A DNA stretch of 64,000 nucleotides, from contig JACQDB010000036.1 in the NCBI GenBank assembly GCA_016201275.1, positions 1 through 64,000 on the forward strand, read 5' to 3'. Of the stretch, positions 1 to 64,000 are shown piece by piece (position 1 is the stretch's first letter; every line of letters begins with the position of its first letter). The notes below the pieces were generated by a model, which searched no databases, was not told the DNA's origin, and saw only the letters and a program-made list of their open reading frames with translations. A program made the position numbers and the translations under genes. This DNA comes from Acidobacteriota bacterium. GTDB taxonomy: Bacteria > Acidobacteriota > Blastocatellia > UBA7656.

Positions 1-1
1 G

Positions 2-1177
2 TTCACCGACACTGGCTATGTCCTCATCAACATCGAATGCAGCGAACAAAGCGAGAGCGCAGCGGTGTTGAAGTTTTCAGTGCGCGACACCGGCATAGGC
101 ATTCCTGAAGACAAACTCGATCACGTCTTCGAGAAGTTCACGCAAGCCGACACCTCAACGACGCGCAAGTACGGCGGCACAGGTTTGGGCTTGGCGATTT
201 GCAAACAACTGACCGAATTGATGGGCGGACAGATCGGCGTCTCCTCGGTGGTGGGTGAAGGCTCGAATTTCTGGTACACCTTGCCGCTGGCGCTGTCCAA
301 CGAAGAAGCGAGTGCTCCTGTGCCAGCGATTGATTTGACCGGGGTGCGCGTCTTGGTCGTGGACGACAACGAAATCAATCGCCGCGTGCTGCACGAGCAG
401 CTATCGAATTGGGGGATGAGGAACGGCGGCTATGCTTCGAGTGAAGAAGCGCTGCAAGCCTTGAGAGAAGCCCAAGCCGTGGGCGATCCTTATCGCATAG
501 CGATCCTCGACAACCTGTTGCCAGAAATGGATGGTGAAGCGCTGGGCAAAGCCATCAAAGCCGACCCGGCCTTGAGCGACACGCTGTTGGTGATGTTGAC
601 TTCGGTGGGCTTCATAGGTGCGGCACGGCGGATGCTGGAGGCAGGGTTTGCCGCTTATCTGATCAAACCGATTCATCAATTGCAATTGATGGAAGCGATG
701 ACGAACGCTTGGCGCATTGGTCTTTGCGAAGCGGCGGTGAAGCGCTCTCCTTCTCCACAACTGGGAAGAGAGCGTCAAACCGACACGCCAAAAATTGAAG
801 CCCGTGTGCTGGTGGTTGAAGATCATATCGTCAATCAGAAAGTCGCACGCCGCATACTGGAAAAGATGGGCTGTCACGTTGACCTGGCCGCTAACGGTCG
901 AGAAGCGGTCGAGATGGTTGCCTTGTTGCCTTACGATTTGGTGTTTATGGATTGTCGTATGCCGGTGATGGATGGCTTTCAAGCGACTGCCGAAATCCGT
1001 AAATCGCAAGGCGCGAAGTTGCCCATCATTGCCATGACAGCGCACGCCATGCAAGGCGACCGCGAGAAATGTTTAGTTGCAGGCATGGACGATTACATCT
1101 CCAAGCCTGTGCGCTTTCACACCGTGGAAAAGGCTCTACAAACCTGGTTGACCGATAAACCTCAACCGAGCGCATAG
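2..1177 (+). CDS. Hybrid histidine kinase, C-terminal part (5' end outside window)
   Basis: The frame is open to the left edge, so this is the 3' part of a longer gene. What remains is the end of the HATPase domain (DTGIGI G1 box, [10 protein letters not shown]2 box) followed by two receiver domains, at about bases 346-705 and 800-1160. Both keep the acidic pair (VDD and VED), the phosphoacceptor Asp (AILDNLLPEMDG and VFMDCRMPVMDG) and the conserved Lys (LIKP, ISKP). There is no HPt domain, unlike the two kinases downstream. It would autophosphorylate and pass phosphate through its own receivers. DNA and protein are very similar to the matching part of the next gene, which points to tandem duplication. 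The sensor cannot be seen. Confidence 0.93.
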   Translation, partial: FTDTGYVLINIECSEQSESAAVLKFSVRDTGIGIPEDKLDHVFEKFTQADTSTTRKYGGTGLGLAICKQLTELMGGQIGVSSVVGEGSNFWYTLPLALSNEEASAPVPAIDLTGVRVLVVDDNEINRRVLHEQLSNWGMRNGGYASSEEALQALREAQAVGDPYRIAILDNLLPEMDGEALGKAIKADPALSDTLLVMLTSVGFIGAARRMLEAGFAAYLIKPIHQLQLMEAMTNAWRIGLCEAAVKRSPSPQLGRERQTDTPKIEARVLVVEDHIVNQKVARRILEKMGCHVDLAANGREAVEMVALLPYDLVFMDCRMPVMDGFQATAEIRKSQGAKLPIIAMTAHAMQGDREKCLVAGMDDYISKPVRFHTVEKALQTWLTDKPQPSA

Positions 1178-1334
1178 GCTACGGAAACGGCTTTCATGGA
1201 AAGGGAAGCGTGGACTGAGGAGAGCGGGATTTTTACGAACTTGAGGTACGGGGAATATGTTTATGGAAATCGGAGAGGACGGGAACAAGGGCGATCTGAC
1301 AGTTCCGAAGATGACGTTTGCAGGTCGCCTGCAT

Positions 1335-1352
1335 CCGCAGACTGCCACAATA
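1335..1352 (+). promoter_or_regulatory. Leader motif shared with the third kinase gene
   Basis: CCGCAGACTGCCACAAT lies about 57 bases before the start of the second kinase and matches CCGCAGACCTGCCACGAT at 4965-4982, before the third kinase. It could be an operator or part of a structured leader. Function unknown. Confidence 0.25.
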
Positions 1353-1393
1353 CCTTGCTGCAATTATTACCGCGTGGAGGCTTCATAATAAGT

Positions 1394-1405
1394 AAGGAGG
1401 AGGGG
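1394..1405 (+). promoter_or_regulatory. Strong ribosome binding site that decides the start of the second kinase
   Basis: AAGGAGGAGGGG lies just before the ATG at 1409. The open frame extends upstream to 1196, but only the 1409 start has this site and is followed directly by a signal or membrane segment. Confidence 0.75.
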
Positions 1406-1408
1406 AGT

Positions 1409-4400
1409 ATGGTTCAGATAGATGACAGAAGAGGATGGTTCGCAAGGCGATGGGGTGGGCTGATTTTTGGCGCGCTGCTGATGGCCTTGCTCGTGGCAGG
1501 TGCGTTCGCACAGCAGGCCGCACCGAACCCGGAGAGTAAAAACGGTGCGTTATTAGGGGGCGCAAAACCAGGCAGCGATGGGCAGTCGCTGTCGCCCTCA
1601 AGTCCTCGCGCTTATACCTTCAGGGTTGGTGTGTTGGCTCCTATAGGCAAAGAGCAGGCTGAGAAGATGTGGCAACCGACCGCTAGGTATCTGGCCGCAA
1701 CGATACCGGAGTATGACTTCACGGTGGTGGCCTTGGGCTTTGATGAAATTCATGCGGCTATCGAAAATGGAGAGATTGATTTCTTGGTCACCAATCCCGG
1801 CATCTATGTGGATGCCGAATTTCTTCACGGCGTCAATCGCATTGCCACCCTCAAGACGCTGCGCCAAGGCAAGGTTTATACGCGGCTTGGCGGCGTGTTT
1901 CTGGCCAAGGCCAATCGCGCCGATATAAAAAATCTCAATGATTTGAAAGGTAAAAGTTTCTATGCTGTTGATGAAACTTCTCTGGGTGCCTGGCAAGCTC
2001 CGTGGTTGGAACTGCAACGGCAAGGGGTGAATCCCTATACTGATTTCAAGGAGTTGAAGTTCATCGGCAATCACGATGAGGTAGTGTTTGCCATTCGCGA
2101 TGGCAAGGTTGATGCGGGCGCGGTTCGCACCGACACCCTTGAGCGTTTGGCCGCCGAGGGCAAGATCAAGATCGAAGAATTCACCGTCCTCAATCGGCAA
2201 CCATCAACGGCTGACTTTCCTTTTCTACTCAGCACCGGGCTGTATCCCGAATGGCCTTTTGCGGTGCTGCGGCACGTCCCTGCGGTGGCGTCCGAGAAAG
2301 TTGCGGTCGCCTTGCTGGAAATGCCCAAAGACAGCCCCGCCGCCCAAGCCGCCAAATGCGCCGGATGGACGATACCGCACAGCTATCAGCCGGTTCATGA
2401 GTTGTTCAAAGAACTGCACATCGGCCACTACAAAGATTTTGGCAAGATCACTTTGGGCGCGGTGCTGTGGCAGTATCGTTACTGGCTGACCATCAGTGCT
2501 TTGGGCTTGCTGGCGCTGCTTACTGCTATGTTCTATGTCCAGAGACTCAACGGCAGGCTGCATCGTTCCAGCGCCCAACTCAAAAGCGAAATCGAAGAAC
2601 GCAAGCGCGCCGAAGCGGAGATGCGCGAAGCCAAAGAAGCCGCCGAAACTGCTAATCATACCAAGAGCGAATTTCTCGCTTCGATGAGCCACGAAATTCG
2701 CACTCCTATGAACGGCATCATCGGCATGACCGGCTTGCTCTTGGACACCGAATTGACTGACGATCAACGCGACTTCGCCGAGTCGGTGCGCTTCAGCGGC
2801 GAATCTTTGCTCACCATCATCAACGACATCCTGGACTTCTCCAAAATCGAAGCCGGTAAACTAGACATCGAACCGCTGCCCTTCGATCTGCGCTTCACTG
2901 TCGAAGAGGTCGCCGATATACTCTCTCCGAAGGCCGAAGAGAAAGGTCTTGATCTCATCCTCAGCTATCCGCCAGCCGTGCCTAGTAACCTGATCGGCGA
3001 TGCCGGACGCATCAGCCAAATCTTGACCAATCTGGCTGGCAACGCCATCAAGTTTACCGAGTCGGGCTATGTCCTCATCAGCATCGAATGCAGCGAGCAG
3101 AGTGCAAGCGAAGCCTTCATCAAATTTTCGGTACGCGACACCGGCATAGGCATCAGCAAAGATCGGCTCACTCACGTCTTCGAGAAATTCACCCAGGCCG
3201 ATTCTTCAACGACGCGCAAATACGGCGGCACCGGCCTGGGCTTAGCGATTTGCAAACAACTGACCGAGTTGATGGGCGGCCAGATCGGCGTCTCTTCAAA
3301 AGTCGGCGAAGGCTCAACCTTCTGGTTCACCTTGCCGCTGGTGATGTCAACGAAGCCCTCCATAGAGATGGCTCCCGTTGAAAATATGCTTGGGGCGCGG
3401 GTCTTGATCGTGGACGACAACGAAATCAACCGCCGCGTGTTGCGCGAACAACTCAGTAGTTGGGGGGTGCGAAATGCGGACTATGCTTCAGGCTTTGATG
3501 CCTTGACGGCGATGCGCGAAGCCAGTGCTGAAGATGACCCCTTTCATATAGCGATCCTCGACTACTGTATGCCGGGGATGGATGGCGAGGCCTTGGGCAA
3601 AGCTATCAAAGCCGATGCGGCATTGGGCGACACGGTGTTGGTGATGTTGACTTCGGTGGGCTTCATAGGCGAGACGCGGCGGATGCTGGATGCAGGGTTT
3701 GCCGCTTATCTGGTCAAGCCGATTCATCAATTGCAATTGATGGAGGCGATGGCGAACGCCTGGCATTCTCATGCCAAATGCACCACTCCAATTATGATGG
3801 CTGCGCTCAAAATGCCCAGGCAATCGCGTGGGAAGTCGGCAGCCTTTTGCCCCACCAGCGTGTCTTTCGATGCGCGCATTTTGGTGGCCGAAGATCAAAT
3901 CGTCAATCAAAAGGTGGCGCGGCGCATACTGGAAAAGATGGGCTGTCGGGTTGACTTTGCCGCCAACGGTCGAGAGGCGGTCGAGATGGCCACCTTGTTG
4001 CCTTACGATTTGGTGTTTATGGATTGTCAGATGCCGGAGATGGACGGCTTTCAAGCGACTGCTGCGATTCGCAAGTTACACGGGCAGAAACTGCCTATTG
4101 TGGCGATGACCGCGCACGCTATACAAGGCGACCGCGAGAAATGTTTGCAGGCCGGTATGGATGATTACATCTCCAAGCCTGTGCGCCCGGAAGCCGTACA
4201 GAAAGCCTTGGTAAATTGGTTGCGTTATGGCGTGATTGTCGAAACCTCGGAGTCTTCTCGCACGGTTGAGCGCGGCGCGCAAAAACCGGCGCTCAACGCC
4301 AGGACTCTGGAAGCTCTGAGAGCCGGAGATGCCGATGGCGATCAGTTCATCGCCGAAATGCTGGAGGCTTTCATCGAACGCACCGATGCCGGAAGCCACA

Positions 4401-4675
4401 CGCTGCGGCAGTTGATTGAAGGCGGCGGCGTCGCCGGGTTGAGCGAAGAGGCGCACGCCCTGCGCGGCGTGAGCGGCAATGTTGGCGCGGAAAGTCTGGC
4501 GGAAATCTGCCTGCTGCTCGAAGACATGGGCAGGACTGGCGATGTCGAAGGCGGCAAAGCGTTGTTGTCTGAATTCGAGGTTGAATACACCCGCGTGCGA
4601 CGGGAAGCGGAGTCCCAACTGGCAGGCTTCCGAAAGGATGACGGCGAGCGCACTTTGGTGCTGGAAGAGCGTTGA
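1409..4675 (+). CDS. Hybrid histidine kinase with PhnD-like periplasmic sensor, two receivers and HPt
   Basis: 1088 residues from the ATG with the strong Shine-Dalgarno. Order: signal/membrane segment (about 14-35), PhnD/SBP-like ligand-binding domain (about 65-340), membrane helix (about 358-377), coiled linker, HisKA with His428 in [10 protein letters not shown], HATPase, receiver 1 (from about 663, [21 protein letters not shown]), receiver 2 (from about 822, [20 protein letters not shown]) and HPt with His1016 in EEAHALRG. A complete phosphorelay is present in one chain. The sensor resembles phosphate/phosphonate-type binding proteins ([18 protein letters not shown]), but the ligand cannot be read from sequence. 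It starts 231 bases after the preceding kinase, whose 3' half it closely resembles. No DNA-binding output domain is present. Confidence 0.95.
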
Positions 4676-5074
4676 GGCGGGTAAAGCGCCGCCTGAGAAA
4701 GTTGCGAATCAGTCCGTCGTTCGACCGTAAGGAGGACGGTGCTGCTGTGGTTGCCAACGACTTGGCGCAAGCGCGGACGACGGACGGAGGCGATGCCATC
4801 AAGAGGGTTAGAGGGGAGGAAAGAAGGAGGTTGGCGCACCTGTGCAGGCGGCAGGTTTCACCACTTCGAGCTATCGCTGGCTGGCGGTTCGCCAACCTCC
4901 GACGTGGTGTCTTTCAGAACATTATTTTTTGATAGTCAAGAGAAAAGTTTGACTTGTCGTTTGGCCGCAGACCTGCCACGATGAGGGTAACTTAGAAGAC
5001 CTCGGCGATAGATTTCGCCGGGAAAACGAACCAGGGCAAAGCCGGGATAACGATAGTGGCTGGAGATTCAAGGT
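4676..5074. other. 399-base spacer with an inverted repeat and possible structured leader
   Basis: No credible gene. GGAGGTTGGCG (4826-4836) pairs with CGCCAACCTCC (4890-4900). Further on, GCCAC (4975-4979) can pair with GTGGC near 5056-5060, enclosing a perfect CGGCGA/TCGCCG hairpin near 5012-5029. The second structure lies just before the third kinase and could be a 5' leader RNA. It does not match a riboswitch class I can name. Confidence 0.35.
4965..4982 (+). promoter_or_regulatory. Second copy of the leader motif
   Basis: CCGCAGACCTGCCACGAT, nearly identical to 1335-1352, about 93 bases before the start of the propeller kinase. Confidence 0.25.
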
Positions 5075-9589
<4,515 letters not shown>

Positions 9590-9637
9590 CTCACCGGTCT
9601 TCGGACAAATATAGTTTTATAAAAGGAATAGGAAAGT

Positions 9638-10093
9638 ATGAATTATCAAAATCATCTTATCTTGATTGTTGACGATGAACCGATCAATCTGATGATGTTG
9701 CAAAAGGTTTTGCGTAATCAATTTCAAGTGAAGACCGCAAACTCGGCGGTCGAAGCCCTTGACATCCTCAATCACGAAGATGTTTCTCTGATGATCACCG
9801 ATCAACGAATGCCGGGGATGAGCGGCACCGAATTGCTCCGCAAGAGCCGCGAAATTTGCCCGGATATGGCGTGTTTTTTACTGACGGCAGAAAACGATGT
9901 CGGCAGCTTTCTTGATGCTATCGTCAATCTGGGCGCGATCTGCGTAATCAAAAAACCCTGGAACCCGGAGCAGTTGTTGCGAACCATAGAGTCTTCTCTG
10001 GAACGCTATGAAGGCTCAAATAAAAACAAAGTGGCGATCAATCAACTGAAAAAGGCCAGTGAAATTCTGGGCAAATTGTCAAAGCCCAAATAG
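9638..10093 (+). CDS. Single-receiver response regulator
   Basis: 151 residues with RBS AGGAAAG before the ATG. One receiver domain fills most of the chain: Asp12-Asp13, phosphoacceptor Asp55 in MITDQRMPGMSG, Thr83 and Lys106 in VIKKPWN. The last 30 residues are charged and helical and no output domain is visible. RpfG/HD-GYP-type regulators have a similar receiver (TDQRMPGMSG) but carry an output domain that is absent here. It follows the propeller kinase by 48 bases and may accept phosphate from the HPt domains upstream, or act through protein contact. Confidence 0.9.
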   Translation: MNYQNHLILIVDDEPINLMMLQKVLRNQFQVKTANSAVEALDILNHEDVSLMITDQRMPGMSGTELLRKSREICPDMACFLLTAENDVGSFLDAIVNLGAICVIKKPWNPEQLLRTIESSLERYEGSNKNKVAINQLKKASEILGKLSKPK

Positions 10094-10160
10094 CGAGACG
10101 CTGGCGGGCGAAAATCGTCGCTACTCGACGGGTGGGTTGTGGATATAGTGAGAGGGAAAG

Positions 10161-10207
10161 TGTCTGCATATAGTGCTTCTGAATCATCAGACCACTATAT
10201 GCAGACA
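10161..10207. repeat. Perfect 15-bp inverted repeat
   Basis: TGTCTGCATATAGTG (10161-10175) and its exact complement CACTATATGCAGACA (10193-10207), 17 bases apart. It lies 68 bases after the receiver gene. Without a T-run it is not a typical terminator. Confidence 0.7.
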
Positions 10208-10228
10208 ACAAAATACCAAGCCGGTTTC

Positions 10229-10299
10229 GCTGCGTAGGCGCGATCTGTTTAGAGAACTTCGCGTACTCCATATCTATAGACAGGTCGCGCCTACGCAGC
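10229..10299. repeat. Perfect 15-bp inverted repeat
   Basis: GCTGCGTAGGCGCGA (10229-10243) and TCGCGCCTACGCAGC (10285-10299) flank 41 bases. It abuts the left end of the 426-bp element that follows. Confidence 0.7.
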
Positions 10300-10305
10300 T
10301 ACTCA

Positions 10306-10731
10306 TATAGCGATTTGCAATTGCGTGCGTGTCAGTAGCCCGACCGTGAGGGCTTACTTTTACCCATATCTTGTGCGCTTGTGATTAGCAATTGATCCGT
10401 TAGCCCGCGAAGCGGGCGATAGCATATAGCCCAGGGTGACGCACAGCGGAACCCTGGGTAGCAAAGGAGCATGACGGTCTAGCCCGCGAAGCGGGTGATA
10501 GAGCATCCTCTATCACCCGCTTCGCGGGCTAGCGAGAGAGGGTTTCGCATTTACCCAGCGCTGACGCACTGGGCTATATGCTATCGCCCGCTTCGCGGGC
10601 TAAAAAACTATCGCAGTTGATGAAGTTCTGACTTATGGGTAAAAGTAAGACCGTAAGGGAGGGCTTGATTACGCAGCCAGCCCTCCCTCACGGTCGGGCT
10701 ACTGACACGCACGCAATTGCAAATCGCTATA
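10306..10731. mobile_element. 426-bp nested palindromic element with long terminal inverted repeats
   Basis: The ends are inverted copies starting TATAGCGATTTGCAATTG and running about 45 bases (10306-10350 against 10687-10731). Inside lies a second inverted pair, TAGCCCGCGAAGCGGGC near 10402 against GCCCGCTTCGCGGGCTA near 10586, and a third pair around GAAGCGGGTGATAG / CTATCACCCGCTTC near 10490-10530. No coding capacity. The ends resemble those of the 117-bp family found elsewhere in this window. It looks like a non-autonomous transposon built by repeated insertion into itself. Confidence 0.65.
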
Positions 10732-10796
10732 TGTTGTAGATAATTAAACATCACATACAATATCTGGATAGGACATCCATTGATACGACATCCTCG
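10732..10796. repeat. Partial copy of the 98-bp element family
   Basis: The segment from TGTTGTAGATAATTAAAC to ACATCCATTG matches the middle and right part of the 98-bp elements at 14897, 34176 and 54244. The left end is missing where the 426-bp element abuts, so the latter probably inserted into it. Confidence 0.5.
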
Positions 10797-10798
10797 AA

Positions 10799-10924
10799 CT
10801 ATCCAGCCTTGTTGTGAGAGTTGAACTCTGTGCGGCTCTGCCGCTTTGATGTGCGGACAGGCTACACCTGTCTGTGAATTATGCTCCCAACTTTCGCGGC
10901 TGCGCCGCACAAAAGGTTGGGTAG
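10799..10924. mobile_element. 126-bp element with CTATCCAGCC / GGTTGGGTAG ends
   Basis: The 10-bp near-perfect terminal inverted repeats match the ends of the 249-bp elements at 34277 and 58277, with a different interior. The interior contains TGTGCGGCTCTGCCGCTT, which is also found at 44513-44530. Confidence 0.4.
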
Positions 10925-11115
10925 CGACTGCGGTTTGCAAGCAATAGAGCTTTGCGCTCTCACTGAAATTTGGATAAGCCGATCAGCTACTCGCTGTTGT
11001 CAACTCTGGCGTCAGCCACGCTTGAAAATGCTTGGCGATTGCCGAGCAACAAAAAACCGTCTCTGCCAATTGCCGGGCAACCGGAAATCGTTTCTACCGC
11101 GTGCGTGTGGCAAGT
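10925..11115. other. Spacer without recognisable gene
   Basis: GC-rich, repeat-like sequence with TTGCCGAGCAAC / TTGCCGGGCAAC motifs. It is downstream of the - strand gene that follows. Nothing else seen. Confidence 0.3.
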
Positions 11116-11697
11116 TCACCAACTCAAATCGTAAAGACACACTTTGTCACCGGCGCACTGACACGATATTTCCTTCACCACGATGGGGCCGGGGACTTTC
11201 ATGAATCTTAGCGCCCCTTCGTAATAGCCATTGCCGCTCCAGCAAAACACCGGAGAGTATTCGCTATAGTCTTCGATACTCATGCGCGCCGAGCGTTCGG
11301 ATAATTTCTTGTAGAAGGAACGCCCGAAATTCTGAAAGCGACCGTGCAGCAAAACCATTTGATCGAAGAAGCGGTGCGGGTTGGCAGAGGCGAACGATTT
11401 GTACACCCCGTTCAAATTGATCTCAGCGGAATACTGACCAAACATCCGAAAGATTTTTTCTTCATCGCCGCCAACCACTTTGGCAATGGCGCGGTCAATC
11501 TGCACTAGGTGGCGAAACAAAATCCACTCGGTGGCAAGCAGTCTGCGGTTGAGTAAAGCGCCGCAGTCACTATCCAGATGAGGTCGGATGGCCTCGAAAT
11601 CTTCCGCCATATTCTCTTTAGCCCACGATAAGTGGGCAATGAGCATCGTCGCCTTGACGGCGGCGGTGTTTCCCAGTTTCTCTCTCTTTACTTTCAT
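11116..11697 (-). CDS. Small V4R/DUF2378-like protein, copy 1
   Basis: 193 residues when started at the ATG at 11697, the start that aligns with the paralogue at 12264 (MKVKREKLG against MKEKRERLG). Helical N-terminal half with FRHLVQIDRAIAKVVGG; mixed C-terminal half ending in YYEGALRFMKVPGPIVVKE and C-x-C-x4-C (CQCAGDKVC). This ending resembles 4-vinyl-reductase (V4R) small-molecule-binding domains and the TIGR02265/DUF2378 family, both often tied to signalling. No signal peptide and no catalytic motif. Function unknown. It is one of two tandem copies 567 bases apart, and similarity extends past the stop codons into the downstream sequence. Confidence 0.75.
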   Translation of the reverse strand: MKVKREKLGNTAAVKATMLIAHLSWAKENMAEDFEAIRPHLDSDCGALLNRRLLATEWILFRHLVQIDRAIAKVVGGDEEKIFRMFGQYSAEINLNGVYKSFASANPHRFFDQMVLLHGRFQNFGRSFYKKLSERSARMSIEDYSEYSPVFCWSGNGYYEGALRFMKVPGPIVVKEISCQCAGDKVCLYDLSW

Positions 11698-12263
11698 AAT
11701 GCCCTGTATCCTTCGGTTAAAATCTGCGCCGGTCACGGCTCCGACTATAGGGCTTTGATCTTGGTGCTACGGTAGGCGACAACAAACGGCAATTCAACTT
11801 GAACCTTATTTCAGCGGCACCGCGATAGGTGGACGAAGCACGTTGCAATTCCTGAAAAGGAAAGCGCGTGGTCGCCAACCAAACCAATTGGTAAAAGATT
11901 GACGCTGAGGAATTTGGGATGAACCGGAATTCGCCTCATTCATTTATCAATCATCGCGAAACCTGACGCGCTGCATCGTCGCCGCAACGTGATGCCGCGA
12001 ACCTGGGTTGGGTTCGTATCAGCCGTTGTGTTGCGTTCACCGACTTATCCTGCTTGAAAGCCTCATCCAAGGCATCATACACAGATTCAAGTGTGGGCGT
12101 CTATACTTTTGACAATGGCAGCGCGGTGATGCGTGCGAAGCATCACCGTGTAATTTTTTCTTGAGCAGAATCGCCGCTGCCCGCTTTGGCGTCAGCCTCA
12201 TTGCCTATGGTCTGAATGATAGCGCGGCAGCCGAAACTTGTGACTACGTGGCGAGCGCCACGT
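11698..12263. other. 566-base spacer with one strong hairpin
   Basis: No credible gene. A perfect 9-bp stem, CGGTGATGC (12124-12132) with GCATCACCG (12140-12148), is followed by TGTAATTTTTTC, giving a terminator-like shape on the + strand although no + gene precedes it. Confidence 0.4.
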
Positions 12264-12845
12264 TCACCAACTTAAATCGTAAAGACACACTTTATCACCG
12301 GCGCACTGACAGGAGGTTTCCTGCACCACTATGGGGCCGATGACTTTCATGAGTTTGAGCGCGCCTTCATAGTAGCCGCCGCTGCTCAAACAAAATGCCG
12401 GTGAGTATTCGGTATAACCTTCGAGTCGCATACGTGCCGAGCGTTCGGATAATTTTTCGTAAGAGGATTGCCCGAAATTTTGAAAGCGACTGTGAAGCAA
12501 AACCATTTGATCGAAGAAGCGGTGCGGGTTGGCGGAGACAAACGATTTGTACACCCCGCCAAGATTGACTTCGGCGGAATACTGGCCCAAAGTCCAAAAT
12601 ACTTTTTCTTGCACGCCGCCGACCACCTTGGCGATGGCGCGATCAATCTGAATAAAGTGGCGGAAAAGTACCCACTCGGTGGCGAGAAGTCGGCGGGTCA
12701 GCAGGTTGACACATTCTTGATCCAGGTGAGGCTTGAGCGCTTCGAGGTCATCCCCGGTGTTCTCTTTGGCCCACGCCAGGTGCGCTGAAATCATGGTCCC
12801 CTTGACGGCTGCTACTGCACCGAGTCGCTCTCTCTTCTCCTTCAT
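12264..12845 (-). CDS. Small V4R/DUF2378-like protein, copy 2
   Basis: 193 residues, ATG with GGAGG nine bases upstream. It is clearly homologous over its whole length to the protein at 11116-11697, with the same FRH.IQIDRAIAKVVGG and C-x-C-x4-C ending (CQCAGDKVC). Transcription runs from this copy toward the other, so they may be co-transcribed, but the 567-base gap makes that uncertain. Ligand and partner unknown. Confidence 0.78.
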   Translation of the reverse strand: MKEKRERLGAVAAVKGTMISAHLAWAKENTGDDLEALKPHLDQECVNLLTRRLLATEWVLFRHFIQIDRAIAKVVGGVQEKVFWTLGQYSAEVNLGGVYKSFVSANPHRFFDQMVLLHSRFQNFGQSSYEKLSERSARMRLEGYTEYSPAFCLSSGGYYEGALKLMKVIGPIVVQETSCQCAGDKVCLYDLSW

Positions 12846-13370
12846 TGGGTTAGGCCTCCATATGCTGATGATTTGAACCCGGAGTCTGTTCCGGCAGTTG
12901 GGTTATGCCCCTGATACTGCCGTATTCTATCACTCCGGCGGGAATCTGAAAAAAATATCTCCGCACTCGTCAACAACACACCGCAAAAACGCATCTGTCG
13001 CCGTCAACGAGGCCACGGATTTACTATGCGTGAAGATATTGTCCAAGTCATCATACACACCTTCCCGTATTGGCGTCCACACCTTCAATCGTCTTCTCGC
13101 TAAGTAGGATTGGAAATTGGTTCGCGCTCTTTTTGCTGTCGCCTCACCTCCTGAAAGTTAGACGATGAAACTCAATCGCCAGATAAACTTTTTCTGAAAA
13201 ACGAAAACCGACTCTCTGCGAAATTGCCCAAGAATTTTCCTCGATCCGGTGATGAGCTTAGGATTATGGAGGAAATAATCTGCAACCTGGTACGGACGAT
13301 TCTGCGTTGGTCGTCCGTACCGGGCAGTTAAAAATCACCCCAATTTTACAGGCTATTTCATTCACCATCT
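12846..13370. other. 525-base spacer with an 11-bp inverted repeat
   Basis: GGTACGGACGA (13289-13299) and TCGTCCGTACC (13311-13321) form a hairpin 50 bases downstream of the next - strand gene. It could end transcription but lacks a T-run. No gene recognised. Confidence 0.4.
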
Positions 13371-14702
13371 TTAGAGTTTGACCAGTTCCTTGAGCGTGAT
13401 TTTTTGACCGCCGCGCTCGATGCTGCGATAAGCAGCGATGCCGATCAGACTGGCAAGCGCACCGGCGCGTAAATCAGCGCGTAAGCCTAGCGGATCGGGT
13501 TTGTTGTGGTCGCGCAGCAGCACATCTTGCAGCGCGGCATCTTCTCCACCGTGTTCTCCGGCGCGGCGCTCTCCCAGATCGGTGATGACTTCCGATTTGC
13601 CGAAACTGCGTGTCAAACGCAGTTCTTTGTTGACGAAGCCGCCGCCGCCGAAATCGAAGTAATCAAGTCTTCCCTGACTGCCGTTGATCGAAATCGCTTG
13701 CCCTTCATATGGCAAATAAGCGCCTGCCGTATAGTTGAGCCGCGCCCCATTTTCATACTTAACCACGACCGACATGGTGTCATAAATGTTGATGTCTTCG
13801 CGCCACACACAGCCATCGCGCAGATAGCCGTCTTCGCTTTCGCAATTCACGTAGAGTTTCATGTACAACGGGTTTTGCGTCACATCCCAATAAAATTTGC
13901 ATTGTTGTTTGAACGGGCAAACGCGGCAATGGGTGCTGCGGAATGAGTTGTTGCGCCCATAAAATTTCAACTCTCCGAAAGCCGTCACCTCTACAGGCGT
14001 AGAGTCTATCCACCAGTTGGCAAGGTCGAAATGGTGCGAGGCTTTATGCACTAACAACGTCCCGGATTTTTCTTTCAAGCGATGCCAACGGCGAAAATAA
14101 TCCGCCCCGTGACTGGTGTCCAAGTATTCATGGAAATCCATCGAGAACACTTCGCCTATGGCTTTTTGCATCAGCAGTTCTTTGGTTTTTTTGGCTTCCA
14201 GATCATGCCGCGCATTGAAGGTGACGGTGACTTTTTTGCCGAATTTTTTTTGCGCGTCCAAAATCGCCTGACACTGGGCTTCGTCTGTGCAGAGCGGTTT
14301 TTCACTGAACACATCGCAGCCCAACTCCATCGCTCGAATGATGTAGTGAGCGTGCGTCGCATCCACAGTGGCGACGGTGACAGAGTCTGGACGGGTCTGG
14401 CGAATCATCTGATCAAAATCTGTGAACACCGGAGCGTTGGTTTTTATCAGTTCTTTCGCCGCTCGCACACGCTTGCTGTTGATGTCGCACAAGCCGACGA
14501 TTTCCGCTACATCGCTGTAGTTTGCCACAATGTCGGCTCCCCAAGCGGTAGCGCCGCGTCCTCCCGTGCCGACCAGCGCCATACGCAATCGTTTAGGTTG
14601 AGCGAACACTGCATCGGTGGAGGAGACTGCTGCCGCAGTCAGCGCCGCCGCGCCGCTGGCGATGAATTGTCGTCTAGTCAACGCAGATATTTTTTCATTC
14701 AT
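13371..14702 (-). CDS. Tat-exported Gfo/Idh/MocA-family oxidoreductase
   Basis: 443 residues from ATG 14702, preceded by AGGAG. A Tat signal (TRRQFIASGAAALTAAAVS) places it outside the cytoplasm. A Rossmann domain follows (LRMALVGTGGRG) with the EKPLCTDEAQC motif, then the C-terminal Gfo/Idh domain. A C-x2-C-x5-C cluster (CRVCPFKQQC) is present, as in other Gfo/Idh members with an RC..C.....C segment. Family members oxidise or epimerise sugars with a tightly bound NAD(P). A Tat-exported member implies that the cofactor is loaded before export. The substrate is unknown. It stands alone, separated from its neighbours by repeat elements. Confidence 0.88.
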   Translation of the reverse strand: MNEKISALTRRQFIASGAAALTAAAVSSTDAVFAQPKRLRMALVGTGGRGATAWGADIVANYSDVAEIVGLCDINSKRVRAAKELIKTNAPVFTDFDQMIRQTRPDSVTVATVDATHAHYIIRAMELGCDVFSEKPLCTDEAQCQAILDAQKKFGKKVTVTFNARHDLEAKKTKELLMQKAIGEVFSMDFHEYLDTSHGADYFRRWHRLKEKSGTLLVHKASHHFDLANWWIDSTPVEVTAFGELKFYGRNNSFRSTHCRVCPFKQQCKFYWDVTQNPLYMKLYVNCESEDGYLRDGCVWREDINIYDTMSVVVKYENGARLNYTAGAYLPYEGQAISINGSQGRLDYFDFGGGGFVNKELRLTRSFGKSEVITDLGERRAGEHGGEDAALQDVLLRDHNKPDPLGLRADLRAGALASLIGIAAYRSIERGGQKITLKELVKL

Positions 14703-14764
14703 GTTTTCTTCTCCTGAAACGGTTTTGCGCCGCTTAGAATTGTGGATTAAATAAGGTGCAACCA

Positions 14765-14849
14765 TGTACGGGCGACCCTACGGTGGTCGCTCCTCCTCGA
14801 AATCAGGTGGCTTTCAAGGATGGGCAACCACCGCAGGGTCGCCCGTACA
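14765..14849. repeat. Hairpin repeat family C, copy 1
   Basis: The arm starting TGTACGGGCGACCCT and its complement ending AGGGTCGCCCGTACA enclose a variable centre. Five copies occur in this window (also at 22652, 37051, 56749 and 60441). It lies in the 5' spacer of the oxidoreductase gene. Confidence 0.7.
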
Positions 14850-14896
14850 TGGCATGGGAAAATCTCTCGCGTTTTGCCGGTTATTTAATGTAACGA

Positions 14897-14994
14897 GAGC
14901 GCGTCGCAGAACTCCAGAAGCCGTCCATATGTTGTAGATGGTTAAACTATCACCCACAATATCTGGACAAAACATCCATTTCTGCGACCCGCTC
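14897..14994. mobile_element. 98-bp TIR element, copy 1
   Basis: GAGCGCGTCGCA at one end and TGCGACCCGCTC at the other. The interior (TATGTTGTAGATGGTTAAAC ... ATATCTGGAC) matches copies at 34176 and 54244, all 98 bp. No coding capacity. Confidence 0.65.
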
Positions 14995-15024
14995 TATTTA
15001 ATGCACAATCCTAAACGAAGCGCC

Positions 15025-16305
15025 TCAGAATTTGACAACGCTGCCCTCTTCGATAGCGCGATTGGCAGTTAGCGTTGAGACCGCTGCATCGCGACCGACA
15101 TGAATATCCGCCGCCGGTTGTTTGCTCTCGCGGATACAAGCGATGAAGGATTCCACGGATAAGTAGCTTGGGTCGGTCTTGCCTGCTGTCTTGTCCGCCG
15201 CCTTGCCTGGCGTTTTGGCTTGAATGCCTTTGCCTGCCGCCTTGCTGGGCGTACTGAGTTTGGTTGTCGCTCCGGTTGCCGTGATGATCCTAACCGAGTC
15301 TGTCTTCACCAATTCATCAGCCTCTTTCTCCGTGTAGTAGAAGCCATTGTCCCAGGTCAACTCAATCGTTCCCTCTGTCCCCATGATCTGCATACTCGCG
15401 CCATAATGAGCGTTGGTGGTAATCGCCGTAAAGATGGCTTTGCGACCTTCGGGATAGGTATAAATGACATTGACGTTGTCGTTAGTCTCGCGCCCATCCT
15501 TCCAATAATCTATGCCGCCAAAGCCGGTCACGGCGGTGGGCATCGCCCCGAATATCCAGTTGGCTACATCTATGTGGTGAGTTCCGAGTTCCGCCATCAA
15601 CCCTTGCGAGTAGCGTTTATACATACGCCAGTTGACCAGATGTTCGAGGTCTGGATAACCCCAGGGACGCGGGTCGAAAGCGTCTGTGGGAACCGCGCGC
15701 CGCCAATCGCCGTTGCGATGATAGTTGGCGCGAAAGTGCGTGACCTTGCCAATGGCTCCGCTCTGTATGCGGTCAACAGCGCCGCGCACCATCTGACTGT
15801 AGCGGCTCTGCTGTCCCACTTGCACAGTAAGTTTAGGATGCGCTTCAACCGCTTTGACCATCTCTTGGCATTGTTCTACAGAGTGCGCCAGTGCCTTCTC
15901 GATATAGACGTGCTTGCCTGCATCAAGCGCCGCCAGCAGCATCTCGTGGTGCATATGCAGCGGCGAGGCGATCACCACCGCGTCCACCTCTTTGCTCTCT
16001 AAGAGCTTGCGATAATCGGTGAAGGTCTTGGGTGCGCCGGTCGCCAACGCCACACCTTTATTTAGGTTGGGTTCATAAATATCACACACCGCGATGATCT
16101 TGGCGTTGGCAACCGTGACCAGTGCGCGGATCAATTCCTTGCCGCGATTCCCCGGACTGATGAAGCCCACATTGACTCGCTCGTTAGCCCCTTTGACGGT
16201 TGCGCCAACCGAGTGTGCAGAGGAAGCGACCAGCAACCCTGCACCAACAAGCGCCGTCTGTCCCAAAAAATCCCGCCGCGAAACATTCTTCTTTTCTTCA
16301 GTCAT
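15025..16305 (-). CDS. Tat-exported Gfo/Idh/MocA-family oxidoreductase
   Basis: 426 residues from ATG 16305 with AAGGAGG eight bases upstream. Tat signal SRRDFLGQTALVGAGLL, Rossmann start VNVGFISPGNRG, EKALAHSVEQC motif and a C-terminal domain with the GTHHIDVANW motif typical of the family. Near residues 350-385 there is an unusual Lys/Ala/Gly/Thr-rich insertion (KAAGKGIQAKTPGKAADK) that looks like a flexible, surface-exposed linker. It follows the amidohydrolase gene by 38 bases, so the two probably form an operon. Substrate unknown; probably a sugar derivative. Confidence 0.87.
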   Translation of the reverse strand: MTEEKKNVSRRDFLGQTALVGAGLLVASSAHSVGATVKGANERVNVGFISPGNRGKELIRALVTVANAKIIAVCDIYEPNLNKGVALATGAPKTFTDYRKLLESKEVDAVVIASPLHMHHEMLLAALDAGKHVYIEKALAHSVEQCQEMVKAVEAHPKLTVQVGQQSRYSQMVRGAVDRIQSGAIGKVTHFRANYHRNGDWRRAVPTDAFDPRPWGYPDLEHLVNWRMYKRYSQGLMAELGTHHIDVANWIFGAMPTAVTGFGGIDYWKDGRETNDNVNVIYTYPEGRKAIFTAITTNAHYGASMQIMGTEGTIELTWDNGFYYTEKEADELVKTDSVRIITATGATTKLSTPSKAAGKGIQAKTPGKAADKTAGKTDPSYLSVESFIACIRESKQPAADIHVGRDAAVSTLTANRAIEEGSVVKF

Positions 16306-16343
16306 AAAAGTATCCTCCTTATCATTCAAGCTACTCTAGCTCC

Positions 16344-17243
16344 TCACTTCTTCACCTCGCCCAGTCCCAGTATGCGAGCCATAGTCTCGGCGAATATCTT
16401 GCGCCTGACGGCTTCCGGCACTTGGCAGGCATCAAGCATCTGGTTGTATTGCGCGATGATTTTTTCCAAGTCTTTGGGGTCTTCGTCCGTGCCAAAAACC
16501 AACTTCTCGAAAGCGTTCGGAGTGTTCTCCGGCATATGCGCTTGACTGCTGCTTTGCCCCCACCAGAGATATTTTCTAAAGACCGAGAGATCGTCTTTCT
16601 TCTTGGTCATCGAACTGCCTGTGAGATCGAAGAAGACATTGGGGTTCCATCGCGCTACCTCTGCTGCTTCATCATACCAAGGGTTTCCCAGATGCGCGCC
16701 AATTAAAATCAACTCGGGAAAAGCGCGCGCCAAAGTGTCCAAATACATAGGGCGCATTCGCGCCATAGAGCCTTTGAGACTCGGCACTTTATTGGCGGGG
16801 CGGAAGCTGATGCCTGTGTGCAGCAAGGCAACCAGATGGTAACGCTCTGCACGAGCGAAGATCGGAAAGTAACTCGGATCATCATAATTTTTCAGCGGGC
16901 TGTGAATCTTCAATCCTTTGAAGCCTGCCAGATGAGCGCGGTCTATTTGGTCAAGCACATCGCTATCGTCGAGTTCAATCCACAGGAAAGGAATGACCAC
17001 ATCGGGGTATTGTTTTGCCGCCGCTTTCAGCTTATCGAAATCCTCGCGTCCGGCTAAAACACAGGCGACAGCATTATTTTTGCGATAGACGCGCACCAAA
17101 TCTTCAAAGAAATTCGGGCGGTCTTCGTAGTGCAGATGCGCGTCAACATAGCGCGGCATATTCTGCGCTAAGGCGGTTGTCGCAGTTGCGCCACACACCA
17201 GCAAACTCAACAGCAAGACACAGACTACTCGCAGTAAATTCAT
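16344..17243 (-). CDS. Secreted amidohydrolase (Amidohydro_2-like TIM barrel)
   Basis: 299 residues, ATG with AAGGAGA upstream. Signal peptide (NLLRVVCVLLLSLLVCGATA), then a small metal-dependent hydrolase barrel: DAHLHYED (metal His pair), LKIHSP, LLHTGISF, LIGAHLGNPWYDEA and FGTDED (late catalytic Asp). The family includes decarboxylases and lactonases acting on aromatic or sugar lactone substrates; the exact reaction cannot be read here. It is the first gene of a probable two-gene operon with the Gfo/Idh oxidoreductase, which fits a joint role in processing an exported sugar or lactone. Confidence 0.85.
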   Translation of the reverse strand: MNLLRVVCVLLLSLLVCGATATTALAQNMPRYVDAHLHYEDRPNFFEDLVRVYRKNNAVACVLAGREDFDKLKAAAKQYPDVVIPFLWIELDDSDVLDQIDRAHLAGFKGLKIHSPLKNYDDPSYFPIFARAERYHLVALLHTGISFRPANKVPSLKGSMARMRPMYLDTLARAFPELILIGAHLGNPWYDEAAEVARWNPNVFFDLTGSSMTKKKDDLSVFRKYLWWGQSSSQAHMPENTPNAFEKLVFGTDEDPKDLEKIIAQYNQMLDACQVPEAVRRKIFAETMARILGLGEVKK

Positions 17244-17318
17244 GATCTCTCCTTTTTTCGATTGCTCTCGTTATCAACTCGACTTTGTACATTTTTCAGA
17301 GGCGAACCGAGCTTGCCA

Positions 17319-17557
17319 ATCCCCCCGATGGAAATCGGGGGATGGTTAAAGTCCAACCTACGAAACGCTGCCAACGAGAAACGAATCCCCCCGATGGAAA
17401 TCGGGGGATGGTTAAAGTCCAACCTATGAAACGCTGCCTACGACAATCGAATCCCCCCGATGGAAATCGGGGGATATTTAAAGTCCAACCTATGAAACGC
17501 TGCCTACGATAATCGAATCCCCCCGATGGCAATCGGGGGGATAGTTAAAGTCCAACC
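17319..17557 (+). repeat. REP-like tandem array, four units of 65-66 bp
   Basis: Each unit has a hairpin (CCCCCGATGGAAATCGGGGG, with small changes in unit 4) followed by the tail GGTTAAAGTCCAACC, changed to ATTTAAAG or AGTTAAAG in units 3 and 4. Between units the sequence is also conserved (TGAAACGCTGCC), so these are tandem repeats and not CRISPR spacers. The same tail borders the Y1 transposase at 24017-24850. Confidence 0.8.
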
Positions 17558-17570
17558 TTGCCCGATGCTC

Positions 17571-17617
17571 AAGGCTGGACTTTAACCATCCCCCAAGCGA
17601 CTCTCCGTTGGGGGATT
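17571..17617 (-). repeat. Single inverted REP-like unit
   Basis: GGCTGGACTTTAACCATCCC with the stem CCCCCAA...TTGGGGG, in the opposite orientation to the four-unit array it closes. Confidence 0.65.
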
Positions 17618-17704
17618 CAGATGAATGGCCAAACGCCTCGGCTCTCCGTTGCTAGATTTTTCAGAGGCGAAGCAGCCTGATTTCATCGGCTTTTTCAACC
17701 CCTA

Positions 17705-17747
17705 GAATTATTGAACCTCACCTCAACAAGCTGAGGTTCAATAATTC
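17705..17747. repeat. Perfect 16-bp inverted repeat
   Basis: GAATTATTGAACCTCA (17705-17720) and TGAGGTTCAATAATTC (17732-17747) with an 11-base loop, inside the 535-bp element. Confidence 0.7.
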
Positions 17748-17821
17748 CAGGCGCAAACCGCAGCGTCAGCCCTTGATTGGTGTTGTTCAATCTGAAATTG
17801 TACAAAGTCGAGATAAGGGAA

Positions 17822-17922
17822 AGGGAAGAAAATTTAATTCCATAATTCCCGTTGAGACGCGGTCTCTGACCGCCAGTCTCGCGGTCAAAGACCGCTTCTC
17901 AACGGTATGCTATTTTTTTCCC
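17822..17922. repeat. Hairpin repeat family A', copy 1
   Basis: GTTGAGACGCGGTCTCTGAC at 17851 pairs with a complement ending at 17903. The flanks (AATTCCATAATTCCC and GGTATGCTATTT) match an inverted copy at about 52672-52775; a third copy is at 19362. Confidence 0.65.
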
Positions 17923-17930
17923 GCTTCACT

Positions 17931-18053
17931 AAGAGGCAGTAACTCGACCGTAAGGGCTGGACTCTCACGCTCTAACCAAGTCCGCGCTCACGCTCTAACC
18001 AAGTCCGCGCTCACGCTCTAACCAAGTCCGCGCTCACGCTTGAGCTACTGCCT
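17931..18053. repeat. Inverted repeat with internal 23-bp tandem repeats
   Basis: The outer arms AGGCAGTAACTCGACCGTAA and GCTTGAGCTACTGCCT resemble the repeat at 29222-29291. Inside are three exact copies of a 23-bp unit starting CTCACGCTCTAACC (17964, 17987 and 18010) and a partial fourth. Confidence 0.6.
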
Positions 18054-18064
18054 GATTGCTCGTT

Positions 18065-19306
18065 CTATATCGCGTGATCGGCATCAAGATTTTGCCCTGC
18101 CCAAATCTTCTTCGCAGTCCAATCTGCCGCCGCAGCCGTCCACAACTCGTCATCGGCAGGCAAACCCAGCGGCAACAAACCCACAGAGCAAAGATAGAGG
18201 CTGCCGGTCGAAATATATTGCTCCCCTATTTTCGGCTGATGTCCACAAAAACCTATGGTCAACCAGCCTTGGCTATCGAAGGTGTTGGGCGCTTCCACCA
18301 TACGGCGCACGATGGCGGTTACGCCGCAACGCACCTGCGCCGCAGTGATGCTCTTTGGCAGTTGACGCAGCAGAGCCATCTGACCAAGTAACTGGAAAGC
18401 CCCGAAGCGGTATGCCAGCGAGCGACCAACTGCCGGAAAAGTTCCTTCGGGTGAAATCATGCGCTCTTGAATCTCTGCATAACGTCGCGCCCTGACTAAA
18501 ACCTTCTTGTGCCATTCTTCATACTCCGGCGAGTCCTTCGCGATGGTCTTGAGAACGTCGAGCAGCATAGGTTGAATCACGAAGCTGTTGTAATAATCGC
18601 AATGAAAATTTGCCCCGTCGCCATAGATGCCATCGCCCTTGTACCACTGCTCATGTTGGCGCACGGCGTATTCGACGCGCACTCGATCCCAAGGCTCGCC
18701 AATCATCGCCAGCGCCGCTTCGATCATCGCGGTAAAGAGCAGCCAGTTATTGAAATTGGGGGTGATGACTCGCGTCGCTTGCAGTGCCTTGATGACATTG
18801 GCTTTGCTCTTTGCAGCAAGCTTGCTCCACAACTCGCGCGGGGCGCGAATGATAGCTTGCGCCAGAAATGCCGCGTCAACCAAGGGCTGTCCGCCTTCTG
18901 TGAAATTCATATAATCGCGGGAGCGCGGATCGGTTGCCGCGTCGAGCGCCTGACGGGAAAGCTCGGCATAACGCTCTCTGAGTTTTCCTTCTTCCGACGA
19001 TTTCACTTCCAGTTCCAACCACGGAGCGATGCCTGCGAGCAGTCTTGCGAAAGCTTCCAAATGCGAGTAGAGGCGGCGGTCAGTTTCGGAGCCTGCCCAA
19101 CATTCAACTGGCATTTTTTCTTTGAGTCGTTGCCCTGCCAGATTGACCAGCACAGGCTCTGCCAAACGCTTGACCACGCTCACCCAATAGGCGCGGTCGT
19201 CGCTGCCGCTGGTTGGTTGTTTATAGGTCGTTCCTGCGTTATAGGCAGAGGCTCCGGCTATGCCTGTTGCTGTTATGGCGCGGAGTATCTCTCGCCTGGT
19301 TGCCAT
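18065..19306 (-). CDS. Tat-type exported DUF2264 protein
   Basis: 413 residues, ATG with AAGGAGG seven bases upstream. It begins ATRREILRAITATGIAGASA, a Tat-like or lipoprotein-like export signal. The rest matches the DUF2264 pattern: helical toroid with VECWAGSETDRRLYSHLEAF, PNFNNWLLFTAMIEA, WYKGDGIYGDGANFHCDYYNSFVI. DUF2264 members are predicted (alpha/alpha)6-barrel proteins often found beside glycoside-degrading genes; an unsaturated glycan hydrolase or lyase role is a guess. It is followed by repeats, with no close co-transcribed partner. Confidence 0.85.
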   Translation of the reverse strand: MATRREILRAITATGIAGASAYNAGTTYKQPTSGSDDRAYWVSVVKRLAEPVLVNLAGQRLKEKMPVECWAGSETDRRLYSHLEAFARLLAGIAPWLELEVKSSEEGKLRERYAELSRQALDAATDPRSRDYMNFTEGGQPLVDAAFLAQAIIRAPRELWSKLAAKSKANVIKALQATRVITPNFNNWLLFTAMIEAALAMIGEPWDRVRVEYAVRQHEQWYKGDGIYGDGANFHCDYYNSFVIQPMLLDVLKTIAKDSPEYEEWHKKVLVRARRYAEIQERMISPEGTFPAVGRSLAYRFGAFQLLGQMALLRQLPKSITAAQVRCGVTAIVRRMVEAPNTFDSQGWLTIGFCGHQPKIGEQYISTGSLYLCSVGLLPLGLPADDELWTAAAADWTAKKIWAGQNLDADHAI

Positions 19307-19361
19307 GCTCTTGCCTCCTTATTGTTCGCTTCGTCGGAAGAAAATGAAACTCCATATTCCC

Positions 19362-19414
19362 GTTGAGAAGCGGTCTTTGACCGCCAGCCTCGCGGTCAGA
19401 GACCGCTTCTCAAC
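19362..19414. repeat. Hairpin repeat family A', copy 2
   Basis: GTTGAGAAGCGGTCTTTGAC and a complement ending TCTCAAC at 19414, located between two - strand genes. Confidence 0.6.
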
Positions 19415-19482
19415 AGCGTGATATTTCTTTCTGCTCTCTTACGCACGGTAAACCGCTGCTGACGCGCTGGCAACCGCCAGAC

Positions 19483-21135
19483 TCAACTCTCAAAAGCCCA
19501 ACGACCGCCAACCATCGTGCGCTCGACCGGAATCTTGATGAGCGAGAAGGGGTCTTCGCGCAGCGGGTCGCGTCCCAGCACTACTAAATCGGCAAGCTTG
19601 CCGACTTCTATGGAGCCTTTGCTCTTTTCTTCAAACGACGCAAACGCACCATTGAGAGTGCCGACGCGCAAAGCTTCCTCGACCGTCACGCGCTGCCGTG
19701 GACCCCAGAGCTTGCCTTTGCTATCGGTGCGTGTGACCTCTGATTGCAGAGCCATCATCGGCTCAAACGGACCCGGCGGATAATCCGAAGCCTGGGTCAC
19801 CCGCACCCCTGCATCAAGAAAACTGCGGACTGCAAACATAGAGTTGAGGCGCTCCTCGCCGTAGTGACGCATCTTCTCGCCGTGATAATAAACGTAAGTC
19901 GAAAAGGGTGTGGGAATCGCTCCCAGTGCGCGAATGCGTTGCACCAACGAGTCGTTGATTACCGTGCAATGCTCTAAACGAAAACGCGGGTCGCGGCGCG
20001 GATGCTCGCGCTGCAAACGCTCATAGACGCGCAAGGTGGTGTCTATGCCGACATCGCCGTTGGCGTGTATGCCGATTTGCCAATCCGCTTCGTGGGCTTT
20101 GTGCGCGTGGGTGTAGAGCGCCTCTTCGTCCATCATCATAATGCCGAAATCGTTGGGACGCCCGATGTAAGGCTGCGAAAGCCTCGCCGTGCGCTCAGAG
20201 ATTGAGCCGTCGCATTGCATCTTCATCGCTCCAACGCGCACCCACTCATTGCCCAAGCCTGTACGCACTCCGGCTTCAATCATGCGGTCAATATGTTCAA
20301 AGCCGATCAAGCAATAGATTCGCAATGATAGTTCACCTGCTTCATGGGCATCTTGATAAGCGCGCAAATCTTTAGGCGTACCCCAAGCATCGTGAGCCGA
20401 AGTGATTCCAGCCTTGCTCATCATGCGCGAGATAATTTTGATCCCTTCGCGATAGTCGTCGCGGGTATAGGTGGAGGGAATCTTTTTTTGAAAAGGTGTC
20501 ATGCCATACTCGCGAACCAGTCCTACCAAACGCCCTTGGGCATCGCGGTCGAAATGCCCACCCGGCGGGTCAACCGCTTGCTCATCAACCCCAGCTATTT
20601 TGAGCGCCAGCGAATTGACATACGCCGTGTGACCGCCGCGATGCATGATAAAGACCGGATGATTAGGGGCTGCCGAATCGAGGTCTTGCCGCGTCAAAGG
20701 ACGACCTTCGGCAGTCTTCGTATCATCGTATTTGAAGCCCAGCACCCATTGACCAGACGGCGTTTGCGCGGCGCGTTTGCTAATGGCAGCTTGAATTTCA
20801 CCAATTGAGCGCAGGTCGCAATCTACTTCGCGCAGATGGCTGCGCCCAGCCTCTGCCGGATGGGTGTGCGCGTCTATGAAGCCGGGGACGACGGTTTGAC
20901 CTGCAAGGTTAATTTGTTTGGCGCGTGCTGTTGCCAGCCGCCGAATCTCATCATTGCTGCCTACGGCGAGAAAACGCCCGTCGGCAATCGCCACTGCTTG
21001 AGCCCGTGGTTGGCGATCATTGACAGTCAGAATATTGGCGTTATAGAGAATCGTCTGAGGCTCTGCGCGATCTAACGGCGCAAGAGCGAGAGCGCCCAAT
21101 GAGTAAAGAAATTGACGACGGGAAGGGAAGTGCAT
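19483..21135 (-). CDS. YtcJ-like amidohydrolase (Amidohydro_3)
   Basis: 550 residues from ATG 21135, with AAGGAG six bases upstream. A Tat-like leader (SRRQFLYSLGALALA) is followed by ILYNANILTVN, the metal motif FIDAHTHPAE, a carboxylated-Lys-type region, HIHANGDVGID, RLEHCTVI, TQASDYPPGPFEP and a C-terminal LADLVVLGRDPL strand. The YtcJ group hydrolyses amide or cyclic amide bonds; the substrate is unknown. Export makes it likely to act on an imported or extracellular amide. Confidence 0.87.
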   Translation of the reverse strand: MHFPSRRQFLYSLGALALAPLDRAEPQTILYNANILTVNDRQPRAQAVAIADGRFLAVGSNDEIRRLATARAKQINLAGQTVVPGFIDAHTHPAEAGRSHLREVDCDLRSIGEIQAAISKRAAQTPSGQWVLGFKYDDTKTAEGRPLTRQDLDSAAPNHPVFIMHRGGHTAYVNSLALKIAGVDEQAVDPPGGHFDRDAQGRLVGLVREYGMTPFQKKIPSTYTRDDYREGIKIISRMMSKAGITSAHDAWGTPKDLRAYQDAHEAGELSLRIYCLIGFEHIDRMIEAGVRTGLGNEWVRVGAMKMQCDGSISERTARLSQPYIGRPNDFGIMMMDEEALYTHAHKAHEADWQIGIHANGDVGIDTTLRVYERLQREHPRRDPRFRLEHCTVINDSLVQRIRALGAIPTPFSTYVYYHGEKMRHYGEERLNSMFAVRSFLDAGVRVTQASDYPPGPFEPMMALQSEVTRTDSKGKLWGPRQRVTVEEALRVGTLNGAFASFEEKSKGSIEVGKLADLVVLGRDPLREDPFSLIKIPVERTMVGGRWAFES

Positions 21136-21636
21136 CACGGTCTCCTTATCACGGCTGATGAATTTTGGTTTGTTGGTTTGATAGCTTCACAGTATCGTCT
21201 CAATCATTCGGGGAGTTTGGAGTACCGCCTTCAGGCGGAAGCTTTCGTCATCGCGAGCTTCCGCCCTGTTGCGCGGTACTCCAAACCTTCTCTACTTTTC
21301 TGGTTCCCCAAATGATTGAGATGGTACGCCACACACGACTGCACCAGTGGGCAATCGTGACAGTGCATATTCATTTTGTAAATAACCACATAGCCCTGTT
21401 TAACATTGGTTGGTTGATGGTTTTTGCGTTGTCTTCTCGCGCTACCGACCAGTCCTTGTCGGTGCGTTCTGTTTAACCTTGAATGGTTGATATTTTTTGC
21501 GCCGGAGGCACAGGGGCAAAGTCGGCTGACTTAACAGGCTTAGTCTTGGCGGCTTTTGTCTACCAGAAGAAACTTATGTTCTCCCCGCGTCACACCAATT
21601 CTAAATGCCGTTATGCCACGCAATAGATATGAAATG
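21136..21636. other. 501-base spacer with a palindromic element
   Basis: Holds the inverted repeat at 21198-21321. The rest, with two GTTTAAC..TGG.TGGTTGAT motifs near 21400-21490, shows no gene. Confidence 0.35.
21198..21321. repeat. 124-bp palindromic element
   Basis: The outer arms TCTCAATCATTCGGGGA (21198-21214) and TCCCCAAATGATTGAGA (21305-21321) have one mismatch. The inner arms TTTGGAGTACCGC and GCGGTACTCCAAA are perfect. Confidence 0.65.
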
Positions 21637-22545
21637 CTACTGGAGAAGCCCAGAAAGCCAATGAACGATATTTAAGGCAAACTGACGGTCATCATTTCCC
21701 TGACGGTTCATACCGAATTTTAACCCCAACATATCAACCTGTGCGCTGAACAACGCAGCTTCACCAACAACTACAACGCGCCCGCGCCCGTAGTGAAACG
21801 CCAGCGCCTGGGAATGCCCCTTCGCTGGATAACGAACGCTTCTTGATTCCCAATCATAGGCTTCATCGTCAAGACGCAACAACGATATTGACTCGTTCGG
21901 TCCAGATAATGACTGACCTGTGAAGGTAACAACTCGATTTACTCGTTCACTCTGATTTCTGCCGTTCGTAATCAAACCATCGTTTAGCAGTCCGTTGTCA
22001 CGGGAAAATAGAAGACGCTCATTATCCCATCCATCGTGAAATCGGTCGTCTCGCGCATAGCGCAAATACATTGTTACGCCGAATTGTTGGGCTAAATGTT
22101 CTGCTGCCGCACCGAATGGCGCGTGGTCGGCAATCAAAAGCAAAGCTCCACCGTTTTTAACCCAAGCGACCAATATGGTTTCTTCTTCGGGCGTAAACGC
22201 TGGACGACTTTCGTGTTCGCCCTGACCGAGTGCGTTGGCGATTATTAAAACAGTTGTTCCATGCAGAACTTCGGACGAGAACGGGCGATTGCTTCCATCA
22301 ACTATGTAACCGTCATTTTTCAGCAACTCTGCAAACGGCTTATATCTACCCGACGCGGTATGAAAATTTTGATGAGCTTCATCAATCAAAATACGTGGGG
22401 AATCAGTTGAGTAAGCAGGATGCTGAACTGTTGAGTTAAAATTCAGATCTGCTTTTTGTCCGACATGGTCATAATACCAAAGGCAAAATGTTGCTATTGC
22501 TATCAGCAACACCAATCCCAAAATAATCTTCAAAGCGGTTCGCAT
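21637..22545 (-). CDS. DUF4350-like membrane-anchored protein
   Basis: 302 residues from ATG 22545, with GGAG seven bases upstream; the longer frame upstream has no RBS. One N-terminal membrane helix (KIILGLVLLIAIATFCLWYY), then an extracytoplasmic GATase1-like fold: PRILIDEAHQNFHTASGRYKPFAELL, TVLIIANALGQ, WVKNGGALLLIADHAPFG, RGRVVVVGEAALFSAQ. This resembles the DUF4350 domain found beside MoxR/DUF58 systems, but none of those partners is nearby. Function unknown. Confidence 0.75.
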   Translation of the reverse strand: MRTALKIILGLVLLIAIATFCLWYYDHVGQKADLNFNSTVQHPAYSTDSPRILIDEAHQNFHTASGRYKPFAELLKNDGYIVDGSNRPFSSEVLHGTTVLIIANALGQGEHESRPAFTPEEETILVAWVKNGGALLLIADHAPFGAAAEHLAQQFGVTMYLRYARDDRFHDGWDNERLLFSRDNGLLNDGLITNGRNQSERVNRVVTFTGQSLSGPNESISLLRLDDEAYDWESRSVRYPAKGHSQALAFHYGRGRVVVVGEAALFSAQVDMLGLKFGMNRQGNDDRQFALNIVHWLSGLLQ

Positions 22546-22651
22546 AAGAATTCTCCAACTCAACATGAACATCCAAGGTATCTGTCGAACTGGATACGTC
22601 ACATTCAATCGTCAAGTTTCTTATGCCATGAAACGAAAGATTAGAAATGAA

Positions 22652-22735
22652 TGTACGGGCGACCCTCTGGTGGTCGCCCCTGCCCAAAAGCAAAAGATTT
22701 CACCGAGGGGCGACCACCGCAGGGTCGCCCGTACA
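22652..22735. repeat. Hairpin repeat family C, copy 2
   Basis: TGTACGGGCGACCCT ... AGGGTCGCCCGTACA with the inner arms GTGGTCGCCCC / GGGGCGACCAC. Confidence 0.7.
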
Positions 22736-22788
22736 AGGCTGCGGTGGCTTTTACCCGAACCGTATTTTCTGAAAAGCGATAGTTATGT

Positions 22789-23883
22789 TTACCCAGCGTT
22801 TGGGGTTGTCTCAACCGTCGCGCCGAAGGTGCGAAGCGTCTGCAACGCGGCATCAATTTGCGGCGCGGTGTCTGGATAGACGATGCCAGCAACAGGCGGC
22901 GGCGCTCCGTCGAGTCCCAGCAAACGCTCCAGTTGAATCAACGCCCCAAGCGCGGTCAGATGAGTCTGTCCCTTCGCATCCACCACGACCGAGCGCAAAG
23001 TCTTCGAGTTGCCGCTGGCATCTATCCCAGTCGCTTCAATCACGATCTCGTGACTTGCGCCCTTGCCGGGGTTGTAAAGCATTGACCGCCGCACAGAGGT
23101 AAAGCGTGCGCCGCTAATCAACTTCCAAATGCCTGAGCGCGTCAGTAGCACCAACAAACTCGTCGCTATCTTGTCATCGAAAGCAATGCGCGCAGTAACC
23201 GTTTTCGCTCTCGTAGTGGTTGGCAAAGTAAATTGATCCGGCGTATCGAAGCGGTAAGCCTTTGCCGTATAGCCGCCAGGAAAAGTAATCCGGCGCGAAT
23301 CTGTATAAGGATAAACTTGCTTGCGCTCACCATTGAGCATCACTTCAAAGGGCGTTGCCAAACGATCCATGTACTCGGCGGAGTTGGGACCGGCTTTGTC
23401 TTTCAAGGAGTACAAAACGCTGATGTCCAGGCGCTCCAGGCGTTGCAATTGATGCGCTAGAGCCACGCCAATGACTGCTGCTACCCCAGCCATCCACGCT
23501 GACGATAGCATCACAGGGGCGCGTAAGGATTCGCCAGAAAGCCGCGAGGCAGCTTCTTGCAAGCGTTCCGTCCAGCGCGTGATGTCTAGGTAAGGTATGC
23601 CGCTTTGCGCTGCTTCGAGCAATAAATAATCGTGTGGGTCATTGACCGCCGCCAAAATCGCTCGCGGCTTGATGCCCTTCAATGGCTGAGGCTGCTCCAC
23701 ATCCAGTTTGAAGGTGTCGGCATTGGTCAACTCTTGCGCCAGCGCCTCCCCTTTTTCTGGATGGCGTCCGGCAATAATTAGCGGCAACGCCGGGTGACGT
23801 TGGCGGATGATTTGCGCTGCTTGCTGTCCCACGACTCCATAGCCACCGGCTATCACAACCGCCTCTTCGATATTTACTTTCAA
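22789..23883 (-). CDS. Saccharopine dehydrogenase-like NAD(P)-binding protein
   Basis: 364 residues if started at TTG 23883, which has AAAGGA seven bases upstream; the frame reaches 24015 only by reading through the REP hairpin. N-terminal Rossmann fold with GGYGVVGQ (dinucleotide-binding Gly motif), then PLIIAGRHPEKGEAL. The C-terminal part has a catalytic-like domain with LSSAWMAGVAAVIGVALAHQ. The family joins saccharopine dehydrogenase NADP-binding domains and trans-acting enoyl reductases; the reaction here is unknown. It ends near a hairpin repeat and shares no operon with its neighbours. The start is not certain. Confidence 0.8.
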   Translation of the reverse strand: MKVNIEEAVVIAGGYGVVGQQAAQIIRQRHPALPLIIAGRHPEKGEALAQELTNADTFKLDVEQPQPLKGIKPRAILAAVNDPHDYLLLEAAQSGIPYLDITRWTERLQEAASRLSGESLRAPVMLSSAWMAGVAAVIGVALAHQLQRLERLDISVLYSLKDKAGPNSAEYMDRLATPFEVMLNGERKQVYPYTDSRRITFPGGYTAKAYRFDTPDQFTLPTTTRAKTVTARIAFDDKIATSLLVLLTRSGIWKLISGARFTSVRRSMLYNPGKGASHEIVIEATGIDASGNSKTLRSVVVDAKGQTHLTALGALIQLERLLGLDGAPPPVAGIVYPDTAPQIDAALQTLRTFGATVETTPNAG

Positions 23884-23975
23884 AAGTGAGTCCTTTCTTC
23901 CAACTGAAAACTCGATAGCAATAACCCCGACCAACGACGCGAACTTGCATAGAGAGGCATAAAAAATAATTTCCC

Positions 23976-24019
23976 GAATCCCCCCAACGGCAGTTGGGGG
24001 AAGCTTAAAGTCCAACCTA
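23976..24019 (+). repeat. REP-like hairpin at the 3' side of the transposase
   Basis: CCCCCAACGGCAGTTGGGGG (23981-24000) followed by the tail TTAAAGTCCAACC. The tail runs straight into the transposase stop codon (TAG at 24017-24019 on the - strand). Confidence 0.8.
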
Positions 24020-24850
24020 CGAGCCTTCGCTCAGAAACGCCTTAACCAGTGCTGTCGTGACCTTGCCAGTTGTCCCCGCATACGCGGAGGCTTGCCACAA
24101 CCGTTCTATCTTGGCTTGGATCAGCACTTCCGGCATATGCTGCCCGACGAAATGCTGTCCATTGTTGAGCAATGCGAGGGCACATTCTTCAATGCTCATC
24201 TTAGGCGCAATTCTCACCAGGAGGTGCGTATGATCGGGCAAGGTGGTGACACGATCAATAGCAAAACCGCGCACGGACGCGACACGCTGCCAGTATTGAA
24301 TCAGCCTTTCTCCCAAAACAGAATCGAAAACACTGCGGCGATAACGAGTGGCGAAAACCAGATGATGACTTAGCTCGAAACTCGAATGTTCGGCTGACAA
24401 CGTAACTGATTCCCCAGCCCTGTAACGGGAGACCGGCGGATGGACACGCTTCTCATAGCCGTGATGTTCGCCCTGCTCACTGATGTATTGCTTAACGACT
24501 CCAAGGCGCACACGCCCAATGCTGCGCGCCAAAAAACCGCGTCCCCACAAGGGCTGCGTCAGCGCAAAATGGGCATTGAAAAGCCGCGCCGAGTTGGCTT
24601 TGACCGTCTGCGTGACCTTGGAGATGGTTTGCGCGGGAGACAAACTGAGCAAGCAACGCAAATGATCCGCATAGACCTTGGCTTGTAACAGGTGGTAATC
24701 GTGGCGCTGGCAAATCTCGCGCAAAGCCGTCTCCAACAACTCGACGTGTTCTGGGGTAATGAAGACGGCGCGGCAGCGACGAGTACGGAAACACAGATAG
24801 TAGTGAAGCTGATAAGCCCAAGAAATCGTCTTCAAAGGTTCGAGCAACAT
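24017..24850 (-). CDS. Fused two-domain Y1 (HUH) REP-associated transposase
   Basis: 277 residues from ATG 24850, with GGAGGG four bases upstream; the longer frame upstream only translates REP sequence. Two IS200/IS605-type Y1 domains follow one another. Domain 1 (about 10-135) has HLR at 63-65 where HUH is expected, but keeps Tyr122 in KQYISEQ after LWGRGFLARS. Domain 2 (about 155-275) has intact HTH at 207-209 (PDHTHLLV), but Phe272 (KAFLSE) replaces Tyr after LWQASAYAGTTG. In IS608 TnpA the HUH pair is H64/H66 and the Tyr is Y127, with each site built from two subunits, so this fusion can form one complete site. Inverted REP-like hairpins lie on both sides. Activity is inferred, not shown. 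Confidence 0.88.
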   Translation of the reverse strand: MLLEPLKTISWAYQLHYYLCFRTRRCRAVFITPEHVELLETALREICQRHDYHLLQAKVYADHLRCLLSLSPAQTISKVTQTVKANSARLFNAHFALTQPLWGRGFLARSIGRVRLGVVKQYISEQGEHHGYEKRVHPPVSRYRAGESVTLSAEHSSFELSHHLVFATRYRRSVFDSVLGERLIQYWQRVASVRGFAIDRVTTLPDHTHLLVRIAPKMSIEECALALLNNGQHFVGQHMPEVLIQAKIERLWQASAYAGTTGKVTTALVKAFLSEGS

Positions 24851-24863
24851 ACGCCCTCCGCAA

Positions 24864-24905
24864 GGCTGGACTTTAACCATCCCCCAACTACCGTTGGGGG
24901 GATTC
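24864..24905 (-). repeat. REP-like hairpin at the 5' side of the transposase
   Basis: The tail GGCTGGACTTTAACCATC followed by CCCCCAAC-TACC-GTTGGGGG (24881-24900). The tail faces the transposase, as in the hairpin at 23976, so the two are inverted. Confidence 0.8.
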
Positions 24906-24930
24906 CAAAAAACTTTGCTTGCCTGCTCTG

Positions 24931-24973
24931 TAGGTTGGACCTTAACCATCCCCCAACTACCGTTGGGGGGATT
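24931..24973 (-). repeat. Second REP-like hairpin upstream of the transposase
   Basis: GGTTGGACCTTAACCATC and CCCCCAAC-TACC-GTTGGGGG (24950-24969), a close direct copy of the preceding hairpin. Confidence 0.78.
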
Positions 24974-24995
24974 GCAAAACCTCTCAACTCTGATG

Positions 24996-25031
24996 TAGTT
25001 GGACTTTAACCATTCCTCAACGGCTGTTCGG
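24996..25031 (-). repeat. Decayed REP-like unit
   Basis: The tail GTTGGACTTTAACCAT is kept, but the hairpin arms have lost most C and G residues (TCCTCAACGGCTGTT). Confidence 0.5.
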
Positions 25032-25055
25032 CACTGTTAGCGTAACTCAAACCAG

Positions 25056-25316
25056 CTACTGATAGGCTTCTCGGCGATGGCGAACAGCGATGACGTCAAC
25101 AAGTTTTTGCGGATCGTTTATCGTATAAAGAACTCGGTAGTCGCCGACACCAATGCGCCATAAATCTTCTTCGCCGGTCAGCTTGAGGCATTTCGGCGGA
25201 CGGGGTTCTTTCGCCAGCATCGCGATTTTCGGGAAAATACAATTCACCATAGAAGCTTCCAAAGCTTCCAACTCTTTTCTGGCTGGTCAAGCAAAGGTGA
25301 TTGTATATTCAGCCAC
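25056..25316 (-). pseudogene. RelE/ParE-family toxin broken by an in-frame TGA
   Basis: Read from GTG 25316 (AAAGGAAG upstream), the frame gives AEYTITFA, then TGA at 25287-25289, then PARKELEALEASMVNCIFP and onward to a full RelE ending (LWRIGVGDYRVLYTIN, VDVIAVRHRREAYQ). Family members usually carry Arg or Lys at the stop position, and CGA to TGA is one change. Apart from this codon the toxin fold is complete, including basic and aromatic C-terminal residues. Re-initiation at TTG 25271 would lose the first strand and part of the first helix. The toxin mRNA interferase is therefore probably dead. Confidence 0.75.
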
Positions 25317-25501
25317 TCAGCTTCCTTTGTTTTAACTAATCGTTTCCTAACCGACTCTAAAGATTCTCTGGGCTCCTTTTCCCGTAAGCTAGCTACCAGA
25401 CTGTCATAAAAATCTTCCCAAAGCTTCCCATACTTTTGCAGGTCAATCAGGACAGCCACCTTCTGCCCTTTGTCATCAGAAACGAACTGTATGCCTTTCA
25501 T
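25244..25501 (-). CDS. Antitoxin of a RelE-type toxin-antitoxin pair
   Basis: 85 residues. GIQFVSDDKGQKVAVLIDLQ then EDFYDSLVASLREKEPRESLESVRKRL is typical of small antitoxins encoded just before RelE toxins in many Gram-negative bacteria and cyanobacteria. It normally binds DNA with its N-terminal part and wraps the toxin with its C-terminal helix. The last residues (about 62-85) overlap the toxin frame by some 70 bases, which is longer than usual. A single-base shift would instead give a TGA just at the toxin GTG, so the C-terminus may also be mutated. Confidence 0.7.
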   Translation of the reverse strand: MKGIQFVSDDKGQKVAVLIDLQKYGKLWEDFYDSLVASLREKEPRESLESVRKRLVKTKEAEWLNIQSPLLDQPEKSWKLWKLLW

Positions 25502-25609
25502 CTTACCCCCCAGGTAGAAGACCTCTGCCGCCGCAGTATTTCACTATTGCCGTGATACATCCAGAGACGGCTCGCCATATCCGCTTTCAATATCACGATA
25601 TTCATCCGC

Positions 25610-25673
25610 GCCCAATGTTCAACTTGAGGGGCGCACCGCTTTTGGCGCGTTCCTCTCGAATACAATGTTAGGC
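25610..25673 (-). other. attC-like site after the SRPBCC gene
   Basis: On the - strand, 10 bases after the SRPBCC stop, GCCTAAC (25667-25673) begins a 64-base segment ending ATTGGGC (25610-25616). Inner arms GAGG..CGC and GCG..CCTC pair with unpaired bases between, as in integron attC sites. The right core differs from GTTRRRY at one base. Confidence 0.35.
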
Positions 25674-25679
25674 ATTTGA

Positions 25680-26168
25680 TCAACAAGCAACTGGGGCAAC
25701 TGGCAGAGAGGAATGCTTGCCTTCGAAAGGATGCCCATTCTCAACCCAGTATTTAAACGCCGCTAATGTTGGTGGCCCCATGCGGCGCATGGCAGACCCC
25801 ATAGCAAACTCTAGAAGCTTGCCAAATATGCCCCCTTTGAACTCGATTTCAGCCTCGCTCATGAGGAGAGTTTTACCGTTTTCGTTTTTGACAGACCAAG
25901 TATTCTTCGCCGATTTAACCAACGGCATACCGTAACCAATATAGGAAAAAGAACTCCCCTCGTCCCAAGAAATCCATTTTTCCTTGATGGTCATATTACC
26001 CTTGAGCTTGCATACCCTTACTGCACCAATACCTCGCTTTGTATCACCACTACAATGTGCTTCCAAGATTGGTTCAGCCCATAGTGTTACGTTCTCAAGG
26101 TTGGAAAGTGCTTTCCAAACAGTTTCCATAGAAGATTCAATACAGGCGGAATTTACTAATTTGATCAT
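25680..26168 (-). CDS. SRPBCC-family protein
   Basis: 162 residues, ATG with AAGGAGA seven bases upstream. It begins IKLVNSACIESSMETVWKALSNLENVTLWAE, the usual opening of START/polyketide-cyclase-like folds, and continues with WSVKNENGKTLLMSEAEIEFKGG and FAMGSAMRR. Such proteins bind hydrophobic ligands; no specific function can be named. The gene is poorer in GC than its neighbours, sits alone, has GTTAG 39 bases before its start and an attC-like site after its stop, and is followed by a toxin-antitoxin pair. This is the pattern of an integron gene cassette. Confidence 0.78.
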   Translation of the reverse strand: MIKLVNSACIESSMETVWKALSNLENVTLWAEPILEAHCSGDTKRGIGAVRVCKLKGNMTIKEKWISWDEGSSFSYIGYGMPLVKSAKNTWSVKNENGKTLLMSEAEIEFKGGIFGKLLEFAMGSAMRRMGPPTLAAFKYWVENGHPFEGKHSSLPVAPVAC

Positions 26169-26213
26169 TTCGTATCTCCTTGTTTGTTGAGTTCTAAGGG
26201 ACTAACGCTACGC

Positions 26214-27695
26214 TTACCACCCTTGCACGCGCTTGCCGGGATCGTTCCAACGGCTCAAGATAACTTTGTTGTGAGTGTAGAAATGAAAGCCCTCGATGCC
26301 TTGAATGTGCAAGTCGCCAAAGAACGATTGATTCCAGCCGGTGAACGGGAAGACCGCCATCGGCGCAGGCACTCCCACATTGATGCCGATCATGCCGCAA
26401 TTGACATAACGCGCAAACATTCGCGCCGCCCCGCCATCACGAGTGAAAATCACCGCGCCGTTACCATACGCAGACTTGTTGGCTTGCGCGATGGCGTCGC
26501 TTAGGTCTTCCATACGCATCACCGATAGCACGGGTCCAAAAATCTCATCGCGGACGATTCGCATCTCCGGCGCTGCATGGTCGAAGATCGTCGGTCCGAC
26601 AAAAAAACCATCGGTCGCTTCGGTCAACGATACCCCGCGCCCATCGGTTGCCAGCTTCGCGCCTTCATTCAAACCTATGTCTATGTAGCCGCGAATACGC
26701 TCGCGCGCCACCGCATCAATCACCGGACCCATATCCACCGCGCTGCCGCTATCGGTTGGTCCAACGCGCATTTTTTTCGCTGCCTCATCAAGCCGTTCAA
26801 GCAACGGATCGCCTGCCTTGCCAACTGCAATGGCGACGCTGCCAGCCATACAACGCTGTCCGCTACAGCCGAAAGCCGCGCCGATGATTTGCCCTGTCGC
26901 CGCGTCCAGATCAGCATCGGGCATCACCAACATATAATTTTTCGCGCCGCCCGCCGCCTGTACGCGCTTGCCGTGCGCCGTGCCGGTTTCGTAAATGTGC
27001 TTGGCAACGGCAGTCGAACCGACGAAGCTGATAGCCGCTACATCGGGATGAGTGAGCAGCGCATCAACGGTTTCTGCGCCGCCGTGAAGCACATTGAAGA
27101 CGCCTTTGGGCAGTCCCGCCTCGGTCAATAACTCCGCCAATCGCAAGGCGGTCAGCGGTACTTTCGGCGAAGGTTTTAAAATGAAAGTGTTGCCGCAGAC
27201 GATGGCTATGGGGAACATCCAGAGCGGCACCATTGCCGGAAAATTGAATGGCGTGATGCCTACACAGACGCCCAAGGGATGGCGTTCAACGCGCCCGTCA
27301 ATACCACGCGAAACTTGATCGAGAGTCTGCCCCATCAGCAAGGTCGGCGCGTGACAGGCGGTCTCTACGACTTCTATGCCGCGTCGCACATCGCCGTGCG
27401 ATTCGTCTAAGGTTTTGCCGTGTTCGCGAGTGACCAGTTGTGATAGTTCGTCGAAGTGTTCTTCGAGCAGATGGACGAAGCGGAACATGACGCGCGCCCG
27501 TTCGACGATGGGCGTGTCTGCCCAAGCGGGAAAGGCTTGCCGCGCTGCTTGCACCGCCTGCGCCACCGCTTGCAAGTCGCTGTCTGGAGCTTGGGCAATC
27601 ACTTCGCCTCTGGAAGGATTGTAAACCGAGGTGTAATGAGAAACGCTGGCGGGAAGCATCTCGCCACCGATGAAATTGTGAATGTTAGTAGTCAT
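26214..27695 (-). CDS. mmsA: CoA-acylating methylmalonate-semialdehyde dehydrogenase
   Basis: 493 residues from ATG 27695. Aldehyde dehydrogenase fold with the MmsA signature: HNFIGGEM start, GITPFNFPAMVPLWMFPIA, KPSPKVPLTA, SFVGSTAVAKHIYETG, AGGAKNY in place of the usual ELGGK, and catalytic Cys in FGCSGQRCMAGS. The enzyme converts methylmalonate or malonate semialdehyde plus CoA and NAD to propionyl-CoA or acetyl-CoA. It lies 79 bases downstream of a class III aminotransferase on the same strand. Together they can take an amino acid such as beta-alanine or 3-aminoisobutyrate through its semialdehyde to an acyl-CoA. The start is supported by AAGG upstream and the family length. Confidence 0.92.
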   Translation of the reverse strand: MTTNIHNFIGGEMLPASVSHYTSVYNPSRGEVIAQAPDSDLQAVAQAVQAARQAFPAWADTPIVERARVMFRFVHLLEEHFDELSQLVTREHGKTLDESHGDVRRGIEVVETACHAPTLLMGQTLDQVSRGIDGRVERHPLGVCVGITPFNFPAMVPLWMFPIAIVCGNTFILKPSPKVPLTALRLAELLTEAGLPKGVFNVLHGGAETVDALLTHPDVAAISFVGSTAVAKHIYETGTAHGKRVQAAGGAKNYMLVMPDADLDAATGQIIGAAFGCSGQRCMAGSVAIAVGKAGDPLLERLDEAAKKMRVGPTDSGSAVDMGPVIDAVARERIRGYIDIGLNEGAKLATDGRGVSLTEATDGFFVGPTIFDHAAPEMRIVRDEIFGPVLSVMRMEDLSDAIAQANKSAYGNGAVIFTRDGGAARMFARYVNCGMIGINVGVPAPMAVFPFTGWNQSFFGDLHIQGIEGFHFYTHNKVILSRWNDPGKRVQGW

Positions 27696-27774
27696 AATCG
27701 TATTGCCTTTTCTCAGATTGCCGCGCCAGCCTTTGCCACCATGCAGAGGAACGCGCAACCTGTGGTCTTAGGAA

Positions 27775-29055
27775 TTATTTCAATTCAATGAAAGACTCTT
27801 CCAGCGCATTCACCGCCCTGTCAAGTTGCTCGTGGGAAATCACCAGCGGCGGTTGCAACCTCAACACGTTGCCGAATGCGCCGCCGACGCCAACCAGCAC
27901 GCCTTTTTTCAAACAGGATTCTCGGAGGCGTTCAGCTTCTGCCGCCGCAGGAGTCAAGGCGGCGTCTTTCACTAACTCAAGCCCTATCATTAAGCCCTTG
28001 CCGCGCACTTCGCCTATCAGCGGGAAGCGCGTTTGTAAGTCGCGCAGCTTTGCCAAGACATAGTTTTCTTTCTCGCCAACTTGCTCACAAAGATTGGTCT
28101 GCTCAATGAACTCTATGTTGGCAAGCGCCGCCGCGCAAGCGACCGGATTGCCGCCGAAAGTTGAAAGATGATCGCCGGGACGAAAGACCTCGGCGATTTC
28201 ATCACGGGTCGTGAAAGCCCCTAAAGGAAAGCCTGCGGCGATGCCTTTGGCGGTCACCAGCATATCCGGCTCGACGCCGTAATGTTCGATAGCGAACATC
28301 TTGCCGGTGCGCCCGAAACCGGATTGCACTTCGTCAACGATCAGCAAAATATTATGCTCGTCCAAAACTTCCTTAATCGCCTTGAAGTAATTGAGCGGCG
28401 GCACGATGATGCCACCTTCGCCCAACACAGGTTCGACGACCATAGCAGCAACATCCATCGCAGTTGAAAAACGCAACGTATCACGCAATGAACGAGCGCA
28501 CTCATTAGCGAACTCTTCAGGGGGGAGCGCAGTGCGAGCGCGATAGTGGTAAGGAGCTTGTACGAAGGTGACGCCGGTGGCGAAAGGACTGCCGCCGCGT
28601 TTACGTCCAGCATTGCCTGTGATACTGAGCGCCCCCCAAGTGCGTCCGTGAAAGCCTGTTTGCAGAGCAATGAATTCCTGCTTACCTGTGTAGAGCCGAG
28701 CCAATCGCAAAGCGCCTTCAATGGCTTCCGCGCCGCTGTTGCAGAAGAAGCTCTTTTTGAGTTTGCCGGGAGTCAGCGCCGCCAGCTTTTCCGCCAGCGT
28801 CGCCATAGGCTGGTTGTGATAAATATACGAGCCGCAGTGTATGAGTTTATCCAACTGCGCTTTGGCGGCTTCGACAACTAGGGGATTGCAATGTCCGCTG
28901 TTGACTACGGAAATACCTGCGAAGCAGTCTATGTAATCTTTGCCGTCGGTGTCTGTGATGATTGCGCCTTGCGCCTTCTCGACGACGATGGGTTGCACAG
29001 CTTTGACGAAGCCCGTCATGACATAATCTTTATACTGTTGAATGGTGTTATTCAT
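27775..29055 (-). CDS. Class III PLP-dependent aminotransferase
   Basis: 426 residues, ATG with AAGAAAG upstream. Full-length ornithine/GABA-type aminotransferase fold: NSGAEAIEGALRLAR (PLP phosphate), GFHGRTWGALS, VVEPVLGEGG, LIVDEVQSGFGRTG and the PLP-binding Lys in VTAKGIAAGFPLGAF. Substrate class is uncertain: related enzymes act on GABA, beta-alanine, alanine-glyoxylate or acetylornithine. The MmsA gene following 79 bases later favours a substrate giving malonate or methylmalonate semialdehyde. It is first in the probable operon. Confidence 0.9.
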   Translation of the reverse strand: MNNTIQQYKDYVMTGFVKAVQPIVVEKAQGAIITDTDGKDYIDCFAGISVVNSGHCNPLVVEAAKAQLDKLIHCGSYIYHNQPMATLAEKLAALTPGKLKKSFFCNSGAEAIEGALRLARLYTGKQEFIALQTGFHGRTWGALSITGNAGRKRGGSPFATGVTFVQAPYHYRARTALPPEEFANECARSLRDTLRFSTAMDVAAMVVEPVLGEGGIIVPPLNYFKAIKEVLDEHNILLIVDEVQSGFGRTGKMFAIEHYGVEPDMLVTAKGIAAGFPLGAFTTRDEIAEVFRPGDHLSTFGGNPVACAAALANIEFIEQTNLCEQVGEKENYVLAKLRDLQTRFPLIGEVRGKGLMIGLELVKDAALTPAAAEAERLRESCLKKGVLVGVGGAFGNVLRLQPPLVISHEQLDRAVNALEESFIELK

Positions 29056-29092
29056 AATCTTTCTTGTAACTGAATTACTACCAACCTGATTC

Positions 29093-29188
29093 GGTTATTG
29101 GTTCTTTGTTACTGGTTCTTTGTTATTGGTTATTTGCTTGCGTAACCACAACCAGTAACCAGTAACCAGTAACAAAGAACCAATAACC
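29093..29188. repeat. Perfect 23-bp inverted repeat
   Basis: The arm 29093-29115 (GGTTATTGGTTCTTTGTTAC..) is the exact complement of 29166-29188. Short internal TAACCAG repeats lie between, and weaker outer arms extend the structure to about 29067-29212. It lies upstream of the aminotransferase. Confidence 0.7.
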
Positions 29189-29221
29189 AGTAATTGATGG
29201 TAATCAGTTACTCTTTGTTTA

Positions 29222-29291
29222 AGAGGCAGTAGCCCAAGCGTCAGGGTGGGCGTTTTCACTAACGCCCGCCCTTACGCTTGGGCTACTGCCT
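29222..29291. repeat. Hairpin repeat with AGGCAGTAGCCC arms
   Basis: AGGCAGTAGCCCAAGCGT and ACGCTTGGGCTACTGCCT flank a short centre. Related to the repeat at 17931-18053. Confidence 0.65.
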
Positions 29292-29315
29292 GGTTGTTTC
29301 TACAGGTCTTTGCAA

Positions 29316-31697
29316 CTATTTTGCGATGAGCAGCAAAACGGCGCGTCCATTGAGAACATACGTAGTAAATTCGCCGCCAATGAAGGCTTCCGATCCCGGC
29401 ACGACTACGGTGTTTGCCCCTTCGTTCCAATTCGAGGTGTCGGTTACGCGATACCAATTTTTTCCCGCTCCGGGCCAAGGCAATGTGAAGGTGACATTCC
29501 CTGACCAGCCGTTGTACGCCACATAAATCGCGCTGTTGGGATCAGCGAATTCTGTCCCATCAATGCGATAAGCAATGGCGTGATTATTCACGTCGGTGAA
29601 ATAAGCATTGTCGGCGACGTTGCCATCCGGCTTGAACCAACGCAACTGCTCCATGACGTTACCATTGTTATCTATGGCGGAGTAAAAATTCACAGGGCGA
29701 AGCGCCGGATGAGCTTTTCTAAAAGCCATCAAGCGGGCTGCGTAGGTATTGAAATTCGTCTGATCCACATCCCAAGTGTAATTCAACCAGTTGGCTATCG
29801 AATCAAGATTATAACCATTGTTGTTGCCCTGAAGACTGCGTAGATACTCGTCGCCGCCGGTTATCATGGGCGTCCCTGCGCTCAACATAAGAAAGGCGAA
29901 ACCTGTGCGCGCCGCTCTTCTTTGGTCCGCTGCAATGTTTCCCTGATCCCAACTCAAGTTATTATCTTCGCCACCATCAGAAGCCCCGTAGGGCCAAGCC
30001 TGATTGTTGTTCTTGGTGTTGTAGGAGTAGAGGTCTTTGAGGGTGAACCCGTCATGCGCGACGATGAAGTTGATTGAGTTCCAAGGCTTGCGCCCATCGT
30101 CTTGATACAAATCCGATGATCCGGCAAAGCGCGTTGCCAGCGTTCCCGTAGTGACCGGATCAACGCCAAGCTTGTTCTGCGCTTTGCGAAAAGTATCGCG
30201 ATAGATGCCGTTCCACTCCGACCAACCGGCAGGAAAATTGCCGACTTGATACGAATTGCCGCCAATCGCCCACGGCTCGGCAATTAAATCAACGCCGCTG
30301 CCACCCGCCGCCGGACGCGGCGCAAGCTCTGCGGGAATGCGATTGAGCGCCGTGTTGGCATTGAGCTTGTCATAATTGTAGCAACCGTGTTCGCAGGTAT
30401 TGCCCAGCACCGACGCGAGGTCAAAGCGAAAGCCGTCAGTCCCCAAAGCATCGCGCCAATACGCCAATGAATCAACGATCAAATTTTGCGCGACGATATT
30501 GCGGGTGTTGTAATTTCCACCCACGCCCGTGTTGTCCCATGAGCTTAGAAAATCGGCGGTCAGCGAATAATAAGTTGGATTATCCAGCCCGCGCCAAGAA
30601 ATAAGGTTATAGGTCGTGATGTCGTTGGTGTTATAAGCGTAGCCTTCTCCCGTGTGATTATAAACCACATCGGTGAACACCTTGATGCCCGCGTCATGGA
30701 AACTCTTGACCATTGCTTTGAACTCTCTGGTCGGTCCGCCAGCCGTTTTGTCAGAGGAGTAGCGGCGGTCTGGGGCGAAAAAGTTAAGCGTTGAATAGCC
30801 CCAATAATTATCGCCTGCCGTGGTGTTGGGTACGACATCGTTGGTATCGTTTTGGGTTTCTTGAACCGGCAAAAATTCGATGGCGGTTATGCCCAAGCTT
30901 GCCAGGTAAGTCGCTTTGAGACCCGCGCCTTTATAAGTTCCTCGGAAGGCGGCGCTGATGCTGGTGTCGTTTTGCGTAAGACCGCGAACATGAACTTCAT
31001 AAATGATGTCATCTTTGAGTGCGCGTGTAGGTTTGACGCCGATGCTTGTAGTATCGGTTGGCAACACTAGCCCCTTGGGAGCAAGCGTGCCAGTGTCGGT
31101 ATTGCGATTGATTGCGCCTGAAGCATAGACCACACCGTTGGTCTGGCTAGGCGTGGTCGGGTCGTGGCTGATCTCTACGGCGTAAGGGTCAAGCAGCAGC
31201 TTGTTGGGATCGAAACGATTGCCTTGAGCATCCACATCGCTGATGAAACCGGTGCTTGAGCCTTTCGTCCACGCCGCATTGTACGGCCAATTCGGCCCCC
31301 AAGCCCTATAGCCATAATAGACCGTGCCGGTAATCCCGTAGGTGTTTTGCAAGGTTGAAACCGAAGCGGTTTTTGACCAGACATTCTGGGCATCTTTGAC
31401 CATCACGTATTTGACTTGCTCTTGTGCGCCAAACGCCGTCTTGTAGAGGTAAAGTTCTATGCGAGTGGCTCTGGATGAATAAACTCGAAAGGTGATTTGC
31501 GAATTGGTGGCATCATATTTTGCGCCGAGATTCATCGAGTTGATCGCACCCGAAGCCGAAACACTGGCGGCTATGAGCAATCCCAACAGTAGGAAAAATC
31601 CCAAAGACCTTCGCATCAAAGCACTCGCGAAGATTGCTTCGGGCAACTCTTTACGCTTTCCTGCTACGTCTTGCTGCATCAATATTCTGTCTTTCAT
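29316..31697 (-). CDS. Secreted GH13 isoamylase/glycogen-debranching enzyme
   Basis: 793 residues from ATG 31697, with GGAGGG seven bases upstream; the longer frame only translates a palindromic repeat. Signal segment near residues 30-50 (RRSLGFFLLLGLLIAASV), then a CBM48-like domain (YDATNSQITFRVYSSRATRIELYLY) and a GH13 barrel with VFTDVVYNHTGEG, DGFRFDLASV (catalytic Asp), DLIAEPWAIG (catalytic Glu) and VAHDGFTLKD. The C-terminal beta domain follows. Isoamylases of this type cut alpha-1,6 branches of amylopectin or glycogen. The N-terminal export signal means it works on external or periplasmic starch-like polymers. Confidence 0.9.
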   Translation of the reverse strand: MKDRILMQQDVAGKRKELPEAIFASALMRRSLGFFLLLGLLIAASVSASGAINSMNLGAKYDATNSQITFRVYSSRATRIELYLYKTAFGAQEQVKYVMVKDAQNVWSKTASVSTLQNTYGITGTVYYGYRAWGPNWPYNAAWTKGSSTGFISDVDAQGNRFDPNKLLLDPYAVEISHDPTTPSQTNGVVYASGAINRNTDTGTLAPKGLVLPTDTTSIGVKPTRALKDDIIYEVHVRGLTQNDTSISAAFRGTYKGAGLKATYLASLGITAIEFLPVQETQNDTNDVVPNTTAGDNYWGYSTLNFFAPDRRYSSDKTAGGPTREFKAMVKSFHDAGIKVFTDVVYNHTGEGYAYNTNDITTYNLISWRGLDNPTYYSLTADFLSSWDNTGVGGNYNTRNIVAQNLIVDSLAYWRDALGTDGFRFDLASVLGNTCEHGCYNYDKLNANTALNRIPAELAPRPAAGGSGVDLIAEPWAIGGNSYQVGNFPAGWSEWNGIYRDTFRKAQNKLGVDPVTTGTLATRFAGSSDLYQDDGRKPWNSINFIVAHDGFTLKDLYSYNTKNNNQAWPYGASDGGEDNNLSWDQGNIAADQRRAARTGFAFLMLSAGTPMITGGDEYLRSLQGNNNGYNLDSIANWLNYTWDVDQTNFNTYAARLMAFRKAHPALRPVNFYSAIDNNGNVMEQLRWFKPDGNVADNAYFTDVNNHAIAYRIDGTEFADPNSAIYVAYNGWSGNVTFTLPWPGAGKNWYRVTDTSNWNEGANTVVVPGSEAFIGGEFTTYVLNGRAVLLLIAK

Positions 31698-31720
31698 GCT
31701 GACTCCCTCCGTATCAGTAA

Positions 31721-31833
31721 TGTAGCAAATTTCATTTGCCCACGACACTTCGTTGAGAGGCGGTCTCCGACCGCCGCGCGGCGGTCGGAGACCGCCTCTC
31801 AACGAAGCGTGTGCATTTGCAAACTGCTTATAT
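31721..31833. repeat. Family A palindromic element, copy 1
   Basis: The central arms CGTTGAGAGGCGGTCTCCGA and complement, with flanks like those of the 117-bp copies at 36907, 47799, 52062 and 55520, but more diverged at the ends. Confidence 0.65.
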
Positions 31834-31945
31834 TTCACGCTGGTGAGACTTTCAAGTAGCGGCATAGCCCACAATGCTTGGCTTTTGTATTCCTGAAAGT
31901 TTCCTTTCACGCCGCGCGAAGTATAACAACTGACCTGCGCCGCGT

Positions 31946-32500
31946 CTAACGACGACTATCAGAGGGAGGGTATTTCGCTGCCAGTTTGTTGACCGTGTTG
32001 GCTCCACGCAGAGTTGCCCGTCTGCCAAGCGTCTTCTCCAACAGGGCATTGGAAAAGGTCGAGTCGCTTTGCTTCTTACGACAGAGCCAGTAAACCTCAC
32101 GTTCATGAATATGCAAATCATCAATCTCTGTTTTCAGTGCCAGCACTTTTTGCTGCGCTTGTTCATCGAGTCTATCGGAGAGAAAGGCAATGTTAAGCGC
32201 CACTGCCGCCTCAAGGTCGGCGGGTTGGAAAGGTTGATAATTCGCCAAGTCGGTTAATTCTTTATCGCTCCTGATAAAGGTGGCGACTTCATAACCCAAC
32301 GCCTCTCGCAGCCGACTCTCAATCTTTTGTTCAAGAGCCTTACTATTTTTCGAGGGCGCGTCAAATCCCACATTGCCACTGGCAATAAAAGTTTCGACAT
32401 TGGCAAAACCCAGCGCCTCAAAAAGTTGGCGCAAGCGTTCCATCTTGACGGTGTGACCGCCTACGTTGATAGCGCGTAGAAAGGCAATAAAATGTGGCAT
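31946..32500 (-). CDS. DUF1697 family protein
   Basis: 184 residues. The opening PHFIAFLRAINVGGHTVKMERLRQLFEALG.ANVETFIASGNVGF is the hallmark of DUF1697, which forms two ferredoxin-like domains of unknown role. It follows the ADP-ribosylglycohydrolase-like gene by 15 bases, so the two are probably co-transcribed. There is no signal peptide, unlike its partner. Confidence 0.9.
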   Translation of the reverse strand: MPHFIAFLRAINVGGHTVKMERLRQLFEALGFANVETFIASGNVGFDAPSKNSKALEQKIESRLREALGYEVATFIRSDKELTDLANYQPFQPADLEAAVALNIAFLSDRLDEQAQQKVLALKTEIDDLHIHEREVYWLCRKKQSDSTFSNALLEKTLGRRATLRGANTVNKLAAKYPPSDSRR

Positions 32501-32515
32501 GGCAGAGAACCTCTT

Positions 32516-34105
32516 TCAGTGTGCCGCACGATAAATGATAGCGCGGCGAATCTCAATCCTCTGGCCTTTTGATCGCGCATCGGCATCGCTGCGCGTCACC
32601 AGTCGCAAGGTGTGAGCGCCGGGTTTGAGATCGTAGATATGCCACAAGTCATCCTCGAAAGTGCGCTCGGAGACATAGGCATCGCACTGACCAACTTTTT
32701 TGCCGTCAAGATAAACCTCGGCGCGACCGCCCTCTTGCGATAGCGGACCGACCAGCGTTACCGCTACGCCGCTAAAGGTCAACGTCGCCTCGCGCCCTGC
32801 GCCGTTGGCAATCTTGCCGTACAACTTGTCTTTGTCGTCGTCGTCCTCGCCTCTTTTTTCTGACCAAACGCCTTTCCAACTCCACGCTGCGTTGTCAGAC
32901 TCAATTAGTTTTTCAGGAATGCCGGGATTCCATTGTTCGAGTTTCGCAGCTTTCGGCGACTGGTAAGGAATGGTGATGTCGTCGCCGACGATTTTGCCGC
33001 CCACTGACTCGATGACTTTCAGGGCGCGTTTGACGGTTGATTCAATAATCGTATGGAACGAGTAGTCTGTGTAATCGAATTTTTTGTCGGCGATAGCTGC
33101 GATGCCTGATTTCCATTCATCAGGAATTTTGTTGTAGCCCTGCATCACCCCCAGTATGCCCGCCGCGCTCGACGGATTGCAGTCGGAATCTTGCCCGGCG
33201 CGTGTGGCAACATCCAGCGTCTTAGCAAAATCGCCTTTGCCGTACAACAAGCCGAGCGCCACATGAGCGCCGTTGAGCCGTGCGTCAATATTGAAATCCA
33301 GCAATGCCCCTTCGGTGCAAGGGTCATCTTTGTCCCACTTGTCTTTGAGCGCCTGCCAAGATTTTTTCCAGTCATCGGGATACTGCGCCGACCAGTCGAG
33401 TACGTCACGAATCGCCTTTGCATAACCGCTTTCAGAGGGGAGCGAAGCTAGTCCCAACTCTACAACTTTGCGCGGATCATTTTCAAAGAAAGCCGCCGCG
33501 TACATTCCGGCGAAAAACATTCCGCCATAAACGCCATCGCCATAATTCATGACGTGACCTACGCGGTCGGCGAACTTGTTGGCTTCTTGCGGCAGCCCTG
33601 GCGTCATCATGCCTATGAAATCGGACTCGATCTGGAAGTCTATATCGTTGGCATGAATGTTGTATTTTGGGTGTCCAGACCAAGGGGCTTTGATGCCTTG
33701 ATTGAGCGCCCGCCGCGCCCCTGCGTTGGCGTGCCAGAGCCTGTACTTCGAGTCTTTGAAAGCCTCGCCGTACTGCTCTGTGGTCGCCTCTAGTCCGAGG
33801 CGATCCATCACTTCGGTGAAGGTCATCTCGACATAAAGATCATCTTGCCGAATGGAATTCGAGACCATATCGGGATGCCATTTGATCTCGCCTTCAATGA
33901 TCTTGCCGTTGTGCTTGAATTCCGTCGGTGCGCCAAAACTGACGCCGATCATCTGTCCAGCCCAACCGCCGCGAATCTTGTCTTCGAGTACCTGCCGCGA
34001 TAAGTGGTGCGCCGGTGCGCCGGTTTGACTTCCTGCCATTCTCACCTTCAAGGCGATACCAACGATGAGGACTACAGACACCACGATGATTATAGGTGTT
34101 CGCAT
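32516..34105 (-). CDS. Exported ADP-ribosylglycohydrolase-like protein
   Basis: 529 residues from ATG 34105, with AAAGGAG upstream. N-terminal membrane or signal helix (TPIIIVVSVVLIVGIAL), then the ADP-ribosylglycohydrolase fold: GGWAGQMIGVSFGAPTEF, SIRQDDLYVEMTF (metal ligands) and GQDSDCNPSSAAGILG (second metal site). After about residue 370 comes a beta-sandwich-like region (VAVTLVGPLSQEGGRAEVYLDGKKV) resembling a carbohydrate-binding module. Exported members of this family are common in bacteria that degrade polysaccharides, and their substrate may be a glycoside and not ADP-ribose. The substrate is unknown here. Confidence 0.85.
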   Translation of the reverse strand: MRTPIIIVVSVVLIVGIALKVRMAGSQTGAPAHHLSRQVLEDKIRGGWAGQMIGVSFGAPTEFKHNGKIIEGEIKWHPDMVSNSIRQDDLYVEMTFTEVMDRLGLEATTEQYGEAFKDSKYRLWHANAGARRALNQGIKAPWSGHPKYNIHANDIDFQIESDFIGMMTPGLPQEANKFADRVGHVMNYGDGVYGGMFFAGMYAAAFFENDPRKVVELGLASLPSESGYAKAIRDVLDWSAQYPDDWKKSWQALKDKWDKDDPCTEGALLDFNIDARLNGAHVALGLLYGKGDFAKTLDVATRAGQDSDCNPSSAAGILGVMQGYNKIPDEWKSGIAAIADKKFDYTDYSFHTIIESTVKRALKVIESVGGKIVGDDITIPYQSPKAAKLEQWNPGIPEKLIESDNAAWSWKGVWSEKRGEDDDDKDKLYGKIANGAGREATLTFSGVAVTLVGPLSQEGGRAEVYLDGKKVGQCDAYVSERTFEDDLWHIYDLKPGAHTLRLVTRSDADARSKGQRIEIRRAIIYRAAH

Positions 34106-34175
34106 ATTCTCTCCTTTATTCATGAAGTAGGGCGTGAAAGTTTGTGAGCGGGACTTTGCAATCTGCACCTGGTTT

Positions 34176-34273
34176 GAGCGTGTTGCAGGATTTCAGAAAC
34201 TGCCTATATGTTGTGGATGGTTAAACCATCACACACACTATCTGGACAAAACATCCATTTCTGCGACACGCTC
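34176..34273. mobile_element. 98-bp TIR element, copy 2
   Basis: GAGCGTGTTGCA ... TGCGACACGCTC with the same interior and length as the copies at 14897 and 54244. Abuts the 249-bp element to its right. Confidence 0.65.
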
Positions 34274-34276
34274 TAA

Positions 34277-34525
34277 CTACCCAGCCATATTTGCCCCGCA
34301 GGGGTGTAGGAGATTAGCCAGTGCGGTAGGCACTGGAACCAAGTTGGGCAAACGCTACGCGCTCTGAAAGGGTGCAGGAGAGGCGACGCTGCAAGCTTCC
34401 GGCGCTCTTCCAGTGCGCGACCGTCAAACCGCCTTCGCCTTCCAGTGGCTCTACCACTGGCTACTCTCCTGTGCGCCTCTGGCGCAAAAACCCATAGACT
34501 TTCAATGTTCAACAAGGCTGGGTAG
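34277..34525. mobile_element. 249-bp TIR element, copy 1
   Basis: Perfect ends CTACCCAGCC (34277-34286) and GGCTGGGTAG (34516-34525). The interior has GTAGGAGATTAGCCAGTGC and CAAACGCTACGCGC. A second copy of the same length lies at 58277-58525. No coding frame of note. Confidence 0.65.
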
Positions 34526-34535
34526 GTATCTGAAC

Positions 34536-36821
34536 TTACTGATTTTTTGAAATCGCTTCCAGTGCGTTAGCTGCCGCTTCGCGCACATAGCTGCGCGGGT
34601 CGCTCTCGCTCACTTTCTTCAATGCAGCAACGGCGCTTGAAGCGTGCAAGCGCCCCAACGCTACTGCCGCCTCAAGCCGCACGTCCTCTTTGCCGGTTTC
34701 AAGCAAGCTAATCAAAACCGGCGTGGCGCTTGCGTCGCCGATTTTTCCAAGCGCCTCGACGACGCCGCGCAAAGCTGGCTCGTCGCCTCGCTTCGCCGCT
34801 TCAATCAAAGCAGGCACGGCGCGACGGTCGCCCAATTCGCCTAACGCCTTGGCAATGTACAAGCCCAAATCACCACCCGCTTCAACGACGGTTGCTGCCA
34901 ATACCGGAACGGCTCGCACATCGCCTATGCGACCCAAGGCTTGCGCCGCCATCCATTGCGCCGCGCCTACGTCATTTGGAGCAAACAGCGCGTAGCCTTT
35001 GCCTACAGGAATTTTGCCGCTGACCAGTTCGCCCAACACCTGCACAGCCTCTTTCGATTGCAAATCGCCAAGCGCCACGCTGGCAGACATTCGCACCGCT
35101 TCGTAGGGGTCGCGCACGGCGGCGATCAAGGCAGGCGCGGCTTGCGGGTCGCCGATTTTGCCCAACGCATCAGCCGCCCAGTAACGCAACTCTTGATCTT
35201 CGCCTTGCAGAATTTCTATCAAGGGACGAACCGCCGCCGCTTGCTTGCTTGCTCCGGCTTCGATGATGGCAAGGATGCGCTCTGCCTTCGAGCCGGACTT
35301 CAAGCGTTCGAGCGGACTCGATTTGTGCATCGCCACTTCATTCAAGGCTACGGCTTCAAAGCGCAAGGCGCGCATCTGCACAGTCGCGCCGCCGCTGGTG
35401 TTGGCGAAGACCTCGAACTCGAAAGGCAAGTGGTCAGCGATGCGCTCGGCGCGTTGCAAACCTTCTTTGTCTTCCCATTCGACCACGAGTTTGAGGGCGC
35501 TGTCCGCAGTCATAGTCTGCGCCGCCACTTTGAAGCGATTCCATCCCGGTTGCAGATTCGGCAAAGTCATACGGTTCATCATGGTGCGGTGGGTGAATTT
35601 CAAATTACTGAAAGCGATTTGCGACGGGTCGCCCTGCATTTCAAAGCGCAGCAGATACGAATAGAAACCGCGCACCGACGCCTGACCAGACTTCTCGCGT
35701 TCGATGCCCAGTGACAGCTTCACTTGGCTCTGATTCATATCCGCAGCTTTCCAAGCTGGTGTCCAAGTCTTGCCTTCATCGGTTGAAAAAGAGATAGCCG
35801 CAGAGGCGTTGGCGGCGCTTTTGAAAGCCGCGCCTTCGATCACCGCGTCGGCTATGACATACGGGAAATCGAATTGATAAGTGAAGACAGCGGGTTGGTT
35901 TGCGGCAGCCGTTGTGATGCGCCCCGCCAGCAGTTTCGCGTTGGTGGGTTCTGCCGCTAGATCATCCGTCCATGAAGGATTGCTCAAGTCTGGCGCGAAG
36001 ATCATTTCGCCGCCGCCGATGAATCGCTCATAGTCGCCGCCGGGCTTAAACAACGAGCTGCTGGCAGGGACTGTGGGGATGGTTTTGGGATTGAGATAAT
36101 AGACGCCGCCGTTATCCCAAAGCAGCGAATAGCTTTCGCCACGTCGCAGTTGAATGTCCATCGAATGCTCCGGCATCGGCGTCAGGTGTGTGCGCAGCCA
36201 ACCCTTGGTACGCATCTTCAAATCCTGATTAGCGGCAAGCACCAACAGCGGATCGCGCTCTATGTCTTCGCTGTTAGCGATCCAGCCTTGGGCGTTCCGC
36301 ACGTACCAGCCGTTGTTGACATCGAGGACGTGCCAACGCTCTTTGCCGTCGCTGTCGCGCCATAACAATTCGACTATGGTGTGATGGCGCATGGGGATAT
36401 AGAGACGGCGCGACTGCTTGCCAAGGGCGCGCCACACCGTTTCGTAAATGCGCGCCTGTCCGTCGCACCAGTGATTGCCATAGACGGTGAGAATCTTGAG
36501 GGTGTCTTGCACATAAACTTCGTGTTCGGGCAAGCCTTCGTAAGGAGAGCCGCCGATAGTCATGACGCGAGCGATCCAGTCATAGACCGCCAGCGCCTCT
36601 TCTTCTTCGCTGCGGGCGCGTTGAATGCGTATGGCGGACTCTCCGAACGCACGCAGCGAGGAAGCATCGGGCCATCTTTCATTGCTGATCTTCAGTCCTT
36701 CTATAGCGGGACGCTTAGATAATTTGCCCGCTGCTCGTCGGTTGCCATTGGCGCTGATGGCAGACGGAAGCGCGAGTGCGAGGGTTAGGGACAGAGTGAT
36801 TATCGCCAGAAATATTTTCAT
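34536..36821 (-). CDS. Exported transglutaminase-like protein with HEAT repeats
   Basis: 761 residues from ATG 36821, with GGAG eight bases upstream. Signal peptide (MKIFLAIITLSLTLALALPS); transglutaminase-like domain (about 50-200) with the Cys in HWCDGQARIYETVWRALG, His in MRHHTIVEL and Asp in HVLDVNNGW; a long beta-rich middle; then HEAT/PBS-lyase-like repeats (about 500-760, LRYWAADALGKIGDPQA, ALIAAVRDPYEAVR, VALGRLHASSAVAAL). The Cys-His-Asp triad would allow transamidation or peptidase activity. The pairing with HEAT repeats suggests binding of a partner protein. No close operon partner. Function unknown. Confidence 0.82.
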   Translation of the reverse strand: MKIFLAIITLSLTLALALPSAISANGNRRAAGKLSKRPAIEGLKISNERWPDASSLRAFGESAIRIQRARSEEEEALAVYDWIARVMTIGGSPYEGLPEHEVYVQDTLKILTVYGNHWCDGQARIYETVWRALGKQSRRLYIPMRHHTIVELLWRDSDGKERWHVLDVNNGWYVRNAQGWIANSEDIERDPLLVLAANQDLKMRTKGWLRTHLTPMPEHSMDIQLRRGESYSLLWDNGGVYYLNPKTIPTVPASSSLFKPGGDYERFIGGGEMIFAPDLSNPSWTDDLAAEPTNAKLLAGRITTAAANQPAVFTYQFDFPYVIADAVIEGAAFKSAANASAAISFSTDEGKTWTPAWKAADMNQSQVKLSLGIEREKSGQASVRGFYSYLLRFEMQGDPSQIAFSNLKFTHRTMMNRMTLPNLQPGWNRFKVAAQTMTADSALKLVVEWEDKEGLQRAERIADHLPFEFEVFANTSGGATVQMRALRFEAVALNEVAMHKSSPLERLKSGSKAERILAIIEAGASKQAAAVRPLIEILQGEDQELRYWAADALGKIGDPQAAPALIAAVRDPYEAVRMSASVALGDLQSKEAVQVLGELVSGKIPVGKGYALFAPNDVGAAQWMAAQALGRIGDVRAVPVLAATVVEAGGDLGLYIAKALGELGDRRAVPALIEAAKRGDEPALRGVVEALGKIGDASATPVLISLLETGKEDVRLEAAVALGRLHASSAVAALKKVSESDPRSYVREAAANALEAISKNQ

Positions 36822-36906
36822 GATTTTTACTCCAATCTTGCGGCTCATCGCTTTCGCGTCTTCGCCGCTTTTAATTTTATGGCATCGGGTGGTTTTGAAA
36901 TAGACT

Positions 36907-37023
36907 TATAGCGAATTTCATTTACCCACGCCCACAACACCTTGTTGAGAGGCGGTCTCCGACCGCCGCACGGCGGTCGGAGACCGCCTCTCAACAAATC
37001 ACACACATCTGCAAGCCGCTATA
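36907..37023. repeat. Family A palindromic element, copy 2 (117 bp)
   Basis: Starts TATAGCGAATTTCATTT and ends GCAAGCCGCTATA. The central arms TTGTTGAGAGGCGGTCTCCG and complement form a long hairpin. Confidence 0.75.
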
Positions 37024-37050
37024 AAGAAAAAGTTTTCTTCTGCAACGACC

Positions 37051-37174
37051 TGTATGGGCGACCCTCTGTGGAGGTCGCCTCTCGGTGAACTTGCTTGGCT
37101 ATTGAAAAAGGGCGACGCTTGGTGAACTCTTTTCGCTGTTGAAAAGGGACGACCTCCGCAGGGTCGCCCGTATA
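37051..37174. repeat. Hairpin repeat family C, copy 3 (interrupted)
   Basis: TGTATGGGCGACCCT ... AGGGTCGCCCGTATA, with a longer centre that repeats the TTGAAAAGGG.GACG motif. Confidence 0.6.
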
Positions 37175-37237
37175 AGGCTTTTGAAAAGTTTGTCGGAAAA
37201 ATATTTTCTGAAAAGTTACAGAATCAGGGGTTCATTC

Positions 37238-38173
37238 TTAGCTGGAACTGTCAATGATAACGAACGCCTTGAAAATTCTGTCCCAAAAAATTTGGTTAAG
37301 TCCGGGCGACACGCGATCTAGTCCAGCCTCAAACTTGGTGATATAGCCCTGTGATTCTTCCGCCGAATAATAGGTGACTTCGAGGTTGCTGCCCACCGCA
37401 AAGGCTTGCTTGAGAGTATCCGACGCGAAACCATTTTGCCCGATTATGCTTGCTGTCACTGTGGTCGTGATGTCGTCGGGCGCACCTCGCTCGGCTTTTC
37501 TTACCAAGACCAGCGGCCCGCCATCCGTGGTATGCACAGAGAGAAAGCGCGGCTCAACAAGCGCGGCGCGATCAAAAACATACTGCCGGATCATGCTGCT
37601 GGCGGTGTCTGGGCTGAAAGATGCTCTCACTCCTTCAGCCACATAGGCGAAACTGCCTTCCGCATCTACGAAGCGAAATTGCGCGCTCTTGCCGTTTCCC
37701 TTGAATCTCAAAACCGGCTTGTATAAACCATAGAACAGCGTGTGTTCCGCAAGACCGGGAGTTCCTGTCCCTACGCTGAATGATTCATCTTGGTGACGAC
37801 GAGGGAACACCCTGAGAATCTCGCTCAAGCGTTCGCTCTGCAACTGCTTGCTTTGGCTATTGATTGCTTCCTGCGAGGGAGAGACCCTTGCTCGAAGTCG
37901 TATATCCGGGTTGGCAAGTGAGCGCAATCCGAACGAAACAGCGTAGGGCAAGTCCGGCGTCCACACTGCCGAACCTGTTGTGCCAAGCGGCGCACTAACG
38001 TAGGTCATTAGCAAGGCGTCTAGCATAACCTCGCCGGAATCTTTCACCCCAGCCCAGGCGCTTTGAGTTTCGCTGGTCACGAAAGCCGCGCCCAGCATTC
38101 CCAAAGCAGTGCTTTGCACGAAAGTTCTGCGGGACAAGTTGCGAACGAGTTTAGGGGTATCCAATTTTTTCAT
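37238..38173 (-). CDS. Tat-exported protein of unknown function
   Basis: 311 residues, ATG with AAGGAGG seven bases upstream. Tat signal (SRRTFVQSTALGMLGAAFV). The mature part is beta-rich with no motif I recognise; features include DGGPLVLVRKAERGAPDD and FWDRIFKAFVIIDSSS. It lies 250 bases after the sodium:solute symporter on the same strand and could be co-transcribed, but repeats separate it from the genes on its other side. Export by Tat suggests folding or cofactor binding before transport. Confidence 0.75.
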   Translation of the reverse strand: MKKLDTPKLVRNLSRRTFVQSTALGMLGAAFVTSETQSAWAGVKDSGEVMLDALLMTYVSAPLGTTGSAVWTPDLPYAVSFGLRSLANPDIRLRARVSPSQEAINSQSKQLQSERLSEILRVFPRRHQDESFSVGTGTPGLAEHTLFYGLYKPVLRFKGNGKSAQFRFVDAEGSFAYVAEGVRASFSPDTASSMIRQYVFDRAALVEPRFLSVHTTDGGPLVLVRKAERGAPDDITTTVTASIIGQNGFASDTLKQAFAVGSNLEVTYYSAEESQGYITKFEAGLDRVSPGLNQIFWDRIFKAFVIIDSSS

Positions 38174-38423
38174 AGCTCAACCTCCTTATCAGGAATCCAT
38201 GTTTTGCTCACACCCCATCTGCCTCAATCAAACCTATCTGCAAAGGTCAACCATCATCTGGAAATGTCGAAACGTAATCAGTAGCCGTGAAGGATGGCGG
38301 ACAAGCAGTATCATCGCACAAGCAGTTTTCCGTAAGCAACTCTTTCAAAATTCCTGCGCTCCTGCGCTGGAGAATGGCGTTTGGAATCTCGTTTGTGCAG
38401 ACATTCTCCATTTTCTCCTAAAG

Positions 38424-40190
38424 CTACTCTGCTGCCGCTGTAGGCTGCGCTTCTTCGCTGAGAATAACCTCGTCGCCCCCTTCCATCTTCATCTCGCGTA
38501 GGCTGTCGCGCATCAGCAGATAAACGATGTACGCCGCGATTGCCGAACCTGCAAGGTATAACATTCCGGTGACCCAACTGAAAAATATCATCTCGCCGAT
38601 GCCGACGATGCTTAAAAAAGTGAACACTGAACCAAACCCGAAAGCCAACAGATTGGTCTTCAAATCGCTCTTCTGTTGGCTCTCCGGCAGGTCACGCGAA
38701 ATGTGTCGCCACAACCACCCGCCGGGGCGCACCTTAAGATAAAAGGCCAGCAACTTCTCTTCGGAAACTGGATCCGTCATATAGGTCACGGCGATCCAAA
38801 TCAGTGTGCAAACCGGCGTCGCAATCAGTATGCGAATCGGGAACGAATAGCCTGTGAAAGCCAAAATTATCGAAACCGTTACCGAGGCGCACAACGCAGA
38901 AATTTCCGACCACGCGTTGACCCGCCACCACAGCCAGCGCAGGATGAAGACCGACCCTGTGCCTGCCATCATAGCGGCTTGCAGTTCCCACGCCTGCTGA
39001 ATCGAATTCATAAAGTAGCCGGTTATGCCGCCCATCACCACCAACACGATGGTGAACAATTTCGACATCATCACGTAGTGCGATTGCGTCTCTTCCTTAC
39101 GCATGAAACGGCGATAGACATCGTTGACCAGATACGACGCTCCCCAGTTGAGATGACTGGTCATGGTCGCCATGAAAGCGGCAAAGAATCCGGCGATAAT
39201 CAAACCGCGCACACCGACCGGCGCGTAGTGCAACAACATTTTCGGATACGCCAGTTGATGCTCCACCAAATCCGGAAAAGTTACCAACGAAGCCACTCCC
39301 ACTACTATCCACATCCAAGGCAGTAGCGAATAAGTCAGCACACTAAACCACAGCCCCGATAAAAAAGCGTGTCGCTCGTTTTTAGTCGAGAGGATGCGCT
39401 GCACATAATAGCCCGTGCCATCGGCGCGATCCGTACTCCACCACATCACCAGCATATAGATCAGAAAAGTCGGCAGTGGCATCCAGGTGGAAGTCGTCGT
39501 TGGCACTAGCAACAACTTTTCGGATTGACCAGCAGCGTCAAGCGAGTGTTTAATCGCGCCGAGTCCACCTAGCCCTGAGACCGCGAAATAAGCCAGCAGT
39601 AATGAGCCTAAGATGGCGATGAAAAATTGCAGGAAGTCTGTTGTCACCACTCCCCACAATCCAGACTTGACCGTATAGACGGTTGCCACTATGAGCAGAA
39701 TGACAATCGTTGTCCAGCGATTCAGCCCCACGGTAAGCGCGATTACTGTACTCATCGCCGAGATGATCCAGCCCATCTCTATGCAGTTGGAAATGACCCC
39801 GTAAAACAGCGCCATAGAGCCGCGCAGCACCGCCGCCGGACGCCCTTCGTAGCGCGATTCCACCAGTTCTATATCGGTCATAAATCTGGAGCGTCGCCAG
39901 TAGCGTGCGAAGACGTAGCCCGCCGACAAGCCTGTAAGCGAGAAGCTCCACTTGAACCAGTTGCCCGCGATGCCGTATTGCCGGACGTATTCGGTGACGG
40001 CAATCGGCGTGTCCGAGGCGAAGGCGGTGGCGGCAATCGAAGTCCCCGCCAGCCACCAAGGGAGGCTGCGCCCGGAGAGGAAAAAATCCTCCACGCTTCT
40101 GCCGCTACGTCGAGCGAAATAAAGACCCACACCGAGCGATAGCGCGATGTAACCAAAGATGATCAGCCAGTCAGCAGTTTGTAAAAGCAT
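38424..40190 (-). CDS. Sodium:solute symporter (SSS family)
   Basis: 588 residues with about 13-14 membrane helices. It begins LLQTADWLIIFGYIALSLGVGLYFARR, with the family motif FFLSGRSLPWWLAGTSIAATAFASDTP; GLIIAGFFAAFMATMTSHLNWG corresponds to the sodium-binding helix region. The sugar and myo-inositol branches of this family look similar, but the solute cannot be fixed. The RBS is weak. Its place among exported glycan-processing genes favours a sugar or sugar acid. Confidence 0.9.
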   Translation of the reverse strand: MLLQTADWLIIFGYIALSLGVGLYFARRSGRSVEDFFLSGRSLPWWLAGTSIAATAFASDTPIAVTEYVRQYGIAGNWFKWSFSLTGLSAGYVFARYWRRSRFMTDIELVESRYEGRPAAVLRGSMALFYGVISNCIEMGWIISAMSTVIALTVGLNRWTTIVILLIVATVYTVKSGLWGVVTTDFLQFFIAILGSLLLAYFAVSGLGGLGAIKHSLDAAGQSEKLLLVPTTTSTWMPLPTFLIYMLVMWWSTDRADGTGYYVQRILSTKNERHAFLSGLWFSVLTYSLLPWMWIVVGVASLVTFPDLVEHQLAYPKMLLHYAPVGVRGLIIAGFFAAFMATMTSHLNWGASYLVNDVYRRFMRKEETQSHYVMMSKLFTIVLVVMGGITGYFMNSIQQAWELQAAMMAGTGSVFILRWLWWRVNAWSEISALCASVTVSIILAFTGYSFPIRILIATPVCTLIWIAVTYMTDPVSEEKLLAFYLKVRPGGWLWRHISRDLPESQQKSDLKTNLLAFGFGSVFTFLSIVGIGEMIFFSWVTGMLYLAGSAIAAYIVYLLMRDSLREMKMEGGDEVILSEEAQPTAAAE

Positions 40191-40722
40191 AATTTATTTT
40201 TGGGGAAAGTAGGGAATTGATCGTTAGGCGACCCGTTGAATGTAACCCGACTTGGCAAAGCCGGAAAAAGACGCAAAGCTTTTTTGCGTCGTGTTGCGAT
40301 GATGGAATGTGACAAACGTGGCGTTCAAGTGGCGCCTTGAAACAAGCAAAACTCGACAGCACAAGTTATGTGAAATTTAGCTATCGCGCTCCTTGGCAGG
40401 GCAGCCGTAGGTTCATGCCATTAAGTTAAGGAAAAATGTTTACCGGGAGCGCGGCGATTCACGTCGGCATTGCCAAGCCAGCCGACGTGAACCGCCGCGC
40501 TCCCAGTCTTAACTTAATGCTATTAAGCCGTAGGCGCTCTCAAATAGCGCGGGCTTTCTTCTTGCTGGCGCTGCCCATTCATTTCGAGTAACGGCGAGAC
40601 TCAGGGCTTTCGCTGTACACTTATTTCGAGTGACAACGCAAAGTCTCTCGCTCCTAGCTCTTTCCGAGTGATGGCGTGAAACGGGCAACAGGAGCCACTT
40701 TCGAGTCTTGGCATATTCGCTT
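40191..40722. other. 532-base spacer with a palindromic element and a diverged repeat
   Basis: Holds the TIR element at 40419-40519 and a segment (40617-40730) that is similar over about 115 bases to 41269-41385. No gene recognised. Confidence 0.4.
40419..40519. mobile_element. 101-bp palindromic TIR element
   Basis: Ends CATTAAGTTAAG (40419-40430) and CTTAACTTAATG (40508-40519) are perfect. The inner arms GGGAGCGCGGCGATTCACG and complement (40445-40468 / 40481-40504) differ at one or two bases. Confidence 0.65.
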
Positions 40723-40783
40723 GCCTAGCGCTGATGGTAAGCGGCGCACTGTCTGGCGTGTCCGCTTAAACGACTGCTTAGGT
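40723..40783 (-). other. attC-like site after the GNAT gene
   Basis: On the - strand the 61-base segment starts ACCTAAGC (overlapping the GNAT stop codon), has the arms TTTAAGCGG and CCGCTTA, and ends GCTAGGC. This is the spacing and pairing of an integron attC site. Both outer core sites differ by one base from consensus. Confidence 0.4.
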
Positions 40784-41203
40784 TTCATTGATTAAGCCAT
40801 TCGCCAAAGCTTGAGCCTGATTTTGAAAAATCGCCATTGCTGTGTTCAGGCGTTTAAATCCGAGCTTTTTATAAAAGTCTTCGGTACCGGGATTCGCGTA
40901 TAAAAGTATCTTCTTATGCCCGGCGGATAGCTCTTTCAGTTTAGATATAATGGCTTTGCCAAGACCCAAACCGTGGTATTTCGGATGTACTGCCACATCG
41001 CATAAATACGAACAATCAATGCCATCTGCTAAGGCTCGACCTACACCTACCAAAACCTCGTCATCGAATACAAAACATTTATACATACTATTTGAAAAAG
41101 CAATTTTTAAATCTTCTGGTCTTTTATCACCCAGAGGAGCAATTTTGTAAAGATTCGACAACTCATTCCAATTGATGCTTTCCTGCTCGAAAATCCATTT
41201 CAT
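40778..41203 (-). CDS. GNAT-family N-acetyltransferase
   Basis: 141 residues, ATG with GGAG nine bases upstream. Acetyl-CoA-binding motif in VAVHPKYHGLGLGKAIISKL, then LLYANPGTEDFYKKLGFKRL. Substrate unknown; small stand-alone GNATs act on amines, antibiotics or protein ends. Codon use is more AT-rich than its neighbours (many Lys, Ile and Asn codons with A/T ends). The stop lies inside an attC-like site, and the preceding methyltransferase also has cassette-like edges. A captured gene cassette is likely. Confidence 0.85.
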   Translation of the reverse strand: MKWIFEQESINWNELSNLYKIAPLGDKRPEDLKIAFSNSMYKCFVFDDEVLVGVGRALADGIDCSYLCDVAVHPKYHGLGLGKAIISKLKELSAGHKKILLYANPGTEDFYKKLGFKRLNTAMAIFQNQAQALANGLINET

Positions 41204-41268
41204 TTTTCAAAACTCCTCAATGAAACATAATGCAAGTGCAGGTTAAATCCCGCCGCGAAGCTTGCGCT

Positions 41269-41385
41269 ACACCTGCATTTTGAGTTTCGACGCAAAGTCT
41301 CGCGCCGGTGATTCCTTGCAAGTGACGACGTGAAACTGGCTCTGGTAGCCGCTTTCGCGTCCCTTCTCCTTCACCTTGCCTAACG
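41269..41385. repeat. Diverged copy of the 40617-40730 segment
   Basis: Shared blocks include ACGCAAAGTCTC, AAGTGACGACGTGAAAC / GAGTGATGGCGTGAAAC and TTGCCTAACG / TTGCCTAGCG. The two copies flank the GNAT gene in the same orientation. Confidence 0.45.
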
Positions 41386-41449
41386 TCCGGTTGAACCAAA
41401 AGTTAGAAAATGAGCTAGCACTAGATAAGCGGAACATTCGACGGCTTAC

Positions 41450-42205
41450 CTAACGTGGCTTTCTTGCCCACGCCCCGAAGACCATGTCACCAACAAATGT
41501 CGCGCCCGTGTTCTCACATTCCTCAATGAGGCGTTGGTCGAGTGTATCAATATCAATTTCTTCTTCGGTAGCGATACCTTGTTGCACGATCCGGGGGAGC
41601 ATCGCGCGAACAGTGGCTCCAATGGCGTAATGCGCCTTTGGAGTTTGCACAATTGCCTCGGCGCGCACCTGCTCTACAGCAAGGCCTGCCTGCGCGAACA
41701 CGGAAGAGAGGTTGAAGCCTATGTGGATGTCGGCTCCCTCACGTTGAACCGTCTGCCATATCCACATATGAACGCGCTCGTGAAGCGGCAGGAGCGTCAG
41801 ACGCCCCGGCACCATCGCTGAGTCATGCTCTTGAAAGATGATAAGCCCACCTGGGCGCAGGGCACTGGCTAGCCGACGGACAGCAGCAATGGGGTCAGGC
41901 AGGTACATGAGTACCCGTCTCCCGACGATGGCGTCGTACAAGCCAATTTCCAGCGGGAACGTAGAGAGATCGCCTTCTACGAAGTTGGCATTCGAGAGGC
42001 CAAGATCACGCGCTCGTGTTCGAGCCGCCGCCAGAGGCACTGCGTCTCGATCCACGCCCAAAACCTTTCCCTGTTCACCAACCAGTCGCGCAGCCAGAAG
42101 TGATACGTCTCCACGTCCGCAGCCGACATCGAGAACGCGCATACCAGCGCCTATGCCTGCATCGATCAGTAGTCGCTCCGTTATGTCACCAATAATTTCT
42201 GTCAT
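41450..42205 (-). CDS. Class I SAM-dependent methyltransferase
   Basis: 251 residues. SAM motif I in MRVLDVGCGRGDVSLLAARL, acidic ribose-binding residue in VLGVDRD, then ANFVEGDLS and a motif IV-like YDAIVGRRVLMYLPDP. The UbiE/arsenite-methyltransferase-like core does not fix the substrate, and the C-terminal part (HIGFNLSSVFAQAGLAVEQV) is typical of small-molecule methyltransferases. The stop TAG lies within CGTTAGGT, and GTTAGAGC occurs about 28 bases before the start, both like integron core sites. Followed by GNAT on the same strand. Confidence 0.85.
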   Translation of the reverse strand: MTEIIGDITERLLIDAGIGAGMRVLDVGCGRGDVSLLAARLVGEQGKVLGVDRDAVPLAAARTRARDLGLSNANFVEGDLSTFPLEIGLYDAIVGRRVLMYLPDPIAAVRRLASALRPGGLIIFQEHDSAMVPGRLTLLPLHERVHMWIWQTVQREGADIHIGFNLSSVFAQAGLAVEQVRAEAIVQTPKAHYAIGATVRAMLPRIVQQGIATEEEIDIDTLDQRLIEECENTGATFVGDMVFGAWARKPR

Positions 42206-42266
42206 CGTTCTTTCCGTTTCTTATTCGCTCTAACCAATTTGCGAAAATGATTCCATCCCCGCTGCT

Positions 42267-44483
42267 TCACTGTTTGAGCGACACAGGCTGGTAGCTCACT
42301 TCAACCCAACTGACGATCCCTTCGCCCCTCGTTCTATCCACAGGTTTGACTTCGAGCTTGTTGGTTCCCACGATCAATTTCCAGACCAAGGGTGACGTGA
42401 CCTCTTGCCATTCGCCGTCATTGATACGCGCAACGTACTTGCGGAAAAATGGCATGGAGTTCTTCAACTCCACTTGCAACACGCCGCTGGTCTCACTGTA
42501 ATCGAGCGCCATCTGCGCTTGATTAAGCGTCCAGTAAAAGTCCCGCTCTTTGTCCGTGTGATTCGTATGAACCGACAGACGCGGCGTGTGACTGTCTTCC
42601 CATGAAATAAAGCCGTCCCAGTCGCGTCCGCCATTGCCTTGATTGAGCGGCAGCGGAGAGAGAGCAGACAAAAAATTATTGCGCGGCGTCATTCTCAAAA
42701 AACCCGCCGCCAAATAGCCATGCTCCCACCACCAGGCGTGCGAGGCTTTCGGCGTACCATAAGAAAAACCGCCCTCCACGCAATCAATCGGCACGCGCTT
42801 GCCGATAGCCCTACCCCTCGCGTTCATCTCTGCGGGAGAGGTATTCAGCAAGGTCTCGCCTTCTCTGTAAAAGGTCTCGACAAAGACGCGATGCAGCTCC
42901 AACAGATTGAGCGGCGTCCCTGTCTCTTTGTCAAAATAGTGGCAATCGAGCGAGGCGTCCATATAAATCCACTTGCGAAAATCACGCGACCACACTTCAG
43001 CTATCTCGTGTCCCATATCACGAAAACCGTCTATGGTGAAGTGTCTGCACGGTATGCCGAAAGCCCTACAGGCTTGCATAAAGACCAGCGTGTATTGCAT
43101 ACAATGCCCCGTTAAACATTGCCCTTGTGATGTGCTACGCAAAATATCCGCAGCGTCCCAAGCCGGGTACATAGTGCGAAACATTTCGCGTTCGTTGCGC
43201 TGCTGCGCGACCCAATGGCGCAAACGAGTGATGCGCTCAAACTCGGTCTGCGCTCCGGCTACCACTTCATCAAGCTTGTGCTGCTCGCGGAATCGCTTGA
43301 GCGCCGGTAAGTCTGCGGCTTCATAATCGAAAGCCACAGGACTCTCGACTATTTGTTGATTGTCGCTGCGTCTGACATAGACTCCGCGCTGCGGCGATAG
43401 GCGATATGCCGACTGCAATTCCAACGCGAACAGGCGCGGCGAAACCACAGGGTTAGTCGTCTTGAGCTTCAGTTGAAACTGCAAGAAACGTCCGCGCAGG
43501 CGAAGAGACGCGGCTTGGCTTGGGAGGAATTCAAGCCAATCACTCCAGGTCTCTGCCTGCGGGAAGGCGGTCGAGCCGCTGCGTGCGAAAATCTGCAGAC
43601 TCGCGCCCGGCGGTTCATCTACCTCTGCTGTAAACGATAGCGAATCGGCGATGATTGGTTGCGGCAACAACGCCGGTGCGCTCAAGGTTCCGGCGTCCAG
43701 CACAGCAGAAACACAAGAACCTTCCGCCGCATAACGGTTGAGAAATATCCTCACGCCGTACTCGCCTGTGATGTCGTTTTTCACACCAAGTTGTTTGCTC
43801 CAGGTCGCGCCGCCGTCTGTTGATTTGGCGCTGCGACCAGGGGCGCGGGTGCGAGTGAGCGAGCCTTTGGCAAAGTTTTCGTCAAGCGCGATGGGGAACC
43901 GCCAGCCCGCCGATGACGAGCGAAAGATGATGGTGTTGCTTCCTGCCTTCAGATATTCAAGAGGGATTTCCATAACATAAAAATCTTCCTCACGAAGTCC
44001 CTCGTGAAATTTCATCGAGTGACCGTTGACTTCGATTTGCAGCGGCGGCGCGTCATCATTTTCAGACGAGGCGTTAAAGAGCAGCCGCGCAGAGAAAGCT
44101 TGCGGTGAATCCAGCAGCAGTTCTTTGCGAATCACGGTCTGCATGGTCGCTATGTCATAAGCATTCGGGCGATGCGTGGAGCCGCTGGCAGGCGCGTCGT
44201 CTTCGATGAGCGTTCCTGTATCAAGCGCCAGTCCGCCAGCCGTCACGCGCAACTTGCGCGTCAGCGAGTCTGCATAAAGCGAGTGCGCCTCGAAGCGTTG
44301 TCGTGCTTGCTTCGTTTGAGCATCGTCGGCGTTCGCTTCAGTGAAGCCTTGCGCCAGCATAGCGGTGAGCAGACTCGCCCAGACAAGCAAGCGCACCGTC
44401 TGAAAAAAAGAACCTTCGCGCCGTGTATGAATTTTTTTTGTAGAGGAAAGTTTCTTTCTGAATGCCGATTTTCTAAAACGCAT
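42267..44483 (-). CDS. Large exported transglutaminase-like protein
   Basis: 738 residues from ATG 44483, with GAGGTG upstream. After a basic start comes a membrane/signal segment (TVRLLVWASLLTAMLAQGF). The first half is beta-rich; the transglutaminase-like core (about 370-560) has the Cys region QGQCLTGHCMQYTLVFMQACRA, His in MGHEIAEVW and Asp in WIYMDASLDCHYFD. The C-terminal part has beta-sandwich segments (VARINDGEWQEVTSPLVWKL). Its architecture resembles the transglutaminase protein at 34536 without the HEAT repeats. Substrate unknown. Confidence 0.8.
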   Translation of the reverse strand: MRFRKSAFRKKLSSTKKIHTRREGSFFQTVRLLVWASLLTAMLAQGFTEANADDAQTKQARQRFEAHSLYADSLTRKLRVTAGGLALDTGTLIEDDAPASGSTHRPNAYDIATMQTVIRKELLLDSPQAFSARLLFNASSENDDAPPLQIEVNGHSMKFHEGLREEDFYVMEIPLEYLKAGSNTIIFRSSSAGWRFPIALDENFAKGSLTRTRAPGRSAKSTDGGATWSKQLGVKNDITGEYGVRIFLNRYAAEGSCVSAVLDAGTLSAPALLPQPIIADSLSFTAEVDEPPGASLQIFARSGSTAFPQAETWSDWLEFLPSQAASLRLRGRFLQFQLKLKTTNPVVSPRLFALELQSAYRLSPQRGVYVRRSDNQQIVESPVAFDYEAADLPALKRFREQHKLDEVVAGAQTEFERITRLRHWVAQQRNEREMFRTMYPAWDAADILRSTSQGQCLTGHCMQYTLVFMQACRAFGIPCRHFTIDGFRDMGHEIAEVWSRDFRKWIYMDASLDCHYFDKETGTPLNLLELHRVFVETFYREGETLLNTSPAEMNARGRAIGKRVPIDCVEGGFSYGTPKASHAWWWEHGYLAAGFLRMTPRNNFLSALSPLPLNQGNGGRDWDGFISWEDSHTPRLSVHTNHTDKERDFYWTLNQAQMALDYSETSGVLQVELKNSMPFFRKYVARINDGEWQEVTSPLVWKLIVGTNKLEVKPVDRTRGEGIVSWVEVSYQPVSLKQ

Positions 44484-44504
44484 AGTGTCACCTCGATGTG
44501 AACC

Positions 44505-44605
44505 TTGAACCCTGTGCGGCTCTGCCGCTTGGATGTGCGGAGAGTCGCAGCCTCTCTGCAATGCTTACCGCATTTTTTTCACGACTGTGCCGCAAGCACC
44601 AACTG
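44505..44605. repeat. Repeat related to 10829-10924
   Basis: TGTGCGGCTCTGCCGCTT (44513-44530) and nearby ATGTGCGGA match the 126-bp element at 10799; the rest is diverged. Confidence 0.4.
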
Positions 44606-44647
44606 AGTCGTAGCACAACCGCAATCTCCAACTGAGTCGTCACACTT

Positions 44648-46657
44648 CTACCTTCGCCACGCGAAGAATTGCTCTATCTCCGGCAAGTGCCGCCGCATCA
44701 CTTCGACTTTGCGTTGCAGATGCGCGGGCAAGTCGAAACCGTAGATGAAGGTGTTTTCTTCCACCTTCGACTGCGCGATGAGCGGACGCCGAGCCTGTTG
44801 CAGCAAGGCTCGCAGTTCGCCTGTATTGGCGATTTCTTCAAGCGCCGCCGCTCGATATTCTTCGCGGTCGCGCCCCCAATCATCGGTGAAAGCATCCTGA
44901 TAAAACTCCGTGTATTTGTCGTGCAGGTATTGCGTCCGCAAAATATTTTTCAGAGTGGTCAGCGCCGAACGCAACACGGCGGTTTTCTGCGCCTCGGTTT
45001 CAATAAAAACTCGCGCATCTTCGGTAGTCGCCTTGCCACGCGCTTCGCTCATTGCCGCTATCGCTTCCGATAAGCGTTCGGTCATTCGCTGATATTGCGC
45101 CATTGTCCAAGGCGCATCTTCCCAGCGGAATCGCGGGCGATTGGCTTCCCAGAAAAAGTTAGTCCAGCCCTTATCGCCGGTTGCTAGAAATGTATGCTTG
45201 ACGAAGTAAGCGCGTTCGTCGGCGCTCAAAGTTTCGTGCGCGATGACCAGAGGGCGCACCAGAAACCGCCGCCAGACCAGCAGCAGCGCGAGGCGTTGCC
45301 CGAAGTTCGGCGGCATCATTCGCATAGTGTCATCAACCGCCCGCCATCCGCGAACCAGTGATTCCGCCGCCGCCGCGCCACCCAATCGCTCTGCCACACG
45401 ACGCACCGTCTGCTCTCTATCGCCTGCTTGTCCGGTCACGAACTCGCGGAAGACTTCCTGTCCGGCGACGGCTTCGGCAGCAGGCGGAGCGACGATGCCG
45501 CCAAAGTTGAGAAAGTTACGCACCCCTTGACGACGATACTCTTCAAGCCTGTCATATACGATGAAGGGTATAGGCAAGCCGAGTATGGGGTCTATGTCCA
45601 TGCCGTAATCGTGGACGTTGAGGACGTAGCAAGTGCGTCCGGCTTTGGCGGTGAGTTGCAATACGTTTTTGGTTTGCGTTCCCAACTCAATTCCTTGAAT
45701 GGCATACCAGGGCAACTTGAAAGAGCGTTCGCCAAGCTGCACGTTCGTGCCGTTGTGAGCCACGTAAGCCAGCGCGATGTCTTTGGGCAATTCGTCAATA
45801 AGTGGGTTGAGTTCTTCGCCGGTGAACTGCTCTGTCCACAGCACCAGTTTGGCGGATGAACGCGCCTCAAGGATGCCTGCGCGCCAAGCTTCCATAAATC
45901 CTTTGACGCGCTGCGCGACCGGAATCTGGCGACAACGCTCCGGTCCGTTCGGTCCGCCGTAGGTATATTCCGCCCAGCAAAAAGCCGCGCCGCTGTCCTG
46001 CGTCAAGATAATCAGATAATCCATCTCCGGCACAGCACGTAGCAGGTTGCTGACCATCTGTTTGTAATGCCGCAGAACTTCCGGGCTGTCTGTGTCCAGG
46101 CTGTAGCGCGCGTGTTTGCTGCGCCCCGGATGGTCTGAACGCGCGCCGCGCAATTCGGGATGGCGCAAGTAAAAAGCATCAGGCATCCAGCGTGGTTCGT
46201 AGGTGGCGAACACCGCTTTCAAGCCGTGTTTATGCGCCAATCGCGCCCGTTCGCGCAGTTGCGTCAAGTTGCGTTCGAGATAATCTTTAGGATAAACGCC
46301 GTGCGTCAAATCGCTGTCAACGAATTGCGAGAGCGATGGGCCGTAGGTGTTAAAAAGCGGGTAGAGGTCTGAAGGGTCTTCCTGTTCGATGACCTCAAGA
46401 GTCGCCAGCGCGTTGACATCAATGGCGGTATAACCCAAGCGCGCAGCGGTTGCGATGTAGCGATCCATATCTAGATACGCTTGACTGCGCTGATGCCCCA
46501 TCGCCAGCACGTTCCAAATCAGCAGTCGTTCATCGAACGGGAGTTGCTGCGGCTTCTGCATAATCGGCGTGGCTGTCGCAAGGTTGATTAAAATCACCAG
46601 CCAGGCGATGAAGGGAAGGCTCCCTCGCCAAAGTTTTCGCCATCGTCGTTGCGTCAT
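44648..46657 (-). CDS. Exported TIM-barrel protein, probable glycoside hydrolase
   Basis: 669 residues from ATG 46657, with GGAG eight bases upstream. Signal segment (RGSLPFIAWLVILINLATA), then a barrel-like stretch: RLLIWNVLAMGHQRSQAYLD, YTAIDVNALATLEVIEQED, HGLKAVFATYEPRWMPD, DYLIILTQDSGAAFCWAEY, LVLWTEQFTGEE and YVLNVHDYGMDIDP. The mix of barrel strands with acidic ends resembles GH20/GH67-like enzymes, but I cannot assign a family. The C-terminal half is helical with many Arg and Glu. Catalytic residues and substrate remain undetermined. Confidence 0.72.
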   Translation of the reverse strand: MTQRRWRKLWRGSLPFIAWLVILINLATATPIMQKPQQLPFDERLLIWNVLAMGHQRSQAYLDMDRYIATAARLGYTAIDVNALATLEVIEQEDPSDLYPLFNTYGPSLSQFVDSDLTHGVYPKDYLERNLTQLRERARLAHKHGLKAVFATYEPRWMPDAFYLRHPELRGARSDHPGRSKHARYSLDTDSPEVLRHYKQMVSNLLRAVPEMDYLIILTQDSGAAFCWAEYTYGGPNGPERCRQIPVAQRVKGFMEAWRAGILEARSSAKLVLWTEQFTGEELNPLIDELPKDIALAYVAHNGTNVQLGERSFKLPWYAIQGIELGTQTKNVLQLTAKAGRTCYVLNVHDYGMDIDPILGLPIPFIVYDRLEEYRRQGVRNFLNFGGIVAPPAAEAVAGQEVFREFVTGQAGDREQTVRRVAERLGGAAAAESLVRGWRAVDDTMRMMPPNFGQRLALLLVWRRFLVRPLVIAHETLSADERAYFVKHTFLATGDKGWTNFFWEANRPRFRWEDAPWTMAQYQRMTERLSEAIAAMSEARGKATTEDARVFIETEAQKTAVLRSALTTLKNILRTQYLHDKYTEFYQDAFTDDWGRDREEYRAAALEEIANTGELRALLQQARRPLIAQSKVEENTFIYGFDLPAHLQRKVEVMRRHLPEIEQFFAWRR

Positions 46658-46749
46658 TATTTCTTCTCCAGTCAAACTACGCTTGTATAGATTGCCGATT
46701 CAAAAAGTCGAAGGGGTTGAGGAGGGATGGGTTGGCGTCATCTCACGCC

Positions 46750-47778
46750 TCAAGATGAACTCTGATGCGCGCCCAAAAACAGGTCGCGCCCTTTGACCAA
46801 TGCGGCGATTTTGCGATCCGCAATCGAGCGCTTGTTCATCCAGAAACCGCAATCGGGATTGACCCATTTGATGCGCCCATCGCCGATAATCTTCGTCGCC
46901 TCTTCGATTCGTCGCGCTACGACTTCAGCAGTCTCTACGGTGTTCACCTTGACATCAATCACGCCCAAACCCAGACCGATGCGCGGATCAAGTTCGGCTT
47001 TGAAATACTTGAGTTCGTCGTAACCGCGAAAAGCGAATTCGAGCAGAACGTGGTCGCAGTGCAGCCGATTGATGAAGCCTATCAGTTTGCGCCAATCGCC
47101 TTGTTGAATCGTCTGTCCGCCATAATTGCCAAAGCACAAATGCACGCCTTTCTCTTTCGCCTGGGTCGCCGCATCCAGCACGGTGTTGATAGCCGCCGCC
47201 GCCCATTCACCTTCATCTGGATGACCTGTGATGTTGGCTTCGTCAACCTGTATGACTTCGGCATCAATCTCGCCGACCTGTGCGGCTAAAGCCTGCGCCA
47301 ACGCCATTGCCAACTCAGGGCGCTGCGCGTAGTGATGATCCATCAGCGTTTTGCAGAGCATATGGGGACCCGTAAGCGTGAACTTCATGGGGTGATGAGT
47401 GCAGGCGCGAGCGCGGCGATAATCTTCACCCAAATTCAAAACCCCTTCGTCAATCGCTCCCTCGACTATACCGGCGGGTTCGGCGCGAAAGCCCATGCCT
47501 TCGGAGCGGCGAAACTCCTCGATCTCGCGTCGTGTGACTCGCGAGCGTATGCCGTCCATAGGGCGTATGAAGTATTCGATCATCCCGTTGGTGTCTGGAT
47601 GATTGACATCCCAGCGGTAAAGCTCGCCATCGGCGACGACATCTATGCCTGCGAGTTCTTGAATCTTGAAGACGACTTTGGTGGCGTCAATCAATGCCTG
47701 CTGGCTGGGCAAAGCGATCAGCCATTCAGGCACAGGATAAGAGCCAACCACAGTGGCGCGAATTGAAGGGGTATCCAT
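46750..47778 (-). CDS. Cobalamin-independent methionine-synthase-like (MetE C-terminal family) protein
   Basis: 342 residues, ATG with AGGAGA seven bases upstream. MetE C-terminal fold with metal ligands visible as Cys in HLCFGNYGG, Glu in LLEFAFRGYD and Cys in WVNPDCGFWMNKRS; the YPVPEW start and GPHMLCKTL also fit. Stand-alone members of this family often move methyl groups between small donors and thiols and are not always methionine synthases. The acceptor is not known. The gene stands alone between the TIM-barrel hydrolase and a family A repeat. Confidence 0.88.
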   Translation of the reverse strand: MDTPSIRATVVGSYPVPEWLIALPSQQALIDATKVVFKIQELAGIDVVADGELYRWDVNHPDTNGMIEYFIRPMDGIRSRVTRREIEEFRRSEGMGFRAEPAGIVEGAIDEGVLNLGEDYRRARACTHHPMKFTLTGPHMLCKTLMDHHYAQRPELAMALAQALAAQVGEIDAEVIQVDEANITGHPDEGEWAAAAINTVLDAATQAKEKGVHLCFGNYGGQTIQQGDWRKLIGFINRLHCDHVLLEFAFRGYDELKYFKAELDPRIGLGLGVIDVKVNTVETAEVVARRIEEATKIIGDGRIKWVNPDCGFWMNKRSIADRKIAALVKGRDLFLGAHQSSS

Positions 47779-47798
47779 AAATTTCTCCTAAATTAAAA

Positions 47799-47915
47799 TA
47801 TAGCGAATTTCATTTGTCCGCGACCACGACACCTTGTTGAGAGGCGGTCTGCGACCGCCGCACGGCGGTCGCAGACCGCCTCTCAACAAATCGCACACCT
47901 CTGCAAGCCGCTATA
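47799..47915. repeat. Family A palindromic element, copy 3 (117 bp)
   Basis: Same ends and hairpin as copy 2: TATAGCGAATTTCATTT ... GCAAGCCGCTATA. It lies 21 bases upstream of the MetE-like start. Confidence 0.75.
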
Positions 47916-47926
47916 GTGAGGTCTCG

Positions 47927-49159
47927 TCACCAGGGATAAAAAACGAACAGCTTGCTGCGGCGCTCGCTCTGCCCTATGTAAATCGTTCCGTCATCGCCTG
48001 CAATCATGGCGTCGGCTTGATATGCCTGCCAAGAGTAATATGGACGACGACTGACATCTATGAAACCCAGCAAGTCAAACTCCGAGGTGCGCGGGTCGTA
48101 GGAAAACAGGTGCGCCATCACTCCCGGCTCTCCGCCCACGCCATAGAGCTTGCCGTTTGCGCCGAACACCAGCCCACGCACTCTATACTGGCGAATCGCT
48201 TTGCCGAGGTTGATGACTCGTCGCTCTTTCAGTAACCAGCGAAACAAATAACCATCCGATGTCCCACCGTAGATATTGCCCTGCGCGTCTTTGGCAAAGC
48301 TATCAATCACCACGAAAGGCAAGCGTGCGCGCTCTGCCGGAAGCGCCGTCGCAAGCTTGATGAGTCGCTGCGTCGCCGCTTCGTAAACGAACAACCGCCC
48401 GTCTTCTCCAGACCCGTAGATGTTGCCTTCGTCGTCGGCTACCAGAGCGCGGGCTATGCTCTTTTCGCGCTCGTCGTTTTCACCCGGTCTGAATGATTCG
48501 GCAACCGCTCCTTTGATGGCGACCGTCTTCGTCGCCAGATCGTAAACGAAGAAGCGTCCATTGGGATAAGTGAGACCATAAATTTTACGGCGCGGCGCAT
48601 CGAGCAGCATGGCGTAGATGCCTTCGCCGCGCACCATCACGCCCAAATCTTCCAACACGCAATCGCGCTCGATTTGAATCGGGCGGTTATCTTCGCCGGT
48701 CGGGTCGTAGCGATAGAGGCGACCGCCTTCGTAACCCGCGTAGCCTTCGCCGTTGTTGTCCACAGGGCGCGTCGAGCCGAGGTAAACCATGCCGTCGGCG
48801 TCCACCGCCAGCGCGTGATGGACGGCGACGGTGTTGGGGATGCGACCGAGCGGCTGCACGTAATTGCGTCGGGGCGAAAAGACGAACAGATGACTCTGCC
48901 TGCCCGAAGTTGCGCCATAAATTTTGCCCGACGGCGCAAGCGCCAGCGCATGAATAGCCGAACAGTCCGACGGAATCACATCTATCGGCGGGTAGCCGAG
49001 GTCGCGCAAATCGAGCCGCACCTGGCGCGTCGTCAGATCATCGTAACCCAAATGACGCTGCCCCGATGCCGCCCCCGCGCACAACAACAGCACACACGCC
49101 GCAAGCAGTCGCACAGAAAAACCGCGCCGCTTCGCCTCAGCAACTTCGCTATGTTTCAT
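47927..49159 (-). CDS. Secreted beta-propeller protein
   Basis: 410 residues from ATG 49159, which begins one base after the stop of the upstream gene (TAG-C-ATG), so translation is probably coupled. Signal peptide (SVRLLAACVLLLCAGAASG). The mature part has repeated blades: ALAPSGKIYGATSGRQSHLFV, ADGMVYLGSTR, EGNIYGSGEDGRLFVYE and AQGNIYGGTSDGYLFRW. It is a paralogue of the preceding gene. Such SMP-30/NHL-like propellers may bind sugars or serve as scaffolds; no enzyme motif is evident. Confidence 0.82.
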   Translation of the reverse strand: MKHSEVAEAKRRGFSVRLLAACVLLLCAGAASGQRHLGYDDLTTRQVRLDLRDLGYPPIDVIPSDCSAIHALALAPSGKIYGATSGRQSHLFVFSPRRNYVQPLGRIPNTVAVHHALAVDADGMVYLGSTRPVDNNGEGYAGYEGGRLYRYDPTGEDNRPIQIERDCVLEDLGVMVRGEGIYAMLLDAPRRKIYGLTYPNGRFFVYDLATKTVAIKGAVAESFRPGENDEREKSIARALVADDEGNIYGSGEDGRLFVYEAATQRLIKLATALPAERARLPFVVIDSFAKDAQGNIYGGTSDGYLFRWLLKERRVINLGKAIRQYRVRGLVFGANGKLYGVGGEPGVMAHLFSYDPRTSEFDLLGFIDVSRRPYYSWQAYQADAMIAGDDGTIYIGQSERRSKLFVFYPW

Positions 49160-49160
49160 G

Positions 49161-50453
49161 CTATTTGGTCTTCCCCTCTGAGAGTGACGGTTTGTAAATG
49201 AGCAACGCCAGACGATAAGGAATGTCAGCAACCTTTCCGGCAATTTCAAGTGGCTTGCCCGCTTCGGGTCGCACCTCGACAGCCCCCAGAAAATAGATCG
49301 TGCCATCGGGCGCGGCGTGAGCGGCGTTGCAGCCCAGCACCCGCCGACCATCTGCCAATCGCATCTCGCCGAGGTCGGTCTTCTGCTTTCGCGCCAGATC
49401 GTAAACCAGCAGATGCGAGGCAGCCACAGATTTGCTTCCGCTGTAATCGAATTCCTCCGGCACGGCAGCATAGTAGAGTTTGCGATTCGTGCCGAGCGCC
49501 AGCGCCAACGTCGCAAAAGGCACGGTGCGTTGTCCTACATATTTGTCTAGCGCCATCTGAGCCAGCAAACTGACTTCGCCCTCCGCACCGCGTTTCGGAT
49601 CGAAAGAGAACAGATAGCAACTGCTCTCTTCGATGCCATAAATCTTTTTGTCTATTTCATCCCAGATGACGACGCGCCAGCCGGACTCTGATTTCAGATA
49701 ATCGCGCCCGTGCGAGTTGATCCCTTTGGGGCGATGAGGAATCTGTAAAGACAAGTCTTTGAGGCGGTCATCTTTCACGTCGTATTTGAAGATGCGCCCT
49801 TCGCCAAAGGTCCCGTAAACATTGCCTTCGTCATCGGCTGCCAACGAACGGCAAAGCGAGTCCCAGTTATTGACGCGACCATAATCGCGGGTCTGTCGCG
49901 TGGCGATGTCGAAGGCAAGCAGATGACCGTGAGGGTCGCTGATGGAGAAGAGCCGTTGCTGCGGTTTTGCCATCGTCATGGTGATGAGGCCATTGCGCGC
50001 TCGTCCGATGCCTAAATCGCTGATGGCGTCAGTGCGCGGGTCGTAAGCCAGCCAATGTCCGCCGGTGTAAGAGCGTGGTCCCACCAGTCGCGCCCGGTCG
50101 AAATCAATCGCGTAGTGAGTGGCGAAATATATTTTCCCGTCGCGCCCTTCGGCAAACTTCACATGGATTTTGGATTGCGGAGCCGAGCCGGAGCCGTTCT
50201 CTCCCGTCGCGTAAATCATATCGCCGAGGTCGCGCACAGTGTCTTTGACCGGATCATAAACCACCAGGTGAGCCGCGCCGCCGCTGAAGTCCAGCCCGGC
50301 ATAAACTTTGCCATCGCTTGCCACGAAGAGCGCGGAGTAGGCGCTGTCGGCTTCGTGCAATCCGGGAAAGTTGCGATGTTCCAGCGTCACGACCGGCGCT
50401 TGACCGAAGGCGCAGACCGCCAGCAGCAGAACGCACAGCAGGCTCTTTATCAT
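49161..50453 (-). CDS. Secreted beta-propeller protein
   Basis: 430 residues from ATG 50453, which has AAGGA upstream; the ATG six codons earlier has no RBS. Signal peptide (IKSLLCVLLLAVCAFG), then blades with SALFVASDGKVYAGLDFSGG, LITMTMAKPQQRLFSISDPHG, DEGNVYGTFGEGRIFKYD and APDGTIYFLGAVE. The first 40 residues and their DNA are almost the same as the start of the amidohydrolase gene immediately upstream, although the rest is unrelated. It is followed by its paralogue with one base between them. Confidence 0.83.
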   Translation of the reverse strand: MIKSLLCVLLLAVCAFGQAPVVTLEHRNFPGLHEADSAYSALFVASDGKVYAGLDFSGGAAHLVVYDPVKDTVRDLGDMIYATGENGSGSAPQSKIHVKFAEGRDGKIYFATHYAIDFDRARLVGPRSYTGGHWLAYDPRTDAISDLGIGRARNGLITMTMAKPQQRLFSISDPHGHLLAFDIATRQTRDYGRVNNWDSLCRSLAADDEGNVYGTFGEGRIFKYDVKDDRLKDLSLQIPHRPKGINSHGRDYLKSESGWRVVIWDEIDKKIYGIEESSCYLFSFDPKRGAEGEVSLLAQMALDKYVGQRTVPFATLALALGTNRKLYYAAVPEEFDYSGSKSVAASHLLVYDLARKQKTDLGEMRLADGRRVLGCNAAHAAPDGTIYFLGAVEVRPEAGKPLEIAGKVADIPYRLALLIYKPSLSEGKTK

Positions 50454-50541
50454 TCTGTTTGATCCTTTCATTTGGAATTTATTTTGGCGGCTCTGGTTGA
50501 ACCGATTGCTGGCTACGGCTTCAATGACAAGCGCAACTTTG

Positions 50542-51978
50542 CTAACGGCGTTTTCTCAAATCCTGCAAGAATGATTTTGGCATCATCTTGCCGCCGAGTA
50601 TAACGGCGCTAACTTTTTGGGTGTTGCGGATGTCCTCTAATGGATTAGCATCAAGCAGCACAAGGTCAGCGATTTTCCCTTTCTCCACAGTGCCGAACGA
50701 GTCGAGCTTGCCGAGAAATTCTGCGGGATTGCGAGTTGCTGATAGTAAAGCTTCCAGAGGTGTCAGCCCCGCCTTAACCAGCAGGGCAAGCTCTTCGTGC
50801 AGGCTTTGCGTGTCCAGCGGCATATCCGTTCCCGCCATGATTTTCACCCCTGCGCGTTGCATAGCGGCAACCAAATCCAGTTGTCTCTGCGCCAGCTTCT
50901 TTGCGTAGCCAAGATCATCTTCACTCAAATCTTTTCGTTCGTTAATAGCTTCACGCACAGGCTGCGCGATGAGGGTTGGAACTTGCCATGTCCCGTTTTT
51001 TAGAAAGATTGCGAAGAGAGTCTTGGCTTTCTGTTCGCTGAAACTGTCGAACAATGGCTTGGTAAAATCAGCGCGAAAGATCGCGCTATCATCCGGCTCT
51101 CTGTTTTCTCTGAAAGCTTTTATTACATCCTCGATGATTGCGTTCACCTTCTCGGTCAACGCGGTCTCACGCTCTGAACAAGCGAGCAGAACGCCATAGA
51201 ACCGACCGCCTAGATGCTCTATGCTGCGCTGTCCTGCGTTCGAAGCTTCAGTGGCGCTGATGGAAGGCGGAAGGTGTCCAGCGAAGGGAATCTTCAATCG
51301 TTTCGACTCATCGGCAAGGGCAAAGTATAAATCTCGCGTAATCGCATCTTGCACTTTGATGAAATCAACGCCGCGTTTTTTTAAGAAGGCTACTGTTTGA
51401 CGCGCCTCAGCTTGGTTATTGACAGAGATGAAAATGGGATTTTGAAACGGAAGCGGACCTTGTACAAGAGGGCCTGCGGCTATTAAACGTGGCGCAAGAA
51501 TCTTTCCTTCAGCAATCTCTGCACGCAGGTTTAGAATTTCCTCCAGCGGCGTTCCCATATCCCTGACACCCGTAATGCCGCTGGCTAGAAGCAGAGGGAA
51601 ATTCTTTTTGCCGTTTTCGTAGCCGCCCGAATGAACGTGCATATCCCACAATCCTGGAATCAGAAACTTCCCCGTAGCGTCAATGATCTCTGCTCTTTTG
51701 GGTAAGGAAACTTTTCCAGTCTTGCCGAGCGCGGCTATGCGATCTCCGGCAATTATCACTGTCATATCCGCCTTAGCGGGCGCACCTGTCGCATCAATAA
51801 CAGTGGCGTGGATAAGCGCCAGCGGCTTTGACTCGAAGGCGATGATGGCGCTATCGGCTTCGTGCAATCCGGCAAAGTTGCGGTGTTCCAACGTCACGAC
51901 CGGCGCTTGGCCGAGAGCGCAAATTGCCAGCAGCAGAACGCACAGCAGGCTTTTGATTATTTTGAGCGAGTCTTTCAT
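50542..51978 (-). CDS. Secreted amidohydrolase with a duplicated N-terminus
   Basis: 478 residues, ATG with AGGAG upstream. Signal peptide (IIKSLLCVLLLAICALG), then about 25 residues shared with the propeller protein downstream. After ADSAIIAF the amidohydrolase begins: LIHATVIDATGAPAKADMTV, metal motif GLWDMHVHSG, FAGHLPPSI, SIEHLGGRF, MAGTDMPLD and IADLVLLDANPLEDI. This is the imidazolonepropionase/dipeptidase-like amidohydrolase group; the substrate is unknown. The shared start implies that a copy of the propeller 5' end was joined to this gene. Confidence 0.85.
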   Translation of the reverse strand: MKDSLKIIKSLLCVLLLAICALGQAPVVTLEHRNFAGLHEADSAIIAFESKPLALIHATVIDATGAPAKADMTVIIAGDRIAALGKTGKVSLPKRAEIIDATGKFLIPGLWDMHVHSGGYENGKKNFPLLLASGITGVRDMGTPLEEILNLRAEIAEGKILAPRLIAAGPLVQGPLPFQNPIFISVNNQAEARQTVAFLKKRGVDFIKVQDAITRDLYFALADESKRLKIPFAGHLPPSISATEASNAGQRSIEHLGGRFYGVLLACSERETALTEKVNAIIEDVIKAFRENREPDDSAIFRADFTKPLFDSFSEQKAKTLFAIFLKNGTWQVPTLIAQPVREAINERKDLSEDDLGYAKKLAQRQLDLVAAMQRAGVKIMAGTDMPLDTQSLHEELALLVKAGLTPLEALLSATRNPAEFLGKLDSFGTVEKGKIADLVLLDANPLEDIRNTQKVSAVILGGKMMPKSFLQDLRKRR

Positions 51979-51997
51979 TGGTCTTTCTCCTGACTAT

Positions 51998-52061
51998 TAT
52001 AGCGGTTTGCAGATGTGTGCGATTTGTTGAGAGGCGGTCTCCGACCGCCGTGCGGCTCTAT
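51998..52061. repeat. Partial family A element, tandem copy
   Basis: A 64-base left half (TATAGCGGTTTGCAGATG to GACCGCCGTGCGGC) directly repeated at the start of the full copy that follows. Confidence 0.65.
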
Positions 52062-52179
52062 TATAGCGGTTTGCAGATGTGTGCGATTTGTTGAGAGGCG
52101 GTCTCCGACCGCCGTGCGGCGGTCGGAGACCGCCTCTCAACGAGGTGTTGTGGGTCGCGGGCAAATGAAATTCGCTATA
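52062..52179. repeat. Family A palindromic element, copy 4 (118 bp)
   Basis: TATAGCGGTTTGCAGATGTG ... AATGAAATTCGCTATA with the usual central hairpin. Confidence 0.75.
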
Positions 52180-52376
52180 TGAGCAGCAGCACCCCGAAAT
52201 CAGCCGTGCCATATCAGTGACCGTTCTTCCATTTCGCCAGCGGCTCTATGTTCACTCGCGCTCCGGCTTTCTCACCCGAACTGGCGTTCGATTTCACGCA
52301 CACGCGAGACAACGCTAAACAGCAGGCGAAAAATCTCTCCCCTGACCCGCGAAGATAGCAACTCTGATAGCGTGTT

Positions 52377-52405
52377 CAAATTGCGTGGTAATACCACGCA
52401 ATTTG
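52377..52405. repeat. Perfect palindrome with one-base centre
   Basis: CAAATTGCGTGGTA-A-TACCACGCAATTTG. The shape suits an operator or a cruciform, but no gene start is near. Confidence 0.7.
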
Positions 52406-52690
52406 GCAAGCCGACGCAAAGGAGTGATAAACGCCAAGGTCATTGAATTCTCGCAACGCAAGAGAAGGAGTTTGAAATTCACGTTTTGATAAAACACGGA
52501 GTAAGCGGATGAGGCAGATCAATCGCGCGATTGATCCGCCTCATCTACTCCATCCACAAGGTCGCCCCAAGGTTGCTAAAAATTTCCTCAGAAAAAAATC
52601 TTAAAAAATATAGAAGCAAGACCGCCGTGGTTTTGCCAGATGGGAATCTCTGACCGACCAGCTAAGGGAACTGGAAAGAAATAGCATACC

Positions 52691-52743
52691 GTTGAGAAGC
52701 GGTCTCTGACCGCGAGACTGGCGGTCAGAGACCGCTTCTCAAC
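52691..52743. repeat. Hairpin repeat family A', copy 3
   Basis: Inverted relative to the copy at 17851 and nearly identical to it, flanks included (AAATAGCATACC and GGGAATTATGGAATT). Confidence 0.68.
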
Positions 52744-52781
52744 GGGAATTATGGAATTATATTTTCTTCCCCCTCTTCTAA

Positions 52782-52813
52782 TAAAAAAAGCGCGGCTTTC
52801 ATTGCGCCGCGCT
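52782..52813 (-). terminator. Rho-independent terminator of the SDR gene
   Basis: On the - strand AGCGCGGC (from 52813) pairs with GCCGCGCT, followed by TTTTTTATT, 21 bases after the SDR stop codon. Confidence 0.85.
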
Positions 52814-52834
52814 CTTTCAAGTTATCTGCAAAAA

Positions 52835-53602
52835 TTATCTGCCCGCCGTAACCCCGCCATCCACGGAGAGGATGGCTCCGGTAATCCACGCGGCTTCTTC
52901 ACTGGCAAGAAATAAAATCGCCTCGACGACATCCTTGGGCTGACCATTGCGCCCTAATGGATGAAAAGCGTTGAAAGTCGGCAGCACTTCCGCCACCTGT
53001 TCCGGCGTCAAGAAAGTGCCGAACACAGGCGTTTCCACCACGGCTGGCGCAACCGTGGTGATCCTGATGCCATCCTTGGCAAACTCTATGGCAAGGTTGC
53101 GAGTCAGCGCGTGGACTCCGGCTTTTGCTGCTGAATAGGCGCTCGAAGGCGTCAGCCCTATCGCCTGAATCGCCCACATAGAACCGACGTTGACTATCGC
53201 TCCGCCACCGCGTTTCTGCATGGCAGGCACGGCGGCTTGCGACGCGAAAAAGGTGCCTTTGAAAATGATGTCCAGATAAGCATTGACATCCTCCTCCGTA
53301 TGATCGAGAAATGGCGTTGGTTTAAATATGCCAGCGTTGTTGATGAGAATATCCACGCCGCCGAAACGCTTTTGCGCTACTTCGACCATCTCTCTGCTAG
53401 TTGCCGGATTAGCGATGTCGCCGCTAACGGTCACGATTTTTTCGCCGGTTTTATCAATTGCCGCTGCCGTTTGCGCCAACACATCGGCGCGACGACCATT
53501 GATTACGACTTTGGCTCCGAGGGCAACCAGACGCTCGGCAGTAACTTTGCCGATGCCCGTTCCGCCACCTGTAATGAGAACTACTTTATTTTGAAAAGAC
53601 AC
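52835..53602 (-). CDS. Short-chain dehydrogenase/reductase
   Basis: 255 residues from GTG 53602, with GGAGG six bases upstream; the longer frame beyond it overlaps the promoter region. Classical SDR motifs: [10 protein letters not shown] (cofactor), NNAG (ILINNAGIF), the catalytic Ser near VGSMWAI and YSAAKAG (Tyr/Lys); ends [10 protein letters not shown]. Substrate unknown, with NAD(P) as cofactor. It is divergent from an HxlR regulator, the usual arrangement for a reductase switched on by a quinone, aldehyde or similar electrophile. A clear terminator follows. Confidence 0.92.
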
Positions 53603-53640
53603 TACACACCTCCAAATGATATGATGTTTTTTTGCTTCGA

Positions 53641-53667
53641 CCTTGCCACTATAAGCCATTGGCAAGG
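53641..53667. promoter_or_regulatory. Candidate HxlR operator
   Basis: The perfect inverted repeat CCTTGCC (53641-53647) and GGCAAGG (53661-53667), 13 bases apart, lies between the divergent SDR and HxlR genes. A direct repeat G(C/T)ACTTTTTTG follows at 53681-53691 and 53700-53710. Confidence 0.45.
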
Positions 53668-53709
53668 ACTACGGAAGCAAGCACTTTTTTGGAAGGCAGG
53701 TACTTTTTT

Positions 53710-54114
53710 GTGCAAATCAAAACAAACACAGCGAATAAAAATTTTACTGACCGTCCGCTTATCGAAGAGAGCAACGGCGGACGGAAAACTGTGGTCAAGC
53801 GCACCTCTGCAGCCGCGATGGTCGAAAGCGTCTTTGCTTGCAAATGGTCAGCCAGCATTCTCACAGTGGTGCGCCAAGGCATCAACCGCCCAGGCGCGAT
53901 TACCCGCTCGCTCGACGGCTTGACGACGAAAGTTCTCAACGAATGTATGCGAAAGTTGATGGCTTTCGACCTTGTGGAACGCATCTCTTACCCGGAGATT
54001 CCACCGCGTGTAGAGTATCGCTTGACGGAATGCGGCGAACGCTTCGTGGTCATTCTGGATGCGGTCGAAGAGTTGCAGCGCGAAATGGCAGCAAAAGGAA
54101 AATCGCTATCGTAA
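53710..54114 (+). CDS. HxlR-family transcriptional regulator
   Basis: 134 residues if started at GTG 53710, with GGCAGG nine bases upstream; a TTG at 53632 would add 26 residues over the operator. Winged-helix HxlR domain: MVESVFACKWSASILTVVRQG, RPGAITRSLDGLTTKVLNECMRKL and ERISYPEIPPRVEYRLTECG. The pattern KW...IL.....G....F..L matches the family. No clear redox Cys in the usual place, though one Cys lies in FACKW. It probably controls itself and the divergent SDR. The start is uncertain. Confidence 0.88.
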   Translation: MQIKTNTANKNFTDRPLIEESNGGRKTVVKRTSAAAMVESVFACKWSASILTVVRQGINRPGAITRSLDGLTTKVLNECMRKLMAFDLVERISYPEIPPRVEYRLTECGERFVVILDAVEELQREMAAKGKSLS

Positions 54115-54243
54115 GCGACAAAGAGACTCTGGCTTTCACTCTAACCCGCCTTGCCTGACACGGCTTTTGACACCATGTTTCCTGCGACCGCGCAACGATT
54201 GCTGTGCCGCAGTGTTGCTGCATCATCACCTGTTTTGTAAGTA

Positions 54244-54341
54244 GAGCCTGTCGCATAAATAGAAGTTCTGTCCAGATATTGTGTGCGATGGTTTGACTAT
54301 CCACAAAATATGGGCGGTTGCTGGAATTTTGCGACACGCTC
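54244..54341. mobile_element. 98-bp TIR element, copy 3 (inverted)
   Basis: GAGCCTGTCGCA ... TGCGACACGCTC, in the opposite orientation to the copies at 14897 and 34176. Flanked by TA on both sides, which suggests a TA target duplication. Confidence 0.65.
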
Positions 54342-54357
54342 TAGTTACCCTGTTTTA

Positions 54358-55470
54358 CTAATTATCTTTGAACAACTGCGCGATAGGCTTGCCCGCATTC
54401 GCATTGTTTTCGCTGTAATCAATCTTGAGAAAGCGGCATAGCGTGGCGGCTATCTGATTTGCAAAAATGGTCTCTGTGTTGACCCATTCGCCGCGCCGTT
54501 GACTATCGGGACTGACGACCGCCAGCCAAGTGTATTTCGCTTCAGCAATCTTCTTTCCATGCGTCTTCCACTGCGGCGCAGTGCTGCCTCTGCCATGGTC
54601 AACCGTGATGAGTATGGTGGTGCGATTTTTGTACTGCTCTTGACTCTGCAAAAATTCCCAAAGCTGGCGCAGGTAAGCGTCCGTGCGCTCCAGAACCTGT
54701 AGCACACGATCATAACGCCCGTTGTGCGCCCAGTCATCGGTCTCGCCCAATGCTATGTACAACACACGCGGTTGATAAGTCTTCAGATGCGCCATAGCGA
54801 AACGAAAAGTGTAGATGTCGTGCCGCACATTGTCCCAAGGTGTGGCGGTTTCAAACTGTAGTTTGCTCAGTTCGTCAATCGCCGCATCGGGATGCTGATA
54901 TGCTTCAAATCCAGCGTTCGAGGTAATCGCTCCGACTTCGTGTTCAACAACCCAATCAATCACATCCCAAGAGGCGAAAGCCGCTACTTGCCGGACATCT
55001 AAGCGCAGCTTGCGCTTTAAAAATTCAAGCACCGTGGTATTCGGATTGCGTATCTTGTCGTTGCTCTTGATGATCTCGTCGTGCGCCTGTCCGGTCAGTA
55101 TTTCTGAATAGCCCGGATAAGAAAACCAGTGCTTGTTGGTCAACTCAACGGTGCTGCCCAGACGGCGATTTCCGGCTATCGAACCATGCTGCTTCATGAG
55201 TACGCCCCAAAAGAAGGGCATCAATTTCTCGCGGCGTTTCTCTGCGGTATCAGCCCAATACTTTTTGTAAAGCGGGGTTTCCTCAATCGTCCCTTCTTCG
55301 GTGAGACCCTTGAGAACTTCGACATCCAGCCCGCCGAAGATTTCTTGAAGCCGCGCTCCATCGAGAGTAATTAAGATTAGGTTTTCAGTCTTGTTCTGAG
55401 CGTTGGCGTTTACGACCAGCGCACTAAGCAAGACGACTGTGAGTGTAAAACTTCCCAAGCGTTTTATCAT
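54358..55470 (-). CDS. Secreted alkaline-phosphatase-superfamily hydrolase
   Basis: 370 residues, ATG with AAAGGAG upstream. Signal peptide ([21 protein letters not shown]). Superfamily metal and nucleophile sites: [26 protein letters not shown] (candidate nucleophile Ser), [14 protein letters not shown] and TVDHGRGS with the later His in APQWKTHG. This is the phosphodiesterase/phosphopentomutase-like branch that cleaves phosphate or sulfate esters. The substrate is unknown. It lies between two repeat elements without operon partners. Confidence 0.86.
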
Positions 55471-55519
55471 GGCTCTCCTTTATCGAACCGTGCCAACAGG
55501 CATACCGAACCAGTCTCGC

Positions 55520-55636
55520 TATAGCGGCTTGCAGATGTGTGCGATTTGTTGAGAGGCGGTCTGCGACCGCCGCACGACAGTCGCAGACCGCCTCTCAACA
55601 AGGTGTCGTGGTCGCGGACAAATGAAATTCGCTATA
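55520..55636. repeat. Family A palindromic element, copy 5 (117 bp)
   Basis: TATAGCGGCTTGCAGATG ... AATGAAATTCGCTATA with the standard hairpin. Confidence 0.75.
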
Positions 55637-55675
55637 AAAGGCTACCAACCTGATGGTTGTTGGTGCAAACGAACC

Positions 55676-56656
55676 CTAGCGGGTCAAGACTTTGTACATC
55701 TGTTCCAAGAATTGATCGGCGTTTATATAGCCGTGCGCCCACTTGTCGAATTTGGCAAACACTTTGGCTTCGGTCATCTGCTTGAGCGATTGCTTTTTCT
55801 TGATGCCGTCTTCCACAATGGCGCTGGTCTCTTTGAGCATCATCAGGGTTGCGCGTAACTCAACAGTGTTAGACAGAGAACCATGACCGGGGATGATTTT
55901 GGCATTTGCCGGAATGTCGTTCAGCACTTTTTCGATGGCGGCGATAAGACCCTTTATACTACCGCCACGACCAATAAACGGAAACATCCCCGAAAAATAC
56001 ATATCGCCCAGGTGTACAACATTCGATTGCGTGAAGAACACCGCGACATCTGTATCAGAGTGCGCCTTGGGGAAGTGTATAAGGCGTATATCCTCGCCGT
56101 TTTGGTGCAGCGTCAGCCGCTCGTCAACGGTGATGACCGGCAAGGCAACCGCTGGCACAGGCTTGTCTTTCGAGTCAGCCCCTTGCGTCGCGAGTTGTTG
56201 CCGTGTGTTGGCGTGAGCAATAATCGTCGCCGTAGCGCCAAACGCCACGTTGCCAGAAGTGTGGTCGCCGTGAACGTGCGTGTTGATGACAAATCTCACA
56301 GGCTTGTCGGACAAGGTTTTCAATACGGCAAATATCTTGGGCGCAAGCGGCGCGAACATATCGTCAACCAGAACAATGCCGTCAGAACCGATAGAGACGC
56401 CAATGTTGCCCCCGGCAAAACCATCGCCGCCTTCGACCATATCAATCATGTAAATGCTGCCAGCCACTTTAGTCGCTTTGAGTTGAATCTTGCTCCAATC
56501 CTCTTGCTCTTGCGCCTTTGCCGATTCTACTTCAGCGAGGTGAGCTTTCCATGTCGAAAGAAGTTTGACGGTTTTCGTGTTCTGATAAGCGACGCTATTG
56601 ACACTCCACAACAGCACGATGAACAGCGCGAGATAAACTCGTTTGGCATTTTTCAT
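55676..56656 (-). CDS. Secreted metallo-beta-lactamase-fold hydrolase
   Basis: 326 residues, ATG with GGAG eight bases upstream. Signal peptide (KRVYLALFIVLLWSVNSVA). Metal motif NTHVHGDHTSGN (HxHxDH), then HFPKAHSDTDVAVFF (third His region) and IIPGHGSLSN (last His). This is the standard zinc hydrolase fold found in lactonases, beta-lactamases and many others; the substrate cannot be told. About 30 residues between the signal peptide and the fold are rich in Glu and Lys. Confidence 0.9.
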   Translation of the reverse strand: MKNAKRVYLALFIVLLWSVNSVAYQNTKTVKLLSTWKAHLAEVESAKAQEQEDWSKIQLKATKVAGSIYMIDMVEGGDGFAGGNIGVSIGSDGIVLVDDMFAPLAPKIFAVLKTLSDKPVRFVINTHVHGDHTSGNVAFGATATIIAHANTRQQLATQGADSKDKPVPAVALPVITVDERLTLHQNGEDIRLIHFPKAHSDTDVAVFFTQSNVVHLGDMYFSGMFPFIGRGGSIKGLIAAIEKVLNDIPANAKIIPGHGSLSNTVELRATLMMLKETSAIVEDGIKKKQSLKQMTEAKVFAKFDKWAHGYINADQFLEQMYKVLTR

Positions 56657-56748
56657 GTGTGATCTCCAAAAAATAATTTGGCAGTATTATCAAGATGCCA
56701 GCAACGCAGACTATAGACTTTGGTAAAAAGATTCTTTCTAAAACGCCC

Positions 56749-56832
56749 TGTACGGGCGACCCTCTGTGATCGCCCCTTCTCCAAAACCAAGGGCTTTCAA
56801 AGAGGGGCGACCACCGCAGGGTCGCCCGTACA
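56749..56832. repeat. Hairpin repeat family C, copy 4
   Basis: TGTACGGGCGACCCT ... AGGGTCGCCCGTACA upstream of the MBL-fold gene. Confidence 0.7.
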
Positions 56833-56909
56833 AGGCTGCTGACCATTTCTCTAGAAAAATATTTTCTTCAAAGCTATAGCAGTCTGCGATACCTTTGAAA
56901 AAAGCTCCC

Positions 56910-58229
56910 TCAATTGACCTGTCCAGTTTTTAAAAACGCTTCGAGCCAGCGGTCTATGCGCTCGCTCATTTCAGGCGTTCCCGAATGTCCAATCTCCAAT
57001 TGTAAGAGCAGTTTTTTCTGCGCCGAGATGACGTTGTAAGCCGCGTACATAGAAGTCGGCGGACAAGTTTCGTCGTTGTATCCCCAAGTGTAAATGCCCG
57101 GCACTCGTAGGCGACGAGCGAAGTTGACGACATCATAATACTTCGAGGTTTCGATCTTTTCAGGGCTGCGGTGCGAGTCAGCGCCAGTGGCTCGAAAGAC
57201 GTGCGGCCAACCTCCAGCTCGCCCTTTGAGGTAGCCGGTCAAATCCGCCAGCGCCGGATAGTACGCCGCCAATCCTTTCACTCGCGCATCCAAAGCCGCC
57301 GTCACTATAGAGAGAGCGCCGCCTTGACTGCCGCCGGTTACCACAAGGTCTTTACCATTCCAGCGCGGCAGGCTGGTCAAAAAATCATTGGCACGAACGC
57401 AGCCCAGATAAACGCGGCGATAATAATAGCGATTTCGATTATCGAGATTGAAAGTTGGATAACCCGCCAACGCCCCAAGGCGCAGTGAATCATAAACCTG
57501 TTCGGCGAGTATCACAGGCAGACCGTGAATGCCTATCTCAAAAGTGATGATGCCTTTTTCTGCCATCTCGACCATGCCATCGTAAGAGCGCACACCAGCA
57601 CCGGGAACTCTGAGCAAGGCTGGATACTTGCCCTCGGTTTTTGGTTCGCACAGGATGCCATAGACTTGACTGCCGCCGATGTTTTGCAGACTGACGTGAT
57701 AAGTATTGACCGATGGCGTGCTGGAATCCGGCAGCAGCGTCAATTTGGCATTGATCGGCAGTTTTGCCAACTCGTCTTTGCCAGCTTTCCAGAAGGCGTC
57801 AAAGTCTGTGGGGTCGTTGGTCGTCGGCTGAATTTTTTCAGGCGCGAATCCAGCCGTCGCTATGCCGCGATAGCTCCGTCCGTTCATTTCAACGGTGGCG
57901 ATGCAACGCAAAAAGCCCGGCTCTTGCATCGTTCCTGCCTCAATGGTTATCCCTTCGCCGACTGGCACGGCGGTCTTTTCAATGGTCGGCGGCATCATCT
58001 CCGCGCCGATTTTGTAGCTCACCATTGCGCCCTTGAGCGGATGACTATCTTGCAGGGCAGTGATGCGAAAGCGCACAGCTTGTCCGACTTCGTAAGTCCA
58101 ATCGGCGTGATCGGGCGACACCATTACTTGCACACGACCGATGCGCTCTTGAGCCGCAACCGCAAGCTGTCCGAATGAACTTGCAGCGACGATTGAGAGA
58201 ATCAATAAGCGAGCGACTGACTTGAGCAT
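56910..58229 (-). CDS. Secreted acetylxylan-esterase-like alpha/beta hydrolase
   Basis: 439 residues from ATG 58229, with GGAGG seven bases upstream. Signal peptide (SVARLLILSIVAASSFGQLA). An Ig-like N-terminal domain (about 30-140) precedes the AXE1-type hydrolase: nucleophile elbow VTGGSQGGALS, Asp in GYNDETCPPTS and His in EIGHSGTPE. Family CE7 esterases remove acetyl groups from xylan or related oligosaccharides. It fits the glycan-degrading theme of the window. No close operon partner. Confidence 0.87.
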   Translation of the reverse strand: MLKSVARLLILSIVAASSFGQLAVAAQERIGRVQVMVSPDHADWTYEVGQAVRFRITALQDSHPLKGAMVSYKIGAEMMPPTIEKTAVPVGEGITIEAGTMQEPGFLRCIATVEMNGRSYRGIATAGFAPEKIQPTTNDPTDFDAFWKAGKDELAKLPINAKLTLLPDSSTPSVNTYHVSLQNIGGSQVYGILCEPKTEGKYPALLRVPGAGVRSYDGMVEMAEKGIITFEIGIHGLPVILAEQVYDSLRLGALAGYPTFNLDNRNRYYYRRVYLGCVRANDFLTSLPRWNGKDLVVTGGSQGGALSIVTAALDARVKGLAAYYPALADLTGYLKGRAGGWPHVFRATGADSHRSPEKIETSKYYDVVNFARRLRVPGIYTWGYNDETCPPTSMYAAYNVISAQKKLLLQLEIGHSGTPEMSERIDRWLEAFLKTGQVN

Positions 58230-58276
58230 TATGCGACCTCCGTTGATGTGTAGCGGTCTCGACATCCTTGTTGTAA

Positions 58277-58525
58277 CGACCCCGCCGTATTTGCCCCGAA
58301 GGGGCGTAGGAGATTAGCCAGTGCTGTAGGCACTGGAATCAAGTCGGGCAAACGCTGCGCGCCCTGAAAGGGTGCAGGAAATGCGATGCGGCAAACCTCC
58401 TGCGCTCCGTCAGAGCGCGACCGTCAAGCCACCTGCGTCTTCCCGTGGCGCTACCACGGGCTAATCTCCTCTGCGCCAACGGCGCAAAAACCTATAGACC
58501 TTCAATTTTTAATAAGGCTGGGTAG
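58277..58525. mobile_element. 249-bp TIR element, copy 2
   Basis: The right end GGCTGGGTAG (58516-58525) is identical to copy 1; the left end CGACCCCGCC is mutated. Interior and length match 34277-34525. Confidence 0.65.
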
Positions 58526-58560
58526 TTACTTTTTGTTTGGCTATAGACGAATTCAAAAAC

Positions 58561-60159
58561 TCATTTGCGCTTCACCTTCACGGTGACTTCAGCGAAACTC
58601 GAAAGTTCGCCATCGCTTGCCATCAAGCGCAAAAGGTAGGTCCCTTTGGCTGAAAAAGTCGCCATCGTGGTGGGCGTATTGGGCGATAAAAAACTCCCTG
58701 TACCGGGACCGCTGATGACACTCCAAGCTACCGTCAACGCAGAGGGTTCGGGCAATCCATCATCGGTCACTTCGCCCTGCAAAACCGCAGGGCTTCGCAG
58801 ACTGGCGATTTGATCCGGTCCGGCAGTGACAACCGGCGGTTGATTTGCCGCTACGGTGCCGTATTCAAACGCGCCTATGTCCAATGATCCATCGCTTGCA
58901 CGCGCCACGCTATTGAGATGCTCAACATATTCAAATAGCGGAACCGCCGAATGAAGGACGCCACTGCCATCGTAATAAACCGGCGCGTTCAGCCCAACAT
59001 TGCGACAAGCCGCCGCCGAGGTCAAATGATAATTCCTCTGCGCGGCATTCACAAAGCCAGGGTCTGCGCCGCTAAGGCTGTTGCTGAATCCGCTAGGCAC
59101 TACAGCGGAGGCAGGTATCCAATTTGTATCGCCGCTGATGCGCGCTGCGGTCGCCGCCGAAGCGATGGTATTGCTGCCGTAAAACACATTGTTTTCAGCA
59201 ACGATACGCGCATCCGTGGCGCTGGCGCTCAGAAAGGCTATCGCGGAACTGCCAGCAATCAAAGTGTTGTTGACCAGATAAAGCGTCCCGTTATGAACAC
59301 CTCCCGAATCGGCTCCGAAGTCAATGAACTTGCTGGTATTCCCTGTGCGGTTGGGCTTGCTGATGACTAGGTTGCCGATCATTACCATGTTGCTGTTGGG
59401 CGTTGTCGTATCCGTGCCATCCACGGGTCCCACTTCGCCCTCGTTGGAATCGGCGATGTAGTTGTAAAGCAACTCTGTGTAGTGACCACGGGTCTTGAAA
59501 TTCTGCCCATAAAGCGCGTCGTGGATGTAGCAGAATTGGACGGTGGCTTTGTTGCCATTGAGGTAGAAATTATGGCTGAAACCGTTATATTTGCGTGTGC
59601 CGTTAAAGGCGATTTCGCAGCGATCCACCAGCAAGTCGGTGTTGTTGTCAGACATCATGCCCATATCGCAATAAGTGATCTTGCAATTTCTGATGGTGTG
59701 ACTGGAGGCACTCAACAGCCGTATGCCCGCGCCGTTATTGCCATTCCTGCCATTGATGAACTCCAGATTTTCGATGACATAATAGCTGCCCTCGATTTGC
59801 CATATCGCACGCGGGTTGCCGTTGCTGCCGCTGATATTTTTCTTGTTAGCGTCAATCAGTGGGCGCGGGCTGCCCATGCCGCGAATCGTAATAGGGTTTC
59901 CAGCGGTTCCTGAAGTCGTCCATTTTCTGACCTCGTTGTAAGTGCCTGGATAGATTTCGACGACATCGCCGGGATTCAAAGCAGGCAAGCTCGCGATGGT
60001 CGTATAAGGTTTGCCCACGCCGACTTGATAAACCGCTGCGGAAGCGGCTCCTGCTCCCAGAAACAGATAGCAAACCAGCACTGCCAATAACATCGGCAGC
60101 GATTTCAGGCTCTTCGCTCTTGCTGCAAAAAATGTCGCGCACTGCAAAAATTGTTTCAT
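58561..60159 (-). CDS. Secreted right-handed parallel beta-helix protein
   Basis: 532 residues, ATG with GAGGAGG seven bases upstream. Signal peptide near residues 18-42 (PMLLAVLVCYLFLGAGAASA). Beta-helix from about 45: YTTIASLPALNPGDVVEIYPG, YYVIENLEFINGRNG, HTIRNCKITYCDMGM and DRCEIAFNG. A PKD/cadherin-like module ends the chain (about 435-530). Parallel beta-helix proteins of this kind include polysaccharide lyases and epimerases. No catalytic motif can be fixed, so a lyase role is a guess. Confidence 0.85.
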   Translation of the reverse strand: MKQFLQCATFFAARAKSLKSLPMLLAVLVCYLFLGAGAASAAVYQVGVGKPYTTIASLPALNPGDVVEIYPGTYNEVRKWTTSGTAGNPITIRGMGSPRPLIDANKKNISGSNGNPRAIWQIEGSYYVIENLEFINGRNGNNGAGIRLLSASSHTIRNCKITYCDMGMMSDNNTDLLVDRCEIAFNGTRKYNGFSHNFYLNGNKATVQFCYIHDALYGQNFKTRGHYTELLYNYIADSNEGEVGPVDGTDTTTPNSNMVMIGNLVISKPNRTGNTSKFIDFGADSGGVHNGTLYLVNNTLIAGSSAIAFLSASATDARIVAENNVFYGSNTIASAATAARISGDTNWIPASAVVPSGFSNSLSGADPGFVNAAQRNYHLTSAAACRNVGLNAPVYYDGSGVLHSAVPLFEYVEHLNSVARASDGSLDIGAFEYGTVAANQPPVVTAGPDQIASLRSPAVLQGEVTDDGLPEPSALTVAWSVISGPGTGSFLSPNTPTTMATFSAKGTYLLRLMASDGELSSFAEVTVKVKRK

Positions 60160-60563
60160 TATCTGACCTCCTCTTTGCTTGATTATAGAGTCGGGCGCAT
60201 CAACGCCTTTCGTGGTTTTATACCCTTCATCCTCTCACCTGATGAGCGACGGCTCGAATATCGAGGGTGGTCAAGAGACACGGATGATATGAGGGTAAGC
60301 CGCTGGCTCACTCATCGGTGAACCGGGAAACGCGCAAATATACCTGGCACGCACAGGGTCAAATTTTTTCCGTGAATTCGCTAGGCAATCAGGATTGTGG
60401 ATGAAATAACCTGCCAAACTTGAGTGCTTTTCAAATGCCCTGTACGAGCAACCCTCTGTGGTCGCCCCCGCTTGAACTCATAGGCTTACAAACAGGGGCG
60501 ACCACAGAGGGTCGCCCCTACAAGGTTGCAGATTATTTACTCCTTAACCCTAACCGACGATGC
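60160..60563. other. 404-base spacer with a family C hairpin
   Basis: 5' region of the beta-helix gene. Holds the family C repeat at 60441-60522 and the motif GGATTGTGGATGAAATAA, related versions of which occur near other family C copies. No gene. Confidence 0.4.
60441..60522. repeat. Hairpin repeat family C, copy 5
   Basis: TGTACGAGCAACCCTCTGTG ... GAGGGTCGCCCCTACA with the inner arms GTGGTCGCCCC / GGGGCGACCAC. Confidence 0.65.
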
Positions 60564-63500
60564 TCAACGCAAACGGAAGCCGATCTCCCCTCGCAATCCG
60601 CTGACGGCTTCCGTCGCCACTACTCGCCACCTGCCACGCGGATCGTTGAGCGCCACATGGAACTCGAACTCGCTTTCGCCCTCACGCAATTCCAGATTGC
60701 GCGAATACTCGCCGCGCTCTTTGCCTGTCGCATCGAAGACCTGCAGACGAGCGACGTGCGGCATCCCTTTGTCACCCGGCAAACGCACCGCAAACGTAAG
60801 GCGCTGCCCGGCTCGACTCTCGCCTTTGAGCTTCATTTGCGGCGGCAAAATCATTTGCGGCAACAAGGCATAGAGCTTGGGTTCTGCGCTTGCAATGGTC
60901 GCGTTGATGGTGTCGGTAAAACCCAGGTAACGCTTTTGCCGCACGTCGTAGAGGTGCGTCTTGCGAGGGAAAACCAGTTTGAGTGGTTCGACTTTGCCAG
61001 CATTCTCGTCGCCCTTCAACAAGGCGGCATACTCTACTGCTCCATCGTGATAGCTGATCTGCTCGAAGTTGTTAAGCGCACGACCACCTTCGCCATAAGC
61101 TCGGAACTCCGGGCGCGTCTGGGTGCGCTCAAATAAGCGGCTGAGGCGTTCGTAAAGCGGGCGATTGCTGCCGTCGGCCTTGCCATCCAGATAGGTGTTG
61201 AAGTGGAAGTTGAGATAGTAAGCGTTGCCCTTGCCATAGCGGTTATGGGTGATGAGCGCGGCTCCGTCGGCTTCTTCCAAGGCGGTCGCGCTTGTCAGCC
61301 GAAAATTTCGATCCGTTGCCTCGGCGGCTATGGTCTCACGACTGGGAGGCTGTAATCTGGCTATGCCTAAAACGTCATCAAGCGAACCTGCTGCCAGCCA
61401 CTTGCAATGTCCGTCCATCACCCCTGCCTGAGCGTCGGCGATCAATGTGCCACCGGCGTTGACGAAAGCTTTGATCTCCTCGACTTCGCGGCTGGTCAAG
61501 GCTACAGAGAAGGGCAGCACTAAAACTTTGAAGCCGCGCTTGAGCAATTCTCCCGCTTCGATCTGCTGGTTCGCGACAAAATCAAATTGCAATCCGAGGT
61601 CTTGCACAGCGGTGATCCAGCCATCGCGGTTGGCTTCAAATTTTCTGTAGGTGGGCCCGACCTGCTTTAATTCTTCATCAACCTCTTCGACGATTTTGCC
61701 CTCGACGATCCAGGCAGCGTGAATGCTTGGATAAGAATAATGCACGGCGATGCCGTTGTTATCGCGACTGGCGGTCTTGAGCAGACGGGCGATGCCACCA
61801 TCCTTCACTTCCTTAAAGGCGCGTTCGAGGTCGCGTGCGCTGCTCGAAAAAGTCAGATCAGGATCGAAGGTGGAGTATTGCCAGAAAATGTATGAGCCTG
61901 CCCAATAGCCATGAAATAATTTTTTATAAAAATGGGAAGCCAGATTTTCCCCGTGCATTCCATAACCTGCGCCCCCGGACAGGCGCACCGCCGGATTGAA
62001 ACTGCGATTGAGTTCGATGTGGCTGATGTCATCGTAGGGGTTCATGTGACCGATGTATTGGTCAATCTGATAGTAGTCGCAACCATTGTGCGGCGTGGAG
62101 CTTTGCGAACCGGAAAGCAAGACTCTGCCTTCTGGGTCTAAGGTATGCAGCACGTCGCGGACATACTTGTAATTGCCCGCGTAGGTCTTCTCCATAAAGG
62201 TGCGGTGGTCAGCCCAAGCCGAATAGTTGCCGCGCTGTTGCGCCTCTTCCGTGGCATCAGGCGTCACCTCATCCCAACCTTTAAACGAAGTTCCCCACTG
62301 CGCGTTGAGCGCCTCAAGACTGCCATATTCGCTCTTGAGCCAGAGGCGCATTTTTGCCATGCAGAAAGGCGAGAAGCAGATGTCGAAAGCGTCTGAGTAG
62401 CAAGTCAAAGCAGGCTCTTCAAAGATGTAATAACTAAGCGGCGAGAAGGGAACCCAAGGCGTCACTTTGGCTTTCAACTCAGCGGCTTCCTGCACCAGAT
62501 ATGCCGGGTCGTTTAGGCAAGAGATGCGCTGGGCATACTTTTTGTCTTTGGTGGCAAAGTAGTTTTTCTTGCGCTCTGTGTACTCCTTGCGTAAGGGGCC
62601 ATCGTCTGGCGATTCTTCGGTAAACAGGCGGGTCTGCGCCTGCACATTGAAATTGGCGTGTTTGGATAACTCGAAGGGATACGAGGAGAGCGTGGTGACG
62701 TGCATCTCTTTCAATTGTTGCTGAATGGTTTGCCACTCACCGGGCGCTGGGTCTGGACCAAACAGGTACATCACGATATCGTAATCATCCCACTTGGGAG
62801 TTTGCCGTATGAATACTTCTGCCGATTTGCGTTGCGCCAGAATGCCATCGGCAATCACCTCGGCGCGCACCGTTCCCAAGCGACTGAGGCAGCCTGTGCT
62901 GGAAAGCGAAAAGGCGATTGACGAAACCGCGCCGCTGATTGGCTTCTCGTTTGTGGCAAGCAATCTGCCGTAGTTGTCAAAGAAACTCAGTTGCACTTTG
63001 GCGTTGGTTGCGCCAGTCGCGCCGCGCATCTGCAACTCTCCTGTGACTGGCTCGCCCACCTTGAAACTCTCTGTTGAAAGATTTATGCGTTCGATCTGCA
63101 AGGCTCGCGGGGTCTCGAAAGTGAGCGTTCCCCAATCAAGCGTCTTGCCGTTGCGTTTGAGAAAGACATCCAGGAAATGGCGACCGCCGCGCAGCCTTAG
63201 CGGTAAAGCGAGAGCGAGTTTACCGCCCACAATTGGGCGCGGCGCATAGAGGCGTTCGGTCTCCCAAGACTCGTCGCGCAGCGTTGCCTCTATCGTCAGG
63301 TTGGCGCTGGCTTGCTCAGACTTGGTGGTGATGGCGACCACACCTGCCGCAACGCCGGTAGGAATTTTTTCCAATCGCAACTCTGCAAGCGTGGTTGGCG
63401 GCTCTTTGGCAGCAGCCCAAACCGTGCTGCGAGCTAGCAGCGAGTACATATATTCCCAGTAGTGCCAAGTGGTGTCGGTTTGCCATTGATTGACGATCAG

Positions 63501-64000
63501 CGGAATCAAGCCGCGTTGATGATAGCTGACAGCCACGACGCGCCCCTTGCCATAACTTCCCGCCGCCAAAATCGGGTCGCCCGATTCCGTGCGTAGCAAG
63601 ATGTCGCCACGCGCAGAGCTTTTGGCATAACGCATCTGCGCGAAAGGGAAAGTCTCGAAAGGGACATTGCGCGTGATGTAGTGGGCGTTGGCTTTCTGCC
63701 ATGTCCCTTGATGGGCATCTTCCGTCAATTCGAGAAAATTGTTGGAGTTCATGCGCCAATGATTTTCCAGAGGAACCAGCGGCGAGAGTTCCGTTAGATC
63801 GGCGATTTGCTTAGTCTCGGAATAAGGGTTGAGCAACAGCAGTCCAGCGCCTGCGCGGACGCGGCTCAAGATGTTCTGACGCGCCGCTTCGGGCATCTCT
63901 TCCCAAGGGCGTGTTCCCGGCAGCACTATGACATCATACTGCGGACCATTGAGCAGCGCGTCGGTCAAATAAGTATAGGCGAGCGAAAAGGGCGACTCGA
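60564..64000 (-). CDS. GH42-like beta-galactosidase (5' end outside window)
   Basis: The frame is open to the right edge, so the true start lies beyond it; at least 1144 codons are present. The visible N-terminal part has a ThuA/GATase-like segment (YDVIVLPGTRPWEEM, AGAGLLLLNPYSE) and beta-sandwich regions. The middle is a GH42-type barrel (FEEPALTCYSDAFDICFSP, LNAQWGTSFKGWDEVTPDA, RVLLSGSQSSTPHNG). A beta-galactosidase trimerisation-like domain follows (FKVLVLPFSVALTSREVEEI, FVNAGGTLIADAQAG). The catalytic Glu residues cannot be fixed with confidence; FEEP is a candidate acid/base region. Substrate probably a beta-galactoside or related glycan. Confidence 0.82.
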   Translation of the reverse strand, partial: ESPFSLAYTYLTDALLNGPQYDVIVLPGTRPWEEMPEAARQNILSRVRAGAGLLLLNPYSETKQIADLTELSPLVPLENHWRMNSNNFLELTEDAHQGTWQKANAHYITRNVPFETFPFAQMRYAKSSARGDILLRTESGDPILAAGSYGKGRVVAVSYHQRGLIPLIVNQWQTDTTWHYWEYMYSLLARSTVWAAAKEPPTTLAELRLEKIPTGVAAGVVAITTKSEQASANLTIEATLRDESWETERLYAPRPIVGGKLALALPLRLRGGRHFLDVFLKRNGKTLDWGTLTFETPRALQIERINLSTESFKVGEPVTGELQMRGATGATNAKVQLSFFDNYGRLLATNEKPISGAVSSIAFSLSSTGCLSRLGTVRAEVIADGILAQRKSAEVFIRQTPKWDDYDIVMYLFGPDPAPGEWQTIQQQLKEMHVTTLSSYPFELSKHANFNVQAQTRLFTEESPDDGPLRKEYTERKKNYFATKDKKYAQRISCLNDPAYLVQEAAELKAKVTPWVPFSPLSYYIFEEPALTCYSDAFDICFSPFCMAKMRLWLKSEYGSLEALNAQWGTSFKGWDEVTPDATEEAQQRGNYSAWADHRTFMEKTYAGNYKYVRDVLHTLDPEGRVLLSGSQSSTPHNGCDYYQIDQYIGHMNPYDDISHIELNRSFNPAVRLSGGAGYGMHGENLASHFYKKLFHGYWAGSYIFWQYSTFDPDLTFSSSARDLERAFKEVKDGGIARLLKTASRDNNGIAVHYSYPSIHAAWIVEGKIVEEVDEELKQVGPTYRKFEANRDGWITAVQDLGLQFDFVANQQIEAGELLKRGFKVLVLPFSVALTSREVEEIKAFVNAGGTLIADAQAGVMDGHCKWLAAGSLDDVLGIARLQPPSRETIAAEATDRNFRLTSATALEEADGAALITHNRYGKGNAYYLNFHFNTYLDGKADGSNRPLYERLSRLFERTQTRPEFRAYGEGGRALNNFEQISYHDGAVEYAALLKGDENAGKVEPLKLVFPRKTHLYDVRQKRYLGFTDTINATIASAEPKLYALLPQMILPPQMKLKGESRAGQRLTFAVRLPGDKGMPHVARLQVFDATGKERGEYSRNLELREGESEFEFHVALNDPRGRWRVVATEAVSGLRGEIGFRLR

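Follow-up and report, generated by a model that had tools for sequence, protein, structure and literature searches.

What becomes of an enzyme whose active sites are shared between two subunits once both subunits are joined in a single chain? The question is raised by a gene in the 64,000-nucleotide stretch of Acidobacteriota DNA analyzed here (the window), which encodes two Y1 domains in one protein, each holding only part of the residues needed for catalysis. Crystal structures have shown that IS200/IS605 transposases share their sites between subunits. In IS608, the metal ligands H64, H66 and D61 are contributed by one chain and Q131 by the other, which also supplies Y127 (PMC5934647). For the window protein, sites formed in cis would leave both domains incomplete, whereas sites working in trans would leave exactly one complete site. 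Our analysis makes it likely that the protein is a fused dimer of class 1 Y1 domains with one composite active site, which would bind the REP sequences adjoining its gene and cut them through Tyr122.

Two incomplete Y1 domains in one chain

The gene, its domains and the flanking REP sequences are listed in Table 1. The start codon of the 277-aa CDS was assigned by comparison with homologues; upstream of it, the open frame continues through the REP sequences. Two Y1_Tnp domains are recognized by Pfam (134 bits in total; 71.0 and 66.8 bits by place) and the protein scores above the curated cut-offs of both PF01797 (134 bits against a cut-off of 23) and NF033573 (146.6 bits against 55). Translation of positions 24017–24850 confirms the residues on which the original prediction was built (H63-L-R65 and Y122 in the first domain, H207-T-H209 and F272 in the second). 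The set of HUH, Tyr and Gln is incomplete in each domain taken singly and complete only across both, and the chain ends after Phe272 with no Gln equivalent to Q126.

No tnpB was seen adjoining the gene and no distinct left and right IS ends were recognized there, only REP sequences of the same kind on both flanks. Two small ORFs adjoining the gene (71 and 85 aa; window positions 25056–25501, minus strand) would seem, by eye, to resemble a toxin of the RelE/ParE type and an antitoxin.

Table 1. Features of the tandem Y1 locus, in window coordinates.
Feature	Position	Strand	Remarks
CDS, tandem Y1 protein, 277 aa	24017..24850	minus	ATG at 24850
Domain 1, residues 10-130	24461..24823	minus	Y1 fold; HUH dead, Tyr helix live (Pfam, alignment, AF2)
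H63-L64-R65	24656..24664	minus	Degenerate HUH of domain 1; second His gone in 17/17 homologues
Tyr122	24485..24487	minus	Present in 17/17; aligned to IS608 Y127
Gln126 (Tyr+4)	24473..24475	minus	Present in 17/17; aligned to IS608 Q131, a metal ligand (PMC5934647)
Domain 2, residues 153-277	24020..24394	minus	Y1 fold; HUH live, Tyr helix truncated (Pfam, alignment, AF2)
H207-T208-H209	24224..24232	minus	Intact HUH of domain 2, 17/17
Phe272	24035..24037	minus	At the Tyr position (17 homologues: F 11, W 2, V 2, Y 2)
REP 1, upstream	24881..24900	minus	AATC-CCCCCAACGGTAGTTGGGGG-ATGGTTAAAG; on the gene's strand
REP 2, upstream	24950..24969	minus	69 bp from REP 1, same orientation
Decayed third REP, upstream	25015..25031	minus	CCTCAACGGCTGTTCGG on the plus strand; read from the sequence
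REP, downstream	23981..24000	plus	Opposite orientation

Complementary decay is conserved in tandem homologues

Tandem homologues (n = 17) were found in Acidobacteriota, with identities down to 24%. Their hosts are G004 and G005 (three genes) from the same family, G022, G393, G394, G403 and G406 from the same class, a Terriglobia MAG (L041 and L042) and, more distant within the phylum, G195 (L180 and L184, at 24–25% identity). Some of these proteins had to be pieced from frame-shifted MAG contigs and were compared piecewise, never mended; L037/L043, L063/L074, L069 and L070 are frame-shifted or partial. The family appears to be rare, since only two of 297 sampled genomes of the phylum matched a single-protein query (E ≤ 1e-25). 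In the plasmid collection, the matches listed were single-domain IS200/IS605 TnpA proteins, each matched by both halves of the query.

The second His of the domain 1 HUH is retained in none of the 17 homologues, its place being taken by R, Q, L or P or being unalignable, while the Tyr and the Gln of this domain are present in all. In domain 2 the HUH is intact in 17/17, Tyr remains in only two (replaced by F in 11, W in two and V in two) and Gln in none. About 43 single-domain relatives from related genomes and plasmids served as a control and have HUH, Tyr and Gln intact with rare exceptions, such as L001 (G000:C42:253-606), with DAVH for HUH, and L018, with Cys for Tyr. Because the same complementary pattern recurs in every tandem homologue, that of the window protein is not the chance degeneration of one copy. 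Homologues with HUH and Tyr in both domains, which the original prediction had named as evidence against itself, were searched for and none were found among the 17.

A strict co-variation of R65 and F272, also envisaged there, was not seen: HUH1 is gone in 17/17 and Tyr2 in 15/17, as expected if HUH1 was lost first, and the two losses are not strictly coupled. The two homologues in which Tyr2 is still present (G022/L012 and L070, a frame-shifted copy from G393) both lack HUH1 and Gln2, so that Tyr2 was probably lost later than HUH1. In the tree, the first domains group in one well supported clade and the second domains in another (99% SH-aLRT), a topology that would be compatible with a single fusion; an AU test on the origin of both domains from one internal duplication gave p 0.54.

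Close tandem copies are under purifying selection, with dN/dS values of 0.18–0.20 for L041/L042 and 0.27–0.36 for a pair in G005. It could still be argued that the protein has lost catalysis altogether and serves only in REP binding or regulation, as half of the catalytic residues of the ancestor are missing and several copies are frame-shifted. We regard this as highly improbable: Y122, Q126, H207 and H209 are invariant at 24–61% identity while the reciprocal residues vary freely (R/Q/L/P and F/W/V/Y), and a mere binder would not need this set.

A predicted one-chain fold with IS608-like equivalences

The AlphaFold model and comparison with IS608 proposed alongside the original prediction gave a confident one-chain fold whose top matches are IS608 and ISDra2 TnpA. 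The AF2 model of the single chain (21 rows) has a mean pLDDT of 92.7 and a pTM of 0.89; most of the domain 1 Tyr helix is well predicted, and linker residues 131–134 have low pLDDT. A 10-row model predicted both Tyr helices poorly, and the conclusions use the 21-row model. In Foldseek searches of the PDB, the two TnpA proteins were matched over a whole chain (TMt up to 0.89; rmsd 2.4 over 130 columns), the RAYT structure 4ER8 was matched poorly (TMt 0.49), and a BFVD fold search with the model gave nothing meaningful. Profile alignment sets the domain 1 motif VkqYleeQ on VKQYIENQ of IS608 TnpA and the domain 2 motif dHvH on DHIH, making Y122/Q126 equivalent to IS608 Y127/Q131 and H207/H209 equivalent to H64/H66.

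Under the IS608 trans rule, a fused dimer that keeps a single composite site should show just this complementary decay. The site that was kept would combine the metal-binding His207 and His209 of domain 2 with the nucleophile Tyr122 and the metal ligand Gln126 from the final helix of domain 1. The other, reciprocal site, made of the domain 1 HUH and the domain 2 Tyr helix, would have decayed by loss of the second His, the Gln and usually the Tyr. This assignment draws on strong comparative evidence. A covalent pseudo-dimer with exactly one composite trans site, as first proposed from this sequence, appears to be the arrangement best supported by the 17/17 pattern, the asymmetry of Q126, the IS608 equivalences and the predicted one-chain model.

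The same residues could be brought together between chains, HUH2 of one protein meeting Tyr122 and Gln126 of another, so that two tandem proteins would form a dimer containing two equivalent sites. The conserved residues would be identical in such an arrangement, and the linker, flexible if its low pLDDT is a guide, would permit swapping. We nevertheless find it rather unlikely, given that a lone chain is predicted with the pTM expected of an in-chain pseudo-dimer and that fusion would favor in-chain pairing on concentration grounds. Pairing of the two halves within one chain is probably the arrangement adopted.

REP sequences flank the tandem genes

The three REP sequences at 23981, 24881 and 24950 are the only matches in the window at up to three mismatches, where 0.18 would be expected. 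REP-like hairpins occur at all of the 15 tandem loci found first, with stems of 7–9 bp, loops of 3–7 nt and a spacing of mostly about 65–72 bp; those upstream mostly point the same way as the gene, and inverted copies lie downstream where the sequence reaches. At 12 of these 15 loci the same stem recurs in three or more copies, the other three being two loci with truncated flanks and L069, with one hairpin. By the same criterion (at least three same-stem copies), 5 of 46 single-domain Y1 loci are positive; class 1 Y1 genes outside the tandem family may thus be associated with REPs as well. Stems vary by gene: the three tandem genes of G005 carry three different REP families. Near the distant G195 members there are only one to a few REP-like hairpins. 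The connection with REP sequences raised in the original prediction thus finds support in the REPs flanking these loci. In the same class, at least three same-stem hairpins were also observed close to the single-domain Y---Q Y1 genes L035, L022, L111, L030 and L029.

At the tandem loci the 5′ foot of the REP sequences is mostly AATC, AATA or GATR, and TTCA follows the stem after 3–6 nt at 13 of the 15 loci, which belong to related lineages, with TTAA in the genome of the window itself. The right end of IS608 has GAAT as guide and TCAA as cleavage site (PMC5934647), a pair that the AAT(C/A) foot and the 3′ TTCA would appear to resemble. From the association of gene and hairpins, the protein most likely binds single-stranded REP hairpins adjoining its own gene. 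It would cut one strand at a time through a Tyr122–DNA link, with one cut per protein, and such cutting could, as the original prediction supposed, be specific to a strand or an end. By analogy with IS608, the likeness to the guide/cleavage pair suggests where the cut may fall. The contribution of the tandem protein to REP turnover would be their making, copying or trimming.

REP sequences elsewhere in the genomes and their relation to MITEs

Exact copies of the hairpin CCCCCAACN4GTTGGGGG number 193 in the genome of the window (G000), 17 in G004 and 4 in G027; the other relatives searched have none. A wider REP pattern, applied to 162 genomes of the class, gave 320 matches in G005, 248 in G000, 91 in G004, 45 in G006, fewer in others and none in about 144 genomes. 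Across this set of genomes, REP richness is associated with the tandem gene (Fisher p about 1e-6, with no correction for kinship). Six REP-bearing genomes, mostly fragmented MAGs, are without a detected tandem gene (G006, G402, G404, G405, G418 and G027).

Many REPs of G000 are arranged in arrays of 2–6 copies inside elements of 360–685 bp with the terminal repeat CTCGACTTTGTAC, and identical 5-bp flanks (CTTAG, CTAAG, CTTAC, CTTAT, CTTTG), taken as target-site duplications, surround many of the element copies examined. In G004, REP clusters abut a different terminal repeat, CTAGCAGGCTGCTGAAAAAGTCG. Since these REPs lie inside MITEs with terminal repeats, DDE-type MITE movement explains much of their dispersal, and because the genome-wide REPs of both G000 and G004 are largely inside inverted-repeat MITEs, REP spread need not be the doing of the tandem protein. 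That the tandem protein moved all genomic REPs is rejected on the same ground.

One could go further and see in the REP hairpins nothing but cargo of DDE-type MITEs, functionally unlinked to the tandem protein, a view favored by the REP arrays within CTCGACTTTGTAC-ended elements with identical flanks in G000 and by the abutting CTAGCAGGCTGCTGAAAAAGTCG repeat in G004. We hold it to be improbable, however, since, locus by locus, the REPs on both flanks face the gene and have a different stem, including at the three paralogues of one genome, since the window gene cluster is without MITE ends, and since the tandem gene is under purifying selection. REP processing and MITE spread are, moreover, compatible.

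Several further arrangements of REPs and terminal repeats were observed. A 535-bp MITE-like element at window positions 17278–17812 has the terminal inverted repeat CTCGACTTTGTAC, of which 125 ends occur in the genome, and contains four REPs (CCCCCGAT-N4-ATCGGGGG type); its sister copies are bounded by identical 5-bp sequences such as CTTAG or CTAAG. In G004, a long terminal inverted repeat, CTAGCAGGCTGCTGAAAAAGTCGATGA...GGTGCAATC, borders the REP clusters L169–L179 and is also found on one side of that genome's tandem Y1 gene. The left arms of the MITEs at L080, L081, L085, L087 and L105 include a tandem repeat of ~42 bp (CAACGGAGAGCCGAGGCGGTGAGGCCATTCGTCTGAATCC) beginning with half a REP stem.

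Relation to known Y1 families

The tandem protein resembles IS200/IS605 TnpA (IS608, ISDra2; PF01797, NF033573; class 1 of PMC6006769) in the fold and sequence of both halves, in the class 1 signature Y---Q and the HUH, in its presumed trans site logic and in its hairpin DNA with a 5′ tetranucleotide guide. It differs in that these transposases are homodimers with two sites while the tandem protein would form one composite site in one chain, and in that the window gene is flanked by REP arrays with no tnpB seen adjoining it. Elements of the IS200/IS605 group have distinct left and right ends and insert 3′ of a fixed tetranucleotide.

With the RAYTs, or TnpA-REP, and their REPtrons (E. coli TnpAREP, PDB 4ER8) it shares REPs on both sides in opposite orientations, REPs spread genome-wide and what would effectively be one active site per polypeptide. 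RAYTs, however, are single-domain monomers with the signature Y---NP, whereas the tandem protein has two class 1 domains with Y122---Q126 (signatures as in PMC6006769). RAYT REPs carry GTAG 5′ of the stem (PMC8266576), in contrast to the AAT[C/A] foot and TTCA of the tandem-gene REPs. The window protein falls below the cut-off of the RAYT model, NCBIfam REP_Tyr_transpos (57.5 bits against 80). It is neither a RAYT by sequence, though placed like one, nor a standard TnpA. The TIRYTs and TIRtrons, which include an Acidobacteria group, are likewise tyrosine transposase genes flanked by inverted repeats (PMC3733652), but HUH and Tyr are described as conserved in all of them and that study contains no tandem form.

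Searches of open-licence papers turned up no account of a Y1 enzyme in tandem form. Before the Y1 classification, long proteins, ascribed to gene fusions or annotation errors, were discarded (PMC6006769). On the best reading of the sequences, the family of the window protein would be a new variant of the Y1 superfamily, a REP-processing pseudo-dimer with a single active site. We lean towards the view that these proteins are undescribed single-chain IS200-type dimers with one composite site which process REPs independently of RAYTs, so that fusion and site loss would reach the state of the monomeric RAYTs (one site, and one REP cut per protein) by another route.

Implications

The tandem proteins amount to a natural complementation experiment in which, after fusion, the residues of one shared site are kept while those of the other drift. 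An enzyme with one gene and one site would provide a direct test bed for single-strand cleavage, for strand transfer and for the need for a second site. A one-site HUH enzyme that occurs naturally as a single chain and would act on a small hairpin may also be practically useful. Our findings suggest that REP-processing enzymes arose more than once.
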